DNA of 64,000 bases, from NCBI GenBank assembly GCA_003313425.1, contig NHZP01000024.1, positions 682,001 through 746,000 of the forward strand. The letters are read 5' to 3'. Position 1 is the stretch's first letter, and every line of letters starts with the position of its first letter. This stretch comes from Pseudopyrenochaeta lycopersici. Lineage: Eukaryota > Ascomycota > Dothideomycetes > Pleosporales > Pseudopyrenochaetaceae. Positions 1-64,000 of this stretch are shown piece by piece. The translations under genes and the position numbers were made by a program. The notes under the pieces are model-generated. The model had not been told where the DNA came from, did no database searches, and saw only the letters and a list, made by a program, of their open reading frames with translations.

Positions 1-161
1 TGCAAAACCCCAATCAAGGCTTCAAGCTCTTGGATGAGATCGCGTACGCGCTTGGGATGGGTTTGAAAGCTCTGAACAGTTTTGAAAAGTGCGACACTAG
101 AATGACATGCAAAAGTGACTAACGTTAGCAGCCCCGAAGCAAGGCTTATAGGTTCTGCCAT
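1..161 (-). CDS. Fungal N-terminal-domain protein (5' part only)
   Basis: An ATG at 161-159 opens a frame that runs off the left edge after 53 codons. The translation begins MAEPISLASGLLTLVTFAC and continues with a QSFQTHPKRVRDLIQELEAL-type helix. This is the typical start of the large, poorly characterised fungal family whose N-terminal domain sits in front of zinc fingers, ankyrin repeats or nothing recognisable. The C-terminal part that would define the subtype lies outside the window, so no function is assigned. The start is supported by the family-like opening and by the lack of an earlier in-frame ATG. Other readings are possible because only 53 residues are visible. Confidence 0.6.
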   Translation of the reverse strand, partial: MAEPISLASGLLTLVTFACHSSVALFKTVQSFQTHPKRVRDLIQELEALIGVL

Positions 162-1520
162 GGCACTGTCAACTTCATGCGACAGAGTGGAAACTTCAGC
201 CTACGCATCGCGGGGTCGAGCTTATGTACATTTGTGCTAAGTCACATTACAGCCAAAACAGCGCTTAAGCCTCATGCTTGATTGGTGTTCGCTTTGTTGT
301 AAGCGCGAGCGCTAACACGACTGAGGAGGGGCAACTACCCAACCAGCGCCCTTTTTCGCTTCGACAAACAAATAGGGCCAGCATCCTCTTCGATCACACA
401 GGTGTTCAGCTTTCAAATAAATCAGAAATGAATTTTACCAACCTAAAAGACACTCGACGAAGAGAGCTAGAGTTTGCTATCAACAGCTTCCTAAGCCTCT
501 TCAAACTCATCGTCCTCAGGCTGTATTTGAATGACATGGCCGATTTCGTTTACGACTCCAAAGTTAAATTCAACAACAAGAGCTTAATGTACCCCCAATT
601 GCACAGCTATACAGAAAGACTGAGGGCTTTGCCAAGACACTTGAAGCACTATATAGAAGTGACGTAGTATTTGCTGTCGTCGACAATGCAAATGGTACAA
701 CCAAATAATTACTCAATAGCAGCATGTATTCGAAGGGACTATGCTCATGATATCCGCAGGAACCACACTGTCAAAAATCAAGATGGGGTCAAACTTATGG
801 TGGAGCGGATCCTTTGGCGAGAAGGTAAAGAGAAGCAGAATGTGAGGAGTAAGTCGACCTAGCATATCTCTGTTACCCAGATCCCAGGACATTTTTGAGC
901 GATGGGGTTAGCGGGACGTTGGGTCATGGCTAGAAAGTTGTAAGGGGATTTTTCATATCTTTCTCATGGGAAACGACTTTGAGGAATCGTCAACTGGCCT
1001 TATGGCGATTCTGGTGCAGTAATTTAAAATAAATTTTAGAGCTATTGATGAGTGCAATATTAAGCCTTGGGTAAACTTGAAGGTGTTTTCAGTTGCATTG
1101 GTCTATATTTACTATCCGGCCACGCTAAATTGTAGCTTGATCTCTCTTAGAATCGGTGTTCTTGTATCATAATCTTACGCTGTATTTGGGGGTAGAGGAC
1201 ATGACGAGAAAATTTCAAACGAAGGTAAACTCCTCTTTATTGTACGAATAATTGTATATATTTAACATAAATTTGGTTTAAATAGGTTCATGAAAGCGTT
1301 GGAGAAAATACAAGTTATAGATGCAGCTCGTAATCACATTGCTTGTAAGATAACCATACTGTACCATGTAGCAGCATAGTCGCTTACAAGGCATCAGACT
1401 CTTGAAGAAACCGAACAAGTAGAGACTAAATGCTTTACATCTCCTCCTAAATTCATTTCATGTATATATCTTCATTGAACAATTATGGGATTGCCTGATT
1501 TTTTTTTGACTGCACACGAT
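162..1520. other. Intergenic, no gene recognised
   Basis: This is about 1.36 kb of AT-leaning sequence. An open frame at 278-667 (+) has no family motif and no splice context that would extend it. I see no repeats or RNA genes here. Confidence 0.5.
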
Positions 1521-1955
1521 TCAAGCCGACTTTGTGCATCCCATCGGGTTGCTATCCTCCTGTATTTTATCAGCAATTGTATGATAGGCTCCAACATACC
1601 CTCAAGTCTACGCACATCGAAAGTGCAAGTTATTTTCGAGAACCCCAATGCACTACAAATGGTAGTATCTACTGTGTGGTTAGCTGTCTTATCACTGCTC
1701 TGGAAAGGGGTGGAGAAAGAAGAGAGGAGACACATTAGATCCGAAACATCCTGACTTACCAACCGTGCATGAACTAAGTAAAAACTGCTTGAGTAATTCT
1801 TTCACGATGGGGATGGGTATGTCGGGGCAGCAAAATTCTTCCGTAGAGCCTTGGCGACGAGCAAGTGCTGCAGCATCGTCATTCTTGTGGCGTTGATTTA
1901 TTGTGGCAGCGGAGGAAAGCGTAAGAAGAGTGACAAAAACCGGGAAAAACTGCAT
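1521..1955 (-). CDS. Small secreted cysteine-rich protein (effector-like)
   Basis: Three exons can be joined: 1955-1760, 1671-1616 and 1559-1521, giving 96 aa. Intron 1 (1759-1672) has donor GTAAGT and ends GCTAACCACACAG. Intron 2 (1615-1560) has donor GTGCGT and ends GCTGATAAAATACAG. Phases match at both junctions. The start MQFFPVFVTLLTLSSA reads as a signal peptide, followed by a dibasic LARRQ site like those cut by Kex2. The mature part has six cysteines, including one CC pair. Small size, signal peptide, dibasic site and cysteine content fit a secreted fungal effector-like or antimicrobial-like peptide, but I recognise no family. It does not match the eight-cysteine hydrophobin pattern. 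The alternative of no splicing ends the frame soon after the CC pair and is less convincing. Confidence 0.55.
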
Positions 1956-3018
1956 ATTGGTGGTGTAAAAGATCAAGAGGTACAAAACTGGAACTACTGC
2001 AAAATGTGTTCAGACCAAACTGGGGTAAGCTTTAAAGAACAAGGGTTGGTGGTCTTGAGAAGGATATATTCTTCAAGCGAGAGACTGAACTTTATACTTG
2101 AACAAGAACATTTAGACGCCTAGTATCGGAAGCATATGCTCTCGCCTGCCTTGCACACATCGTGTTGTGTAAGACCTTCCTTAAAAACCTACGTTGATTG
2201 GACCTCTTAACATAGCCCCCGAGCTTCTCCACTTGTGTTACTATCTATCTGGTTCAACACATTTACGATGCTGTGCCACTTCGGCTTCAATAGAGACCTG
2301 TGAATACACTTGGATAGTGGTATCAGTCAGACAGCTTGTCTGAGAAATTTGCGAGCATTTGGCACAACCTTTTACCCCGAAAAGCAGAACAGAAAGCGAC
2401 TGTTTTAGCAGTCTGAAGGTAAAGGAATACATTCCAATATCTACTAGAGCAGCGCAAAGACCCGAGTCAACAGAAAGATTTAAAGAATACTGGGGAGGTC
2501 AATGCTGTGAGACAACAGCTGAATGAGTTGTTATAGGTTCTTAGACCACGAGCATCTCCGTAAATCTGCCAAGTTGTAGCCGAATTGTACATATTAGGCG
2601 AGTTCAGGCACACCCTGCATGCAGTCATCAAGAATACAAATTTGTAAACATGCAAAAAAGGATTTATCAGAATCTGCAGCATGTCGATCGTATTAATACT
2701 CTTAACAAAATTATACCCCACATATTTACCAGCATCCGCACCATGATATATTGCCTTAGGTAAGGTGGTCACATGGCTGGCTTGGTTTAAAGTGAACTCC
2801 AAAATGTGGATGGCCTTGAATGTGGGTTCAGGTGCATTCGTCTATGTTCTGCATCAAATGATTCTAAAGCAGGTACATGCGTTGTTGAAGGCCCATACAG
2901 AGGCATTTCTGATCATTGAGAACAAACACAAGACCCTAACTTGTTTCTATTACGAGTGTAGCACAAGGGGCTCTTTGACATTTTCACGGCAAGTAATGGC
3001 TCTGATGAACAATATATT
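1956..3018. other. Intergenic, no gene recognised
   Basis: This is the gap between the small secreted gene and the 3' end of the xylitol dehydrogenase gene. Open frames here (for example 2467-2802 minus and 2765-3028 plus) show no family motifs. Confidence 0.45.
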
Positions 3019-4232
3019 TCAACTGTGAACACCCTCGATTAAGTTCTTGATGCCCTCACCCTTTGCTGTTTTATCCCAAGCTTCTGTTGCTCGATCGAAA
3101 GGGGTTACTGAACTAATTAGTGGCTTCACACTAATGACTCCTCTCTGCATAAATCCAATTGCCAACTCATAGTCGCCAGATCCATATCTAAAGCAACCCC
3201 TCACCATCGATTCTTTTTGACCCATTGCTACAATTGGAAATTCAATCTTTGGTTTACCCAAACCCGTCTGCACGTACTTCCCACCTGGTCGCAAGATATG
3301 TATGCCAGTCTCAATACTTGATGCAGCACCAGAGGCCTCGATGACAGTGTCTACACGCCCTCCGAATGTATCGATGCCGTACTCATCTAACCCAAACTCT
3401 TTTAGGAGATGTGTTGCGTTTTCTTCAGCTCCGATGCTGGTGGAAGATCGGAAGATTTCGCAGTTCAAGTACGAGGTAGCAAACTCCAACTTCTTCTCTA
3501 GAATATCAACGACAATTACTCGATGAGCTCCAAACTGCTTGGCGACAGCTGCGCAGAACAAGCCAATTGTCCCACTCCCCATCACAACGACTGTCTCACC
3601 AGGTTTTACATCACCCAATTTCACGGCATGCACCGCAACGGCCAGTGGCTCCACCAGCACCGCCTCATCCAGGCCCATCTCATCCGGAATCTTGTACACA
3701 AAGTCCTCTGCAACGACGAAATATTTTGACAATGTTCCTTGAGTATCAGGCGGTCCAGGTGCGGCAGCGAAGCGTAGTTGTCGACACAAATTGTACGTGC
3801 CAGACTTACATGCCTTGCACAAGCGGCACGGGACACCTGGCTCGATTGCGACTCGATCACCGGGTTTAACACTCTTAACGGCAGAGCCGACCTCTTGGAT
3901 TGTGCCAGAAGCTTCGTGACCCATGACGATACCTGTTTTCGGGTTAACCATTTTACCAATACCACCATGGTTCCAGAAGTGTACCTAGCGAATAATGAGA
4001 AAGATTATCGATGAATGACAGGTAAAATGCTCACATCGCTACCACAAACGCCAACATAATTGATACGTACGAGGACATCATGTGGCTCGCGTAAATCAGG
4101 CACTGATCTGTCTTCCAGGTTTGCCTTTTTGGCGCCGTAGAGTACTATTGACGGATTCTGCATGGTCTGAACGTTTGTAGACGAGGCCATCTCGAGTGTC
4201 AATCGTGCTGTTTCGGAACGAATAGGCGCCAA
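3019..4232 (-). CDS. Zinc-dependent xylitol/sorbitol dehydrogenase-type MDR enzyme
   Basis: Two exons, 4232-4035 and 3984-3019, are separated by a 50-bp intron (GTGAGC...CGCTAG) and give 387 aa. The protein is a medium-chain zinc alcohol dehydrogenase that would oxidise xylitol to D-xylulose with NAD+ in the cytosol (pentose catabolism). Catalytic zinc residues are visible as C63 in VCGSD and H88-E89 in GHEASG. The structural zinc site is complete at C118, C121, C124 and C132. A Rossmann motif GSGTIGL lies near residue 203. The RYGSGDYELA segment resembles xylitol dehydrogenases more than L-arabinitol dehydrogenases, but the two are close relatives. An in-frame ATG 14 codons downstream (MASSTNVQ) would give a length nearer the family norm. 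The upstream region carries candidate XlnR and CreA sites. Confidence 0.85.
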
Positions 4233-4910
4233 TCTTTCACAGGAAGTGTAATTTGCGCTGCGGCGCTTGTCAAGCTTTTATACGTTTTTCTGAGCCGGAG
4301 ATTTATTGTACCCTTGCCTCAACAAATCGCCACTTCTGGGGTGGTGGAAGGATTGAAGCGGGGATTAGACGCGTGTAAATCGGGCCCCGCAATTGGCCTA
4401 GCCACTGCCCGGCTTTATCATTGCAACTCGATACTTTATGCATACGCCGTCACATTTTGAGGTAAATTGAGAATGTTGTTGTTATTGTAACAAGTACTTA
4501 AGGTACCGAGTTTAACGTCTAATATGTCCAGAGAGCGGAAGCACCCATCCTACAATGTCGGTTTCGAGAAAGCCAAGACTTATTCAGATATAGTAAATCA
4601 GATGGCTCACACAACAGGCAGCTACACGCTTTGAGCGCACCTCCTGATCTTAGAGGACTGATGACGAAGTCCTGGAAAACACATAGGACCCAACGCATAG
4701 GAGCGTGCCGCAATCGTACACTTGGCTCTGATATGAGGGGAAACATTACGCTTTGACCATTGTTTACATGACAACCAGTGTGCTACCCTCGCTCTTGGAA
4801 CATAAAAGTCGTCATTTCTCATGTCTAATCAAAAATTCGTCTTCTTCGCTTACTACACTCGATACATTATCTCGCACTCTCCATAATCATAACAGTCGTC
4901 TATTTCCGCC
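4233..4910. promoter_or_regulatory. Divergent promoter, xylitol dehydrogenase / MYND gene
   Basis: This 678-bp region separates two divergent genes. Read toward the dehydrogenase, it has a GGCTAG at 4398-4403 matching the relaxed XlnR site GGCTAR. It has a GCGGGG (4385-4390, minus strand) and a CTGGGG (4336-4341, plus strand), both matching the CreA consensus SYGGRG. Such sites are known for xylanolytic induction and carbon catabolite repression in ascomycetes. They are short and occur by chance, so function is inference. Confidence 0.35.
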
Positions 4911-5663
4911 ATGGGAGACGCGGTTCAAACATGCGCCAACTGCGAAAAAGCGGCCGCCGAAAGTAATGTTACTGCCCTTAAAAACTGCGCCAAGTGCAAA
5001 GTCACGCTGTACTGCTGCCGTGACTGTCAAAAGGCCGACTGGAAGATTCACAAGAAGGTCTGCGCCAGCCTGGCGAATGTTAGTGCTGCGGTCAACAACA
5101 TCCACAACAACAGTTACCAAGCGCCACGTCTCAAAGGTCTCCAGAAATTTGTACCAAATCCATTCACTCGGCTTGACCAGGGAAAATATCTACACGACCG
5201 ACCAGAGACAGACGTGTATAAATTGCTTATTGACTCCTTCCGCATGCGCCAAGCAGATGACTTCAATTTCGAGAACAAGACGATGCCTCGCAGCGTATAT
5301 ACTGGCGCAGCATCAAGCATGGATCCATTTCGACAGTACATTGCCAAAGCAGCTACAAGGTCGAACCTACTACCACCATGGTGGAATTCAGAGAAACAGA
5401 CGGAATGCGAGGTTTTCGGCGAGAGCGGCGCCTGGAGTGATCTGCGTAAGAAAGTCACAAAGCAGGAGATTATCGATCACTATGGAGACCAAAAAGCCCC
5501 CATGCAGGTGAGAATGCTGGCGGAAGCGGTGTACGGCGTTGGGTCGATGGGCCAGAACGGCGAAGGCATGCGCAAGCTAATGTGTCAGATGGAGCAAGGT
5601 GGGCCAGGAGATGGGTGGTCCACGAGTATGGTAAACATTGATCCATCTGCCAGAGGTTCGTAG
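4911..5663 (+). CDS. MYND-type zinc finger protein
   Basis: A single uninterrupted frame gives 250 aa, with ATG in a good context (CGCCATGG). Residues 8-51 form a MYND finger: C8-x2-C11, a second CxxC (CAKC), then YCCRDCQ, W and HKKVC. This domain usually mediates protein-protein binding to proline-rich partners. The remaining 200 residues have no catalytic motif that I recognise; many dothideomycete MYND proteins are of this MYND-plus-unknown type. There is no signal peptide or membrane segment. Function beyond zinc-dependent protein binding is unknown. Confidence 0.85.
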   Translation: MGDAVQTCANCEKAAAESNVTALKNCAKCKVTLYCCRDCQKADWKIHKKVCASLANVSAAVNNIHNNSYQAPRLKGLQKFVPNPFTRLDQGKYLHDRPETDVYKLLIDSFRMRQADDFNFENKTMPRSVYTGAASSMDPFRQYIAKAATRSNLLPPWWNSEKQTECEVFGESGAWSDLRKKVTKQEIIDHYGDQKAPMQVRMLAEAVYGVGSMGQNGEGMRKLMCQMEQGGPGDGWSTSMVNIDPSARGS

Positions 5664-6698
5664 AAGGGCCTTAGGAAAGGATCTAGATGGTGGAAACTAT
5701 GATTGCTACTGTACACTTGGTGACAGCCATGTATCCTGTATTGAATAGATAGGTACTATGTTGAGATGGTGATGGATGAAACAATCAAAGGAATATGTGA
5801 CCAAAGTATAAGTCTCGCTTCGTTGCAGACACAACCCATGCTACCGGTGATGAGGATCAAAAATGAATGGAAGCAAACCATGAAAGTGGATCTCACGAGT
5901 GCACATAATGCCTTAGTTAGCTTTCATAATATGTCTTAAGCAAACTGTGTAGTACTACACACCTCCATTACCTTCATCATGTGTCTGATGACCTTTTCCG
6001 CCCCAACATTGAATCCTTGAAGCCAATGAGCTCAACTCACTGCGCATTGACGCTCACACAAGGCTGTGCAATCAGCGCCAATGTGTTCTTCATCACTACC
6101 GAGCAGCTCCGAAACCATGCTCGTCCACATTGCAAGCACATTACTGCTGTACTGTAACTGCTTTGAGCAGTGATTCGCGCCGTCTACTATCCTTGAGAAG
6201 ATACTGCTCTTCCAAAATGGTTCCATATTTGGTGAGCTGTCGCATTTTTTAGTATGTCTATAAGAATCGGCAACAATAGGTCAGTCCAGATGCAGGTCAT
6301 TTCTGATCTGGCTGTCCTGGTTTGTAAACACCGACGGAGAGTCGAGGGTCGCAGATAGTGTGGGCCCTTGTCGGGATTAGAATGGCCTCAATTGTCAGAG
6401 CATAATAAAAAATTTGTCTGCATTCGATTGCAGGCTTATAGTGGATTGATCATGTCTCGTTGTCGCCATTGAATTGATGATGTAGTGGTCTGCAGGGTCA
6501 AGATGCGGAGTTCGCACGTGCCCTGGTGCGCCCAAAGCTCCAAATCTTTTCAAGGTGCAGCTCAAGCGACATCATCGCCCTTGCCCATCACAGTAACAAT
6601 AACACGGATCCCCTCAAACCCAATACCTCCCGTCGCCAGTACCGATCTACCTTGCCCTTTTGAATTTCTCGCATTGAATCTCGCCCAAGACTTTCACG
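5664..6698. other. Intergenic, no gene recognised
   Basis: About 1 kb between the MYND gene and TIM10. The small open frame at 6032-6226 (minus) shows nothing recognisable. Confidence 0.45.
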
Positions 6699-7187
6699 AT
6701 GTCTTTCCTTTTCGGACAGAAGCCCCAGATCTCCTCGGAGCAGAAGATTGCACAGGCAGAGGCGGAAATTGACATGGTATCCGACATGTACAGCCGGTAT
6801 GTCTCCCTCCTCTTCCTCTCCTTTCAACCAGGCATGATATTTTCGCCCTCCTGTCAACTGTCTCTTCTCGGAACCTAACCTCTGTTCCTCCACAAACATC
6901 CCCATTATTCTCTCTCTCCCAGCTTCACAACCATCTCAGTCTTTCTCTTCCACTGTCTTTGAGACAAATCCATTAAAGTTCTTTTCCACAGACTGGTCAA
7001 ATCCTGCACATCCAAATGCATCGATACCTCGTACCGCGAAGCCGATCTCAACAAGGGTGAATCTGTGTGCCTGGACCGCTGCGTTGCAAAGTTCTTCGAA
7101 GTCAACGTCAAGGTCAGCGAAAAGATGCAAGGTGAGGCGCAAGGAAGGCAAGGAGGAGGTGGTGGCATGTTCGGAGGTGGTATGTAA
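6699..7187 (+). CDS. TIM10: Mitochondrial small TIM chaperone Tim10
   Basis: Two exons, 6699-6796 and 6992-7187, with a 195-bp intron (GTATGT...CCACAG), give 97 aa. The twin CX3C signature is present as CTSKC and CLDRC, each forming the disulfide hairpin of small Tim proteins. The start MSFLFGQKP and the [15 protein letters not shown] helix match Tim10 rather than Tim8, Tim9 or Tim13. The tail is glycine-rich and ends FGGGM. Tim9-Tim10 hexamers escort hydrophobic carrier precursors across the intermembrane space to the TIM22 complex. Neither the start nor the stop is ambiguous. Confidence 0.93.
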
Positions 7188-7821
7188 GAGTGGACTACAG
7201 TAGGAGGGATTGGAAAAGGAGACAGATGCAGTGATGAATTGGTTTAAACTGCAGTCTTTGTGCAGGAGAAGAGGAGCATCTGCGGGTGCAACAAGAACGA
7301 CAGAAGAGGTGTATACTCCACTTTTGGACCAGGCGCAATGTCATATTGAGGGTCACGGGCATGGGAATGTGTACAACGTGTATTTCATCTGAAGCGGCAT
7401 GGCTGGACAATTTGATTCTCTGCTTTGTTACTTAGGTTTTCAACCTCGATATCGTGGAACGCTCTCTATGCAACTGGCGTATAATGTGCAATGAAGCACC
7501 GTATTAACCAACCTTAAGCTATGACCATGTCGAGACTGCTAGTCAGACAAGAGAAATCGTATGGAGACAAACGATAGAGCCCCGTGCAATAGTGGAACCC
7601 AGCCTAGTTTGTGCCAAAGAAATCAACCAAACATAGAGAATCCCATCGTTGCTTCGTGAATGAAAGTGTTCATGATTGATGTTAAATCAAGAGCACGAAA
7701 AGCCAAGACAGGTTAGATTCGATAAGTCGCCTAGCAATCATATCAGTAATAACTCAATTGATGATGATAAAGTTTTCTCCTCACCATCTCAGTCAACCGC
7801 CATTCGCATTACGGCAATTCT
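7188..7821. other. Convergent 3' region, no gene recognised
   Basis: This is the 3' flank shared by TIM10 (plus) and the 998-aa orphan gene (minus). Nothing beyond untranslated sequence is seen. Confidence 0.5.
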
Positions 7822-10800
7822 TCACTTTTCGTATACGACAGAGTCCGACTCTGATTCAGGCCCTATGAGGCCATCACGCTTCACAAGCTGCTTAATAGCC
7901 AGTAGCGTCTCGCTATCGAGAATTGGCTCACACAACTTTTGCAATCGGACCAACTCCACACCAGCACGCTCAGCGTTCAGCTCCGCGTCACGAGCATACT
8001 TCCTTGCCTTCTCGGTGCTCATTTTAGCCTCTCTATAACACTCGACCGAATGAAGTACAGCCTGTTTGATTCGTAACGTCAGAATAAGTTCATTACATAT
8101 GTCGGGAGTGGAAGTAGAGCGTAGAACAAACCTCTGCGATCTCGAGGCCACGGATACGATGTGGAGAGTCTGTGGCCACCGAGGTTACACGGTTGATAAT
8201 ATTATTGACGACAGTGGCAGTATCATAATAAGCAATGTGTGAAGGCTCTTGCGTCGTGCTGTATGACGAAGCTTTTAGGAAAGAGAGTGAAGCCTCGGGA
8301 TTAGCGCCCTGGGTAGACATGTCCAAGTTAGGATCCTCCATTACCATGGTCTCAACCTTGCACTTGTTTTGGGGCTCTGATTGCAGCTTCAACTCAGGCA
8401 GTGTGGGTGATTGGGTCTTGGATATGTTTGCAGAGTTCCTAATGCGCTTTGCTAAGGAGCTTCGTACACCTATCATGGACGCTTCCTTCGGCTCAGCAAC
8501 TGTTACTTTTGCCTCTACGTGTTTAGCATCAGGCTTATGGAAAATATCACGGAGGCTTCGCTTAATCTTGACTTTGTTCGTAGTAGAATCCTTGCCTGTG
8601 TTGCTGCATGTGACATTCAGCACATCTAGCCTCTCTGCGGACATGCTACTATGAAAAGATGGTGACGAAACTGCCGTCGAACGCTCAAGCTTATGATGGC
8701 TGGCCATTGTTACAGGCTCTGAAAGAGCACGACCTTGGATGGGCGTCGTATGCTTCGATCCCCGTAGCCTGGAAGTTTTTGCTGGGTGAATTGCATCATA
8801 TAAATGAGTGGCAGAAAGTAATGCAGGAGCTCGCTTTTGAGACGTCCTGATATACAATCCGGGATCTCGTTCACTTGTATGATCAACTGAGCTCAGTGAT
8901 GGGTTTGTCTCACTATGAGCGACATTGGTGTTCTTAGGCTTGCTCAAAATGAACCTGAGCGGCATCCATTTCTGAAGTCTGTGCTTTCGAGATTCGCCCG
9001 GTGGGTTCTTCTGATTCATGTTGAGGACCTGTTCTGCCTTCGGAGGCATGATAGGCTGGATGCTTGTGGCTTCTTGCAACTAGTATCCGCATTAGTATGG
9101 TGATTTGGATAGAGAGGGTACTTGTACCTTGGCTGTGTTTGCAGACGCCTTGAATGAGTTGGATGATAACGATGGAGAAGTATCGGTCAGCTCCAAACCG
9201 GGCACAATCGTGTTCCTTAAAGCGCCCGACATTGATTGTTTGGTCGCTGGAGATGTGAGAAGTAAGTTTCTGGCATTGTTTGGCGCTGTCAGCGTAAGTG
9301 ATACAGGGGTGGATGAGACTGGAACAGCAGAGTCGGAGCTGGCAGTCCTAGGAGGCTGCATCGACCTGATAGGATTGACCTTCACTGGTGACTTTGCATT
9401 CGGTCCAGTGTCAGTGGAGTCCGGAGTCGGCGAACGTGACGCAATGCTATCAGATCTACTAGACATGATCTGTGTAGGAATGGATCTAGCCAGAGAGTTC
9501 AGGGGACGATCCTGAGGACCTTTATCAAGCGTTTTATCCGGCACAGCATACCCATTCGGGATGATGTTACCTCCACCGAGGTCTTCGGCATTAGCTTCTA
9601 CACAGATGGTTGATACTGCGCCAGGTCCTGAGGCAGAAGATCCCCAAGATAGACGCTTGCCGCGAGTACTGCTCGGGTAGTCTTGCTGTGATCCGTCTCC
9701 AACAATAGAGTCATTGGCCATACTGCATAATGACCTGGCTCCAATCGAGTCATATTGTTGCTTTATATGGTGCTTATCGGTGAACTGAGAAGCTCGAGTG
9801 GCGTATTGCGGAATTGAAGACTGATGTCCAGTGGAGGTTGTTGTAATCAGACCATTCTCTGGGGACACGGTACAACTTTCAGTTATGTGACCCTCAGTCT
9901 CTTCTCTTTCAAGCATTGGCCACATGGTAGAACCTGGCCTTATTTGTCGTGACTGAGAGGAAGGCTGTGCAGTTGATGTATCAGGCTTGTTTGATTGGGA
10001 TAGAGGCATCAAACTACGTTTAGAGCTGATACGCGGCGGAACAGGGATCACTCCTAGGGCGCTCCTTTTGCAAGCGAGTGGACTCTCCAGTACTACTTTT
10101 GTTCCGGTTGAGATAGCATGGAAAGTGTTTGTAAATGGATTTTTGGCACTGCCCTCACGCGGTTCAGTCATCTGAGTGAATTTTTCGTAGCGTAGAGACA
10201 GATCTTGAGCAGATACAGGTCGCGCTCTCAGCTTTTTGTCAACGTCTGACACAACAGTGGGTATTTCTGTTCTGTCAGTGAAGAATGAATTAGCAATCTG
10301 TCGCGGCGTTGCACCTTCAGACACGGTGCGCTGCTGCTGGATAGTAGTATTCTTCGGAAGCAGCCACTGCTTCAACGGTGGTGAGATATTCTCTGGGCGG
10401 AGGATAGGCCATTCATCATCTGGGGGACTACCCGACTCTGCGTCAACGAGCGTACGATGAGCCTTTGGTGGACTGTTTGGGTTGACTACCTGCGCGATAG
10501 GTGGACTGGGAAGTGGCTTGCTGCAAACCGACGTGCGAGTCAACTTCTTCGTTCCCTGCCAGGTCAGATGTGATGTACAGTAACCATAGTACCTAATACC
10601 TACTGAATACGTAGACCTGACCACCACAGGCATGTCTCCTTGGGCTGTGCGCGAGCTCGCATGCTGTAAGCCAGCAGCAACATTGCAATTTGTGGATTTT
10701 GGAAAAGGACCATGCGTCGGGAGCTGAGTCGGTAACTTTCGTGGGATCTTGGAGCTCGCCGTGGGCGATATGGCAGTGTAGCGGGGCGACCCGGCTGCGC

Positions 10801-10936
10801 TGACGTAGAAAGGGCTACGACGACCTGCACTACCAATGCGCTCTGTAGTTGGCGCGTTTGGAATTTTGGACGGGTTGGCAACCTTAAAGCCAACATGCCG
10901 TGCATTGGCATCAGCCTTGTGAAGTGGAGTGGACAT
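7822..10936 (-). CDS. 998-aa protein of unknown function, low-complexity with C-terminal coiled coil
   Basis: Three exons (10936-9128, 9079-8132, 8061-7822) join in phase 0 through a 48-bp intron (GTACAA...TACTAAT...ACTAG) and a 70-bp intron (GTTTGT...AAACAG). Most of the protein is Ser/Thr/Pro-rich and looks disordered, with SxIP-like and PLPSPP-like short motifs. The only ordered region is the last ~80 residues, a charged helix (for example EKARKYARDAELNAERAG) suited to a coiled coil. I recognise no domain or signal peptide. A further in-frame 48-bp intron may lie within exon 1 around 10,560-10,610, where an odd YSVGIRYYGYC stretch is bounded by GTAGGT and CTGGCAG; this would remove 16 residues. 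The layout resembles fungal cytoskeletal or polarity adaptors, but no function should be claimed. Confidence 0.75.
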
Positions 10937-11834
10937 TGTAAGTAAGTAGTCTGAGTATTCGTCTACACGGCGTAGTTGAGAGGTGGGTGTAGTGGCAAGG
11001 AGAAGGTATTATGTCGCAGTGTTTATTATGTTGATGCTAAATAGCTAGTTCTGTGCGGGGTCTCGTCTGCACGTGGAAATGGACGGTGACGGTGAAGGAG
11101 GGAATAACAGTAACGGGGCTTGGCAAAAACATACAGGCTCCTATACGGGCATGCTGGCAATGTAGCAAAGTGAAAGCGAGAACTATAAGGTCAAGTGCCG
11201 TGTGGTCGGTCTAAGGAGGAGTGAATAATCATGGGGCTGCTTGCCCTGAGGAAGGTCCGGTTCTCCCAGGGGCAAGAGCACTGGGCTCCATTTATTGACA
11301 CCCAGTAAAGCGAAGATGTTTGGCGTATACTCGAACCCTGACCAACTTGGGATGGCAGAAAGACATCATTCAAGCGCATTGAACTGTTTACTCTAGGCCA
11401 GGATCGTGCTGATAGCAGGTCAATAATGTTGAACAGAAGTCGACATTCTCAAATACGCTACCAATGCTTTTGTTTGACTTTGTAACTATAATTACCATGT
11501 TTTGCGTGATTTGGCTTCCTAGATAATAAACTCGCACGTTTCACATTATACAGTGTAGGCTTGCTAACACATGGGCCAAAAAATGGTAACTCGTTGGTAA
11601 GAGTACCGGAGACAACACATGAAAGATTCCGCTCAAGAATTCGACAGTTGTGCGTTAGATATTTGACTATACGGCTGATTATGATAGGGGAAAAGACTGG
11701 AAGAGGAAGACGTGATGAAGTGAGGTCATGACGCTTGGACCAGGCCGTTCCGAAAGGCCAGCATGTCGACGCGTCGAGCTCTGGACACATTTTCGAACTT
11801 CAGCGTCCAACTCGCTTCACACTCGTTCGACAAG
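10937..11834. promoter_or_regulatory. Divergent intergenic region, orphan / GWT1
   Basis: About 0.9 kb between two divergently transcribed genes. It must hold both promoters. No clear TATA box or repeat stands out. Confidence 0.4.
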
Positions 11835-13367
11835 ATGGCGAAAACATACAAGCAACTAAAGGAGGCCTGGGTGTCTGGACACACCGGTAGCTCCGTTGCC
11901 GACGTAAATAGCGTCTCGCTCGCAATGCCTGTACCGTACACACACCCATAACTCAACCAATGAGCCCCCACTGACAGCACTTGTTAGCTGAGTATTCTAC
12001 TGTGGTCTGTCATACAATCACGTATGCGCCTATTCACGCCCTACACGCCCGCCGCCTTCTTCGTTGACTTTCTGCTCAACTGCGGAGCGACCTTGTTCGC
12101 AACGACCATCTACTCGTCCTCGCCATGGGCCCTAAACTTACTACTTCTACTTCCAGCAATTATACTTTATATCCTGGAGAAGCCGGTTCCTTTGATACGA
12201 GAGGCACCTCGCCCACCTAGGAAAGACAACCCAGAGAAGGAAACAAAACTCGATGCACTGCCCGTCAAGCCGTTCATCACCAATTACCGTGGGGCAATGA
12301 TGATCATAACATGTATCGCTATTCTGGCTGTGGACTTTCGGGTGTTTCCCCGCCGATTTGCGAAAGTAGAAAATTGGGGGACATCACTGATGGATATGGG
12401 CGTGGGATCATTTGTCTTCACCGCTGGCGTGGTTTCTGTCCGAACCTCGCTGAAAGAAGGGACTGGCCGACCGCCACCACTGTCCAAACGCTTGCTAACC
12501 TCATTTCGACACGCATTACCCTTGCTCGTTCTTGGTACCATACGACTCATCTCTGTAAAAGGATTAGATTATGCAGAACATGTCACAGAATATGGCGTGC
12601 ACTGGAATTTCTTCTACACTCTAGGCTTTCTACCACCCTTTGCCGCTCTATTCCAAACAGTCTTCGACTTGGTGCCTTCTTACGCCTTTCTATCATTTGT
12701 TCTGGCTGCTCTTTACGAAATTGCACTGGATTGGACGTCACTTGGATCCTTCATCTTAATTGCGCCGCGGACCAATCTCTTTTCCAAAAATCGAGAAGGC
12801 ATCTTCTCATTCGTTGGCTACCTTGCCATATTCCTGGCCGGTCAATCGTTAGGTTCGATTGCTCTTCCACGGCAGCAGCCACTTGCAAAGAATGCTTCAG
12901 TCGCCACCAAAGTTCGGCAATCCACTTTGGGCAGACTGGCTCTTAATTCGGTCGCCTGGACAGCCCTCTTCTACTTCTCGACCAGCTACTACGGCCTTCG
13001 ACTTTCAGTTTCCCGGCGCCTCGCTAACCTTCCCTACTTTTTGTGGGTGTCCTCATTCAACAGCTACCAGATCACGATATGTTGCGCTATCGAAACATTC
13101 CTTTTCCCAAGCCTTTACAAAGCACCGACTAAAAACGAAGAAGTGCAAAGAAGTAGAGATGCCACCAGCACTGTATTGTATGCGTTTAATCGTAACGGTC
13201 TAGCAGTCTTTCTGGTAGCGAACCTTCTCACTGGCCTAGTCAACTTGACGATGCCGACACTACACATGAGTGTACTGCAATCAATAGCGGTGCTCGTTGC
13301 GTACACTGCTGTTGTGGCTGGGTTTGCTGTCGGGTTAGATCGGTGGAATGTTTCCATCAAGCTTTGA
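11835..13367 (+). CDS. GWT1: GPI-anchor inositol acyltransferase Gwt1
   Basis: Two exons, 11835-11930 and 11988-13367, with a 57-bp intron (GTACCG...TTGTTAG), give 491 aa, the usual length. It acylates the inositol ring of GlcN-PI in the ER, an early step of GPI-anchor synthesis, and is the target of manogepix-type antifungals. The start MAKTYKQLKEAWVSGHTG matches the family N-terminus. The rest is a polytopic protein with about a dozen hydrophobic segments. Conserved stretches include NYRGAMMIITCIAILAVDF and RRFAKVENWGTSLMDMGVGS (family signature). The C-terminal segment RNGLAVFLVANLLTGLVNL is also typical. An in-frame ATG exists upstream at 11763, but the shorter start fits the family. Confidence 0.93.
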
Positions 13368-14352
13368 AGTACGAGAATAGAAGCTTTATTGCATTACTGC
13401 AAGTCCATACTCCCTTTCACTGCTTGGTTTTTCCAACTTACTGTGCCATTGTTTTGCACTTGCACTATGTCATAGAAAGCAACGAATCTCCAGTTCGGAT
13501 AGTGGCACACCAAGCTCGTTAGACTTCCCTTCCCTTTATCCTCCCAGAACAAATTTTTGCATGCCTTGTAGCACGGTCCCACACTTTTGAGGCACAAAAC
13601 GATGTTAAGCTCTTGCAATGTCCTGATTAGCAGCACAGTGGCACACTTTAGAGATTTGTAGACCTCATCTTAAAATGCCACCTATAATGTGTGCTGTATT
13701 TGAAGTTGACGGTTTGCTTTATCGGCACACTTGAACAAAACCATAGTCATACCTTCACAGTAAAGATAATCACTCATATGCGATATATGATCATACGTCT
13801 TCCGCATGAAATAAGTGGCTGAACACTATGATATCGAAAACTATTGCCTCAGTCACCGGCCACGCAGTAATAGCGTTGTAAGGTCAGATTTCGAACCCTA
13901 GGGCGAGGATCCGATATTCTCTATACACGAATTAACCTTCATTCATGATATATATATATATATGAAAAGAGCATTTGATTATCGGGCTAAGCTTGTAAGG
14001 TCTTGTAAGGACAGAGTCAGTACCGTGAAAATCAGAGGCGCATCTGAGAAATGAGAGCGGGTTACGGCTGGAAAAGAGCAGAAATGCTTACCATCGCGAT
14101 CAAATAACCTTTTACCAATATGAGACCAAGCATTGTACATAAAATAATCCAGGATCAGGACATGTCTATTATTGGCCATCACTGGGCCGCCGTTGCATAT
14201 ACACGTGATAGCGCGTGTGAGCGCACAGACGCTTGCTTTCACTCGTGATCCTCTAAATGTCATGGTTCAAGTGCAACACCATTTTCTGGCCTAAGTGATT
14301 GACACCTCTTCTTTCGAATCCAAAGATTCTAGCACTCCATGTTTCAACGAAA
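13368..14352. other. Intergenic with (AT)n microsatellite
   Basis: About 1 kb between GWT1 and SFR1. A 16-bp AT-repeat lies at about 13948-13963. No gene is recognised. Confidence 0.5.
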
Positions 14353-15227
14353 ATGTCGACTCCGCACGCCAAACGTCGCCGGCTGAACGAGGCTGCGAAA
14401 ACTCTCCAGAAGCCATTCAAATCTCCCTTCCGAACTCCATTGAAGCCTGACATAATTTCCGAATCACCGTCTCTAAATCCTCCTTCTGAGGTGAAAACAT
14501 CTACACTAGTACCTGTACACCTTGAGAATCTTCCCGCAACAGCCAAGGTCGAACAATCACCCAATACGTCATTAGATGCCAAACAACTTCTACGGACCCC
14601 AGGATCTTCCGAGCCAGGGATGTCAAAGACCGTCGCATTGTGCCCAGGTTCCTTTACGCTCTCGCGATCTCTGTCGAAGAAACCGCCGTCAAAACCATCC
14701 ATTACACGCGAGATCATGCAGCTCCGCAACGACATCCAGATGCTCGTGCAAGCCCAATCCCTCGCTACCTCTACAAAGGACGATGATTTAGTCATTCTGA
14801 TTGATAAGTGGCGCACTGCAAGTCGAGCCGCTGCAGAAGAGCTGTTCGGGAGTACACGGGACAGAGTGAATAGGATGGGTGGTGTCGGGGCTTGGAAGGA
14901 GCGTGAGAAGGAGTCAAAAGACCAACAGAAGAAATGGGATCAAGAGGAAAGGGAGGCAGAACGGGAGAGGATGGAAGAGGCGAACGAGAATGGCGAGGTC
15001 TCAGAGGAGGCATATGACAAATATGCGGACATGGCTGAGGAGGGTATCGAAGAGGAGAAGGAGACGTTCCAAGCTGCAGATGATGATGTGAGCTGAGAAG
15101 TAGTGCCGCATATGATGATAGATACTAATATTTGCAGTCGTTCACGATGGACATGATGCTCAAGACGCTCAATATCGACCTGAACCTGATCGGGTACAGC
15201 AAGGAGGCCCAGCGATGGGACGGATGA
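14353..15227 (+). CDS. sfr1: Sfr1/Mei5-type recombination accessory protein
   Basis: Two exons, 14353-15087 and 15138-15227, with a 50-bp intron (GTGAGC...TACTAATATTTGCAG), give 274 aa. The N-terminal half is disordered and basic, with KPFKSPFRTPLKP-type repeats seen in Sfr1 DNA-binding regions. The C-terminal half carries the family signature: a helix LRNDIQMLVQAQSL, then LIDKWRTASRAAAEELF, then RVNRMGGVGAWKE, and a C-terminal MLKTLNIDLNLIGY. Sfr1 (Mei5) binds Swi5 (Sae3) and stabilises Rad51/Dmc1 filaments during homologous recombination and meiosis. A long acidic helix sits between the signature and the C-terminus. An in-frame ATG lies 18 codons upstream, but the MSTPHAKRRRL start gives the usual basic N-terminus. 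Confidence 0.85.
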
Positions 15228-15683
15228 TCATGGCGTGGGCAAGACCGCAGCGCTTTAACTATTGATCTGGAAAAACCACCCTGCCTTAATGAAACATTGG
15301 CTTCAAGTGAAGTCAATGTCTTGCTCGAAAGCACACGACTGGAGACCAAAAAAATAAGAACACGAAATGAATTGCGATGTAAGTGTTCCTCATTTAGACA
15401 AATGATTGTTTCTAATCGAATCTGGCAGAATGATTGTTTTTTCGTTGATACCCGTAATTACGACCTTTACCCGTCCTATGTATAATGAAAATTATATACC
15501 TAATGTAAAACCTCTTCCAGATGACGTCATCACAACTCATTAGTGCCTTGGCAGAACTGAGGCTTACTAATGTTGTAATGGTTCTTGACCTAATTATTAT
15601 CATTCCACTTCGCATCTAATTATTCAAGATCAATTCCGCTAGTCTTATTGTCTTCTTTGTACTATACCATACTAAACACCACC
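15228..15683. other. Intergenic, no gene recognised
   Basis: SFR1 3' flank and SDR promoter. AT-rich, with no feature recognised. Confidence 0.45.
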
Positions 15684-16674
15684 ATGTCACTCAAGGATCA
15701 AACAGTTCTGATTACAGGCGCATCAATGGGCATCGGTGCGGCCATCGCGAAACGCCTTGCAGCCGAATCTGCAACGCTCATCCTCCTTGCTCGTTCAGCA
15801 GACAAACTCAAGGCATTTGCAGAGGAATTAAAAACTGCAAATGATGGCCTGAGGGTCTTCACCGCGACTGTCGATATCCAAGACCACCAGCAATTAAGCT
15901 CTGCGATAACGAATATTGTAAAAGAGACAGGCCATATCGATGTGTTAGTGAACAACGCTGGCCTTGCCATAGGCGCGCCAAACGCGTTTCCAGACCTCAA
16001 GATCCAAGACATCATAACGATGACGGGAACAAATGTCAATGGCTTTATGTTTGCTACGTATGCTGTGTTGAATGAGGGGAAAATGAAAGAGCGTGGCAAA
16101 GGTAGGTCTTGATGCTCAATGTTATATTTGATGTACTGTGTTGATCAGTACCCGCAGGTACAATTCTCAATGTGACCTCTACAACAGGATTGGAAGTACC
16201 TCCTTTCCCGGGCGAGGCGGTATATCACGCGAGTAAAGCATATCAAGAAGCCTTTACGAACGTGCTGAGGACTGAACTTGTCAATACGGATATCAAAGTT
16301 CTTGCGCTGAGACCTGGTGTCGTGGCAACAAATTTTCACGAACAACGGTACGTGAGGATTCGCGTTTCCCTGCCGTCTTCCTTGATCATTCTGCGCTCAC
16401 CACTATGTGGGATTCGAATTAGGTAATTCAAGGCATTTAACTGACATTGTGCAGAGTTGGCTACGACAAAGACAAATACGACGACTTTATGGACGGCTTC
16501 GAGCCGTTGGTCGCTAATGATGTCGCTGAGGCGGCCGCGTTCATGCTTAATCAAAAAGACAGAGTGAGTGTCAAGGCACTGGATGTCGTACCGACTGCAC
16601 AAAGAAGTCTGCCAGTGTTTGATCGAGAATGGAATAGTCGGAGCAACGACAGGTCAAAAGAGGAAATGGCTTGA
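15684..16674 (+). CDS. NADP-dependent short-chain dehydrogenase (YMR226C/YdfG type)
   Basis: Three exons (15684-16101, 16158-16347, 16455-16674) with matching phases give 275 aa. It is a classical SDR: cofactor motif TGASMGIG near residues 11-18, NNAG near residue 92, catalytic S147 and Y162-x3-K166 (YHASK). The ending LDVVPTAQRSLPVFDREWN is characteristic of the serine 3-dehydrogenase/YMR226C subgroup, which oxidises 3-hydroxy acids such as L-allo-threonine and serine with NADP+. The true substrate cannot be read from sequence. It converges with the D-amino-acid oxidase gene, with only 78 bp between stop codons. Both act on amino or hydroxy acids, but shared regulation is not shown. Confidence 0.85.
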
Positions 16675-16752
16675 GAAGTTCGTGTATGAGCGTCTAGAAG
16701 CTCTGTACGATAGAGAGGAATTTGGCATCTCTCAGGAGCCTCATATCATGGG

Positions 16753-18192
16753 TTATAACTTCGAGCTAGGCGCCAGTGCCTTCTGTACCAGCTCCAGTAC
16801 GCGCTCAGCCGTACCCCTGTGTCTCAGTTAGCATGTCTCTACGAGGTATTCATCTGCGTCTGCAGCGAAAGGGAAAACCTACCATGATGCTTGATAACCA
16901 GCACCAGAATGTCCGTAGCAATGCACTACCGGAACATTCCACTTGCCTTTTTCCGTCTCAATACGTGGTCCGCCAATCCTCGATGCTATTACAGTCAGGC
17001 CTTCGTTCTTCATTTCACTTGCCTCAGGGGTGGACGAATGTGGGATCGGTGTACTCACGTCGCAGCCCAATATTCTTTGAGATGATCTGCAGATCCTCTG
17101 GCTTCCCCAATTCCGGACACATTTCACAACACCTCCTCATGATCTCTTGGCCCAGCTCCTCGTCCCATTCAGCACTCCAGTTGTTGTCTTGGCGGCTACC
17201 ACCTAGGATTACTCCGCCACCGAGCGGCCGCGGGAAGACATAATTTGTTGTTGGATTGATACGCGCGGGAGAGCGGACATACCTAGTAGCAATGCTTCGT
17301 CAGCATATTTTTTACGTTTGGGGAACGGAAGATTAAGAATGCAAGCAATACGCATGTCTTACTTGACCCGGTCAAATTCATACATTCTGTTGATAGGTTT
17401 CTTGGGCTCTGCGACGAGCAATGTTTGGCCGCGGGTGGGGTAAAGGTTCTTGTCGAGGATGTCGGAGAGGTGCAATGAGCCGAGACCGGTGCAATTAAGT
17501 AGGAGAGATGTCGATGGGTGGTCGCTCAGCAGCGACGATACAGATGAGTAGTGGCGGCGGACGAGTGTAATGCCTTTGGCTAAAGCTTGACTTTGGAGCC
17601 TGGTTCTTCTGTCAGGATTTCAATTTGTCTCGTGATCGTGCCTGTGAACTGTAGCACTTGCAGAACTAATTGGAACTTACCACTGCAAGTACACCTGCGT
17701 GTTAATGCGGAATGTACTGGGAAATTCGAAACCAAACACAGCATCTTTTGGTAATTGGTTCTCGTTTAATTTCCTCAACCCTCCCACCAGATTATCATAC
17801 CACACCTTCCCCGTCTGCTCTGTCAAAATCCCTGTCTCTTCGATGGGCGCATCAAAAACACCCCACATGCTCTGTCGACCCAGCCCAAGTTCATTTCCCT
17901 CCCCAGGCTTGAGCGCTTTGCAGCCATGCACAATTTTCCCATCGATGAGCTCGCCGAAGCGGTGAAACGTAACTTCATCGACCTTTTCAAGCAGACCATT
18001 GTCATGGGCCATGGATGCCCAGTTGGCACCGGCCCAGGGAGAAGCGTACTCGATCGAGCGGTCACCTGGGAAATGCTTTGCAACGATGGTGATTTTGGCG
18101 GATGGATATTTGTTGGCAAGGACGAGGGAGGTTGTCAGCCCTATCACACCAGCGCCAAGGATGGTGATATTTTGGGGCTCTGATGATGCCAT
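16753..18192 (-). CDS. Peroxisomal D-amino-acid oxidase
   Basis: Five exons (18192-17681, 17599-17363, 17282-17059, 16985-16883, 16816-16753) join in consistent phase into 379 aa. It is an FAD-dependent oxidase that converts D-amino acids to 2-oxo acids, ammonia and H2O2. The FAD-binding motif ILGAGVIGL is near residues 10-18. Family segments SPWAGANW, NCTGLGSLHLSD, YPTRGQTLLV, NYVFPRPLGGGVILGGS and HCYGHSGAGYQASWG are all present. The last residues are SKL, a canonical PTS1, so it should act in peroxisomes. The last exon is only 64 bp, so automatic predictions could easily miss the SKL end. D-aspartate oxidase is the nearest alternative. Confidence 0.93.
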
Positions 18193-19263
18193 ATTGAAAG
18201 GACAAATATTGTGATACTTAGATGAGTTTGGAGACTATTTCTGTGGTGTGAGATGCGGACTGAGCTTGTCAGTAGATGTAGTGGCGCAGAGTCCGAGCCG
18301 AGGCGAGATGGCAGACCGTAGAAGATCGGTGCAATGAAGCCTTGGATATACAATCGTAGCAATAAACTACAGAAACCTCTTTTTATGTGTCTCAAGTGTC
18401 GGAATAACACCAAAGTCGACGTTTTAGCAATACCGATGATGATCCATCTATTCCGACGGCAAAGGGCCGAACTATTCACCGAGAAACCAAGAGCCACCAT
18501 ATGACGCTAAGCAGAAACAGAAAAGGGCGGTTTACACGAGAGGAAATAAACTACCCACCGGTGTCTAGAATGGAGTGTCCTGACTTGTTGTAAGCTCGGT
18601 ACTATGAGGTGTACGAATGCTGGTCTGTACCCGATCAACATCGGTGTTCCGAAATCGGCATGGCTTGCCCTGCTGGTGCTCGTACAGTCGCTAGCGAAAC
18701 CGGCTTCACCTCTCAGCACGCCATGAGATTTACCCCGCGCCACTCTTATAAGCTGCGCCACATGTACCTCTACTTTCCCATTATCTATACAAACCGAAGC
18801 ATCCACAAGGTCATGGCCGGTGCGGGTCGACCGTCCTCCCTACTAGTGGTGGCAACTCAAAGTACCATTCTCACTGTCTCGCTAAGGAACTTGAGCATGC
18901 TATCCTCAAATGCCTTCTTGCCTGGGTTGCCGGTCCCAATGGAATAAACAACGCTAATAATTAGATTTTAATCTTAGAATGGATTCTCTTACTGTATTCC
19001 TATCAATTCGCCACTTCGAATTTTTTAACAACCCTCCTTTCGAAAGATAGAGTCTTGGCACTCGTGAAATAGCGCGATCCTATTGGCCTAGAAGCGATAT
19101 GCGTATGGCTCGGTTTTTGCGTATGGCATGAGAGAACCAGGCTCTGCCTTGGTTCGCTGGAACGGCAGCTCATGGCGTTGATCTAGAGGATGGAGGTGGT
19201 GTTGACAGCTTCATAAGAAAGAAGTACCTTTATTGGCTTGAGGCTCTTAGCCTTTGCAAGAGC
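18193..19263. other. Left edge of accessory region
   Basis: About 1.1 kb with no intact gene. It contains one copy (18683-18718) of a 36-bp sequence that recurs inverted at 34879-34914. The minus-strand frame around it reads LRGEAGFASDC, and the copy on the other side reads LRGEAGFANDC, so both may be fragments of one repeated element. Confidence 0.5.
18683..18718 (+). repeat. 36-bp dispersed repeat, left copy
   Basis: It matches the reverse complement of 34879-34914 with a single C/T difference. It lies outside the split membrane gene, about 0.55 kb upstream of its N-terminal half. Confidence 0.75.
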
Positions 19264-19981
19264 ATGTCGCATTGTCCGAGTGGAGCAGCGAAGATTGGGT
19301 CATTCGCGTTGATCAATATTCTGGTTGGAATCGCGACGCCTTTTCTTGGCCGAAGGACGGTCGTCAGACGGCTCACATGCGGCTTCTTGGGCAACCCGGG
19401 GAGTCCCGCATGGCCGCTTGTCTCGCTGTTTGTCGTGGGCATCAATCTTCTTACAAATTTCATCAACGCCATGTCAGTGCAGCGCTTGCCTGGTTATGTC
19501 GTTCCTCCGGTTGGCACGCTCGTCCTCTTCTGGGCGTCCCGTCCTTGACTAGCTTGGCTAGCAACTGCTCTCGCGCTGATACAAAAAGAGAAGAGCATGT
19601 ATACTTCGCTCGCTGCTTCTGCACTCCTGGCAAGAATTTATCTTGCAGTCAATTGGAGCAGTCTTTATCGGCCGTACTGCCGTTTTTGCGTTCAGCAATG
19701 GATACTACTAAAAGAATGCGATCCAATACGGCCCCAGAATGGATTCCGCAATCATCATGTTTGCGGGGGCGCTTCTTTGGGTCGTCACCGTCGGCTTCTT
19801 CTACCTCTACGTCATCTGGAACTATCTTGGTGTTGGGACAATCATCTGGGATTATCTGATAGTCGGCACGATTTTGAAACCCCTTAAAGTCGCCCTTGTC
19901 TTCATCGAGTCTATCATAAGCCAATGTACAGCTTGGGTGTCTGCCAAATTTAAGAGGACAGCTCAGGCAGGGAACCGGGAT
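19264..19981 (+). pseudogene. N-terminal half of split fungal membrane protein gene
   Basis: The frame starts at ATG 19264 (MSHCPSGAAKIGSFALIN) and encodes several hydrophobic segments. It is broken by TGA at 19546-19548, a single-base frameshift near 19631-19634 and TAA at 19709-19711. Reading through these breaks, the order of motifs matches a fungal multi-spanning membrane family: LGRR, LTCG, then SRP-RLAW, then an ALLAEFILQSIGA helix with IGRT, then MFAGALLWVV. The reading ends at 19981, exactly where the terminal inverted repeat of the 13.6-kb segment begins. The family's C-terminal part is found on the same strand at 33597-34232. The TGA could derive from CGA by a C-to-T change. I recall the family from ascomycete genomes but know no function for it. 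Confidence 0.75.
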
Positions 19982-20243
19982 CAGTCAAGTTTTGAGCATT
20001 TTGACCACCGAAACAGCACAAAACCACTAAGTTTACGCTTAAATATCTTCATAACTAAGCCTAAATTAAAATTCTAACTAAATATTTAGATTCTATTAGT
20101 TTAGGAGAGTATTTTAGTATATTAATAGGTCTTATAAAAATACTAATAATAAGTTAAAATTAAGCTTCTATCCTAAAGCATAATTTTAATAGTAATAGGC
20201 TAATAGCTAACTAACACTTTAAAGTAAAAATTAAATATATATA
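19982..20243 (+). repeat. Terminal inverted repeat, left
   Basis: AT-rich sequence of about 255-262 bp, matching the reverse complement of 33342-33596. It diverges at the run TTAAATATATATA. Differences are almost all transitions, as expected from repeat-induced point mutation. Confidence 0.85.
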
Positions 20244-20468
20244 TCTAGTAAGTAGCTATTAGTAAAAAATTTATATACTTTTTTAAATTAAGAAATTACT
20301 TTATAGTAGTATTATTGTTAGATGAAATGCTGAAATAAGCTTTTTAGAAATTAATGATTGCGATGATGGATTATGTGTTGTATCATGATGGTATTCATTG
20401 ATGAGTTCTGCTTTCTTCTATATCTCCTCTGCTTCCGGAGGTTCCGTCGATCAGCAATAGTTATCGTT

Positions 20469-20869
20469 TGTTAAAGATCTAATCAAGTGGTTACAATATA
20501 AAGCAACTGGTGTTGACTAGTGAATTCTTTAGAGTATTCTGTAGACGAGCAGTATCAGGGAGGGTCGAATATGGAAAGTACAAATGGTAGTATACTCGTG
20601 GATTGTCAGAAGTTGATCACAATGTGCCATAAGGGCCACATTGTGCGAGTCTATATACACGATTGTCTCATGGGATTCCCATAAGGCCTCCTCTGGGTTC
20701 TCTGGGTTTGTCTCCGTCCCATGGGACTGAGTCCGTCTTGGCGTGGGTTCTCTGGGATCACGTGACCCTGGCGTCATCGGTTGGTTCAGAGGCTCGGTCT
20801 CTTCGTTGGTCGTCCGTGCCTCCTCCCTCATCCTCATAACCGCCGCCCTTCCCACTTCTGTTCGTAACA
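20469..20869 (-). repeat. Possible solo LTR fragment
   Basis: Read on the minus strand, the stretch opens TGTTACGAACAGAAG at 20869 and can be closed at ...TTTAACA (20469) or ...GTCAACA (20511). These are TG/CA ends like those of fungal Copia LTRs. No matching 5-bp target duplication is visible and no internal polyprotein follows, so this is tentative. Confidence 0.3.
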
Positions 20870-20942
20870 CCGGTCCTACTATTTATCGCTCTTTCCTATG
20901 CAGTACTTCTGAGCTTCTCCTTATATCTGACAATTATTGCTA

Positions 20943-21125
20943 GTTAAGTTTTAAGTATTTTAACTATCGAAATAGTAAAAAATTACCGAGTTTATACTTA
21001 AATATCTCTATAACTAAGGTCGAAATTAAAATTCTAGTTAAATATTTAGATTCTACTTACTAAGGAGAGTATTTTAGCATATTAATAAATCTTAAAAAAG
21101 TACTATAAAAATTAAGGTTCTAAAA
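20943..21125 (+). repeat. Diverged third copy of the terminal repeat
   Basis: It has the same orientation as the left terminal repeat and can be aligned from GTTAAGTTTTAAGT to TTAATAAATCTTA. It is more decayed and AT-shifted, with many C-to-T and G-to-A type differences. It lies just inside the island, next to the 52-bp repeat at 21138-21190. Confidence 0.7.
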
Positions 21126-21137
21126 ATTAGATAGTCT

Positions 21138-21190
21138 CGCGCTAGCCTTGGGTTTTTCCAGATTCTCTTACATTTTGCAAACCACGGTAG
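21138..21190 (-). repeat. 52-bp element end (TA-CCGTGGTTTGC), left copy
   Basis: It matches 32862-32912 in inverted orientation. Each copy starts TA-CCGTGGTTTGCAAAATG and reads away from the gene block. A TA followed by a conserved end fits one end of a Tc1/mariner-like element. Confidence 0.6.
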
Positions 21191-21441
21191 ATGAATATGA
21201 ATAAAAGTTTGGCCAAAAATCCTTGAAAATGAATACGAAAGTGCTCTGATATTCATAGTCATATTCATCAGCAAGCCCTAAATGCCTGAACACAAAACCG
21301 TGCATCTTGTGAGTTAAATATAGCCTGGATATCTATAGCTCCAAATTTTGGACCTTATTGACGTCAATTCTCATCCTTGGTAAAGATGTACTGCCTCGAT
21401 TAGCCAGGTAAACTGTTTAGGGGGGTACTGCGTTTTGACAC

Positions 21442-22615
21442 TCACGAGCTTCGCCTTGCCGCCTCGGTCGAAACCATCCTTCTCAATTTCGAGTCAAACG
21501 CAGACAAAAAATCATCAAGAACTGCAGGGTCAAGCTGGTAGGGCTGTTCGACATCCCTTCCTGCTGTTTTGGCGATTAGTAGGACACGCAGCGAAGCCAT
21601 GAACCCATCTGATGTATCAGTAAGCATCTGATATCCTAGGTCTTTTGGTGTCACGGCACCAAACCGACCAGAAGGACCGAACAGTGTTTGGAATTTTGAG
21701 CGATATCCGCCTCCTGGGGTCAAGTACTTCTCCATTGCTGTCGCAACATCAAGATTTGGCTGTGCCCACATTGCCATGGCGAGGTTGACTGCGTCGACAT
21801 CCTCAATCAAATCTCGAAGCTTGAATGTTGATTGGTCGTCGAACAGATGATCGCGACAATAGTCAGAGCCATGGGGGTATGTGGCGCTATCTCGGCGCCA
21901 TTCAGCGTAGAAAGTGATCAGATCGCCACCCCATCCCGCGAAGTCTCCTCTATTCACGCCATTCGGTAATGGGACACCGTAGACATAGGCGCCGTTCAAG
22001 GAAGCACCGAAATGTGATGCATGGTTGACAACGTTCCATAAGCCATCGGCCCAGCCTGGTACCAAGGTGAAACCTGCGTTTGTGGCTGCTTGAACGAAAG
22101 CAGCGTCGACGGGACCAACGAGATTATCCCAAGCGACATTGTTGTAGTCTTTACTACGAAGCCATTGCATAACCAGTTCATTAGCTCTTGAGGCGTCGTA
22201 GTTTTTCGCAAAGTTGTACACCCTACGAATGTAGGCAGCATAATCGCCAGCCGATCCGCGAGGTAAACAGCACTGAACTGTCGAATCGCCCGGACACAGC
22301 AAAGGAGTGAATCTACCAGGAGGACAGGTTAAACGAGTGGTATCCAAACAGTTTCCACGAAAAGAGTCGATGTTGCAAGCGGCTTTCAAACAGCATCTGA
22401 TGCCCGGTCCATCCAAAGGACAAGCGTTCTGGACCGTCCAGCCTGTATAGACGGAAATTCAGAAATGCAATTGTAAACATGGGAGTTGAGAACATACCAT
22501 CGGTGCAACTCGCAATCTTTTGGCATGTGCCTTGGCCTTGGGAATGAGTGCAGGCATCACCAATTGCTCCATAACTAGGTGTCAAGAAAAACAGCAACGG
22601 AAGGATTGAAAACAT
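21442..22615 (-). CDS. Secreted protein with two six-cysteine modules and an unassigned C-terminal domain
   Basis: Two exons, 22615-22498 and 22442-21442, with a 55-bp intron (GTATGT...TATACAG), give 372 aa. A signal peptide (MFSILPLLFFLTPSYGA) leads into two tandem modules: C22, C31, C37, C47, C56-C57, then C62, C71, C79, C89, C97-C98. Both have the same C...C...C...C...CC order. Similar modules precede enzymatic domains in fungal secreted proteins that attack bacterial walls, from memory. The remaining 270 residues contain the conserved-looking segments GWADGLW, NHASHFGASLNGAYVYG, GDFAGWGGDLITFYAEWR and VDAVNLAM. I cannot assign them to a family; a secreted hydrolase is inference. At the 3' end, a GTGAGT at the stop may be a donor for a further short exon. 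The gene lies inside the 13.6-kb island. Confidence 0.65.
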
Positions 22616-23138
22616 TGTTTGTTCAGATAGCTTCTATGCATATGCGATAAATTTCTTAGTTTGGTACCTGTACTTGAGAGTTTGTTGGTCTGGGGGGAGC
22701 TGAGTTCTGAGGCCATTATGTTGCCAGCCACAAAAGCCAAACGATGCACAGAAGCTCCGGATGCGGAAAAGTACTGAATCAGCTTGAATGATCACACGAT
22801 TTCATGCATATGATGCGGGGCTTCCCAGACGCCAGAGGGCGGCAGATTGACTGGAGCAAATGGAGAGGCCACTGCAGGAAGCTCAGCTGCAGCTTCGTGT
22901 CCAAGCTGAATGCATACTTTGTGCTTTATTGATGGGGTCCCTGGCCAATCACCTCTACACAATGTAGATATCCCGAACGGAATTTACCACGCCAAAAAGC
23001 ATGTCGACGCTTGATTCAAACGCAAGCCATTAGTTGGACTACTACATGCGGACTTGAGCGCAGAACCGCTCTAAACATCACGAAGCATTATTCTCTCCGA
23101 AAATGATAATTAGCACTGGAATAACAGAAATTTTCCAT
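22616..23138. other. Intergenic inside the island
   Basis: About 0.5 kb between the secreted-protein promoter and the 3' end of the first giant gene. Nothing is recognised. Confidence 0.5.
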
Positions 23139-26100
23139 CTAGCACAAGTTAGGGACGGCAACAAGACAACTAGTTCTCAAAATCCTCTGCCGACCCAGAT
23201 CTCCACCGACGGGGTCAGAGACGCGATCGTCCTGGTTAAAGAGCTCCACCGCAAGAGCACTTAATGGCGTATTGGCTTTCAGTCCGTAATTTCTCAAAGC
23301 TAGATTCACTTCCTCGCGTGAAAAATTGCCAAACGAGTAGGTCTTGCCTCCTTCACCAACCGAGCCTCTGGTGCGGCCGACTAGAATGTTGCGCTTCCCC
23401 GACGCCCCGTCGATCTGGGTAGCTTGTGCATACAACATGAACCATATCTGGGTGCCCGGCATACCGATGCGGAGTACCTTTCCGTCCAGTACCGAATATG
23501 CGAATGGTGCAGAGACGCGGATTAGATTATTGTCTCGGTTGAGTGAGCAAGTTAGCTGTGGAGATGGGTGCTGCATGCCACAGACTCGTAGCGGCGCGCC
23601 GAATCGACCTTGTGCTGTAGACCATCTTGTGATATCTTTATCGTTCCAGTGCCCGACGCGGAACTCATATGTCCAGAAACCGAGAAGTTCCAGGCTAGCT
23701 TCTGTTAAGCCGGGAGGGAGTGGCATGCCCCAATGCTTCGGAGATGATGTTGGTATAAGTGGCTGCATGGCGGCTAACCCTGCGGTGTCTGGACTTTGAC
23801 CTGGGACGATGCGACGAATAGGCTCTGGGTCTAACGTGATAGGCGCTTCTTCTGAATCTGGCAAAGGGGCACGACCGCCCAGAAGTAAAGGGTCTGGTGC
23901 ATATTTGAGAACTCGACAGAAGTAACGGTCTTGGCTGTCCTCTAACTCTGACGTGAACTCAAGCCACAACATCTTCTGTCGGGGTAGTGTCATTGTATAT
24001 GCATCATCGCGGATATATGGACTCATGGCTATTCCAGCTGATGCCAGCTGAGGGATCTGGCTAGGAGTGGTAGTTACCGGAAGATCAATCTTCAGCTCAA
24101 TAGGGGTAGAAGCTGGCGCTACCGATCCTAAGAAAGTAGTCTGGATTTTGTATGCGATGTTGAACTCTGCCGGCATTGTTCCTGGCAGCGGCTTGGGATC
24201 GACGACATCAATAATCACGATATCAGTACTGGATCGATCTATCGTTGCGCTCTTCAGGGCTTCATGGTTGACGTTATGGTTCGGAGCAAAGATCACAATC
24301 TCCTTGGTGTCTTTTGTTACCGTTATGCCATCCACAGGAACTCCATCCCACGACCAATCCCGCAGCATTGTCAGGCGAATCGCGATGATCCATTGAAGAG
24401 CCAGACTGGGATGTGATGTGAATGACAAGCTCCCTCTATCGGGACCAAGAATATGCATGATAGAGCTTGAACAGGCAAAAACAACACGTTTTCCTGGTGG
24501 AGAGGTCAATGCTGTTTCTTTATTCGCAAGTTCCAGTGCCGTGGCTAACTGTGTGACAGTTTCCAAAGCTGGCTGCATGTAGATGCCGTTGATAGTGTGG
24601 CTTCCTGTCTTTGCAAACAGATCAACCTCTGTGGTCGCGTTCTTTCGTAGCGGAATGGTGAGCTGTGGACCGCGACGCACGTCTTCGGCACCAAAATATC
24701 GGTCTACAGGGTTAGGTTCATCCCTACATAGGGAGTTGACGCGCAATCGGACTGTACGGGCTCTAGGAAGTCGTAAAGTTGTCAGATTTGGTTCAATCCA
24801 AAGTTTAGGAGGATTCCAGACATCAGGACAATCGATCCATTCAAATACAACCTTCAACGTAGCATTCAAGTCGGCCGGAAAAGCTCGAGTTGTCGTGTAG
24901 AGCTCCATGTAAGGCCCATCAACTGTGAGAGGATCCTGAGTGAGTGTCTGCAACAAAACAGTGATTTCGAGTCTATCAACGTCTGGGTCTGGTAAAGAAG
25001 GCTCCAAAGCAGGATCACCGTCAGCAGGCGGCGGATTGGCGGCTATCTGGTCTGCCATCGCTTCTAACAATTTGGCAGCATTGGGATATCCAGCGTACAT
25101 GACGCCGGGATAGAACATTGGAGGTCTTTTTAGCTCAATCAAGTCGATCGGTGGATCATGTTCGGAGCCAGGTGCATCTTTTATTGAGGGCATATTACTC
25201 CAAAACTGAGGTACTAAAGGCTTGATCCATCGTCTGAATGTGATTTTGGGCATGGGACTTGGACCAAGATTGCTTGGAACAGAGTTGAGAGAGGGTCCTC
25301 CACCAGTGTGATCCGTCAATCGTACGCGAAACTGATACTTCCTGCCGTAACGCAGTTGCAGGTTTGAATCCACAAGCCCATAGTGCTCGAACTTTGATGA
25401 AATCGCACCAGGTCGCGTTAGTGGTGGTTTTAAGCGACCCAGGAGTTTTAGAGCTAACTTGTCCAGACCTACGAGGGAAGGTTGTGTCCAATTTGAAAAG
25501 TACATTGGCATCCAGTACGTGAGGGCCGTGGTGTCCACCGGAGAAACTGGGTGGATTTCAACGCCTAGTTCGCCCTGGATTTGTCCAAATATGGTATCTC
25601 CAACTCCAAAGTTCCCTTCGGCTCTGGACAACGAAATCCATCTATTCAAAGACACATCGAGAACATCAACACGATAGCCATGAACTCCGAGAGGAAAAGG
25701 ATCAAACTGAGACTTCGTGGGGTCGATATGCCGATCAGCCCAGATAGTTACCTGTTCGTCGTCCCACCCAATTCGGATGCCAATATCTTTTGCTGGCCTA
25801 GTATCATTTGGTGCTTCGCTAATTATATTGACATTTTCCGGTTGAATGCAGTGAACTGCCTTTGCCCAGCCGTCGGTATAGCCCTCGACCTCCTGGAAGA
25901 TTTGGTCATAATTGACGCTTCCCAGGTTTGCGGGGTTTACAACAGGAAATAACACGGCTGTGAATAAATCTCTTGATGTAGTCAAAACAGGAATTCGTGC
26001 TGAGAAGGTTTTTATCGATTTGGGGTCGGTGGCACCAATCAAGGTGGCAGTTTGTGGATCTAATTCAAACCATACGTACCCGCCATCTTTGAGTCCATCG

Positions 26101-26717
26101 GGCGGTATTTGTACGTCCTTAGTCCGCACAAATCCAGCCGCAGCAGCGAAATCTGGGATCCTGAGAATGGATGCTATCAGTTCACCCCAGGACAATTTAA
26201 ACTCCAGCGGCGGTGATATTCGTGAATATTTCTGAGCGCGAGGTTGTTTCATGGCGCATGAGTATGTGTTGTCAGTAGTGAACATGTTGCTTCCACCTGG
26301 AGTGTAGTTTGTTGCATCCCGATATGAGGCAGGCAGATGCTTGCGAACAGAAATGGGAGCAGTACCATCCGTTGGGTCTCTAGGTCTCTTGGGGTTTTTG
26401 TCAATTACGCTTCCAAAAATTTCAACTAAGCGTTTGAAGACTGCAGCGTAAGATGGGTCGCGAGGAAAAGTGATGCTTTGAGCGACGGTTCCGCCCTGAG
26501 GAGTTGGTAGTCCGTTTCGCAGCCCCGACATGAGCCGCGCGTCGAACTTGAAATCAACATTTGGAAAGTACTTGGGAGAATTCTGGTCATTTTGGGCATA
26601 TGGTATGATGAATGGGTCTCGAGGGACAATCAAAATGCGCAATGAGAGCTTGTTCGAGGGTGAATCCCAATGCTGGGCAAATGGAAGGACTAAGACTTTG
26701 ATTGATGGATCTTGCAT
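23139..26717 (-). CDS. Giant cytosolic beta-rich protein A (unknown family)
   Basis: One uninterrupted frame of 1,192 codons from ATG 26717. There is no signal peptide or membrane helix. Three segments look like fibronectin-III-type sandwich strands: GYRVDVLDVSLNRW near residue 346, YGRKYQFRVRLTDHTGGGPS near 459, and RWSTAQGRFGAPLRVCGMQH near 1040. Such tryptophan- and proline-rich stretches recall large bacterial multidomain proteins, but I cannot name a family. The frame stays open 22 codons upstream of the ATG (to about 26783), and those codons read like real protein (RLRLYEELPNVLTARTRH). They begin right after a CTTCTCCAG acceptor-like site, so a small 5' exon is probably missing. The gene is divergent from giant gene B across about 0.9 kb. 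A long, nearly intronless frame is unusual among its neighbours and suggests foreign origin. Confidence 0.7.
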   Translation of the reverse strand: MQDPSIKVLVLPFAQHWDSPSNKLSLRILIVPRDPFIIPYAQNDQNSPKYFPNVDFKFDARLMSGLRNGLPTPQGGTVAQSITFPRDPSYAAVFKRLVEIFGSVIDKNPKRPRDPTDGTAPISVRKHLPASYRDATNYTPGGSNMFTTDNTYSCAMKQPRAQKYSRISPPLEFKLSWGELIASILRIPDFAAAAGFVRTKDVQIPPDGLKDGGYVWFELDPQTATLIGATDPKSIKTFSARIPVLTTSRDLFTAVLFPVVNPANLGSVNYDQIFQEVEGYTDGWAKAVHCIQPENVNIISEAPNDTRPAKDIGIRIGWDDEQVTIWADRHIDPTKSQFDPFPLGVHGYRVDVLDVSLNRWISLSRAEGNFGVGDTIFGQIQGELGVEIHPVSPVDTTALTYWMPMYFSNWTQPSLVGLDKLALKLLGRLKPPLTRPGAISSKFEHYGLVDSNLQLRYGRKYQFRVRLTDHTGGGPSLNSVPSNLGPSPMPKITFRRWIKPLVPQFWSNMPSIKDAPGSEHDPPIDLIELKRPPMFYPGVMYAGYPNAAKLLEAMADQIAANPPPADGDPALEPSLPDPDVDRLEITVLLQTLTQDPLTVDGPYMELYTTTRAFPADLNATLKVVFEWIDCPDVWNPPKLWIEPNLTTLRLPRARTVRLRVNSLCRDEPNPVDRYFGAEDVRRGPQLTIPLRKNATTEVDLFAKTGSHTINGIYMQPALETVTQLATALELANKETALTSPPGKRVVFACSSSIMHILGPDRGSLSFTSHPSLALQWIIAIRLTMLRDWSWDGVPVDGITVTKDTKEIVIFAPNHNVNHEALKSATIDRSSTDIVIIDVVDPKPLPGTMPAEFNIAYKIQTTFLGSVAPASTPIELKIDLPVTTTPSQIPQLASAGIAMSPYIRDDAYTMTLPRQKMLWLEFTSELEDSQDRYFCRVLKYAPDPLLLGGRAPLPDSEEAPITLDPEPIRRIVPGQSPDTAGLAAMQPLIPTSSPKHWGMPLPPGLTEASLELLGFWTYEFRVGHWNDKDITRWSTAQGRFGAPLRVCGMQHPSPQLTCSLNRDNNLIRVSAPFAYSVLDGKVLRIGMPGTQIWFMLYAQATQIDGASGKRNILVGRTRGSVGEGGKTYSFGNFSREEVNLALRNYGLKANTPLSALAVELFNQDDRVSDPVGGDLGRQRILRTSCLVAVPNLC

Positions 26718-26795
26718 TGCGAATTTGCTGTGTCGAGTGCGTGCGGTGAGGACGTTAGGCAGCTCTTCGTAAAGTCGCAGCCTGGAGAAGGTTCA

Positions 26796-27689
26796 ATGAG
26801 AAATAAGATGACCGGCAAACCTTTACGTTGAGGAGACTCAAGTGCGCAACACCCGTAGCAAGCAAACAGCGACAGATGAGGACAATGGAACACTACAGCC
26901 CTCACGCTTGTAGACATCAAACGACTTGTGAACGTAAAGTTTGCTCTAGCCTCGAAGTTTTGCTGGCCGATAAAGGAGAGCTCAGCAGTATTCTAAGTTT
27001 ATCGTCACAGCATCGTGAGCTAGCAAAACTTGGACCGAAGGTGGGATAAGGATTGCACATGAAACCGCCCCCAAGCACATCAACCACAGATGCGCTGAAA
27101 TCATTGGAAGATTAATGCATCGTGCATTTCAGCTCGACTTCGGTGTGTCTACATGCAAGCCACACCGGAAAAGAACAGTCGCACATAGGCGATAAAAGCA
27201 GCTAATTAGAGCGTCAAGTTGAACCAGAGGAGTGGCCTGTTTCGAGGTAAGAGGGCGATCTCCGCACCTGCGGCATGTCACCAAACCATGCCGAGCCGCT
27301 TCATTCGACAAGCCAGGTTTATTCTAGTGTCACGCTAAACAACGATGAGCTGAGTCTATTCTTCACGTGTTAGAGAAAACTCCTACGATACGATGATGGG
27401 TGCAAAGAGGCTAGAGCTAGTTGGGCTCTAGGGCCTGATCGCAAACCCGTGTGCAGTGCAGACGCACTGGCGGGGGTTTGCTTTTAGCGCAGCCAACATG
27501 TAGCAACCAAAGACACTTCGGTGATCGCAGCGATTCCAGTGTACAGTAGCTAGTGGAAAGGTGAAGCAGGTTTGCCACCGACACACCACCCCCTTATCCC
27601 TCTTGTGCTCGACCTTTGCTTCCCGCCGATGCTGCTGTTGATCGATACCAACGGACATCAACCACCAAGACCCAACTATCCTCACCTCT
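26796..27689. promoter_or_regulatory. Divergent promoter of the giant gene pair
   Basis: About 0.9 kb between the two giant genes, close to the midpoint of the concentric inverted repeats. It may also hold the missing first exon of gene A near 26.8-26.9 kb. No clear shared motif is seen. Confidence 0.45.
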
Positions 27690-30600
27690 ATGGCAGCAAT
27701 CGACTGGAACCAGGCTAGAAAATGGCTGGTAGCTCTTACATACGATTTGCAGCCATCTCAGACGACGACCACCGAATCTCTACTCGCGGCGAGACAAGAC
27801 ATTGCTTTGGCTATTCTGTCGGGTCAAGATCAACTACCAAGCTCTTTTGGATATTCTCTTCCCTATAGCCCCGACCTAATCGACCTCCCAGCATCTCAAT
27901 GGGCTGAATTCGACAAAGCGAAGCCAACTGTGATTCCGACACCAAAACAGCGTATTCTACGCAGAACACTGGGTCTACATTCTCCCGCCGTGGATTCTGT
28001 TAACCAGAGCAGTTTGGACAGTCTTCTCGGCCTCGAGCCCAACATAAGTCACGGCCCGTTTCTTGATTCTCTCAACCGACTCGTGTATATTGACGTTTTC
28101 AAACCTGTTACCACCCGAGAGCATGCATTTCCTGGTGCTGGCTAGCCTGTTTACTTATACCTGGCCGCCCCGATTGTCTCCAATGGGCATTTTCAAGTAA
28201 CCCTTGGTGCTGGCACCGTTTGGATTCGAGCGGACCTACTCACGGCATCCAACCCGATAGAAGATAAGGCGCCTCCAGACTGTTTCTTTGGTCTTAAAAT
28301 CCTTAGCGGTGTGATGACAACTCCGCCTGTTCCCACTGCATCACGGAGCTTAAGGGTGAAATTGGATGGAAGTCCTAGGATATCGAGAGAATTCTCAATC
28401 ACACCGGTAGCGGAGGTGTCATTTTCGTTTAACTTCTCGAACACCACAAACACGACAGTGACTACCACCATTGGCAATGGAGATGCCTCGGTATTTGGTT
28501 CAAGTTTTAGGATAACGCAGTCTCCCTTAGGGGTGATCTTTGACAACGTGTTAGGAAGATTGAACTTTGCTATGGCTTCAGATTCTTCTAATTTCCAACC
28601 TACACCCAACGCCTCAGCACTCTTAGATGTATCGGGCACATCCGGAGTAAAGAAGGTTGCCTGGAGCGTAATTGTGAAGAGATCATCTGATAAAACTTTC
28701 TACGCTGCTTCGTCTCCCGGTGGGTTCGCTATTTCTTTAAATCCTGGAATCAAGATGGGAATCTTTGCAGAGAGCACCAGTGTAGCGCTTGACACATGCA
28801 CTCTAGTTGTAGACCCTGAAACGGCATTCATTACGGGAATGAAAGCAATAATATCAATAAAGCCACGAATTGTTATGGTGGGAAAGATCGGAACGAGTGG
28901 AAACAGCCAAAACTCGTGCACATTTTTGCCAGAGCAGCTGACGATGTTCTACTATCTTGCAAATATCAACGGTACAGAATCCTGGACTGTGAAATCCAAC
29001 ATGAGCGTTTCCCTGGATCAGCCACGCACTGTCAACAACGAGCGGATGACTATGGAAGCTACAAATGTACCAGAGTTTCCGTGGACTACGATGACTTGGC
29101 TTCTTGAATCAAACTCTCATAATACTTTGCTCAATATCCAAGCGACAAACCTTTCTCCAAAGACAGAGTCCTTTGCTCTGAAGAATCTCCTTCTCATTGC
29201 AGATACACCGCATTCAATTGACATTGTTGGTGTGTATGGGTCTGAGAATTTAGTATCGGCTAGAGCTAGAATGGTATCTGTGATGCGGTACGCGCTTCCA
29301 TTCCTCCCCGACCCATATGTCACGAACTTCGAGTTACAAGTTAATCCGGCGATTCGAAAGAATGGCATGGGATACTTGACAATTTTCGAAACGTGGGGTG
29401 ACGAGATAGTGCCAGTATTGGACCTAGACATGATGACAGGACTAGCTATTCCAGCCAGGACGATGGAACGCAAAGACTCCAATCTTGATGACATCACACT
29501 TGGAGATATCCGTCGAGGAAAGTATTGGGAACCTGCTAGGAATGTTGTTTTGACTGAATTAAATAACGGCCTCATTCCAGATCTGGGCGTTGGTCAGATC
29601 TTTCACATCCCAGATCAACCCAGTAGCGATGGCAATAACACCTCACACTTCAATCCTCCAACGTTGCTTGACGTTTCTTCAAGCTCATCGCAATGGGGTG
29701 TTGTCTTTGGCACCAACTATTTTGACTCTGGTCGTCGAGAAACAAATCTAGAACAAGCGGCTACTTTGTCAACCGCAGTTGGGAATATCCCCCTACCTCT
29801 AGCCGCGACAGACTTCCGAATTTCAAATTTGATGCTTGAAAGTGGGTCAGCAAATGTTCGCATTATGACTCTTCCGGCCTGCCATTGGGAGCCGATATGG
29901 GAAGCCCCGGATATAACTACAGTACCTGTAACTCTAGGAGCGCAGTATAGGTTCCCGTACTCTGGACCATCGACGCAAATAGCAATCAAGGATGCAAAAA
30001 CCACATCACCTTCAGTTAGACTAGTCCCAGTTGCTCCCCGGGAGGCGATTGACAGCTTGATTGGCAGCTACAACTCAACAGCTGAAGCAACGGTGGCTAC
30101 TCGCTGCTCACTCCCTTTCGGAATGGTTTTTGTCGCCGCATTGAACAACACACCTCCATTACTTCAAAAAGCAGCTCAAATGAACAAGATTGATTTCACA
30201 TTAGGTGGAAACGAAGATCCCAAAACGAAATTGAAGTCTTCAAAGCTTCAACCAGTTGATCAAATTTGGTTCAAACCACCTGAGCGACGGGTAATCCGCT
30301 TACCAACTCGCGCGTCTGGACCTCGCAAACTTACTGGCCATATAGATCCCGTTTTTCCTGGGTCTACGGCCTTGCTGAAGCTCGAAAATGGACCAAAGCT
30401 GCCAAATAACTCAAGTGGTGAGTTGATGGATCCTGCAACGCCCAATTTCAATGGCGATATGTTATCTCAGGTGCCCTTACTTCGATTCGATATATCTGGT
30501 TACGGATCTTCAATTTTCAGCGACTGGAAAAGAGTTCTTGGGCCAACAGACACAGAGCCGGCCATTACAAACACCCTTTTGAACGTCATCAATGGCCGAA

Positions 30601-32702
30601 CCTCGCGAGAGGTAATCGAGCTGCAATCCGTCATGGCTCCATTCGCTGTCACCGTTGTCCAAACTATTGAAATCAGGAGGCTCAACAGCAGCGTCGTTGT
30701 GCGACACAAAAGTGAATGGCACGCTATGTCCGATGGTGCCTATTTCTTCAAAAACCCAGACATTGTCACACATCCAGGTATCATCCGAGGCGTAAGGGAT
30801 ATTCGAAATATTCGAGAAATGGGCATATTCACAGAGTATATCCCGGTGAAGTTCGACTGCATAGTTGACATTGAAGATAAAGGCCAACGTCGCAATATTC
30901 CGGGACTGAATCTAGATGGCTTCGTGTTTCATGTACCCCCAACCCCTGACTTATACGCCAAATTGCTCAACCAAGTTGAAGTTGGCGGTCATATTGATGC
31001 CATTGTCGATATCGGGATGTCGAGTCAGAAGAAGCGCATTACTTCAATTTCTGTGAAGCCTGCAACTGACCCTGCCACAGGGATACCAGTGGCCGTAGTT
31101 GCGGCCTTGGGATCTCCAATCTTCCCTGGAGGTGGACAGTGGTCATTTTCCCGAATGGCTGGTGACAAACAACCCCAGCGAGTAGATTTGGCAAAGGGCG
31201 TGCCGCTTGTGAAGGTAGGACGGCACGATGCAGACAACTTACCCAATATTCCAACACCCTATATATTCAGAGATCCGCAAGATCTCCTTAGCGGAACCCC
31301 AACAACCGTTTATGGTCTCATCCATGGGGCTGCTTCGCACAGAGTGCTATTCTCCAGTCCTGAAATTCCATTTCAACAAACCATCAAGCAGGGAATCGAG
31401 TCTGCTAATGTGTATGTCGCAGACTCGCTCGCCTTAGGAAACTCCAAGGGCATATTTCCCAACATTAACACCGATTGCCTTCCAGTTAAAATTGCAGATC
31501 CGAAGTCTTTTCTCGAAATCGTAGCGGGTGGCGGGTATAAGTTCGAGCCGACGCGACTTCTGAATGGCGTCCATGTACCCCAGCTGGAATTGGACGATCT
31601 CGCGCGAACCATCAAGGATGATGCGGGGGTGAAAACAGTCGCACAGGTAGTAAACCTCGGAAAAGGCCTAGGAGATGCCGGAAAGGACTTAGTTGGGGAT
31701 ATTGCAGGTGCGAAGTCAACTCTCAGCCTAGCTATCAATACAGTTGAAAACATATCAAAAATGGATGTCACCAACATCCACATGGTTACCAAGAATGTCA
31801 AAGAGACGCAAGAGGCAGTAGAGAACACCGCAAAGGAAGCTAATCGAGTCATTGGTAGGCTCAGTAGCGATGTCAAGAAGATCGGTGGACTCCTTGGTGC
31901 AGACCCAGACTTGCCGAGCATCCCTGGCCTTCCCGATGTTGGCAAATATGTAATTCACAAGTTTGGACCGGCTTTAGACCAGGTTCAGTCGGTCCTCAGC
32001 TTCCTGGAGAACCTGAAATTCCTTCCAAACTTCAAAGTTTCCATGACAAACGAGTGGGGGATGGTAATGAGCACATCGATGAATCGGAAAGACCTCCTAG
32101 ACAAGATCGGAGCGCCAACGAACGAAGCTGTGGGCCGAGTCATCGACTCATTTGACTTCATTCTCTCTGTAACGTTGTCGCTGGCAGCTTTCCTTCTCAA
32201 ATTGCACGTCGGCACCACCATCAAGATCCCCACTGGCTTTGGGCCTATCGTAGCTATAGGCAAGGGCGCCTTCGATGTCGCACTGTCAACAAGTTCAGCC
32301 GTACAAGTCAAGCTCGATCTAGGCTTCGGTATTGGCGTTGACTTCAGCATCGGGCCTTTTTCAGCGAGCGCGAGTTTCACGCAGTCGCAGACCATCATAT
32401 TCAGCAACGACATCTTCGGCGTAGGTATCACGGCGTGCATGAGAGCCCACATCGATCTGGTCGTCGCGTCGGCTGATCTATATCTGGAGGCCAGGCTGCT
32501 TGTGGTTGGAGGAACATGTGACAACCACACCGGTCACAATTCCACAACTATCTGGGCATTTGCGCAAGTCAAAATAGCGATTCACGTCAGTATCTTCCTA
32601 GTTTGTAATATTGGTTTTGAGGAACAGACCCAGTGGGAGAACAGACTGAACGGCGGTCTTTGTGAACTAGACCACATGTCCTCCTTGGTTGCAGGGCCTT
32701 GA
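27690..32702 (+). CDS. Giant protein B, ~1,670 codons, with in-frame TAG at codon 152
   Basis: The frame opens at ATG 27690 (MAAIDWNQARKWLVALTY) and runs to 32702, interrupted only by TAG at 28143-28145. Immediately after the TAG the same frame continues with 55 convincing codons (PVYLYLAAPIVSNGHFQV) before the next ATG at 28311. The TAG is either a nonsense mutation (CAG to TAG fits a RIP-type CpA to TpA change) or the last three bases of an in-frame 51-nt intron, 28095-28145 (GTTTTC...GGCTAG). The donor and branch of that intron are weak. The protein has no signal peptide. A helical, heptad-like region covers residues about 1310-1395. The last 185 residues alternate hydrophobic helices and amphipathic strands (for example FILSVTLSLAAFLLKLHVG). 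I recognise no family. It is intronless or nearly so and paired head-to-head with protein A. Confidence 0.65.
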
Positions 32703-32750
32703 AGTCAAAAACTACTGAATAACTTGGCTAGGCGGAGAGTATGCTCCGGA

Positions 32751-32799
32751 ACTTCTCGCTTTTTCGAATGGATTGCTCTTGCCCACAAAAGCGAGAAGT
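32751..32799. repeat. Hairpin-forming inverted repeat downstream of giant gene B
   Basis: ACTTCTCGCTTTT at 32751-32763 is the perfect complement of AAAAGCGAGAAGT at 32787-32799, with a 23-nt loop. It starts 48 bp after the stop. It could be a 3'-UTR hairpin or the footprint of a small element. Confidence 0.6.
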
Positions 32800-32861
32800 G
32801 GAGGGGGCTACTACCGCGGGAAAAGACAGCGGGGTGGGTACGGTACGGGGGCCTATTACCG

Positions 32862-32912
32862 TGGTTTGCAAAATGTAAGAGAATCCAGAAAAACCTAAGG
32901 CTAGCGCGTATA
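32862..32912 (+). repeat. 52-bp element end (TA-CCGTGGTTTGC), right copy
   Basis: Inverted partner of 21138-21190 with only a few mismatches. It starts after TA and reads rightward, out of the gene block. Confidence 0.6.
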
Positions 32913-33341
32913 AAGGGTACTGTAAGGCACAGTATATAATCGTGCTGCAGTCCGTACGGAGAGTTTTGGGTCGCGTTGGAGAGCTTGGAGGGCAGTCTGT
33001 ATATCGGCCTCCTTTGATTTGGCTTTTGTTTGGGTAATTGGATGCATACTGTGGGCGACAGTAGATTTTGATGTGGTCTTGGCAAAACTGATCAGCTCGC
33101 TTGTGAAGTACGTTATATGTCCGTACGAGGTAAACTGCTCATTCTTGTACCTATTCGGCCCGACTCTCAGGGGCTCTCAGGGGCTCCTGGGCAGCCTATA
33201 GAGAGGTCTCTCTCTCGCACGAGAGAGAGGCTAGGTCAAGGAATACAACTATCTTTCATCTCCCCCCTGAGCGTACGCGCGTGCGGCTCTGTTGGTACCA
33301 CCAGATGCGTAGCCATCTAAAGAGGTAAAAGCCAACCGACA
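32913..33341. other. Repeat debris between right-hand repeats
   Basis: About 430 bp without a gene. It contains a CTCTCTCTCG-CAC-GAGAGAGAG-like short palindrome near 33210-33232 and GGGGCTCTCAGGGGCTC duplications, as in decayed retroelement ends. Confidence 0.35.
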
Positions 33342-33596
33342 TTATATATATTTAATTTTTACTTTAGAGCGTTAGTTAGCTACTACTATTAAAATTATGC
33401 TTTAGGATAGAAGCTTAATTTTAACTTACTATTAGTATTTTTATAAGACCTATTAATATACTAAAATACTCTCCTTAACTAATAGAATCTAAATATTTAG
33501 TTAGAATTTTAATTTAGACTTAGTTATAAAGATGTTTAAGCGCAAACTCGGTGGTTTTGTGCTATTTTGGTGGTCAAAATGCTCAAAACTTGACTG
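33342..33596 (-). repeat. Terminal inverted repeat, right
   Basis: Reverse-complement partner of 19982-20243, alignable over about 255 bp. It ends ...GCTCAAAACTTGACTG at 33596, directly next to the C-terminal half of the split gene. Confidence 0.85.
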
Positions 33597-34232
33597 ATTG
33601 TAGCCAGGCACCGAGATAACAAGGGCCCAATGGCATCTCGGATTTCAGATTCTTGCACCGGATGTAGTGATGCAGACCGACTTGAAAACACCAGGGCGGC
33701 GGCGGGAATCACTATTCACGAGCACCTTCATGTAATTGAATCACCTTTCCAGGCTCGATGCCCCTACACAACGAGATACGGTCCTGTCGAATCCGACGAT
33801 GCTGACTTGAACGGTCCAAGAACACGACATTGGATCAACAATGAGAACATCGATGCTAGACCCGTACCTGCGGTCTTGGATCTCCTTCCAAACGGGATGA
33901 ACTGGCCTAATAATGCGACAGTAAATGCGGAGAACCATATCACCTGGGAGGACCATCTCAACAGAATGGGATTGGATCGCCGTACATTATACCTGATCAA
34001 TATCGTGTTTATCTTCATGCTGGTGCCTTTCCTTGGGCAGTTCCTCTTTTGGGTCGGCTTTGTAGGGCTGTTTGACAACAAGTGCGAAGCTTCTGTCCTA
34101 AGAAATTCGAAAGAAAGGCTGACAATTTTGTATAGGTACTGCCCTCCGAATATTTGGCAATTGATGAGCGTGTGGACAGCATTATCGTGGTTAGGTAACT
34201 TAGTCGTTGGCTCTGCCGCAACCAAGTGCTAA
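33597..34232 (+). pseudogene. C-terminal half of split fungal membrane protein gene
   Basis: The frame is open from the first base after the right terminal repeat, with a first ATG at 33630. Removing a 54-bp intron (34082-34135, GTGCGA...GGCTGACAATTTTGTATAG) gives GLFDNK joined to YCPPNIWQ. That restores the WxGFVxLxxxxYCPPxxxxQxxxWTxxSxLG ending of the same membrane family as 19264-19981. Two membrane segments are visible (IVFIFMLVPFLGQFLFWVGFV and the final helix). Reading phase is zero at both insertion borders. This half shows no stop or frameshift, unlike the N-terminal half. It has no promoter of its own that I can see. It could still be expressed as a truncated small membrane protein. 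Confidence 0.7.
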
Positions 34233-34650
34233 CCTGATCAAGGTGTGTTCCTTGATGCTTCTTGCTAGCGAAGCGAGTATTTACAAGGAAGGACGATATT
34301 GAACTATTCCTATACTATTCATTATGATAGTAGCTTTGTAGTTGTATGCCCACGTGGACAACTGTCTCTCTTGCTCCGCATTCACATTTGTCGTTCTCCT
34401 AAAACCGTGGAGTTTGGCATGGGTGGCTAGCCGTAAATGTCCTGTTCTAAGCTGTGTTGCTATATTCCTCTACTAGGGACCGTAGAGATTTTATGTTTGC
34501 TTTTAACAGAAGCTCTATTTTACGTAGGTGTTGGCCATTTCCTAGTGGTCTGCCATTCCTTCCACCATGGCTAGAGCATCGGCTATATAATAGTGGGTGA
34601 GCCCCTCCACTGTCATGGGTATATCGTATTAATGAGTTAACGAGCCTTCG

Positions 34651-34878
34651 GGGTTGCCACTTTTTTAGTAATTACTAATTTTTAGAATTACTTATTAAAA
34701 CAGTAACATTACTAATCTAAGAGTAGTTCAACTATAATATTAATATATACCTATTACTAAAGCCTTTTAAACTTAGAGTTCTTTTAAAAAGGTAATATTA
34801 CTTTTTTAAAAAGTAACTCTAAAAACTAGTAATTACTATTACTAAAAAAAATAGTAATTACTAAAAAAGTGGTAACCC
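34651..34878. mobile_element. 228-bp MITE-like element
   Basis: It is bounded by 27-bp terminal inverted repeats with a single G/A mismatch: GGGTTGCCACTTTTTTAGTA on the left, and its near-complement ending GGTAACCC on the right. The interior is very AT-rich, with no coding capacity. No flanking target duplication is clear. Confidence 0.7.
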
Positions 34879-34914
34879 TGCTGAGAGGTGAAGCCGGTTT
34901 CGCTAACGACTGTA
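34879..34914 (-). repeat. 36-bp dispersed repeat, right copy
   Basis: Inverted copy of 18683-18718 with one mismatch. It abuts the MITE end exactly, so the MITE may have inserted at its border. Confidence 0.7.
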
Positions 34915-35398
34915 TTAGCGTACAGCGAGGCGAAGTCGTAAAGTGCAGTGCACTATCCGACTTTCTGAAAAAGTTGCGGCCCGATGGCTTCCATCCTTGG
35001 AGGCGTTCGTCGACCATGCAACGAATAACTGTTGCGGTACTGGCGACTTGAAAGCAAAGAAGCCTCGTGATGATTTCATCTTTCCAAAACTTTAGAATAA
35101 TATTGGATTGTTGCTTCTTCCATCGCTTGAGACTGGATTTTCATACATACAGACTCATTAATATTGCGCTAATGTTTTTTTATAAATAGTGATGAAGGGG
35201 TATCTGTGGGAAGTGAGGCATGTAGGACAGCCTGAAAGCTGCCAAAGAACGGAACTGAAGCAAGCTTTATATCCCAAAGCAACCAAACTAGGCAATATGT
35301 ACCCAATAATCGGACCAAGCATTATATACCAAAAGAATCCAAACTCGCCTTTTAGATACAATCAAAGGAGACATGATAGACAAGAATGTGATTCTCAG

Positions 35399-38165
35399 CT
35401 AAGCCGCCTGCTTCATGAACCAATCTGAGCTGGCATCAACCATATAATTCGTGATGTTCGATTCATTCCCGTAAGCGCCTTCCTGTAACTGCATGTTACC
35501 ATCTGGTGCAGGATAGCTGATCGTGCCGTCCATAGACACTGGCAGTCGCGGCATGTTGAAGAAGTCGAAGACATCCAGATATTCCAGCTCATTTGGCGCA
35601 GGCGTACGAGCTGGAGTTACAGACGGTAATCTTGCGTTGCTACTAGGCTTCGGCTGTCGGGAAATGAGGAAGTCAAGATCGAAGGCGCATCGGCGCATAT
35701 CAGCCAATATCTTCACGGTTGAAGGTGTCACTCGCTCGCCATTTAAACCAGTTGGCGTCTGTTGACTTTCTTGATATTCCGAGAGAACGCGAGAGAGTAA
35801 GTTCGCATAACGCGTGCCGACTTCCCAGTACTGGCCAAATTCTTGGAGGGTGCTGACAAGGAGATTGATTGACGTATCCACTCGGTGGTCGATGGTCGAT
35901 CCATGAACAAGCAATACGCGCGCTGCGACCCATAAAGAGAACGCAAACGGTGGACCGAGCTTGCTTAACAAGCCGTTATCTCGAACGCAAGCACATAGTG
36001 CCGTGATGTTCTCGACAGCACTAAGACACCTTTGGCTTGCGCTGAAGGAAGGCGTGAAGATAGGCGAGCGGTGGGTGGGATACGCCGCAGACGAATGAAG
36101 TCGAATAATAGTACTAGATGAGTTAGTAAATCGTTCCGTAGGTTCCAGCAGCTACATACGTATGAAAGGCAGCATGCAGCATGACCAAGCCACTATTCAG
36201 GCTTTGGTTCATACCAGGCTTGACGAAGACTCTCGCTGAATTACCGAATTCTTGTGGAAGGTTGTACTTCCATTGCTCAATGGCATTGTCGAGTTCTCTG
36301 TACTCACTCTGCCACTTCTCTACATCGGACAACGAAGTGATATCAACAGGTTTCTTCAGGAACTTGTGTATACGGGTCAAGAGCCCAAGAATCTCCACAT
36401 AGTACGAGAAAGAGCCCATATTCTCTGGTCTATTCATGCTGTAGTCTGACCGTGTCGATGTGTTGAACCACCTCGTTTCTACTGGCATATTGCGCGCATA
36501 CATGTCGTCGCGGCATGGCAATCGGCGATCAATCTCGTTCTCGTCCAAGGCGAACTCGAAGGCAGTTGCTACAGTAGCATAACGGTCAAGGACATAAATC
36601 ATCCAGAACAGTCTGCGTCGGCTTTCTTCCTCGATCCAATCCTTGGGTTCAGGTAGCACGATTGCTCGAAGAGTGTAGATGGACGCATATTGAGGCGCGA
36701 CAGCTGGACTATACGTCTCCATCGACAATCCCAACTGCACTACTGAACGAGTGATGAGAGCGAGCAGGTTCCATCCTGGTGGCCCATTCGAGCAGCCGAC
36801 AACATCAAGAGCAAGTATGACCAAAGCTTGAAGCGACTTTACCGAGCTGTTCTCAATGCCATAAAGCAGGACCTTCTCTTTTGAACTGCGATGATAACGC
36901 TCTCTTTTTTCCACAGTGAGTCGCTGGTCAGTCGAAAATTTCACAGTCGTTGCTACCACGGCGTGAAGGATGATTCGGTCGGCTTCATCTAGACTTGCGT
37001 CGCCGAATAACGAGTTCAGTGTTGTCTGGCGATGGAGTATCGGACACCAAGGGTAGATATGCTTGAAGAATAAATCGACAAGACCATAAAGGAGATCGTA
37101 GGGAGGAAAATCTGCATCTGCTTGGCCTAGGGCCCTGGACATCGCAGGGTGATATTGGTCGTTATTGAATGGCGTATAGGCATCTCGTTGGAAACCGCTT
37201 TGCATATCATCGTAGCCGTTCCCGGTAACGGAGGGAGTAGGCCTACTATCTGTGACACCATTGCCAAATTGGTTTTGTATCGCATTCTGCGATGGAAATG
37301 TTGCCGTAGGCTTCTGTATGAAGAGCGCGGTCTCTGGGCGAGGTATGTGCGGTGTTTGTATAACAGGCGGGCTTCGGAAGGCAGCGATTTCTTGCGGGGA
37401 CGGGCCAGAAGCAGCAATTTGCGTATTGGACAGATGAGCAATCTGGTTCTGCTGTTGAATGATGAGCGACTCGAGCTTGTCTGCGGTTTCGGCTGTCAGC
37501 CCTAAAGTCTACGGCGACTGATTCTTGCGTGCCAAAAGTGGAGGGTTTCGTTGTTCAGCACTGTTTCAAAGCGGTTTTGCTCCCCACCATTTTTGGTGGA
37601 TTCGTGGTGACCCCATGGGGTTCGCAGAAAAAGTAAAATGCCAAATTTCAGTTCGATCCCTACGGGCCTCGGGTAATTGAAAGCGGGCAGCGCAGTAATC
37701 AGACTCACCTAGACGGGCCTCCAATTCACGTCCATAGCCAGCGCGAAGTCCTGGCTTCTTTCTTGGAAGATAGGTCTATGTCTAGATGAGTCTTTCTGCC
37801 TCAAGTTCGAGTGATGATTCGAGCGATGAGCTACTTACGCATGCCGAATTGTTTTTCAGACACCATCCACATGCCGGAGCTCCGCGATCACATTTTACTT
37901 TGCGTTGCTGGAAAAGTTGAGAGCAAAGTCAGTGCAAGTCTAGCATGCGAACCGAGCCTGGGATTCTCACCTTGCAGGTCTCACATGAGACGGATAGCGG
38001 ACGTTTGCGCTTGTTGGAAGTTCCGCCCTGACTCCTGTTTCCTCCTTCGTCTGCGCTAGACTCCTCTGCGCTCCAGTCGTGCTCAGGGGAGTGATGCGAC
38101 AGCTTTGATGTCCCATTTGGACTTGCGACATGCGCGCCGTTGTTGCCAACGGTCGCGTCCATCAT
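35399..38165 (-). CDS. Zn2Cys6 transcription factor, RhaR-like
   Basis: Five exons (38165-37971, 37907-37839, 37775-37709, 37501-36160, 36113-35399) join in phase into 795 aa. The binuclear zinc cluster is complete across the first two junctions: C61, C64, C71, C78, C81, C88 (C-x2-C-x6-C-x6-C-x2-C-x6-C). It is followed by the linker TYLPRKKPGLRAGYGRELEA and a short coiled coil rich in Gln. The fungal transcription factor middle homology region starts at DLFFKHIYPWCPILHRQ. The gene is divergent from L-rhamnonate dehydratase with 489 bp between starts, which suggests it is the L-rhamnose regulator RhaR. GaaR-like regulators share the linker, so the name is inference. The 200-bp intron between exons 3 and 4 is long for this window. 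Confidence 0.8.
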
Positions 38166-38654
38166 TCTGGACGATGCGGTTGGGGGCGTATGCGTTGAGC
38201 GAAGGCTTCGGCAGAGAGGACACCGAGCGTGCGCGCGGGGTTGTGTGGTTTCGCTGGCCTTCCCCAGACTCCGTAATTACCGGGCCAGGCCTCCTCCACA
38301 CCAATCGATTGGTGGCTTTGGGTGGACCGGTAACCAATGAATACAGTATTCTATAGCGAAAACCCTTACTGAGCAGGCTTTCGTAGCAACCGTAGGAAAT
38401 GCCGAAGTTCTCCCAACCATCGCGCAGGCACGCGGTGCGATCCACTTCTGGGCCCAACTTACAATGGCCTGTTTTCTCGGTCGTCGCATTGCAGCGAGAT
38501 ACGCCGAGGGCCCTTTAGACCATTTATTCCGTCCTGTTGCACCTGATCATGCAATGTATATAAGGAATCAATCCATTTAATCCTCCTCTATCTTCTACCC
38601 CTCTCTTTCCCGATTTTCATTCTCCCGGTGGTCTTCGCTCCTTCACACGCCACA
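38166..38654. promoter_or_regulatory. Divergent promoter, RhaR-like regulator / rhamnonate dehydratase
   Basis: 489 bp. A TATATAA box at 38557-38563 lies 92 bp before the dehydratase ATG, followed by CT-rich tracts typical of strongly expressed fungal genes. Confidence 0.55.
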
Positions 38655-40093
38655 ATGCCTTCCACTACAGGTTCCAGCAACACCACAAGGTCGTTCCCTA
38701 CTATCAAGCATGTCAGGACGTTCCTCACGCAGGGTCCCGGATCTGGGGGTGACTACCATAATGTCCACGGCGGCCATTGGTGAGATTCCATGGAAGATCT
38801 ACATGCGCGACACACGCTGACTTGGTGCTTCTACCTTAGGCTGATTGACTCTAAGATTTCCACACCTATGAGCCAATATGAGGATTACCGGAAGAGCCGA
38901 ACTTCTTGGGGCATCAATGTCTTGGGCTCGTTCTGCGTTGAGCTGGAAGCGGACGACGGCAGCAAAGGCTTCGCCACTGGCTTCGGTGGACCGCCCGCAT
39001 GCTGGCTAGTTGCAGAGCATTTCGAGCGATTCCTGGTCGGCCAAGGTGGGCTATTATCACCTCGCTCCTGTGCATAGCCTCTAACAATGCTCCAGATCCC
39101 AGAGATACGAACCATATGTTTGAGCAGATGTATCGCGCATCAATGTTCTACGGCCGCAAAGGTCTCCCAGTGGCCGTCATCTCCGTCATCGATCTCGCGA
39201 TCTGGGATCTTCTCGGCAAGATCCGAAACGAGCCGGTTTATAAGATGCTTGGTGGAGCTACACGAGAGCGCCTGAACTTCTACTGCACAGGCCCGGAGCC
39301 AGCAGCTGCAAAGGAGATGGGCTTCTTTGGTGCTAAGGTCCCTCTCCCCTATGGCCCAGGCGAAGGTGTTGAGGGCTTGAAGAAGAATGTCGAGTTTCTT
39401 ACCAAGCACCGCGAGAGCGTCGGCCCAGATTTCCCTCTCATGGTCGACTGTTATATGAGCTTGAACGTGCCATACACGATCGAGGTCGTCAAGGCAACTG
39501 AGCATCTTAACCTGAACTGGTGGGAGGAGTGCCTCAGTCCTGATGACAGTGACGGCTTTGAGCAGATCAAGCGTGCTCATCCTAGGATGAAGTTCACCAC
39601 AGGCGAGCATGAGTACTCAAGGTACGGCTTCCGAAAGCTGATTGAGGGACGCAACCTCGATATTCTCCAGCCCGACGTTATGTGGGTAGGAGGCATGACC
39701 GAGCTCATCAAGATCGCCGCTATGGCCGCTGCCTACGACATCCCCGTTGTTCCCCATGCCAGTGGCCCGTACTCGTATCACTTTGTCGTTAGCCAGGCCA
39801 ACTCGCCTTTCCAAGAATACCTTGCAAACTCTCCGGACGGCAAGTCAGTATTGCCGGTGTTTGGGAACCTCTTCCTCAATGAGCCTATTCCCACCAAGGG
39901 CTACCTCGATGTAAAGACGCTGGACTTGCCTGGGTTCGGTCTCGAGCTCAACCCCAACGCTGGTCTCATTGATGCCGCCCGCATTTTGAACCCTGCGCCA
40001 GCCAAGTCTCTAAAGCCCATCGAGCAGAAGCAACCAGAGCCAGTAGCTGAGACCAACGGCGCCAATGGCGTTGAGGTGAACGGACACGCATAG
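38655..40093 (+). CDS. lraC: L-rhamnonate dehydratase (LraC/LRA3 type)
   Basis: Three exons (38655-38779, 38840-39045, 39096-40093) give 442 aa. It belongs to the enolase superfamily (MR-like branch) and would dehydrate L-rhamnonate to 2-keto-3-deoxy-L-rhamnonate in the non-phosphorylated L-rhamnose pathway. Diagnostic segments are GGDYHNVHGGHW, STPMSQYEDYRKSR and SWGINVLGSFCVE. The three metal-ligand blocks are LMVDCYMS, WWEECLSP and TTGEHEY, and the general-base/acid block is VVPHASGPYSYH. The fungal L-galactonate dehydratase LGD1 has a different N-terminus, so I prefer rhamnonate. The C-terminal ~25 residues are a low-complexity tail that bacterial enzymes lack. It is divergent from the putative RhaR gene and probably induced by L-rhamnose. 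Confidence 0.87.
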
Positions 40094-40635
40094 ACCATGG
40101 GTGTAATTTTGCATGGAGTTTGGGGCATACAGCATTTGGTAGCTTTACGGGACATGGAGGGTGCTTAATCGCATTGAAACGCGCGTCTCGATGGCGTTTG
40201 TCCCGTATGTTCTTTGCTCGTCTAGATGATTCTGGCGTTTTTCGTCATTGCATTGGGAGGACTCGCGATTGCAAAGTCTTTCGTCAGCAATATAGTTTCG
40301 TATATCCATTTATAGCTATGTAGTTCATGAACAGCAATGAATCACGAAATAAATTGACCTGCTTCCGATGTTCTATGATTGGAGATGATTTTCAGTCGCT
40401 GACACATTTCAGTGAGGCTGCTTTTGCGGTGAGAGCAGCCAAAGTGGGGCAACGTGGGCGTGCAATGAAGGCGCAGCTCAGCTCTTTCATAAACTTTAAA
40501 GCCCTGACCGAGCCTCAACAAGTAAAGCTTCTCTCCGTCTTGTAGCATACCCTGAATACCCTTTCAACCTTGTATTGCAGTTCAATTGCATATTTCGTCC
40601 CTTTCAAGAACCCCGCAATACACAATTACCCCACC
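40094..40635. other. Intergenic, no gene recognised
   Basis: 3' region of the dehydratase and promoter of UAP1. Nothing further is seen. Confidence 0.45.
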
Positions 40636-42543
40636 ATGGAAGCCGTCAAGGATACCATTAACACTACCCTAGAGAAACTCCACATTACCGGAGGAGCTGC
40701 TCAAGGAGCCCCAGCGAAGGAGCCTTCAGAAGAGCAATTCAATCAGCTGAAATCCAAGTACGAGAAGGCCGGACAGGAGCAAGTCTTTGTATGTCAAGCA
40801 CCCGAAGAGCCTCCCTGGAGCACTTTACAGAGCTTTGCAAATATCAGACAAGCAATTTGGAAGCTATGTGAAATACTCCATAACTAAATAAAATTTATAC
40901 TCAAAGTACTGTGCTAACGAGTGAGTCGCTAGTCATTCTACGAGAAGCTCTCTACAGCTGAAAAAGCTGCCCTCTATGAGCAGCTGAGCAACTTTGACCC
41001 CGACTACATCAACGAGATCACCGAGCGCGCCCTCCACCCAGCTAAATCTGAATCTACGGAGACAAAGCTCGAGCCTCTCCCCGAGAATGCCACATCCTCC
41101 GTTCTCGACTCCTCGCAGGAGAATCTTGACAAATGGTATGACAGCGGTCTCGAGCTAGTCGCCAACAACAAGGTCGCAGTCGTCCTGATGGCCGGTGGCC
41201 AAGGTACGCGACTCGGTTCCTCAGCGCCCAAGGGCTGCTTTGATATCGGTCTGCCAAGTAAGAAGAGCTTGTTCCAGCTGCAAGGCGAGCGAATCGCAAA
41301 GGTGGAGCGGTTGGCGGCAAAGAAGCATGGCAAGGACAGTGTTACCGTGCCTTGGTACGTCATGACCTCTGGGCCGACCAGAGGGCCAACGGCGAAGTTC
41401 TTTGAGGAAAACAATTACTTTGGGTTGAAGAAAGAGAATGTTGTCATCTTTGAGCAGGGTGTTTTGCCCTGTATCTCGAATGAGGGGAAAATCCTGCTTG
41501 AGAGCAAGTCCAAGGTACGTGAACACCATTGATCATCGCAGTATTCATTATGGCGCACGCAGCATCATAGACGAAGACTTTCAGAGCTCTCTTCTCAGGG
41601 TGTATAAAAGTACTGACCAATAGCATTAGGTCGCTGTTGCTCCTGATGGCAATGGTGGGCTTTACCAAGCGCTCATCCAGTCAGGTGTGGTACAAGACAT
41701 GGGCAAGCGCGGTATCCAGCATATTCACGCATATTGCGTTGATAATTGCCTGGTAAAGGTTGCAGATCCGGCCTTCATTGGTTTCTCCGCCTCAAAGAAC
41801 GTTGACATCGCAACAAAGGTCGTTCGGAAGCGAAATGCTAAGGAATCAGTCGGTCTCATCCTACAGAAGAATGGGAAGCCAGATGTCGTCGAGTACTCAG
41901 AAATCGATAGCGCCGACGCAGAAGCGAAGGATCCCAAGAACGCAGAGCTTCTCAAGTTCCGTGCAGCAAACATCGTCAACCACTACTATTCATACAACTT
42001 CCTGGAGTCCATTCCCGAATGGGTGAAGAAGCTTCCTCACCATGTCGCTCGCAAGAAGATTCCCTATGTTAACACAGAAAGTGGTGATACAATCAAGCCT
42101 GAGAAGCCAAACGGCATCAAGCTTGAGCAGTTTGTCTTCGATTGCTTCCCGTTCCTTACGCTAGAGAAGTTCGCCTGCATGGAGGTTAAACGAGAAGACG
42201 AGTTCAGCCCTCTGAAGAACGCGCGAGGTACTGGCGAAGACGATCCGGATACGAGCAAGAAGGACATCTTGACCCAGGGCAAGAAATGGGTACAAGCCGC
42301 CGGTGCCACGGTGGTGAGTGAGAACCAAGAGGATGGCATCGAGGTTTCGCCGTTGATCTCATACGTAAGTCGCCCGTTAAGAACCTTGAGTACTTTTAGC
42401 GCACAAAACCGCAAAGCCATTTCAACTACACTCTGCAACAACTGATGTTCCGATATACTGACTTCATACAGGGTGGTGAAGGACTCGACTTCCTCAAGAA
42501 CCGCACGATCAAGGCTCCGGCAGTCATTGAGTCCGAGGACTAG
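40636..42543 (+). CDS. UAP1: UDP-N-acetylglucosamine pyrophosphorylase
   Basis: Four exons (40636-40788, 40933-41514, 41630-42364, 42472-42543), all phase 0, give 513 aa. It makes UDP-GlcNAc from GlcNAc-1-P and UTP, the precursor for chitin, N-glycans and GPI anchors. The nucleotide-binding signature [10 protein letters not shown] is at residues 137-146, followed by [19 protein letters not shown]. Further family blocks are [40 protein letters not shown] and [10 protein letters not shown]. The N-terminal [20 protein letters not shown] helix is also typical. It shares with GWT1 a role in GPI/cell-wall synthesis but is 27 kb away, so linkage is probably chance. Confidence 0.95.
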
Positions 42544-43868
42544 GAGCCTACAGTGTTCGAGCTCGAAGACTAGAAGTCCTTCAAGGCGCGAACGGGCGTT
42601 GTTCAACCATCAGACTTACTCTTTGGGCTAACTAACTAGGGCACAACAGGATGACCATGGTGTTTACTTTGAGCCTGAGCTTGGATCTCGCGGTCGAATC
42701 ATGCAAGGATAACAGGTACAGTTGTGGTTAATAAAAGGACATATAGAAATGAATGAATATGAGTTTCACGATCCGTGAATGGTTTGGTAACTCTCCCAAA
42801 CACCGCTTCGCCCATAAAAAGATAAATAGTCTATGTACTGTGAGGCCGGTCGACGGGAAGCCCACGGTTGTGGAACGGACAGTCACTGTACAATAAAGTT
42901 TACCCGAACATCAGATCATCCATGCAGGAACCGGTGGCCGTTCGCGCAAGCCCGCCAAGGTCCAGGATCAATACCCCAAATGACTTCAAGCTCAGTTTAA
43001 ATTACTCCGGTGCTCGGAACGTCAGGAGCCAAAGTAGGCGCACTCAGCATATCAGAGGCGAATCTCCCAAGTAGCCTCCACTTCACGAGGGCTGGCCATT
43101 TGTTCGATTCTCAACGCCCCGTGGCCACGCGACTGCAAGAGCTGTGTCATTACGCGGGGAGCTAGGATGGAGGGGGAAACAACGCTCCAGCAGGCGGCAG
43201 CGGCGGAGCAGTGAGAAAAATAAGCAGCCAAACACGGGTCGGTGATAGCGACAGCCACAAAATATGATAGGAGGTGAGAATCGTCTAGGGTGAACGTGGC
43301 AAGGCCGGTTCTGCGCAAGAACTCCTTCTGGACCGCTTAAGGCTGTTGCGTGCATTTCGACCTCGGAAAGGCTCAAATTGCGCATGTCGCTAGCGCTACC
43401 CGAAGCAGGGACCACAGGCATTCAGACGTCCTTTTTGCCTGCAGCCCAAGCAGAGTGTGATCCCAAACTCTCTCACCACCTAACCAACGTTTTCGGAGGA
43501 CGGTCGCAGAAGTGTCGCTGAGGGAAGGTCTGGAAGTCTGAAAGTACGTCGCAACACGCCCGCGATCGGTTTGCGCCTGGTTGGGCTCGGCGCGAGCTGC
43601 CCCGTACCCCTCGATATCCTCGAAAATTCTGCGGCTAACAGGCAAACGCAGGTGAAGGATATTGAAGAAGTGAACGAAGCAGGTACTTGCGCCCCTATCA
43701 CCACCACCGCCTCTGCTGCGCTTTCTCTCGAGCGAACAGAGCAACCAGACATCACAGCAAACTGCGCCCCCAAACCACCCTTCTTTCGCGACCACCCCTT
43801 TTCGCTTTTCAGACCAAAATGACCATATACTCACATCGGGTATAGATTTACGTGGAGGAACAAGAAAG
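42544..43868. other. Intergenic, no gene recognised
   Basis: About 1.3 kb. Several long open frames on both strands around 43.0-43.9 kb have no motifs and look like chance frames in GC-richer sequence. It includes the 5' leader of the zinc-knuckle gene. Confidence 0.45.
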
Positions 43869-44929
43869 ATGTCGTCTCTATCCCGTCGTGCGTGCTTCAA
43901 GTGCGGAAACGTTGGGCATTATGCTGGTAAGCCACCTCGCGCACTGGCTGCGGCGCGCACGCTGCAGTGAAACACTGTCGGGAGCGACTGTCGCGAGATG
44001 GCGCTCTCAGCAGCGGTACCTGCATTGCGTAGTCACGAGCTGTGTGGAACCATCCATGAGTGAACATGCGACTGACATACGAATACAGAGGTGTGCTCTT
44101 CATCCGAGAGGCTTTGCTACAACTGTAAGCCCCGACCCTCCAGTTCTATCCATGGCTAGGTACTAATGTATTTGCAGGCAAGCAGCCCGGCCATGAGTCC
44201 AATGGATGCCCGCATCCCCGCACCACCGAGAGTACGTCATACCAAAGGCATAATATTCCTGCGTTCGAATATGCTGCCCTACGAATCGAGCATGTTTCTA
44301 TAGATTACAGCATTAAAATACGCACTGGAAGATGAGACTGACGACTGTACAGCCAAGCAGTGCTATCATTGCCAGGGTCTTGGACACGTCCAGGCTGACT
44401 GCCCCACTCTTCGCTTGAGCGGAGCTGGTACCAGCGGACGCTGCTACAGCTGTGGTCTCGCTGGCCACCTTGCACGCAACTGCCCCAATCCTGGAGCTGG
44501 ATTGGGACGTGGAGCTGGTGGCCCTCGTGGTGGATATGGAGGCTTCAGAGGCGGCTTCGCCGGTGGTGCTCGCCCTGCAACTTGCTACAAGTGCGGTGGA
44601 CCGAACCACTTTGCCCGCGATTGCCAGGCTCAGGCTATGAAATGCTATGCCTGTGGCAAGCTTGGTAAGTAGGCAGACCGGAATTCTCTTACAACGACTG
44701 ACTTCGAGAAGGCCACATCTCTCGCGATTGCACGGCCCCTAACGGTGGCCCGCTCAACACTGCTGGCAAGACGTGCTATCGTTGTGGCGAAACTGGCCAT
44801 ATCTCCCGCGATTGCACTCAGACTGAGGTCAATGGAGATGCTCCTGCTGCCCCTGCTGCTGTTGCCCCTGCTGCTGCTACCGCTGCTACTCCGGTTCAGC
44901 CTGCTGCACCCACGGCCACTGTCGCATAA
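43869..44929 (+). CDS. GIS2: Seven-CCHC zinc-knuckle nucleic-acid-binding protein (Gis2/CNBP/Byr3)
   Basis: Five exons (43869-43926, 44089-44124, 44178-44231, 44353-44664, 44712-44929), every intron in phase 1, give 225 aa. Seven CX2CX4HX4C knuckles are seen in order: CFKCGNVGHYAEVC, CYNCKQPGHESNGC, CYHCQGLGHVQADC, CYSCGLAGHLARNC, CYKCGGPNHFARDC, CYACGKLGHISRDC and CYRCGETGHISRDC. A Gly/Arg-rich RGG-type linker separates knuckles 4 and 5, and an Ala/Pro tail ends the protein. Members bind single-stranded RNA/DNA, associate with translating ribosomes and enter stress granules. Introns 1, 2 and 5 interrupt knuckles, so each exon adds partial knuckles. The 36-bp second exon is easily missed. Confidence 0.93.
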
Positions 44930-45889
44930 ATGAACTGACTATGTTCAACGACTGAGTCGCTATGAGTAAAATCATAACGACAAATCAATATTTATCAACC
45001 ACCAATCCGATTTTCTCTGTTTATTTACGCCTCAACACAATCGTTTCCTAGCCAAGCCTTTCTCAGCATCCTTCCGGCAAACTTCACGCATTCACGAGTC
45101 ATCACCGAGCAAGAGAAAAGTTTTCACGATTCCTACGCTGATACCCACGAACATTTTATCCCTTCCTTCAACCATTCTACCATTATTTCGAACAGACGAC
45201 GGCTTGGCGATTTGCGACGGCGACTTTACTTCTTTGCATGTATCCCTTTTGGTCACCTCTTCGGCACAAGGGTAACTGAAAGGGCATACTTGGATAGACT
45301 ATGGTTGCCGATGGACCTAGAAGACGGCTGTGTGTGGTGGTCTGGTAGTTTAAAGGTTTCTTAGAGGAATTGAGGGGTGGAGGAGACGCTGTGTGTGTTT
45401 GTCGGAGCTGAGTTGGTATCTCTGCCCTGGACTTCCTTTTGGTCTACACTTCCCCTTGCTCTTGCATGAATGGATGTATCTCATATCATCTGTCATTGAA
45501 TATATCCTATCAAACCGCATAAGCTCCGTTCTCGTGCTCGGCTCGTGTTTAGTATGGGGACAGCCAGTATCTTTTTAAGCCAACTTCTCTGCACCGGTGA
45601 CGGCCAAACTTTTCAGTCCTCTTTTCTTCCTATCATCTTCGGAATTCTTGTCTCGTTTTCCTTCAAAATAAGTATTGGTTCTGTCGACCGCTCGTATTCA
45701 AGTTGTGGCGGTCGTGCCTTCCCAACCATCGCTCCTTCCTCTCCCACCTCAGCCCTCATGAATGTCCCTTTATCCAAGCTCAACTCTGTACTCAAACTCT
45801 TCTTTTGTTGCACTTGTACCTACTTTCTACACTCGCTCGTATCGCATTTCTCCAACCAACATCCTCTCAAAAATCACCTACTAGAACTC
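44930..45889. other. Intergenic, no gene recognised
   Basis: About 1 kb before DMC1, with T/C-rich tracts. No feature is recognised. Upstream elements for meiotic expression cannot be judged. Confidence 0.45.
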
Positions 45890-47262
45890 ATGGCGCCTTC
45901 ATCAGTCGCCAGTGACGATTCGAACAATGATGTGATTAAATCAGCTCACTGTCTGAGATAATAACATGCTGAATGACCATATAGGACGGCTTCATTGTCG
46001 ACATTGATGCGATTCAGGCACATGGCATCGGCGCAGTTGACATTGCCAAGCTCAAGTCAAACGGCTATTACACGATTGCTTCTGTGCATGCTGCGACTCG
46101 CCGCAACTTGCTCAAAATCAAGGGCTTTAGTGAGATCAAGGTCGATAAGGTCAAGGACGCACTCGCAAAGTGTCAGGTATGTCACCTCCGCCACCTTACA
46201 GTACAGACGTCACTGACACTCGATACAGCCACCTGGAGGCGGTTTCCAAACTGCACATGAGCTCGGCCAGCAACGAAAGCGTGTAATCAAGGTCTCCACT
46301 GGCAGCAAGGGCCTCGATGCTGTGCTCGGGGGGTGAGTGCATGCTTTAGTAGGATTTTATGGGCGGTTTCGCTTACATGGTGTAGTGGCTTTCAGACCAT
46401 GAGTATCAGCGAGGTCTTCGGCGAATTTCGTTGCGGTAAGACGCAACTTTCGCACACCATGTCAGTCATTACACAACTCCCCAAGGACATGGGCGGGGCA
46501 GAGGGCAAAGTGGCGTACATCGGTTTGTCGCTGCTCCCACCTATAAGTCTAGTCTGGTCTGACCAAATAGACACGGAAGGTACTTTTAGGCCTGAAAGAA
46601 TTGCTCAGATCGCAGAACGCTTCGGCGTCGACCCAGAAACAGGTGAGTATGGTTGCCCCCGTTATGCCTGCTTCACTGATGATCTACAGCTCAGGACAAC
46701 ATTACCTATGCTCGCGCTGTCAACTCTGAACACCAGATGGAGCTCCTCAATAAGGTTGCAGAGTTTTTTGTTGGCAATGAGTACCGCCTCCTCATTATTG
46801 ACAGCATCATGGCTCTCTTTCGTGTCGATTACACTGGTCGGGGCGAGCTTAATGAGCGCCAACAGAAGCTCAATCAGTTTCTCTCCAAGTTGACACATGT
46901 CGCTGAAGGTACTTGGTAGTCACTTCTTCTAAGAAAACATACTCATTTCGGTTAGAGTTCAACGTTGCTGTCCTCATGACCAACCAAGTTCAGAGCGATC
47001 CAGGAGCAAGTGCTCTCTTTGCTAGCGCGGATGGTCGCAAGCCTGTCGGTGGTCACATTCTCGCCCACGCATCTGCAACAAGGGTCTTACTGCGTAAGGG
47101 CCGTGGTGATGAACGCGTTGCAAAGATACAAGATTCTCCAGGTGAACAGGCTTCTTCTCGCTTTTGGACAGCAGTGCTGACAACCATGTGACAGACATGC
47201 CTGAGAAGGAGGCGACATACATCATCACAAACGGGGGTATCAATGACCCTGAGAAGGTATGA
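45890..47262 (+). CDS. DMC1: Meiotic recombinase Dmc1
   Basis: Eight exons (45890-45931, 45985-46176, 46229-46332, 46386-46522, 46571-46642, 46690-46908, 46956-47141, 47195-47262) join in phase into 339 aa, the usual Dmc1 length. It is a RecA-family ATPase forming filaments on single-stranded DNA for interhomologue strand exchange in meiosis. The N-terminal helix-hairpin-helix region ([20 protein letters not shown]) is present, as are Walker A GEFRCGKT at 125-132 and Walker [12 protein letters not shown]. The signature [11 protein letters not shown] and loop-2 region [10 protein letters not shown] follow. Blocks such as [10 protein letters not shown] and GGINDPEK favour Dmc1 over Rad51. The Walker A has Cys where Ser is usual. 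The first donor, GTGATT, is weak but keeps the frame. Confidence 0.92.
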
Positions 47263-47895
47263 TCGTCGATTACTCTCCAGGATCGCTCCACCATATTCTC
47301 TAGTTTGTTAAGATGATTGAGCGAATATGGATCTATTTGATAATTAGCAAATGTACTCACAGGGTTCTAAAGTCGGTAATATGGACCATACATGAGTATC
47401 CGGCGCTTGATATGTGATGACGAGAAATTATGAAGAAAAGGAATAGCATGTAAGAAATAACCCGCAATTACATTTTACCATATATGCATTTGTAGGTCTA
47501 TCTGATTGCAAGAGGAACACCACATCTCTAGATCAGTTAGATATCAAGGGCCCCGGCTGTTGATTGCTTTCACACGTGCAACTATTTGTATTAGTAAACT
47601 TACTCGAAGTCACTATGAATATGTAGTTGGCGTTCACACATGTCCTGTTGCTTGCTCCGAGCCCCGTCGCCTATTGGCCAACGCTAGCCAAGATTGAACG
47701 CGACGTCGATTAACCTGGGACCTCGGTTCCTGTCTCCCCGCATCATTCTCCCGAATCATGGGGTAGCCTATATGCTTTGCGGCTTCAAATGAAGCTCAGG
47801 TACAATGGACCGTAGCTCAAGGATCTTTAGCATTTGTTGCTCAATTCATCTTCCTTTCCCCCACCCAGTTACTTGATTTACTTTCCATCAACACA
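47263..47895. other. Intergenic, no gene recognised
   Basis: 3' flank of DMC1 and promoter of the hydratase gene. Confidence 0.45.
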
Positions 47896-48929
47896 ATGTC
47901 TCCCCGCCAAAAGTCCCCACGCCACGGCGACGTAGTCCTCCCTTCGTCTTACAATGACCTTAAATTCACACAAATCCAAACCCGGCATCATGACAAGGAG
48001 CCCAGCGTAATTATTCTGACACTATACCGCCCGAAGAACTACAATGCGTTTACGGATAAGATGCGTGAGGAAATCGAAGCGGCGTATGCCATGTTCGACG
48101 TCGATGACCGCGTCAAGTGCATTGTAGTGACCGGGGATGGAAGGATCTTTTGCGCAGGTGCAGATCTTGAGATTGGGTTTGGAGAAGGGAGCGGAGGCGA
48201 GGCGGCGGAGAGTGTGCAAGAGCATCGGGACGGGTATGTCTTGACTCCACACCTCCGCATACTGGGTCGTGAAAGCTTTGAATGATTGCTAATATGATTT
48301 ATAGGGGTGGTAGAGTAACGCTTTCCATCTTTCACTGCCGCAAACCCACTATCGGCGCTCTGCAAGGCTCAGCTGTGGGCATCGGCATCACGATGACGCT
48401 CCCCATGAACATCCGCATTGCCTACAAGTCCGCGAAAATTGGCTTCGTCTTTGCTCGTCGTGGCCTTATCATGGAAGCTTGCTCGTCTTTCTTCCTGCCA
48501 CGGTTGATTGGCCATTCTCGGGCAATGACTGCTATAACTACTGGCTCCACATACCTTGCATCAGACAAGGTGTGGGATGGTTTGTTCAGCGAGTTGGTAG
48601 ACACGCCAGAAGGTGTATTGCCGAGGGCGCTTGAGGTGGCAGAAGATGTCGTGCGGAACACGAGTTCTGTGAGCACGTACTTGATGAAGGAGTTGATGTA
48701 CCGGGACACTGGAAGTCCAGAGGGCCAGCATTTGCTTGACTCGCGAATTATCTACGAGCTCTTCGGGTCGCCTGATAATACCGAGGGCGTACAGTCTTTC
48801 TTGCAGAAGAGGCAAGCTAAATTTACCGGGTCGATGGACAACACCAACGTGACCGGCTATCCGTGGTGGATGCCACTTGATATTCTAGGAAGGCCAAAAG
48901 CGGCACCAACAGGGCGGTCTAAGATCTAA
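47896..48929 (+). CDS. Enoyl-CoA hydratase/isomerase family protein
   Basis: Two exons, 47896-48233 and 48305-48929, with a 71-bp intron, give 320 aa. It has the crotonase fold: substrate/oxyanion-hole segments RPKNYNAFTDKM and GRIFCAGADLEIG, then ALQGSAVGIGITMTLPMNIRIA and KIGFVFARRGLIMEACSSFFLPRLIG. These match a fungal subgroup of enoyl-CoA hydratases. Substrate cannot be inferred; candidates include fatty-acid or branched-chain beta-oxidation. The C-terminus is RSKI, close to the PTS1 consensus, so peroxisomal location is possible. An N-terminal mitochondrial presequence is not obvious. Confidence 0.87.
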
Positions 48930-49226
48930 GTCAATGTACTTGTTTTGGATTAGAAAATTTATGCAGTGGATAGTATGACTTCATTGATTTCGTTGTCTCT
49001 AGCCTATGAGAATGCAGGCCTACTCCTTCCAAGGTATGTCGCCAAATGCTGTTGCCATTGTCGGAAACCATAGTCCTCAGATTCATCACGCGACTCGACA
49101 GTTTGTTGTAGGTATCAAAGGTTTTCATTCGTTCCTAGTGTACTTCTTTTTGCGAAGCATGCATAACCGAGGGAAACCCATGTCATTCCTACCCATCCAG
49201 ACCGCACTCCGTAATAAGAAACACGC

Positions 49227-50252
49227 TTAGAAGAAAGTGGATGGTCGGTGTGCGGCGAAGATCTTCTTGCCGGCCTTCTTGTTGATGCGGTGGGGCAGAG
49301 GGAACTTGAGGCCCTTGACGAGGAGCTGCTTGATGTATGGTCGGCGAACGTCGTCGGTCTTCTCAACCTCAACAACCTTGAGGATCTAATCAGGCAATGT
49401 TAGTATCGATGAATTCGCTTGTTTGGGGACTTCAACGTACCTGAACATCCCTGAAACGCGATCGATGGCGGGCGGCCATATCCTGGTAGAGGGCATCGAC
49501 GGCGGCAACGCGAGACATCTCACGGTACTCCTTGTACATGTTGTGGGTACCGGAGCGCGAGTCGTAACGGATCCAGATACCGAAGTTCTTGACCTTTTGG
49601 GGGCGCTTCTCGTGGATCTATGGCATGTTAGCATTTCAGTTCTCTTTACGTTGCGACGCAAAGCATATTCTTGTGCGCCTGGCTGCAACGCACCTGGTTC
49701 ACCGAGACAATCTCGCCGTTCGCCTTCTTGATCTTTCGGAGCTTGCCGAGGAAGTACCAAAACCGTGACTTGGCGACAACCTCGTTGGTCGCAAAGATGC
49801 GCATGCGGTAGATCTTGGGGGTGGGGTTGGCCTCTGAGGGCAGATGGCGCCCGATGATCTGGTATTCCTGGAAGCGAGCTGAGGTCAAGTCAGTACGAGA
49901 TCCTGCCAAATATCGATGTCTTTAGTCCAGCAATTGCAGTCCGATTTTCGTTTGTTTTAGCCATCGTTATAGCGACGGGGAGACAGCTCGGCTTGTGTGT
50001 TGCATAGGCTTGCGAACGTTATCCGGCAGATATTTTTCCATCTTCGATCCCATCCACAACGCCACCTCAGATTCCACTTCGTGCGCCAAAGCCAACCCAA
50101 GAACGAGTGCTTGACAGTCCAGTGCCATCGTAAACAATGTGTTCGTAACGGTCATAGAAGCGCTTCGGTCGGCGCAGGGCTTGTTCGAAAATTCCTTTGG
50201 CTGCAATTGCTGGACGGACCGGGAGGATGGATTGGAAAAACTGCTTACCCAT
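49227..50252 (-). CDS. RPL20: 60S ribosomal protein eL20 (L18A/L20)
   Basis: Exons 49878-49694, 49617-49441 and 49385-49227 are certain. They encode [20 protein letters not shown] to HRPSTFF, the conserved eL20 core. They start in phase 1, so an upstream exon must end with one base of a codon. The only suitable start I find is a 4-nt exon ATGG at 50252-50249 followed by GTAAGC. This makes a 370-bp intron and a protein of 174 aa beginning MARFQEYQ, the right length for the family. Just before that ATG is GCTAACAATTTGCAG, which looks like a branch point and acceptor, implying a 5'-UTR intron as well. Such tiny first exons are common in fungal ribosomal protein genes. The protein is part of the large subunit near the P-stalk base. 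Confidence is high in identity and moderate in exon 1. Confidence 0.88.
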
Positions 50253-50635
50253 CTGCAAATTGTTAGCAAGAGGGAAATATCCAAGCATGCAGTAATAACT
50301 GACCTTGTTTGTGCTGCGAGGTTAGTACCCTTGAGTTGTCGTGGTGTTCAAGGTCTATATCTCGAAGAGCTTCGTGGGCGATTTCGCTTGTGTGCGCGCT
50401 AAGCCACTTCGAACTTGGCGGGCAGGCACGAATTGCTTCGTCATGCAAACAATGCAAACACCGACGTAGCTCAAGATGTTGCAGAACACCACGCCCACCA
50501 TTACCATCGTATTGCAAAAGCGGACATTGAGGCATGCGCATAAACTAAAGATCTTAACACAAGGCCGCGCATGCTTTTCGATACTCTGCGCTACTAAAAG
50601 CTTACTTAATCGCCGCTCGCCTGCACGAAGCAACC
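50253..50635. promoter_or_regulatory. Divergent promoter, eL20 / CSN12
   Basis: 383 bp between two divergent genes, probably including a 5'-UTR intron of eL20 that ends at the acceptor directly before its ATG. Confidence 0.45.
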
Positions 50636-52417
50636 ATGCAAGCCGCACTCGTGCCTTTCCAGGAAGCCTATGCCACAGGTCTGGCGCAGCCTGTCGCAGA
50701 ATTTCTGAGTCCCATCGCTCCTGCACATAATCCCGGCCGTCTCTACGACTTCTATCGCGCGTCGAACGAAGACAAAATCGAAGGCGACGTCCGCTATGCG
50801 CTCAAGTACAACAAGAACACACGGATGTCGCCCAAGGAAAGTCAGGCATGGGCCGACATAATCGCAAGCTACTGGCGTGCCGTAAATCAGATCATAAAAG
50901 CGGATGAGGCAGCAAATCAAGGTAGACTTGGAGACCGCCAATACGTCGCTGTGTACGACACTTGGAAGGACCTGACTAGTAATTTCATCAAGCACATATC
51001 AGGTGGGCTGCTCCCAGCATGGGCCATCTTCACATTGTACTTCACAGCAAATCATCTTAGAAAGATTGCTATAAGGGCAGACGAATATTTGGCAAAGTCA
51101 AAACCTGTCACATTCAACACGGGCTTCTCGGACGACATCGTGAGCACTGTTGCGCAGAATCAGAAGTTGGAGGAAGCTGCACGAGTTTTCAATAGAATAT
51201 TTGCTCTCTGTCTGGGCGACAGGTGCGGCATGAACCAATTCCATTCTTTGCTACTATGTCTGACCCAATTTCAGAAACCCGGATCTATCAGAGTCTCGCA
51301 AGTGGGGTGTTTACTGCATCGCTAATCTTCAATTTAAAACATACTTTAAGGTGGTCAATCCGAGTAAAGAACGAATTGAGATCAATGCTAATATACTGTT
51401 TTACAGTTGAAAGCCATTAGTCTTTCGAAGAACGTCGTGCGATCGATAGAGGCACAATCTGACCTTCCTCCTTTCGAGCTTTATCCGAGAGCACATCGGG
51501 TTACATATAGATATTACCTGGGAGTCCTCGCCTTCTTACAAGAGGACTATGCGAAGGTTGGTCAACAGTACCTCATCAGACATGATTTTGTTTCCTGACA
51601 TTCTGTAGGCGGAGAAGAGCTTGCACGAAGCCTGGGAATCTTGCTGGTCACGATCTCAGCAAAACAAAACGTGAGCACGATGGTGTCGCAAATATCGAAA
51701 GCAGGTAGCTAACTTTCTCAGACTGATTCTAACCTATCTAATCCCTTGCCGTCTCATCACACAGCACAGGATCCCCTCCGCCGCCCTCCTTGCCGCAGCT
51801 CCCCGTTTAGAACGCATTTTCGGACCACTAGTCCGGTGTATAAAGCGAGGCGACCTTACAGGCTTCGACAAGGCTCTTGCAGATGGCGAACCTGAATTCG
51901 TTAGGCGTCGCATCTTCCTTACCCTCGAGCGAAGCCGCGACATAGCCTTGCGCAATCTTCTCAGGAAGGTCTACTTAGCTGGAGGATTTGATGACTTGAA
52001 GGAAGGCCAGACAGAGAAAGATAGGATAAGGAAGTCGAGAATACCCTTGGCCAATTTTGCGGCTGCTCTCAGAATGGGCACTGCTGGTGAAGGCAGTGGC
52101 CAAGCTGTGGAGGACGACGAGGTTGAGTGTTTGCTGGCGAATCAGATATACAAGGTGCGTATGCGACTTGCCCATATCTACCAATCCCCACCTCAAATTG
52201 CACTTCACTCGCCCGATTACACATACTCACCAACAGCTTGCCAAGAAGGGCGGCCTTTTGAGGCGAACGTCTTTACTTGGCTGCCTTGCCACGCATACCA
52301 CACCACGAAAGAATTAGCTGATATGATTGGCAGGGACTTATGAAAGGCTACATTTCACGCGAGCACGCCATGGTGGTTTTGAACAAGAAGGGGGCTTTTC
52401 CCGGAACAGGGGTCTGA
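50636..52417 (+). CDS. CSN12: CSN12/Thp3-type PCI-domain protein
   Basis: Six exons (50636-51222, 51275-51350, 51407-51556, 51609-51670, 51722-52154, 52334-52417) join in phase into 463 aa. Recognisable blocks are [75 protein letters not shown] and the winged-helix ending [27 protein letters not shown]. This is the Csn12 family, linked to the COP9 signalosome in yeast and, with Sac3-like Thp3, to transcription elongation and mRNA maturation. The final intron (179 bp) contains alternative AG sites, but only the one before GGACTTATG restores the conserved C-terminus. Confidence 0.9.
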
Positions 52418-54692
52418 TGCCTAATTTCTTCACCCTACTGCCTCTCAAGAATACCATAGCGCAGCATTCATCGGACATGAGCCACAACATCACTGGTCAG
52501 AAAATGCACAGTTGCACGGCTGAATTTCCCGCATTGTTACACTCAAGGACAGAGTTAGGCATCGCTGCTCCACCGCAGACTACGGCCTGTAGGCGGAGAA
52601 GAATTCGGCCATAGATACCGTTACAATGATAAGAGCTAGGACCCTCTAAATTTTTGATAACATTTCATTGTTCTCCTTGCATTCCTTGTACATGTACATG
52701 ACACACCGGTTGTATCTTGCAACCAATTGGTGTTCTTGTCCCGCGCCGCGCTCAGCACAGACGCGTCTTCGCCCTATCAGCTGATATCGTGTTCCAAACT
52801 TCTTACCCCATCCCCGCGGCCGTCCGACCCATAATCATTTTACCCCACTCGCGACCCGACGCGACACATCGCTTCCATTGCCTCGCTTCGGGTACATGCG
52901 TTGAGGACGATGATCCCTGTCCAAACTAAAGTGGCCTGTTCTCCTTGCTCCGTGCCATAGGTGGTCAAGCCGCTATGATCATTGTAGACGGTGACCGTAC
53001 CACGAAGCAGGCAGGCCCATATTATCGGTACGACTCACGACTGAGTCACAAAGTAGTCTTGCCGATCGAAATGGGTGGCCTCATAGTCCTTCTTGTCCTC
53101 CGCACACAACCCGGTTATAGTGTACTCCCGCGGATTTGGGCGGCTGGAATAATACAATGAGTCTCAGCTTCGGCTTGGAGTGAGACAAACCATTCCTGCG
53201 TCCCGCTTCTCTGGTTCACAGCATCCTGGTATGGCGTGCAATAGCGTGCTTTCTAATGGTAACCTCGCCATGGCTTGACAGCGGGCTGGCGACGCCCTTG
53301 AGACTCCGCAGTACCAGACGCCCTTATCTTGCGCTTTTCCATGCCCCTCACTGCCTCTAACATCCTGGTCTTATGAATTAATCTTCGTGATGGTGCTAGC
53401 GGAGAGCCTCGAGTGCTTTAGCGAGGTAATAGACCGCTCTCGCCGCGATCGCACCGTTTTCCTTCTGTGGTTTGTTCTTCTTGTGGTACTTTCGATATTT
53501 CTTGGGGACTTTCTTGCCTCCTTTGCGCTTTGCACTGATCGCAGTTATCGAGTGTGGTGGTGGTTGTTCCATTGTGTTACTTGGTGAAAAGTTTGTTTAC
53601 AAATTGTTGTATGTTTTCAGATAGCTTGATGTTTGAACTTGAGAATTACTGTATATTTATTTGGAGCAAAGCGAGAGTTGATATATGTTAAGATTAAGGC
53701 TGTGTATGCTGATGGTGCCGAGTTCCGACCAATGATATCAGCCAAGCCGGGTACTTGTCGACATCGTGAGGCTGTGATGGACAAGAACATCAGCATTGAC
53801 CCCACGTGAAAATGCGAGGAGTGGCTATGTTTAAAATATCTAAGCGTGATGAGGATGGGCTGCATGGGGAACGATAAGGCTGCACGTATGCAACTTGGTC
53901 AACCTGATGCTCTGCTCACAAATTGATTCGTCAAGATAACTATAACTATCAGACGCCCAAAAGCCCATACTAACAAACACACAGCTTCAGTGTTACAATT
54001 TTGTGCCAGCTGCCCAGCAGACCAAGCTCCAAGAACGGTTTTTCTCGACCGTGATAACCGTTCGAACACTTGAACGGATGGGAAGGAAGAATAGAAACAG
54101 CTCTGCGCTGTCGTGCCATTGGCACTTCTGATGCTTGTTTTTCTTTTGCAATGCAAACTCGAATGAAGGCCTGCTGACAATTTTGTGACCTGGAAATAGC
54201 AAGCGCAAAACAGGGTAAAGAATACAGCCAGAGCCCAATAGCCAACAGGGGAGAAGGAAAGAAAGATATATAGTACAACGTGTGGCTGAATGAGTGCCAG
54301 AATGATATTTCTAAGCCTGAACGCCTTACAGAAAACACACAAAGAGTAAACCAGTCTTGATGGTGATTGGGCGGAGCCACAAACCTGATCGAGGGAAATA
54401 TATACACAAGAAGGCAAAATGGTGGCGGATAAGCGCTCGACGTTGATTTGCGTGTGTCGTAAATAAAATCATTAGGTTGTTTAGATGTGTTGATAGCCGG
54501 ATGAACTGACGAATCGATGTGTTGTGAAGAGTGAGTCAGAGTGATGGCGAGAAGAGTGACGCACGTGGACGGGACACGAGGCAGTGTCGGCGACCAGTGC
54601 AAGTCGTAGAAAGGGGAGAGAGATAAGGAATAGATGAAAGCAGGCAGAGATGAGATGAAAGGCGACAGGACTGAATGGAAAGGGGTGGAAGC
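52418..54692. other. Intergenic, no gene recognised
   Basis: About 2.3 kb between CSN12 and the 3' end of the BTB gene. Open frames near 53.4-53.6 kb (plus) and 53.9-54.6 kb (minus) lack motifs or splice support. A long 3' UTR of the BTB gene or an unannotated non-coding RNA is possible. Confidence 0.4.
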
Positions 54693-55558
54693 CTAGCGTG
54701 GCGACTTTTGCGACAAGTCGTCCATGTGGTTGACCATCGCAACAAACAAGTCGAAAAAGAGCTTGCCACCGTTCTCCATCTCATTTTGCATCGTACCACT
54801 GCGCTTGAAAGTATGTCGTGCTCGAATGATAAGTGCAAGATAGTGCGCTCGAAGCTTCGAGTCATTGTCAGGTGTGTTGGCGTAGGCAAAGCGAGCAGAC
54901 GTCAAGATGGTCGAGCACTGAATGCCGGACTGGAGGCCTTGCTTTTTCAGAGCAAGTTTTTTCAGCTCATGAAGCCCATACTTCTCAGCCTGGCAGTAGA
55001 TAACAGTATCCTTCAAGATTGGACCAGTAGCGGAATAGACAACGGCTTCGTTAGTGCCGTTGCCATTACCACCGTCCTCGAGGTTCCAGCTGTTGCGCTT
55101 CTTGTCATACTCCATGCGAGGATAGTAGTCGCCTTTATACAGGTATTCGAGGATCGAGGAGAAAACCTCGGGCTCTTCGTCGGGAAGATCGATTCTCTTG
55201 TTGGTTGTGGAAAAGAACTGGCCACTACAAGCAGCTTGGAACCATGGAGAATGGGATAGCACATCTTCATGTGCTGCAAAGAGTCGTTGCTCATGGCCAA
55301 CGGATATCGTAATGATCGCGCTGACAGAAGTCATCAGCAACCCATCAAATTATCAATCAGTGACGGAGAAACTCACCTTCCAAGTGCTGGTGACGTTTGG
55401 TTGGATTGCGGTGATGATACCTGAGCTTGTTGTGCCAGTTTCTCTATTTTCCTGGGCGAGTCCCTGAACGAGGGATTCTTCTTGTGTGATTTCGACTTGC
55501 TTGCTCGATGTTTCGAGAAACTCCCCTCTTGGTATCGTGTTCGGCTTGATGAGAACAT
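54693..55558 (-). CDS. BTB/POZ domain protein
   Basis: Two exons, 55558-55377 and 55320-54693, with a 56-bp intron (GTGAGT...CTGTCAG), give 269 aa. The first 60 residues are basic and Ser-rich. The BTB domain follows at about residues 62-170: ISVGHEQRLFAAHEDVLSHSPWF, then RIDLPDEEPEVFSSILEYLYKGDYYPRM and YCQAEKYGLHELKKLALKK. The last two blocks are the BTB degree of conservation typical of ascomycete families with no MATH, kelch or zinc-finger partner. It may act as a homodimeric adaptor, possibly for a cullin-3 ligase, but that is family knowledge, not visible here. Confidence 0.85.
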
Positions 55559-56772
55559 GATAGAGTTTGATGATTCTCCGCAAAATCGGATGGAAACGGA
55601 TGTTACTGATACGGCGTTGTGATTATTTATACTTTATCTTGCATAGGCAGCAGGTTACGAAGCTGTCCACGCAAGCAACATTCACTGACGAAGATCCTTA
55701 GGCAGACACGTCGTAAGGCAGAAAGAAGGGCGATGGCAGACCAGCAATGAGTGATAGCTGCGTATATATACCCAACTCCTCACGGAGGCCGCTATTTGCC
55801 CAACGACCGGGGGGTGGAGTGAAAGATGGACTCAATTGGCACGCGACGCACTAGCGAAACGCGCCAACGCGAAATCACATGTCCCGCTAAGCCACTTAGG
55901 AATTCTAAGAGTCAGCCCGGAAGACAAAGCTCAGCCCCCGGGCCTGGTCCGAGATAATTTTATGCTAGGTTGTGAAACGAGAACGGAAGGCACAGGGCTG
56001 GTGGCGCTGGTTCGTTGTGAGGTCGCATGGTTGTTGACACCAAAATCGAATACGTCGGGCTGAGAACAAGGCGAGGAGGTGATATCCCACACATGCTTTG
56101 TCTCATTTTCTCGTCGACTTGATGGAACTTGATGCGAAAATGGTGACAGCCCGAGAAGATGACTCCAAGTCGTGCCTTGCGCAAAGCTCTCTTCCCTCGG
56201 ACAGCTCAAGCTTTGGCCAGGCACCCAGGAAACTTTGAGAAAAGCAAGCCGCGCGACAGCCATCACCTGCACATCGCGCGAATCAAGGAGACGCGGCCGT
56301 TCGTACAGTACTATCAAGCAGCCGGCAGCCGTGCCCCTGAGAGGGGCAGAAGCAGACCGATAGGTCCGATTGTCTTTCAAAGCTTGGGACAAGGCTGCAA
56401 CCCGTTCCCGCGCGTTGATGGTATTCGCAGTTGGAGGACGCACTATCAGCGACCATGACACGGTTCCTGGTGCCGCGAAATTGGGCGTTGCTGATCCATG
56501 CCGATGAGAGGGGTGGAGGTAGTGCGACGCGGCAGGCATTCACGCCCCTCGACGCCCCCTCAACACGAGATCACGTTTCTCATTTACCCTCGTTGCGGCA
56601 TGGTCTGGTCAAGCCACAACGCAACCACGCCGGCTTTAAGGTTCCACCACAGCGCCCTGGTATCAAAACGACATCGTTCATTACTGTACTTTGCAACGTC
56701 AGCTGTGGCACATTGAGAACACAGCATCATTTTCTTGTTGTGATACATTGTGTTCAAAGATGCAGACGACGG
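55559..56772. other. Intergenic, no gene recognised
   Basis: About 1.2 kb. A 202-codon minus-strand open frame (55931-56539) shows no motif and no fungal homologue that I can recall, so it was not annotated. Confidence 0.4.
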
Positions 56773-57100
56773 CTACAACGCTGTCATGGCCACTAACACT
56801 TGTCCATCACACAAGATGCGGTTGCCAGCAACGTCCTCTCAATGCGACATATGGCTGCTTCGCACGTTGAAATAGGTATTAGTAACAACCTGTGTATGTG
56901 ACGCGGGTTATTAAACACTCACTGTTGCAGTTCCGAAAGACCTCGAATATGGCCTCCTCCGTCCAATCGACTCCACCCTGTTTAGGGACCGCAATAAAAT
57001 TCAAAGAAAATTCTTCACAGGTTTTCGGGGTCTCCACTCTTGAGCAGGCGTCACACAGGATGCCTAACACGGTTGTAAGTAAGAATATCTTGAATGTCAT
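56773..57100 (-). CDS. Small secreted cysteine-containing protein (effector-like)
   Basis: ATG 57100 opens MTFKIFLLTTVLGILCDAC, a good signal peptide, then a short mature part with TCEEFSLNF and VFRNCN. A GTGAGT donor follows CNS. Three acceptors are possible after TTACTAATACC; the one at CGCATTGAG gives an ending DVAGNRILCDGQVLVAMTAL that stops at 56773-56775. Without splicing the protein is 73 aa and ends in TGCY. Either version is under 100 residues with four to six cysteines. I recognise no family. The exact C-terminus is unresolved. Confidence 0.5.
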
Positions 57101-58543
57101 GAGGTGTCGCGGATCGATTTGTTAGATGAAATTGAATCTGTATACCAAGGATCGCGGCCTCTATTCTGTCCATACCGTCTGCCGTTGCAGAGATCTTCAG
57201 TCTCGTTGCTCGAGAATATATTTCATCCTAACTTCGATGTGTGAGGCAATGACGGTTGCCGCTTGGCTTCTGTTGCACTACATTGCGTATATGACCACAG
57301 ATGACATGGACTTCAAGAGAAATGCAGCTGACCTTCCGAAGTTATGTATTATACATTGCCTCCCCATTTTTGATGTATATCTACGCGGTACGAGACCGAG
57401 GATAGCCGTTATTCGATATATGAGCGTCTTCACTGGCCGCTATGGTAACACATCTCCTGCACTGGATGTCATGTGTCACCGCAACTGTGACTTGCATCTA
57501 TCATATCCGAGTACCGCACATGGAATAGAGTGCCATGTGCCCCGACCGTATAGCGACTGCCGAAAGCCCTACCGTTATAGCAGCAGATGAACCTTGGTAC
57601 TTCCCCGCCCAAATGGTCTGGCATACAGCGTTACGCTCAGGCTTACGACCCTCAATTGCTTTGGAAATGATTACTTGCAATTTGTGTTGGTCTTCTACAG
57701 GTTCGCTTCTGTGTAATAGACGAGGGAGTCGCTCGGCAGAATGGAGTTCCAGGGGTCACCTTAACCGATGGTACCACTCCACACTTGAGAGTGGCCAGTC
57801 GGAATGTTTTCATTTCGAACAGGTAAACGGCCGCGGCAACTTCCAAGTATGTTCCCAAGCCCGATGAGAAGCATTCCGGAGCGTTGAAACCAGGCTGATA
57901 TTCGGTTCGTTTGGGTGCCGCTCGTTCAAGCCTTTCTATCTTGCAGCGCTTGGCAGATCCTTCTGCAACTCATCACACAAAGCAATTTCTGCCCAGCGAC
58001 TGCAACATGTAAAGAAGTTCGAGTGTGGACAGAATATGGGTTCTTGAAGGACTAGTCAGCCAGTGTGAAACTATCGCAAAGAGGCCAAAAGCTCACCAAC
58101 CTTGTGTGACCTTTATACTTGGGCATGACGAACAAAGTCTAATCTACCGATGAAAGAGGCGGTCAGGCATTGTGTCAGCTTGAGAACCCACCAGGATCTA
58201 TATCGCAACGAGTAATGAGTACTCAAAGGCAGACATCTCGTCTATCACATGCATTACTATTGGACGGCCTGTATACCTCTTCAACAATTTTCGCCAAGGT
58301 GGCAACACATCACTTCCTTTCGCAGTGTGCCTTGGTCAGTGGCCATTTAGCGATATGCAAGACCTTGTTGTCAACATCACTACCAATACAACCGCCTCTA
58401 TATGCTGACCCTCTAATTAGATAGCCCACCACGAGGCATAGTATGGAACAGTATAGTCCTCCCGGTCAAAATTACGAATGAGGCCGGGCCATCCCCATAA
58501 GAGCTGCGAGATCCGTAGACTAACAATCGGAGCACGGATTAAG
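57101..58543. other. Intergenic, no gene recognised
   Basis: About 1.4 kb between the small secreted gene and the tyrosinase gene. Open frames on the plus strand (57126-57867) have no motifs. Confidence 0.4.
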
Positions 58544-59892
58544 ATGGCTGGTAACTTGGTGATCAACGCCGTTTTGGCGTCACTATGTCTTTTTTCGGGC
58601 GCATCCGCGTGGCCGTTTACCAAGAGGCAGACTGCAGTTACCATCGACGACATTCAGAAACAAGCCCTCGCCAACGCTTACAAAGTCCTTGACGGAACTC
58701 TCTCCGATGGGCTCACGCGCCCGTCCACTTGCAACAGAAACACTGTTGCAGTCCGGAAGGAATTGTAGGCGACTCACATTGCCCTCCTGAAAGGTGTACT
58801 AACAGATGCCAGTGGCGACTTGACCAAAGACGAAAGGAAAGAGTACACTCGAGCTGTGAAATGTATTCTGGAGAAACCCAGCAAGCTATCAGCCAGCAAA
58901 TACCCTGGTGCAAAGAGCCGCTATGATGACTTTGTAGTTGTGCACATGAACATGACACCGTCGGTTCATGCCACAGCCAACTTCCTGCACTGGCACCGCT
59001 ACTACGTCTGGGCATATGAGACGGCGCTCCGCACCGAATGCGACTACAAGGGCTACCAACCATACTGGAACTGGGCCAAGTACCCCGACCTTGTCAACTC
59101 GCCCATCTTCAACGGCGACGAGTGGAGCATGGGCGGCAACGGCGAAGCAGTGCCACATGCAGGATCCTTCATCGGAGGCCAGCAAGTCCCCGGCGGACCA
59201 GGCGGCGGCTGCGTAACCAAAGGACCATTCGGCAACCTAACCATCCACCTGGGCCCCGTGATGCCCACGCTAGATCCCAAGCTGGGCGTCAAGAACAACC
59301 CTCGCTCAGACGGGTACGGCGACAACCCGCGCTGTCTCCGACGCGACGTGAACAACTTCTTCAGCGCGTCCTTCCTGCGGCCCCAAGACCTGGCCGACCA
59401 AATCACAAGCAGCAGCACCATCGGCAAGTTCCAAGACTCTCTCCAGGACCCCGGGACGCGGAGAACGGCACTCCACGTCGGCGGGCACTTCAGCGTCTGG
59501 GGCGACCCTGGCGGCGACGTGTACGTGTCGCCTGGCGAACCGGCGTTTTGGCTGCACCATGGGCAGGTCGACCGACACTGGTGGCAGTGGGCGAACTACC
59601 TCGAGGCTCAGGTGAAGAGCAGGGCGAGTATGTATGAAGGTATGACATCTCCTTCTACACCTAACCCTACACCACCCCGCAAGTAGATCTCGCAAAGCAT
59701 TTCTCTACACAGCGACTGACATGCTAATCTACGTGTATAGGAGGAACGAACTGGCAGAATCCCAACAGCGCGCGCGGCAAACCGACGGATGTGCAGTGGA
59801 TGGATGTCACAGCGCCAGCGGGCAAGAATGGGCTTGCGAGTAATCAGTTGTTTTCTACTACCGCTGGGCCTTTGTGCTATGTCTACGCATAA
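58544..59892 (+). CDS. Secreted tyrosinase (type-3 copper phenol oxidase)
   Basis: Three exons (58544-58764, 58813-59639, 59741-59892) give 399 aa. The signal peptide MAGNLVINAVLASLCLFSGASA is followed by a KR dibasic site. CuA histidines lie in VVVHMNM, SVHATANFLHWHRYYVWAYE. CuB histidines lie in ALHVGGHFSVWGDPGGD and FWLHHGQVDRHWWQW. The opening TCNRNTVAVRKEFGDL, formed across the 48-bp intron, is the usual N-terminal block of ascomycete tyrosinases. It would oxidise mono- or diphenols outside the cell, in phenol detoxification or extracellular browning. The length is shorter than the 550-650 aa intracellular enzymes because no C-terminal shielding domain is present. Confidence 0.92.
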
Positions 59893-60306
59893 TTCAAGGT
59901 ATGTGTGTGTGTATGTGTGCAAGTGTGTAAGGCGTGGGCGTGGAAACGAGTATAGTGGCTTTGGAAGGTGAGGTGGCAAGTGTTGTTTGTTTGTTCGTTT
60001 GTATGGTGGTTAAGTTGGAGATTCTTCATTATGCGTATTCTATCGTTCTTCTTCTTCTCTGGTCGTGTGACTGTGAGGAGAAGGGGAAATGAGGAGCGCT
60101 TCAATTAGCTTTTTCACAGGACTCGGGAATCAAGTGTGACGAGTTTCAAACCCGTGGAATTTTCGATGACGTGTCTATTGACCTAATATGGTCGCTTCAT
60201 TCCTCCGAATGATTTTGCCCGTGTCCTGCTTTGTTGCGCCGTACCTTAGCGCTACTTTTACATTGTGGTATCATTTTCGAAAGTCGTCTACCCTCGCAAT
60301 ACAGTA
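59893..60306. other. Convergent 3' region
   Basis: Space between tyrosinase (plus) and Nup85 (minus). It contains GT-rich runs near 59,900-59,930 and a TTCTTCTTCT tract near 60,048. No gene is seen. Confidence 0.5.
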
Positions 60307-63300
60307 TCAGGCAGAAACTTCCCCGCTCGCAAATGCCCGCCCAATCTCCCGAGCAATACCCAAACGTAAGACCCTGATTATATCCTCAGCCTTTGCCTCC
60401 TTGCCGAAGCCCCTGCGCCAATCCCATCCACGCTTATTGTCATCGATATGCCCGCCTTTGACAAGTACCGCACTGCCCTCCGTGCTCTGGCCATCCGCCG
60501 AGCCAAAGTCTACTGATCCTATCAATGAGTATTGACTTGACGCTGTCGTAAGATTTGACGTAGACTTTTGCAGCATGTGGCGTGGGTTTGGTAGTTGTTG
60601 AGAGGAATTGGGGTCGTGGGCGGAGAAAAGAGTGGTAGAAAGGACCTCTTCGCATTGGGCGCGGATCATGCTTGGTGCGGTGTCGAGATCCTCGAGTGCG
60701 GCGAGGAGATCGTAGAGGTGGCGCAGGGTTAGTGTGCGTTTTGGTTGATTCACAAAGACAAGTGCCTCGCCTAACAAGGGGAGGAGGACATCGACTTGAA
60801 CCACAGTTTCTATCTCTGGGTCGTATAGTCCTCCTCTGATGCTGGATGCTGCGCTTGCTATGATGACCATGAGCGCGTTGGCTGCAGCGCGTTTCCGAGC
60901 CATCGGCCTGTGTGTGGGTTTCTCGCCAGCTTGTAGGAGCACTTCCTCATCCCGTAGGTCGTAGAATTTGCGGATGGTTGCATAGCCACTGAGGTTATTT
61001 GAAAGTAGTGCAGCAGCTTCCGAATCCAGGGTTGCGAGCTTTGTCAAAGTCTGCTTGGGTGAGGTGATGAGGGAGCTGAGAGATTCATCGAGTTCGGCGA
61101 GTGGAGGATAGGCTATTGATTTGACAAGACAATGGGCGACCAGTACGCGAAGGACCTCTTGGATCTTCGGTGCGTCATGAGCACGTGCGTAATAGAGAAG
61201 GGTATCGCCATAGCTCTCAGTGTTGGTGCGCAGGTGGTCGGCATATTTCTGTGCTGGTCAGCTTGAGGCCAGAGATCCGACTTCCGAAAACATTACCTGA
61301 GCTATAGACAGGGCATGCTGCTCAAGGCCCATGCTGTGGCAGAGCTGTGTGATCTTGTCTACCCGTACTGCCGACTCGAGAGGCAGATCATTGAGTATCT
61401 TCTCGATGCGCTCGTTGGCGGTGATGCTATCATCCAGCCTTCCCAGCACCTGAATCGCAATCTCCCATCCCTCTGACGTCTGACCATCTTGTCTGGTAAG
61501 TTGGGGCTTCGCTGACAGGAGAGAAGAGTATGCAATGAGTAAGTCGTCCTTTGATACTCCTCTTGGCTGCTGTTCGTTGTAACTCAATACCATGAGATCG
61601 CTTTGATCGAACTGGTCCATGAGGCCCTTCGCGCGCGCGAACCAGCCTCCAGCACTCGCCAGCTCGGCGACGGCAGAAGCGACAGTAAGCGACCAGCCAC
61701 GGAGGATCTGTAAGACGGCTTCAATGTTGTCGTCCATGATGCAAGCCAGTCCCACTTCAAAATTATCAGTGGTACTGACGCTGAAATCCTCGTCGCTGTT
61801 TTCGATTACGGCAGCCAAGGCAGCCGACATGCGCTGACGGTACGCTTTGACAGGCGTCACGTCAACAGGACGGACTCGTTGTGATCGCATCAAGGACCGC
61901 CGGCTAGCTGCAAGGGTGCCCTGTGCCAGGTCGTCGTCCTCGCCGTTCCACCATATCGTCAGTCCTAGGGCAGCTTCGATCCAGTCTGCTGAGATGGTGA
62001 GGATCTCCTCTTCATTACCGAGTAGCAGTTGATAGAGCTTTCGCAGGTTCTCGTACACGGACCAGGGCACTTTGCTCTCCGCTTTGCGACTTGCGACGCT
62101 GAGCTGGAAGCTCGCCTGAGACTGAGAGATACCAAAATGTGATGCCTGGAAAGGCTGCGACACGGACTGTCGACTCACGCTCTCGCCTTCGGCAAATTCT
62201 TGGAGGTTGACATAGACGTGATGGACGCGTTGTCGGTAGATGTTCCAATCATGGCCCTTGATGTCCCAGTCCTCGGAAGCGACCGCCGGGCACTCGCGGA
62301 GGACATCGGTGGCTGCACGGAGTGCGTCATTCGCGAATCGAAGATGCGAGCCGGTGTATCCGGCATTGCCGAGTCCGTCGTGTTGGGCCGTCTCTGCGAC
62401 TTCGAGGTTGGCGCCTTGCAGGAGCTGCAGCGTCTGTGCAAAGTTTCCTCGAACGGCGGTGACATGTACAGCCTCCCAGAACGAGGCATTTCGTGAGTAG
62501 CCGCGCGACTCCTTCAGCACTAGTTCGACCTCTGAGACACCCGAGTATGTCTTGTTCAGCCAGTCGAGCAGGATCTTGGGGACTGGGGTGTACTGCTTCG
62601 ACTCGGGTTGTGTGGGGACCAGCGACAGCGCCGAGGTTCGTTGTTGGAGGTGGAGGGGCGGAGGGTGGTGGATGGTGAGCAACAGGTTTGCCAGCCGACT
62701 GGCATGGGAGAGACCGATGGCAGCTCCCGAGCGGCTTGAGGCCAGGTTTTGTTTTGGCGCTGTCTTGGACGCTGCCTGCCATGCCGCTGCCAAATCCTGT
62801 GCGACGTGCCCGAGCACATTGGCGCGCTGCTCAGGCGTGTCGGCGTGGAGCGACTCTTGCACCTTCTGCACCAGGCGCTCCGTCTCGAGTATGACATGGT
62901 CGGGCTCCTGCAGCGCTGGGCGGTCGAGGGCGGGCGTGAGTGCCTTTGCTAGAGCGAGCAGGTCGAACTGCGTCTGCCTTGCGCCGGCCTGCACCAGAGT
63001 CGGGCCTGGCTCGAGCTCGCTGGCGCTGGTTCTGGATGCGACCGAGTGCGAGAAGCCGTTCTGCATCTTCGCGCGGCGCTGTGCAGCGAAATGCTCTTCT
63101 TCCGGCTCGTCGTCGTCTTCGTCTTCGTCCATGTCGTCCTCGTTCTCGTCCTCGTCCACGTCCTCATCGTCCTCGTCAGACTCGCCCTCTGCATCGCGCG
63201 CGTCTTCGGGCGAGCTGCTGGGCACGCGAAACCCTCCCGCCGCGCTGGTGGTGCGCCCGCGCTGCACGGCCGGCCGTCCTGAGGTCGAGGTGCCAATTGA

Positions 63301-63567
63301 GCCCGAGCCGATGCCCTCGAACAGGCCGTGCTTGGGCGGCGAGCTGCCAAAGGCCGACTCGTCGAAGTTGTAGGTGCTGGGCTGCTCAAAGTACGGCCGC
63401 GAGGTGCTGAACAGGCTGTTCATGGCGGGCGGTGGTCCGGCTGGGGTGGAGGACGGATAGAGGGACTGGTCAGGTGGAGGACCCGCAGGGGTAGTCGATG
63501 GGCCATTGCGACTCTGGCGGCGATAACCTGGAGTCGAGGGCGGCGTCGACGACGGCACGCGGAACAT
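60307..63567 (-). CDS. NUP85: Nuclear pore protein Nup85
   Basis: Two exons, 63567-61297 and 61248-60307, with a 48-bp intron, give 1,070 aa. It is a Y-complex scaffold nucleoporin. The N-terminal ~170 residues are low-complexity, Ser/Pro-rich, then strongly acidic (a run of D/E near residues 130-165). The rest is alpha-helical, with Nup85 blocks such as NASFWEAVHVTAVRGNF, DWNIYRQRVHHVYVN, WIEAALGLTIWWNGEDDDL and RTNTESYGDTLLYYARAHDA. A longer open frame to 63606 starts with TTG; the first ATG is 63567. The fungal N-terminal extension is longer than in yeast Nup85. Confidence 0.87.
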
Positions 63568-64000
63568 TGCTGCTGTGCTGCTGGGCAAATCCAGGGCCAA
63601 TGCCAATTATGCTGTCCACGGTCTGGCTCCACCTGCAGCATACGCGCCTCATCGGCGTCGTCTAACTAGGCCAAAGATGATTGTCGCGACTCGACTCGCA
63701 AAACACGCTTTCTTTTGTCTGAGCTCCAGCACAAGCAAACGCGCGCCGATGCACCTTGGCACGCAGCCCAGCGGGGCGGGAGATACTATTGCCCGCCTGC
63801 CTGCGCTGCGCTCTCTAGTCCTTTCCAGGCCCTGCGCCCTCTCAATTCGAGCCTGTTAATTTCGAGGCCCTGCATGCTCCATCGCAGACCCGCTCGGGAA
63901 TCTCGACGACCTAATTTCCACGACACGTGCAGCTCCTCCGTGGTGCATGCCCAGCATCCTCGTGCTGGTGTTTCTTTTGTCACCACGTAGCTGCCGGTCC
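63568..64000. other. Upstream of Nup85, window edge
   Basis: Promoter side of NUP85 to the right end of the window. No gene is recognised. Confidence 0.5.

Follow-up and report, generated by a model that had tools for sequence, protein, structure and literature searches.

Bacterial-type genes in what may be a nest of old DNA-transposon ends on a chromosome of Pseudopyrenochaeta lycopersici

The window analysed here (64,000 nucleotides, positions 682,001 to 746,000 of Pseudopyrenochaeta lycopersici contig NHZP01000024.1; coordinates below are those of the window) carries a 13.6-kb block of three genes, C, A and B, bounded by inverted repeats. Both the repeats and the number of genes agree with the first-pass annotation of this DNA. 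From left to right, the block is made up as follows:

19980..20243, + strand: inner inverted repeat, left arm (G+C 0.24)
20316..20869, no strand: solo-LTR-like stretch (TGTTAGATG...CGTAACA), from sequence
20942..21115, + strand: third copy of the inner repeat end, degraded, inward of the left arm
21138..21189, + strand: left copy of a 52-bp repeat with TA at its inner edge
21442..22615, − strand: gene C, secreted, 372 aa; exons 22615–22498 and 22442–21442
23139..26717, − strand: gene A, 1192 aa, bacterial family, without internal stop
26718..27689, no strand: A/B intergenic region, common to both head-to-head genes
27690..32702, + strand: gene B, 1671 codons with stop, bacterial family, one in-frame TAG at 28143 (codon 152)
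32857..32908, − strand: 52-bp repeat, right copy, 94% inverted match to the left copy
32904..33176, − strand: pogo-type transposase N-terminus, remnant, HTH_psq at residues 56–91
33343..33598, − strand: inner inverted repeat, right arm (G+C 0.25)

No stop interrupts the 1192 codons of gene A (57 expected), and there is one internal stop in the 1670 codons of gene B (83 expected). Gene B begins at 27690 and not at 28311, where its start had been placed in the first-pass annotation, and its N-terminal part, up to 28310, aligns with bacterial B proteins across the in-frame TAG. Four in-phase GT–AG candidates exist for an intron over this codon, none of them with the usual donor, and two of the four would cut out residues that align with bacterial B. 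The TAG is either a true stop or part of an odd intron.

In the searches made here, the giant A/B gene pair otherwise turned up in bacteria only. Gene A matches three plasmid records at 33–36% identity over 99% (tblastn) and Flavihumibacter at 35%; among 395 genomes of the phylum of Flavihumibacter, 10 contain a relative over most of the model, and 10 more are picked up by short weak matches. The bacterial genes, which encode unnamed ‘hypothetical proteins’ (e.g. TMO_RS20780/20785), lie side by side, as in the fungus. They adjoin on one strand with B upstream of A in all 11 complete loci (three phyla), whereas the fungal pair is head to head; this count leaves out L038, in which A is at a contig edge, and L020, in which the pair is cut. 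Three distant bacterial pairs (L039–L041), in which the A match is weak and B is assigned by place and length alone, are counted separately. Similarity between the fungal and bacterial proteins is full-length for A and partial for B. The fungal A and B match a bacterial two-gene unit of constant order.

In a tree of A, the fungal sequence joins Tistrella within bacterial sequences with a support of 96/93. As this is the one fungal A/B sequence available, the direction of transfer is judged from how widely the pair is distributed in bacteria. The G+C content of the cargo (0.495 in gene A, 0.482 in gene B) equals that of the window (0.491) and so does not mark the genes as foreign.

The A/B family is described by none of the four profile libraries tried. 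Comparison of the A and B proteins of the fungus and of Chlorohelix with PADLOC and PHROGs gave nothing beyond one PHROG match (E 0.36), and P0003 gave one weak PHROG match (E 0.055). A search of viral contigs for gene A relatives yielded 53 pattern matches, none of which was confirmed. The PADLOC and PHROG matches of the distant B protein of L041 fall in a coiled-coil-like stretch. Neither protein is a duplicate of the other: the best local match between A and B has E 0.24. A structure prediction of gene A with one homologue (A5) reached a mean pLDDT of 27, with no residue above 50, and was not used. The most probable mode of action of A and B would be as a two-protein complex of beta-rich subunits in which both parts are needed.

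Gene C consists of a signal peptide, a cysteine-rich N-terminal part and a TelC-like module, and its two exons are separated by a 55-bp GT–AG intron (22497–22443). Gene C has a paralogue on another contig (C1, 37%) and might belong to the normal gene set of this fungus. It matches a Streptomyces protein at 32.5% over 82% (E 5e-29), and its main module corresponds to the C-terminal region of Rv2525c-type wall proteins from bacteria. The same module ends those Streptomyces and Lactobacillus proteins that contain PG_binding_1 and Rv2525c domains; they have peptidoglycan-binding and TIM-barrel parts where gene C has its cysteine-rich secreted N-terminal part. Residues H135, D158, D165, D202, D206, D208 and R251 are invariant in four aligned proteins. 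TelC is a lipid II phosphatase of Streptococcus intermedius, TelC–Rv2525c proteins of fungi or actinomycetes belong to the Lipocone superfamily, and the TelC signature consists of conserved His and Asp residues, including one Asp that lies six positions beyond the Asp of helix 4 (PMC12419801, PMC5555719). In gene C, Asp 202 and Asp 208 are six apart, with a putative assignment to helix 4, and an invariant Arg follows further on. Because of this aspartate spacing and the match to the Rv2525c-type module, gene C may cleave lipid II; it may be a secreted TelC-type enzyme that cleaves bacterial lipid II extracellularly. The TelC structure 5UKH is absent from the PDB matches of the gene C profile (A9) at E up to 10, which comprise three weak unrelated matches. 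No gene C relatives were found in viral contigs and no match in phages. A fold model of gene C alone (mean pLDDT 40) was too poor for a fold search.

Self-comparison of the window aligns the inner arms (19980–20243 with 33598–33343) over 264 columns at 92.4% identity. A separate comparison of the left with the right arm gives 242 matches, 11 transitions, 1 transversion and 9 gap columns. The sequence at their outer ends is CAGTCAAGTTTTGAGC (at 19982), with the complement at 33581. Apart from an AT-rich palindrome (34657/34852), the exact inverted matches of at least 20 bases in the window are the inner pair and two further pairs nested around the 13.6-kb block (18692–18718/34879–34905 and 21161–21189/32857–32885); each of 20 first-order Markov control sequences contained none. 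There is no TA duplication at the inner ends, as GGGAT/CAGTC and GACTG/ATTGT have AT/AT alone in common. The inner repeat end occurs in three copies in the 62.7-Mb genome (control 0), every one at this locus. Other copies with the same ends, which the first-pass annotation had proposed to look for, are found nowhere else: the genome search beyond the 13.6-kb locus gave no further copy and no autonomous partner. The third copy (20942..21115) has many C-to-T and G-to-A differences. The 52-bp repeat has two copies genome-wide, the two listed above. No target duplication is seen around the solo-LTR-like stretch (20316..20869).

The first-pass annotation found no transposase in the block, but a remnant of one is placed just inside the right inner repeat. 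Its HTH_psq domain (Pfam PF05225) scores 30.1 bits against a cut-off of 20.4 (E 3.8e-7), and its nearest match elsewhere in the genome is on contig C25 (66%). The HTH_psq remnant stands by itself, a full HTH_psq plus DDE_1 transposase not being found in the inner unit. Pogo-type transposases that could act in trans are many in the genome (742 candidates, 150 scored), and none of the DDE_1 matches among the 150 scored is on contig C24. Fot1/pogo elements of the Tc1-mariner superfamily have a Psq-type HTH and a length of about 2 kb, and the Fot1 end begins (C)AGTCAAG. The locus shares with them the Psq-type HTH, an end of the (C)AGTCAAG type and, in a second inverted pair outside the block, TA at the edges. 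Unlike them, the inner unit has no DDE domain and no TA duplication, is 13.6 kb long and has arms of about 260 bp.

The following features lie outside the block:

18683..18718, + strand: left-hand outer inverted repeat; TA followed by 34 bp that begin CAGTCG; 97% inverted match to 34879–34914
19150..19315, + strand: dispersed coding-repeat fragment, within the first ~60 residues of ORF 19132–19542
19249..19980, + strand: left flanking gene fragment, hydrophobic protein, match on contig C38
33630..34232, + strand: right flanking ORF, 200 aa, hydrophobic stretches, match on contig C38
34651..34880, no strand: MITE-like AT-rich palindromic stretch adjoining the right outer repeat
34879..34914, − strand: right-hand outer inverted repeat; 34 bp followed by TA

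The first ~60 residues of ORF 19132–19542 give nearly all of its 61 genome matches, and the fragment 19150..19315 presumably resembles a piece of an NLR-type gene. Residues 40–137 of this ORF match C38:53267–53560 at 53%. Residues 101–174 of the right flanking ORF match C38:54109–54339 at 39%, which is a weak match to a relative with two stops. On C38, the relatives of the two flanks are separated by about 550 bp and have the same order and strand as here. Thus, the 13.6-kb block looks like an insertion, as had been claimed from the first reading of the DNA, and the break relative to the C38 arrangement coincides with the inner arms to within a few hundred bases. The order on C38 also led us to abandon the idea that the two fragments are the halves of a single gene with their order exchanged.

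The outer pair carries TA at both outer edges (18683–18684 and 34913–34914), exactly at the end of homology. Its left repeat has five genome matches at three or fewer mismatches (control 0), and five other copies, namely one on C63, two on C11, one on C13 and the right arm, start at most one base from the edge of the outer pair. The outer TA-flanked pair is a member of a separate repeat family. The two C11 copies form another inverted pair, 26.6 kb apart and with longer arms; for the copies on C63 and C13, no inverted partner was found at three or fewer mismatches. None of the three outer-flank ORFs searched, nor the ORF of the right flank, has a Pfam match. The AT-rich palindromic stretch contains the inverted matches 34666–34712/34792–34838 and 34651–34683/34846–34878.

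Because a further inverted pair, flanked by TA, is present beyond the ends of the block, the locus resembles a nest of transposon ends and not one clean element. We regard it as reasonably probable that an inserted block of bacterial-type genes sits within a nest of old DNA-transposon ends. The transposon-like element of the first-pass annotation is upheld as far as its DNA-transposon-like, non-autonomous or composite character goes; the third end copy, the outer TA-flanked pair, the AT/AT flanks and the transposase remnant speak against one clean element. A possible but doubtful alternative is that the inner arms are independent relics, i.e. two or three solo or deleted pogo-type copies around the genes, and that the genes arrived by another route. 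The third end copy, which lies on the left, its decay far beyond that of the other two, and the 52-bp pair, which faces inward with TA at the inner edge of both copies, fit independent relics as well as they fit one element, and the outer edges of the arms have no TA duplication. However, all three end copies in 62.7 Mb fall within 13.6 kb, the arms are similar in length, 92% alike and both facing outward, and the break with respect to C38 is at the arms. It is likewise conceivable, if somewhat unlikely, that mobility belongs to the larger unit of 16.2 kb delimited by the TA-flanked outer repeats (18683–34914), with the inner repeats a relic nested in it. The TA on both outer edges precisely at the homology limit, the repeat family with the same edge and the second inverted pair on C11 point this way, but the right arm is just 36 bp long and abuts the AT-rich palindrome, and the C63 and C13 copies have no partner at three or fewer mismatches. 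A 16.2-kb outer unit is compatible with the inner insertion.

Two other explanations concern the genes themselves. That A and B are old fungal genes of vertical descent, later taken up by bacteria, would agree with their fungal-like composition, and the comparison covered one fungal copy. This is nevertheless very unlikely, as three bacterial phyla have the pair with its order unchanged, a distribution far deeper than the single fungal branch, which sits inside the bacterial tree. Contamination or a wrong contig join is extremely improbable: ordinary fungal genes lie on both sides in the same contig, gene C has a 55-bp GT–AG intron and a paralogue in the genome, G+C is unchanged along the window, and no support for contamination or a misjoin was found.

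If a nest of old ends does hold an inserted block, A and B would have got into the fungus from a bacterium, and the pair would later have turned head to head. A transposase supplied in trans would have mobilised the block or brought about its capture between pogo-type ends, after which the repeat ends would have decayed by repeat-induced mutation. A bolder reading, which is speculative and unlikely, is that the locus is a mobile bacterial-derived anti-bacterial kit, in which a secreted TelC-type lipid II enzyme and an undescribed two-protein system travel as one unit between pogo-type ends, and that the outer family, whose paired ends are spaced by 16 and 27 kb, represents giant cargo-bearing TIR elements.

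The kind of element is known and the cargo is unfamiliar. ToxhAT (PMC6737239) is a TIR element of 14.3 kb that carries ToxA in wheat-pathogenic fungi. It resembles the block in size, in its place in a fungal chromosome, in having TIRs about 92% alike, an HTH transposase nested within and an NLR-type domain inside, in that a target-site duplication was found in neither, and in the RIP in the TIRs of some copies (PMC6737239). The arms of ToxhAT are 74 bp long and it carries fungal cargo (PMC6737239), whereas the block has arms of about 260 bp, assigned to the pogo type from the HTH_psq remnant, includes a bacterial gene pair and has an additional TA-flanked pair outside. No kinship is claimed.

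The locus joins a paired giant bacterial protein family outside four profile libraries, a fungal chromosome and surrounding transposon ends. The transposon ends around A and B suggest a route by which a multi-gene block of foreign origin may be carried, and the outer repeat family provides a handle for finding more large cargo elements in this genome. If gene C is a true TelC enzyme, it would give the fungus an enzyme directed against precursors of the bacterial wall.

The best reading of the block of about 13.6 kb framed by inverted repeats makes it an old composite of pogo-type ends and inserted genes, which would lie inside a larger structure flanked by TA. The parts that bear on this reading are the following.

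18683–18718 and 34879–34914, outer inverted pair of 36 bp
19980–20243 and 33343–33598, left and right inner arms
20942–21115, third copy of the inner end
21138–21189 and 32857–32908, inverted pair of 52 bp
21442–22615, minus strand, gene C
23139–26717, minus strand, gene A
27690–32702, plus strand, gene B
32904–33176, minus strand, transposase remnant

The long inverted repeat claimed in the first-pass annotation is present: in a self-comparison of the window, the inner arms are 92.4% alike over 264 columns and differ by 11 transitions, one transversion and 9 gap columns. Their G+C is 0.24 and 0.25 against 0.491 in the window, and the transition bias together with this low G+C resembles the pattern that repeat-induced point mutation would leave. 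The third copy is more degraded than the two arms, and its differences from the right arm are mainly C-to-T and G-to-A. The same self-comparison gave the other two nested pairs, the 52-bp repeat at 94% and the outer repeat at 97%. Exact inverted matches of at least 20 bases in the window comprise the three nested pairs and one AT-rich palindrome, and 20 Markov controls contained none. Between two of the repeat-end copies sits a solo-LTR-like stretch (20316–20869) that starts TGTTAGATG and ends CGTAACA, with no target duplication seen around it.

The search for other copies of the ends, proposed earlier, was run in the fungus's own genome (62.7 Mb, 188 contigs) and placed the left arm at three sites, all at this locus, a lower bound as the DNA search skips common words. 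A C-to-T-tolerant pattern of the inner end found the same three places and its reversed control found none; the 52-bp repeat was found at its two places here and nowhere else in the genome.

In the outer pair, homology stops exactly at TA on both sides, with CAGTCG next inward. Allowing up to three mismatches, the outer-end pattern occurs at five places in the genome (two here, one on contig C63, two on C11; control, 0), and C11:721320–747885 is a second inverted pair with such ends, 26.6 kb apart and with longer arms than those here. A DNA search of the genome with 18600–19160 returned 38 places. The query's own place aside, five of them (the right arm, C63, C13 and both C11 ends, the C11 ends having about 95 further bases in common) share the start at 18683 to within one base, so this outer edge is the genuine end of an element. 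Most of the remaining matches belong to a separate short repeat at about 18804–18874, which has roughly 25 genome places at 80–96% identity. An AT-rich palindrome of the GGGTTGCCACTTTTTTAG... type (34651–34880) adjoins the right outer repeat at the very point where that repeat ceases to resemble its left counterpart.

The flanks of the inner block have a paralogous place on the plus strand of contig C38, where the left flanking protein (19132–19542) matches 53267–53560 at 53% and the right flanking ORF (33630–34229) matches 54109–54339 at 39%, with two stops on C38. On C38 about 550 bp separate the two matches, versus about 14.4 kb here, which supports an insertion between the two flanks, its junctions being placed approximately, from the flank matches. 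A coding fragment at 19150–19315, presumably part of NLR-type genes, recurs at some 60 genome places, often within frames of 600–1200 codons. When the inner block is removed, no TA is found at the join and the flanks have just AT in common; since the inner ends thus lack the TA and have no other copies, the inner unit is not classed as a pogo element.

The earlier remark that no transposase could be found in the block needs correcting: a minus-strand frame towards its right end matches HTH_psq (PF05225) at 30.1 bits (cut-off 20.4). This remnant is cut short and no DDE domain accompanies it. Pogo-type DDE_1 domains are abundant in the genome (of 742 candidates 150 were scored, and 150/150 exceed the cut-off, none of these on contig C24), which makes a transposase acting in trans plausible. 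The closest precedent for the inner block is ToxhAT, which, as excerpted from PMC6737239, has 74-bp TIRs, no target duplication, and an interior with an HTH gene bearing its own TIRs plus NLR-type domains. Its TIRs are about 92% alike, compared with 92.4% for the arms here, and its length is 14.3 kb versus about 13.6 kb (PMC6737239, same excerpt).

The secreted cysteine-rich protein described by the first-pass annotation is borne out by gene C: spliced at 22497–22443, it yields a 372-residue product that carries a signal peptide and is rich in cysteine in its N-terminal part. The main module of gene C aligns at 32.5% (E 5e-29) with the final 270 residues of a Streptomyces protein of 778 residues, in which PG_binding_1 and Rv2525c_GlyHyd-like parts occupy the N-terminal side. 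Invariant residues among four such aligned proteins include H135, D158, D165, D202, D206, D208 and R251 (numbered as in P0003), with a spacing of six positions from D202 to D208. Gene C probably encodes a secreted enzyme of TelC type; sequence searching did not bring up the TelC structure itself. Because a paralogue on contig C1 has both modules (37% identical over residues 2–314), gene C may be the fungus's own rather than foreign cargo.

Genes A and B have no match in Pfam, NCBIfam, PADLOC or PHROGs; in the PDB, A found nothing and the single match of B was at chance level (E 0.36). An A profile built from 14 proteins met an FN3 design at E 0.052, only a hint of possible beta-sandwich domains, and a literature search by accession found no paper naming the pair. 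Gene A matches four plasmid records, three of them full length at 33–36% (Chlorohelix of the Chloroflexota, Tistrella and Microvirga of the Alphaproteobacteria), and one genome contig, from Flavihumibacter (Bacteroidota, 35%); gene B matches three plasmid records at 26–28% over about half of its length. Among 395 sampled Bacteroidota genomes 20 have A matches, 10 spanning most of the model and 10 short and weak. B precedes A on one strand, without an annotated or long ORF separating them, at 11/11 bacterial loci with both genes whole (L006–L009 and L031–L037, leaving out L020, a cut pair, and L038, with A at a contig edge); at L007, B is annotated at only 1230 aa and ends about 1 kb ahead of A. 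Three distant loci (L039–L041) likewise hold two long ORFs side by side. Neighbouring genes vary between loci; a catalase or katG lies near the pair in two of three plasmids (L006 7173–9347, L007 20419–22539). By eye, the distant B of L039 (8600–13480, minus strand) has a Tat-like RRDVLGLAA near its start, no signal is evident in the nearer B proteins, and no N-terminal signal peptide is seen in fungal A or B.

In the fungus, A has 1192 codons and no stops versus 57 expected by chance, and B has 1670 codons and one internal TAG (codon 152) versus 83 expected, so both were retained for a long time after arrival; B may be recently broken or may carry an odd intron at the TAG. The composition of both is the host's, so the transfer was not recent. 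A tree built from 14 A proteins groups fungal A with Tistrella, among bacteria (96/93, the support given being for this node, with the remaining inner branches unsettled). Genes A and B are best seen as two block genes of bacterial origin, and the pair is the part of the block furthest from known families.
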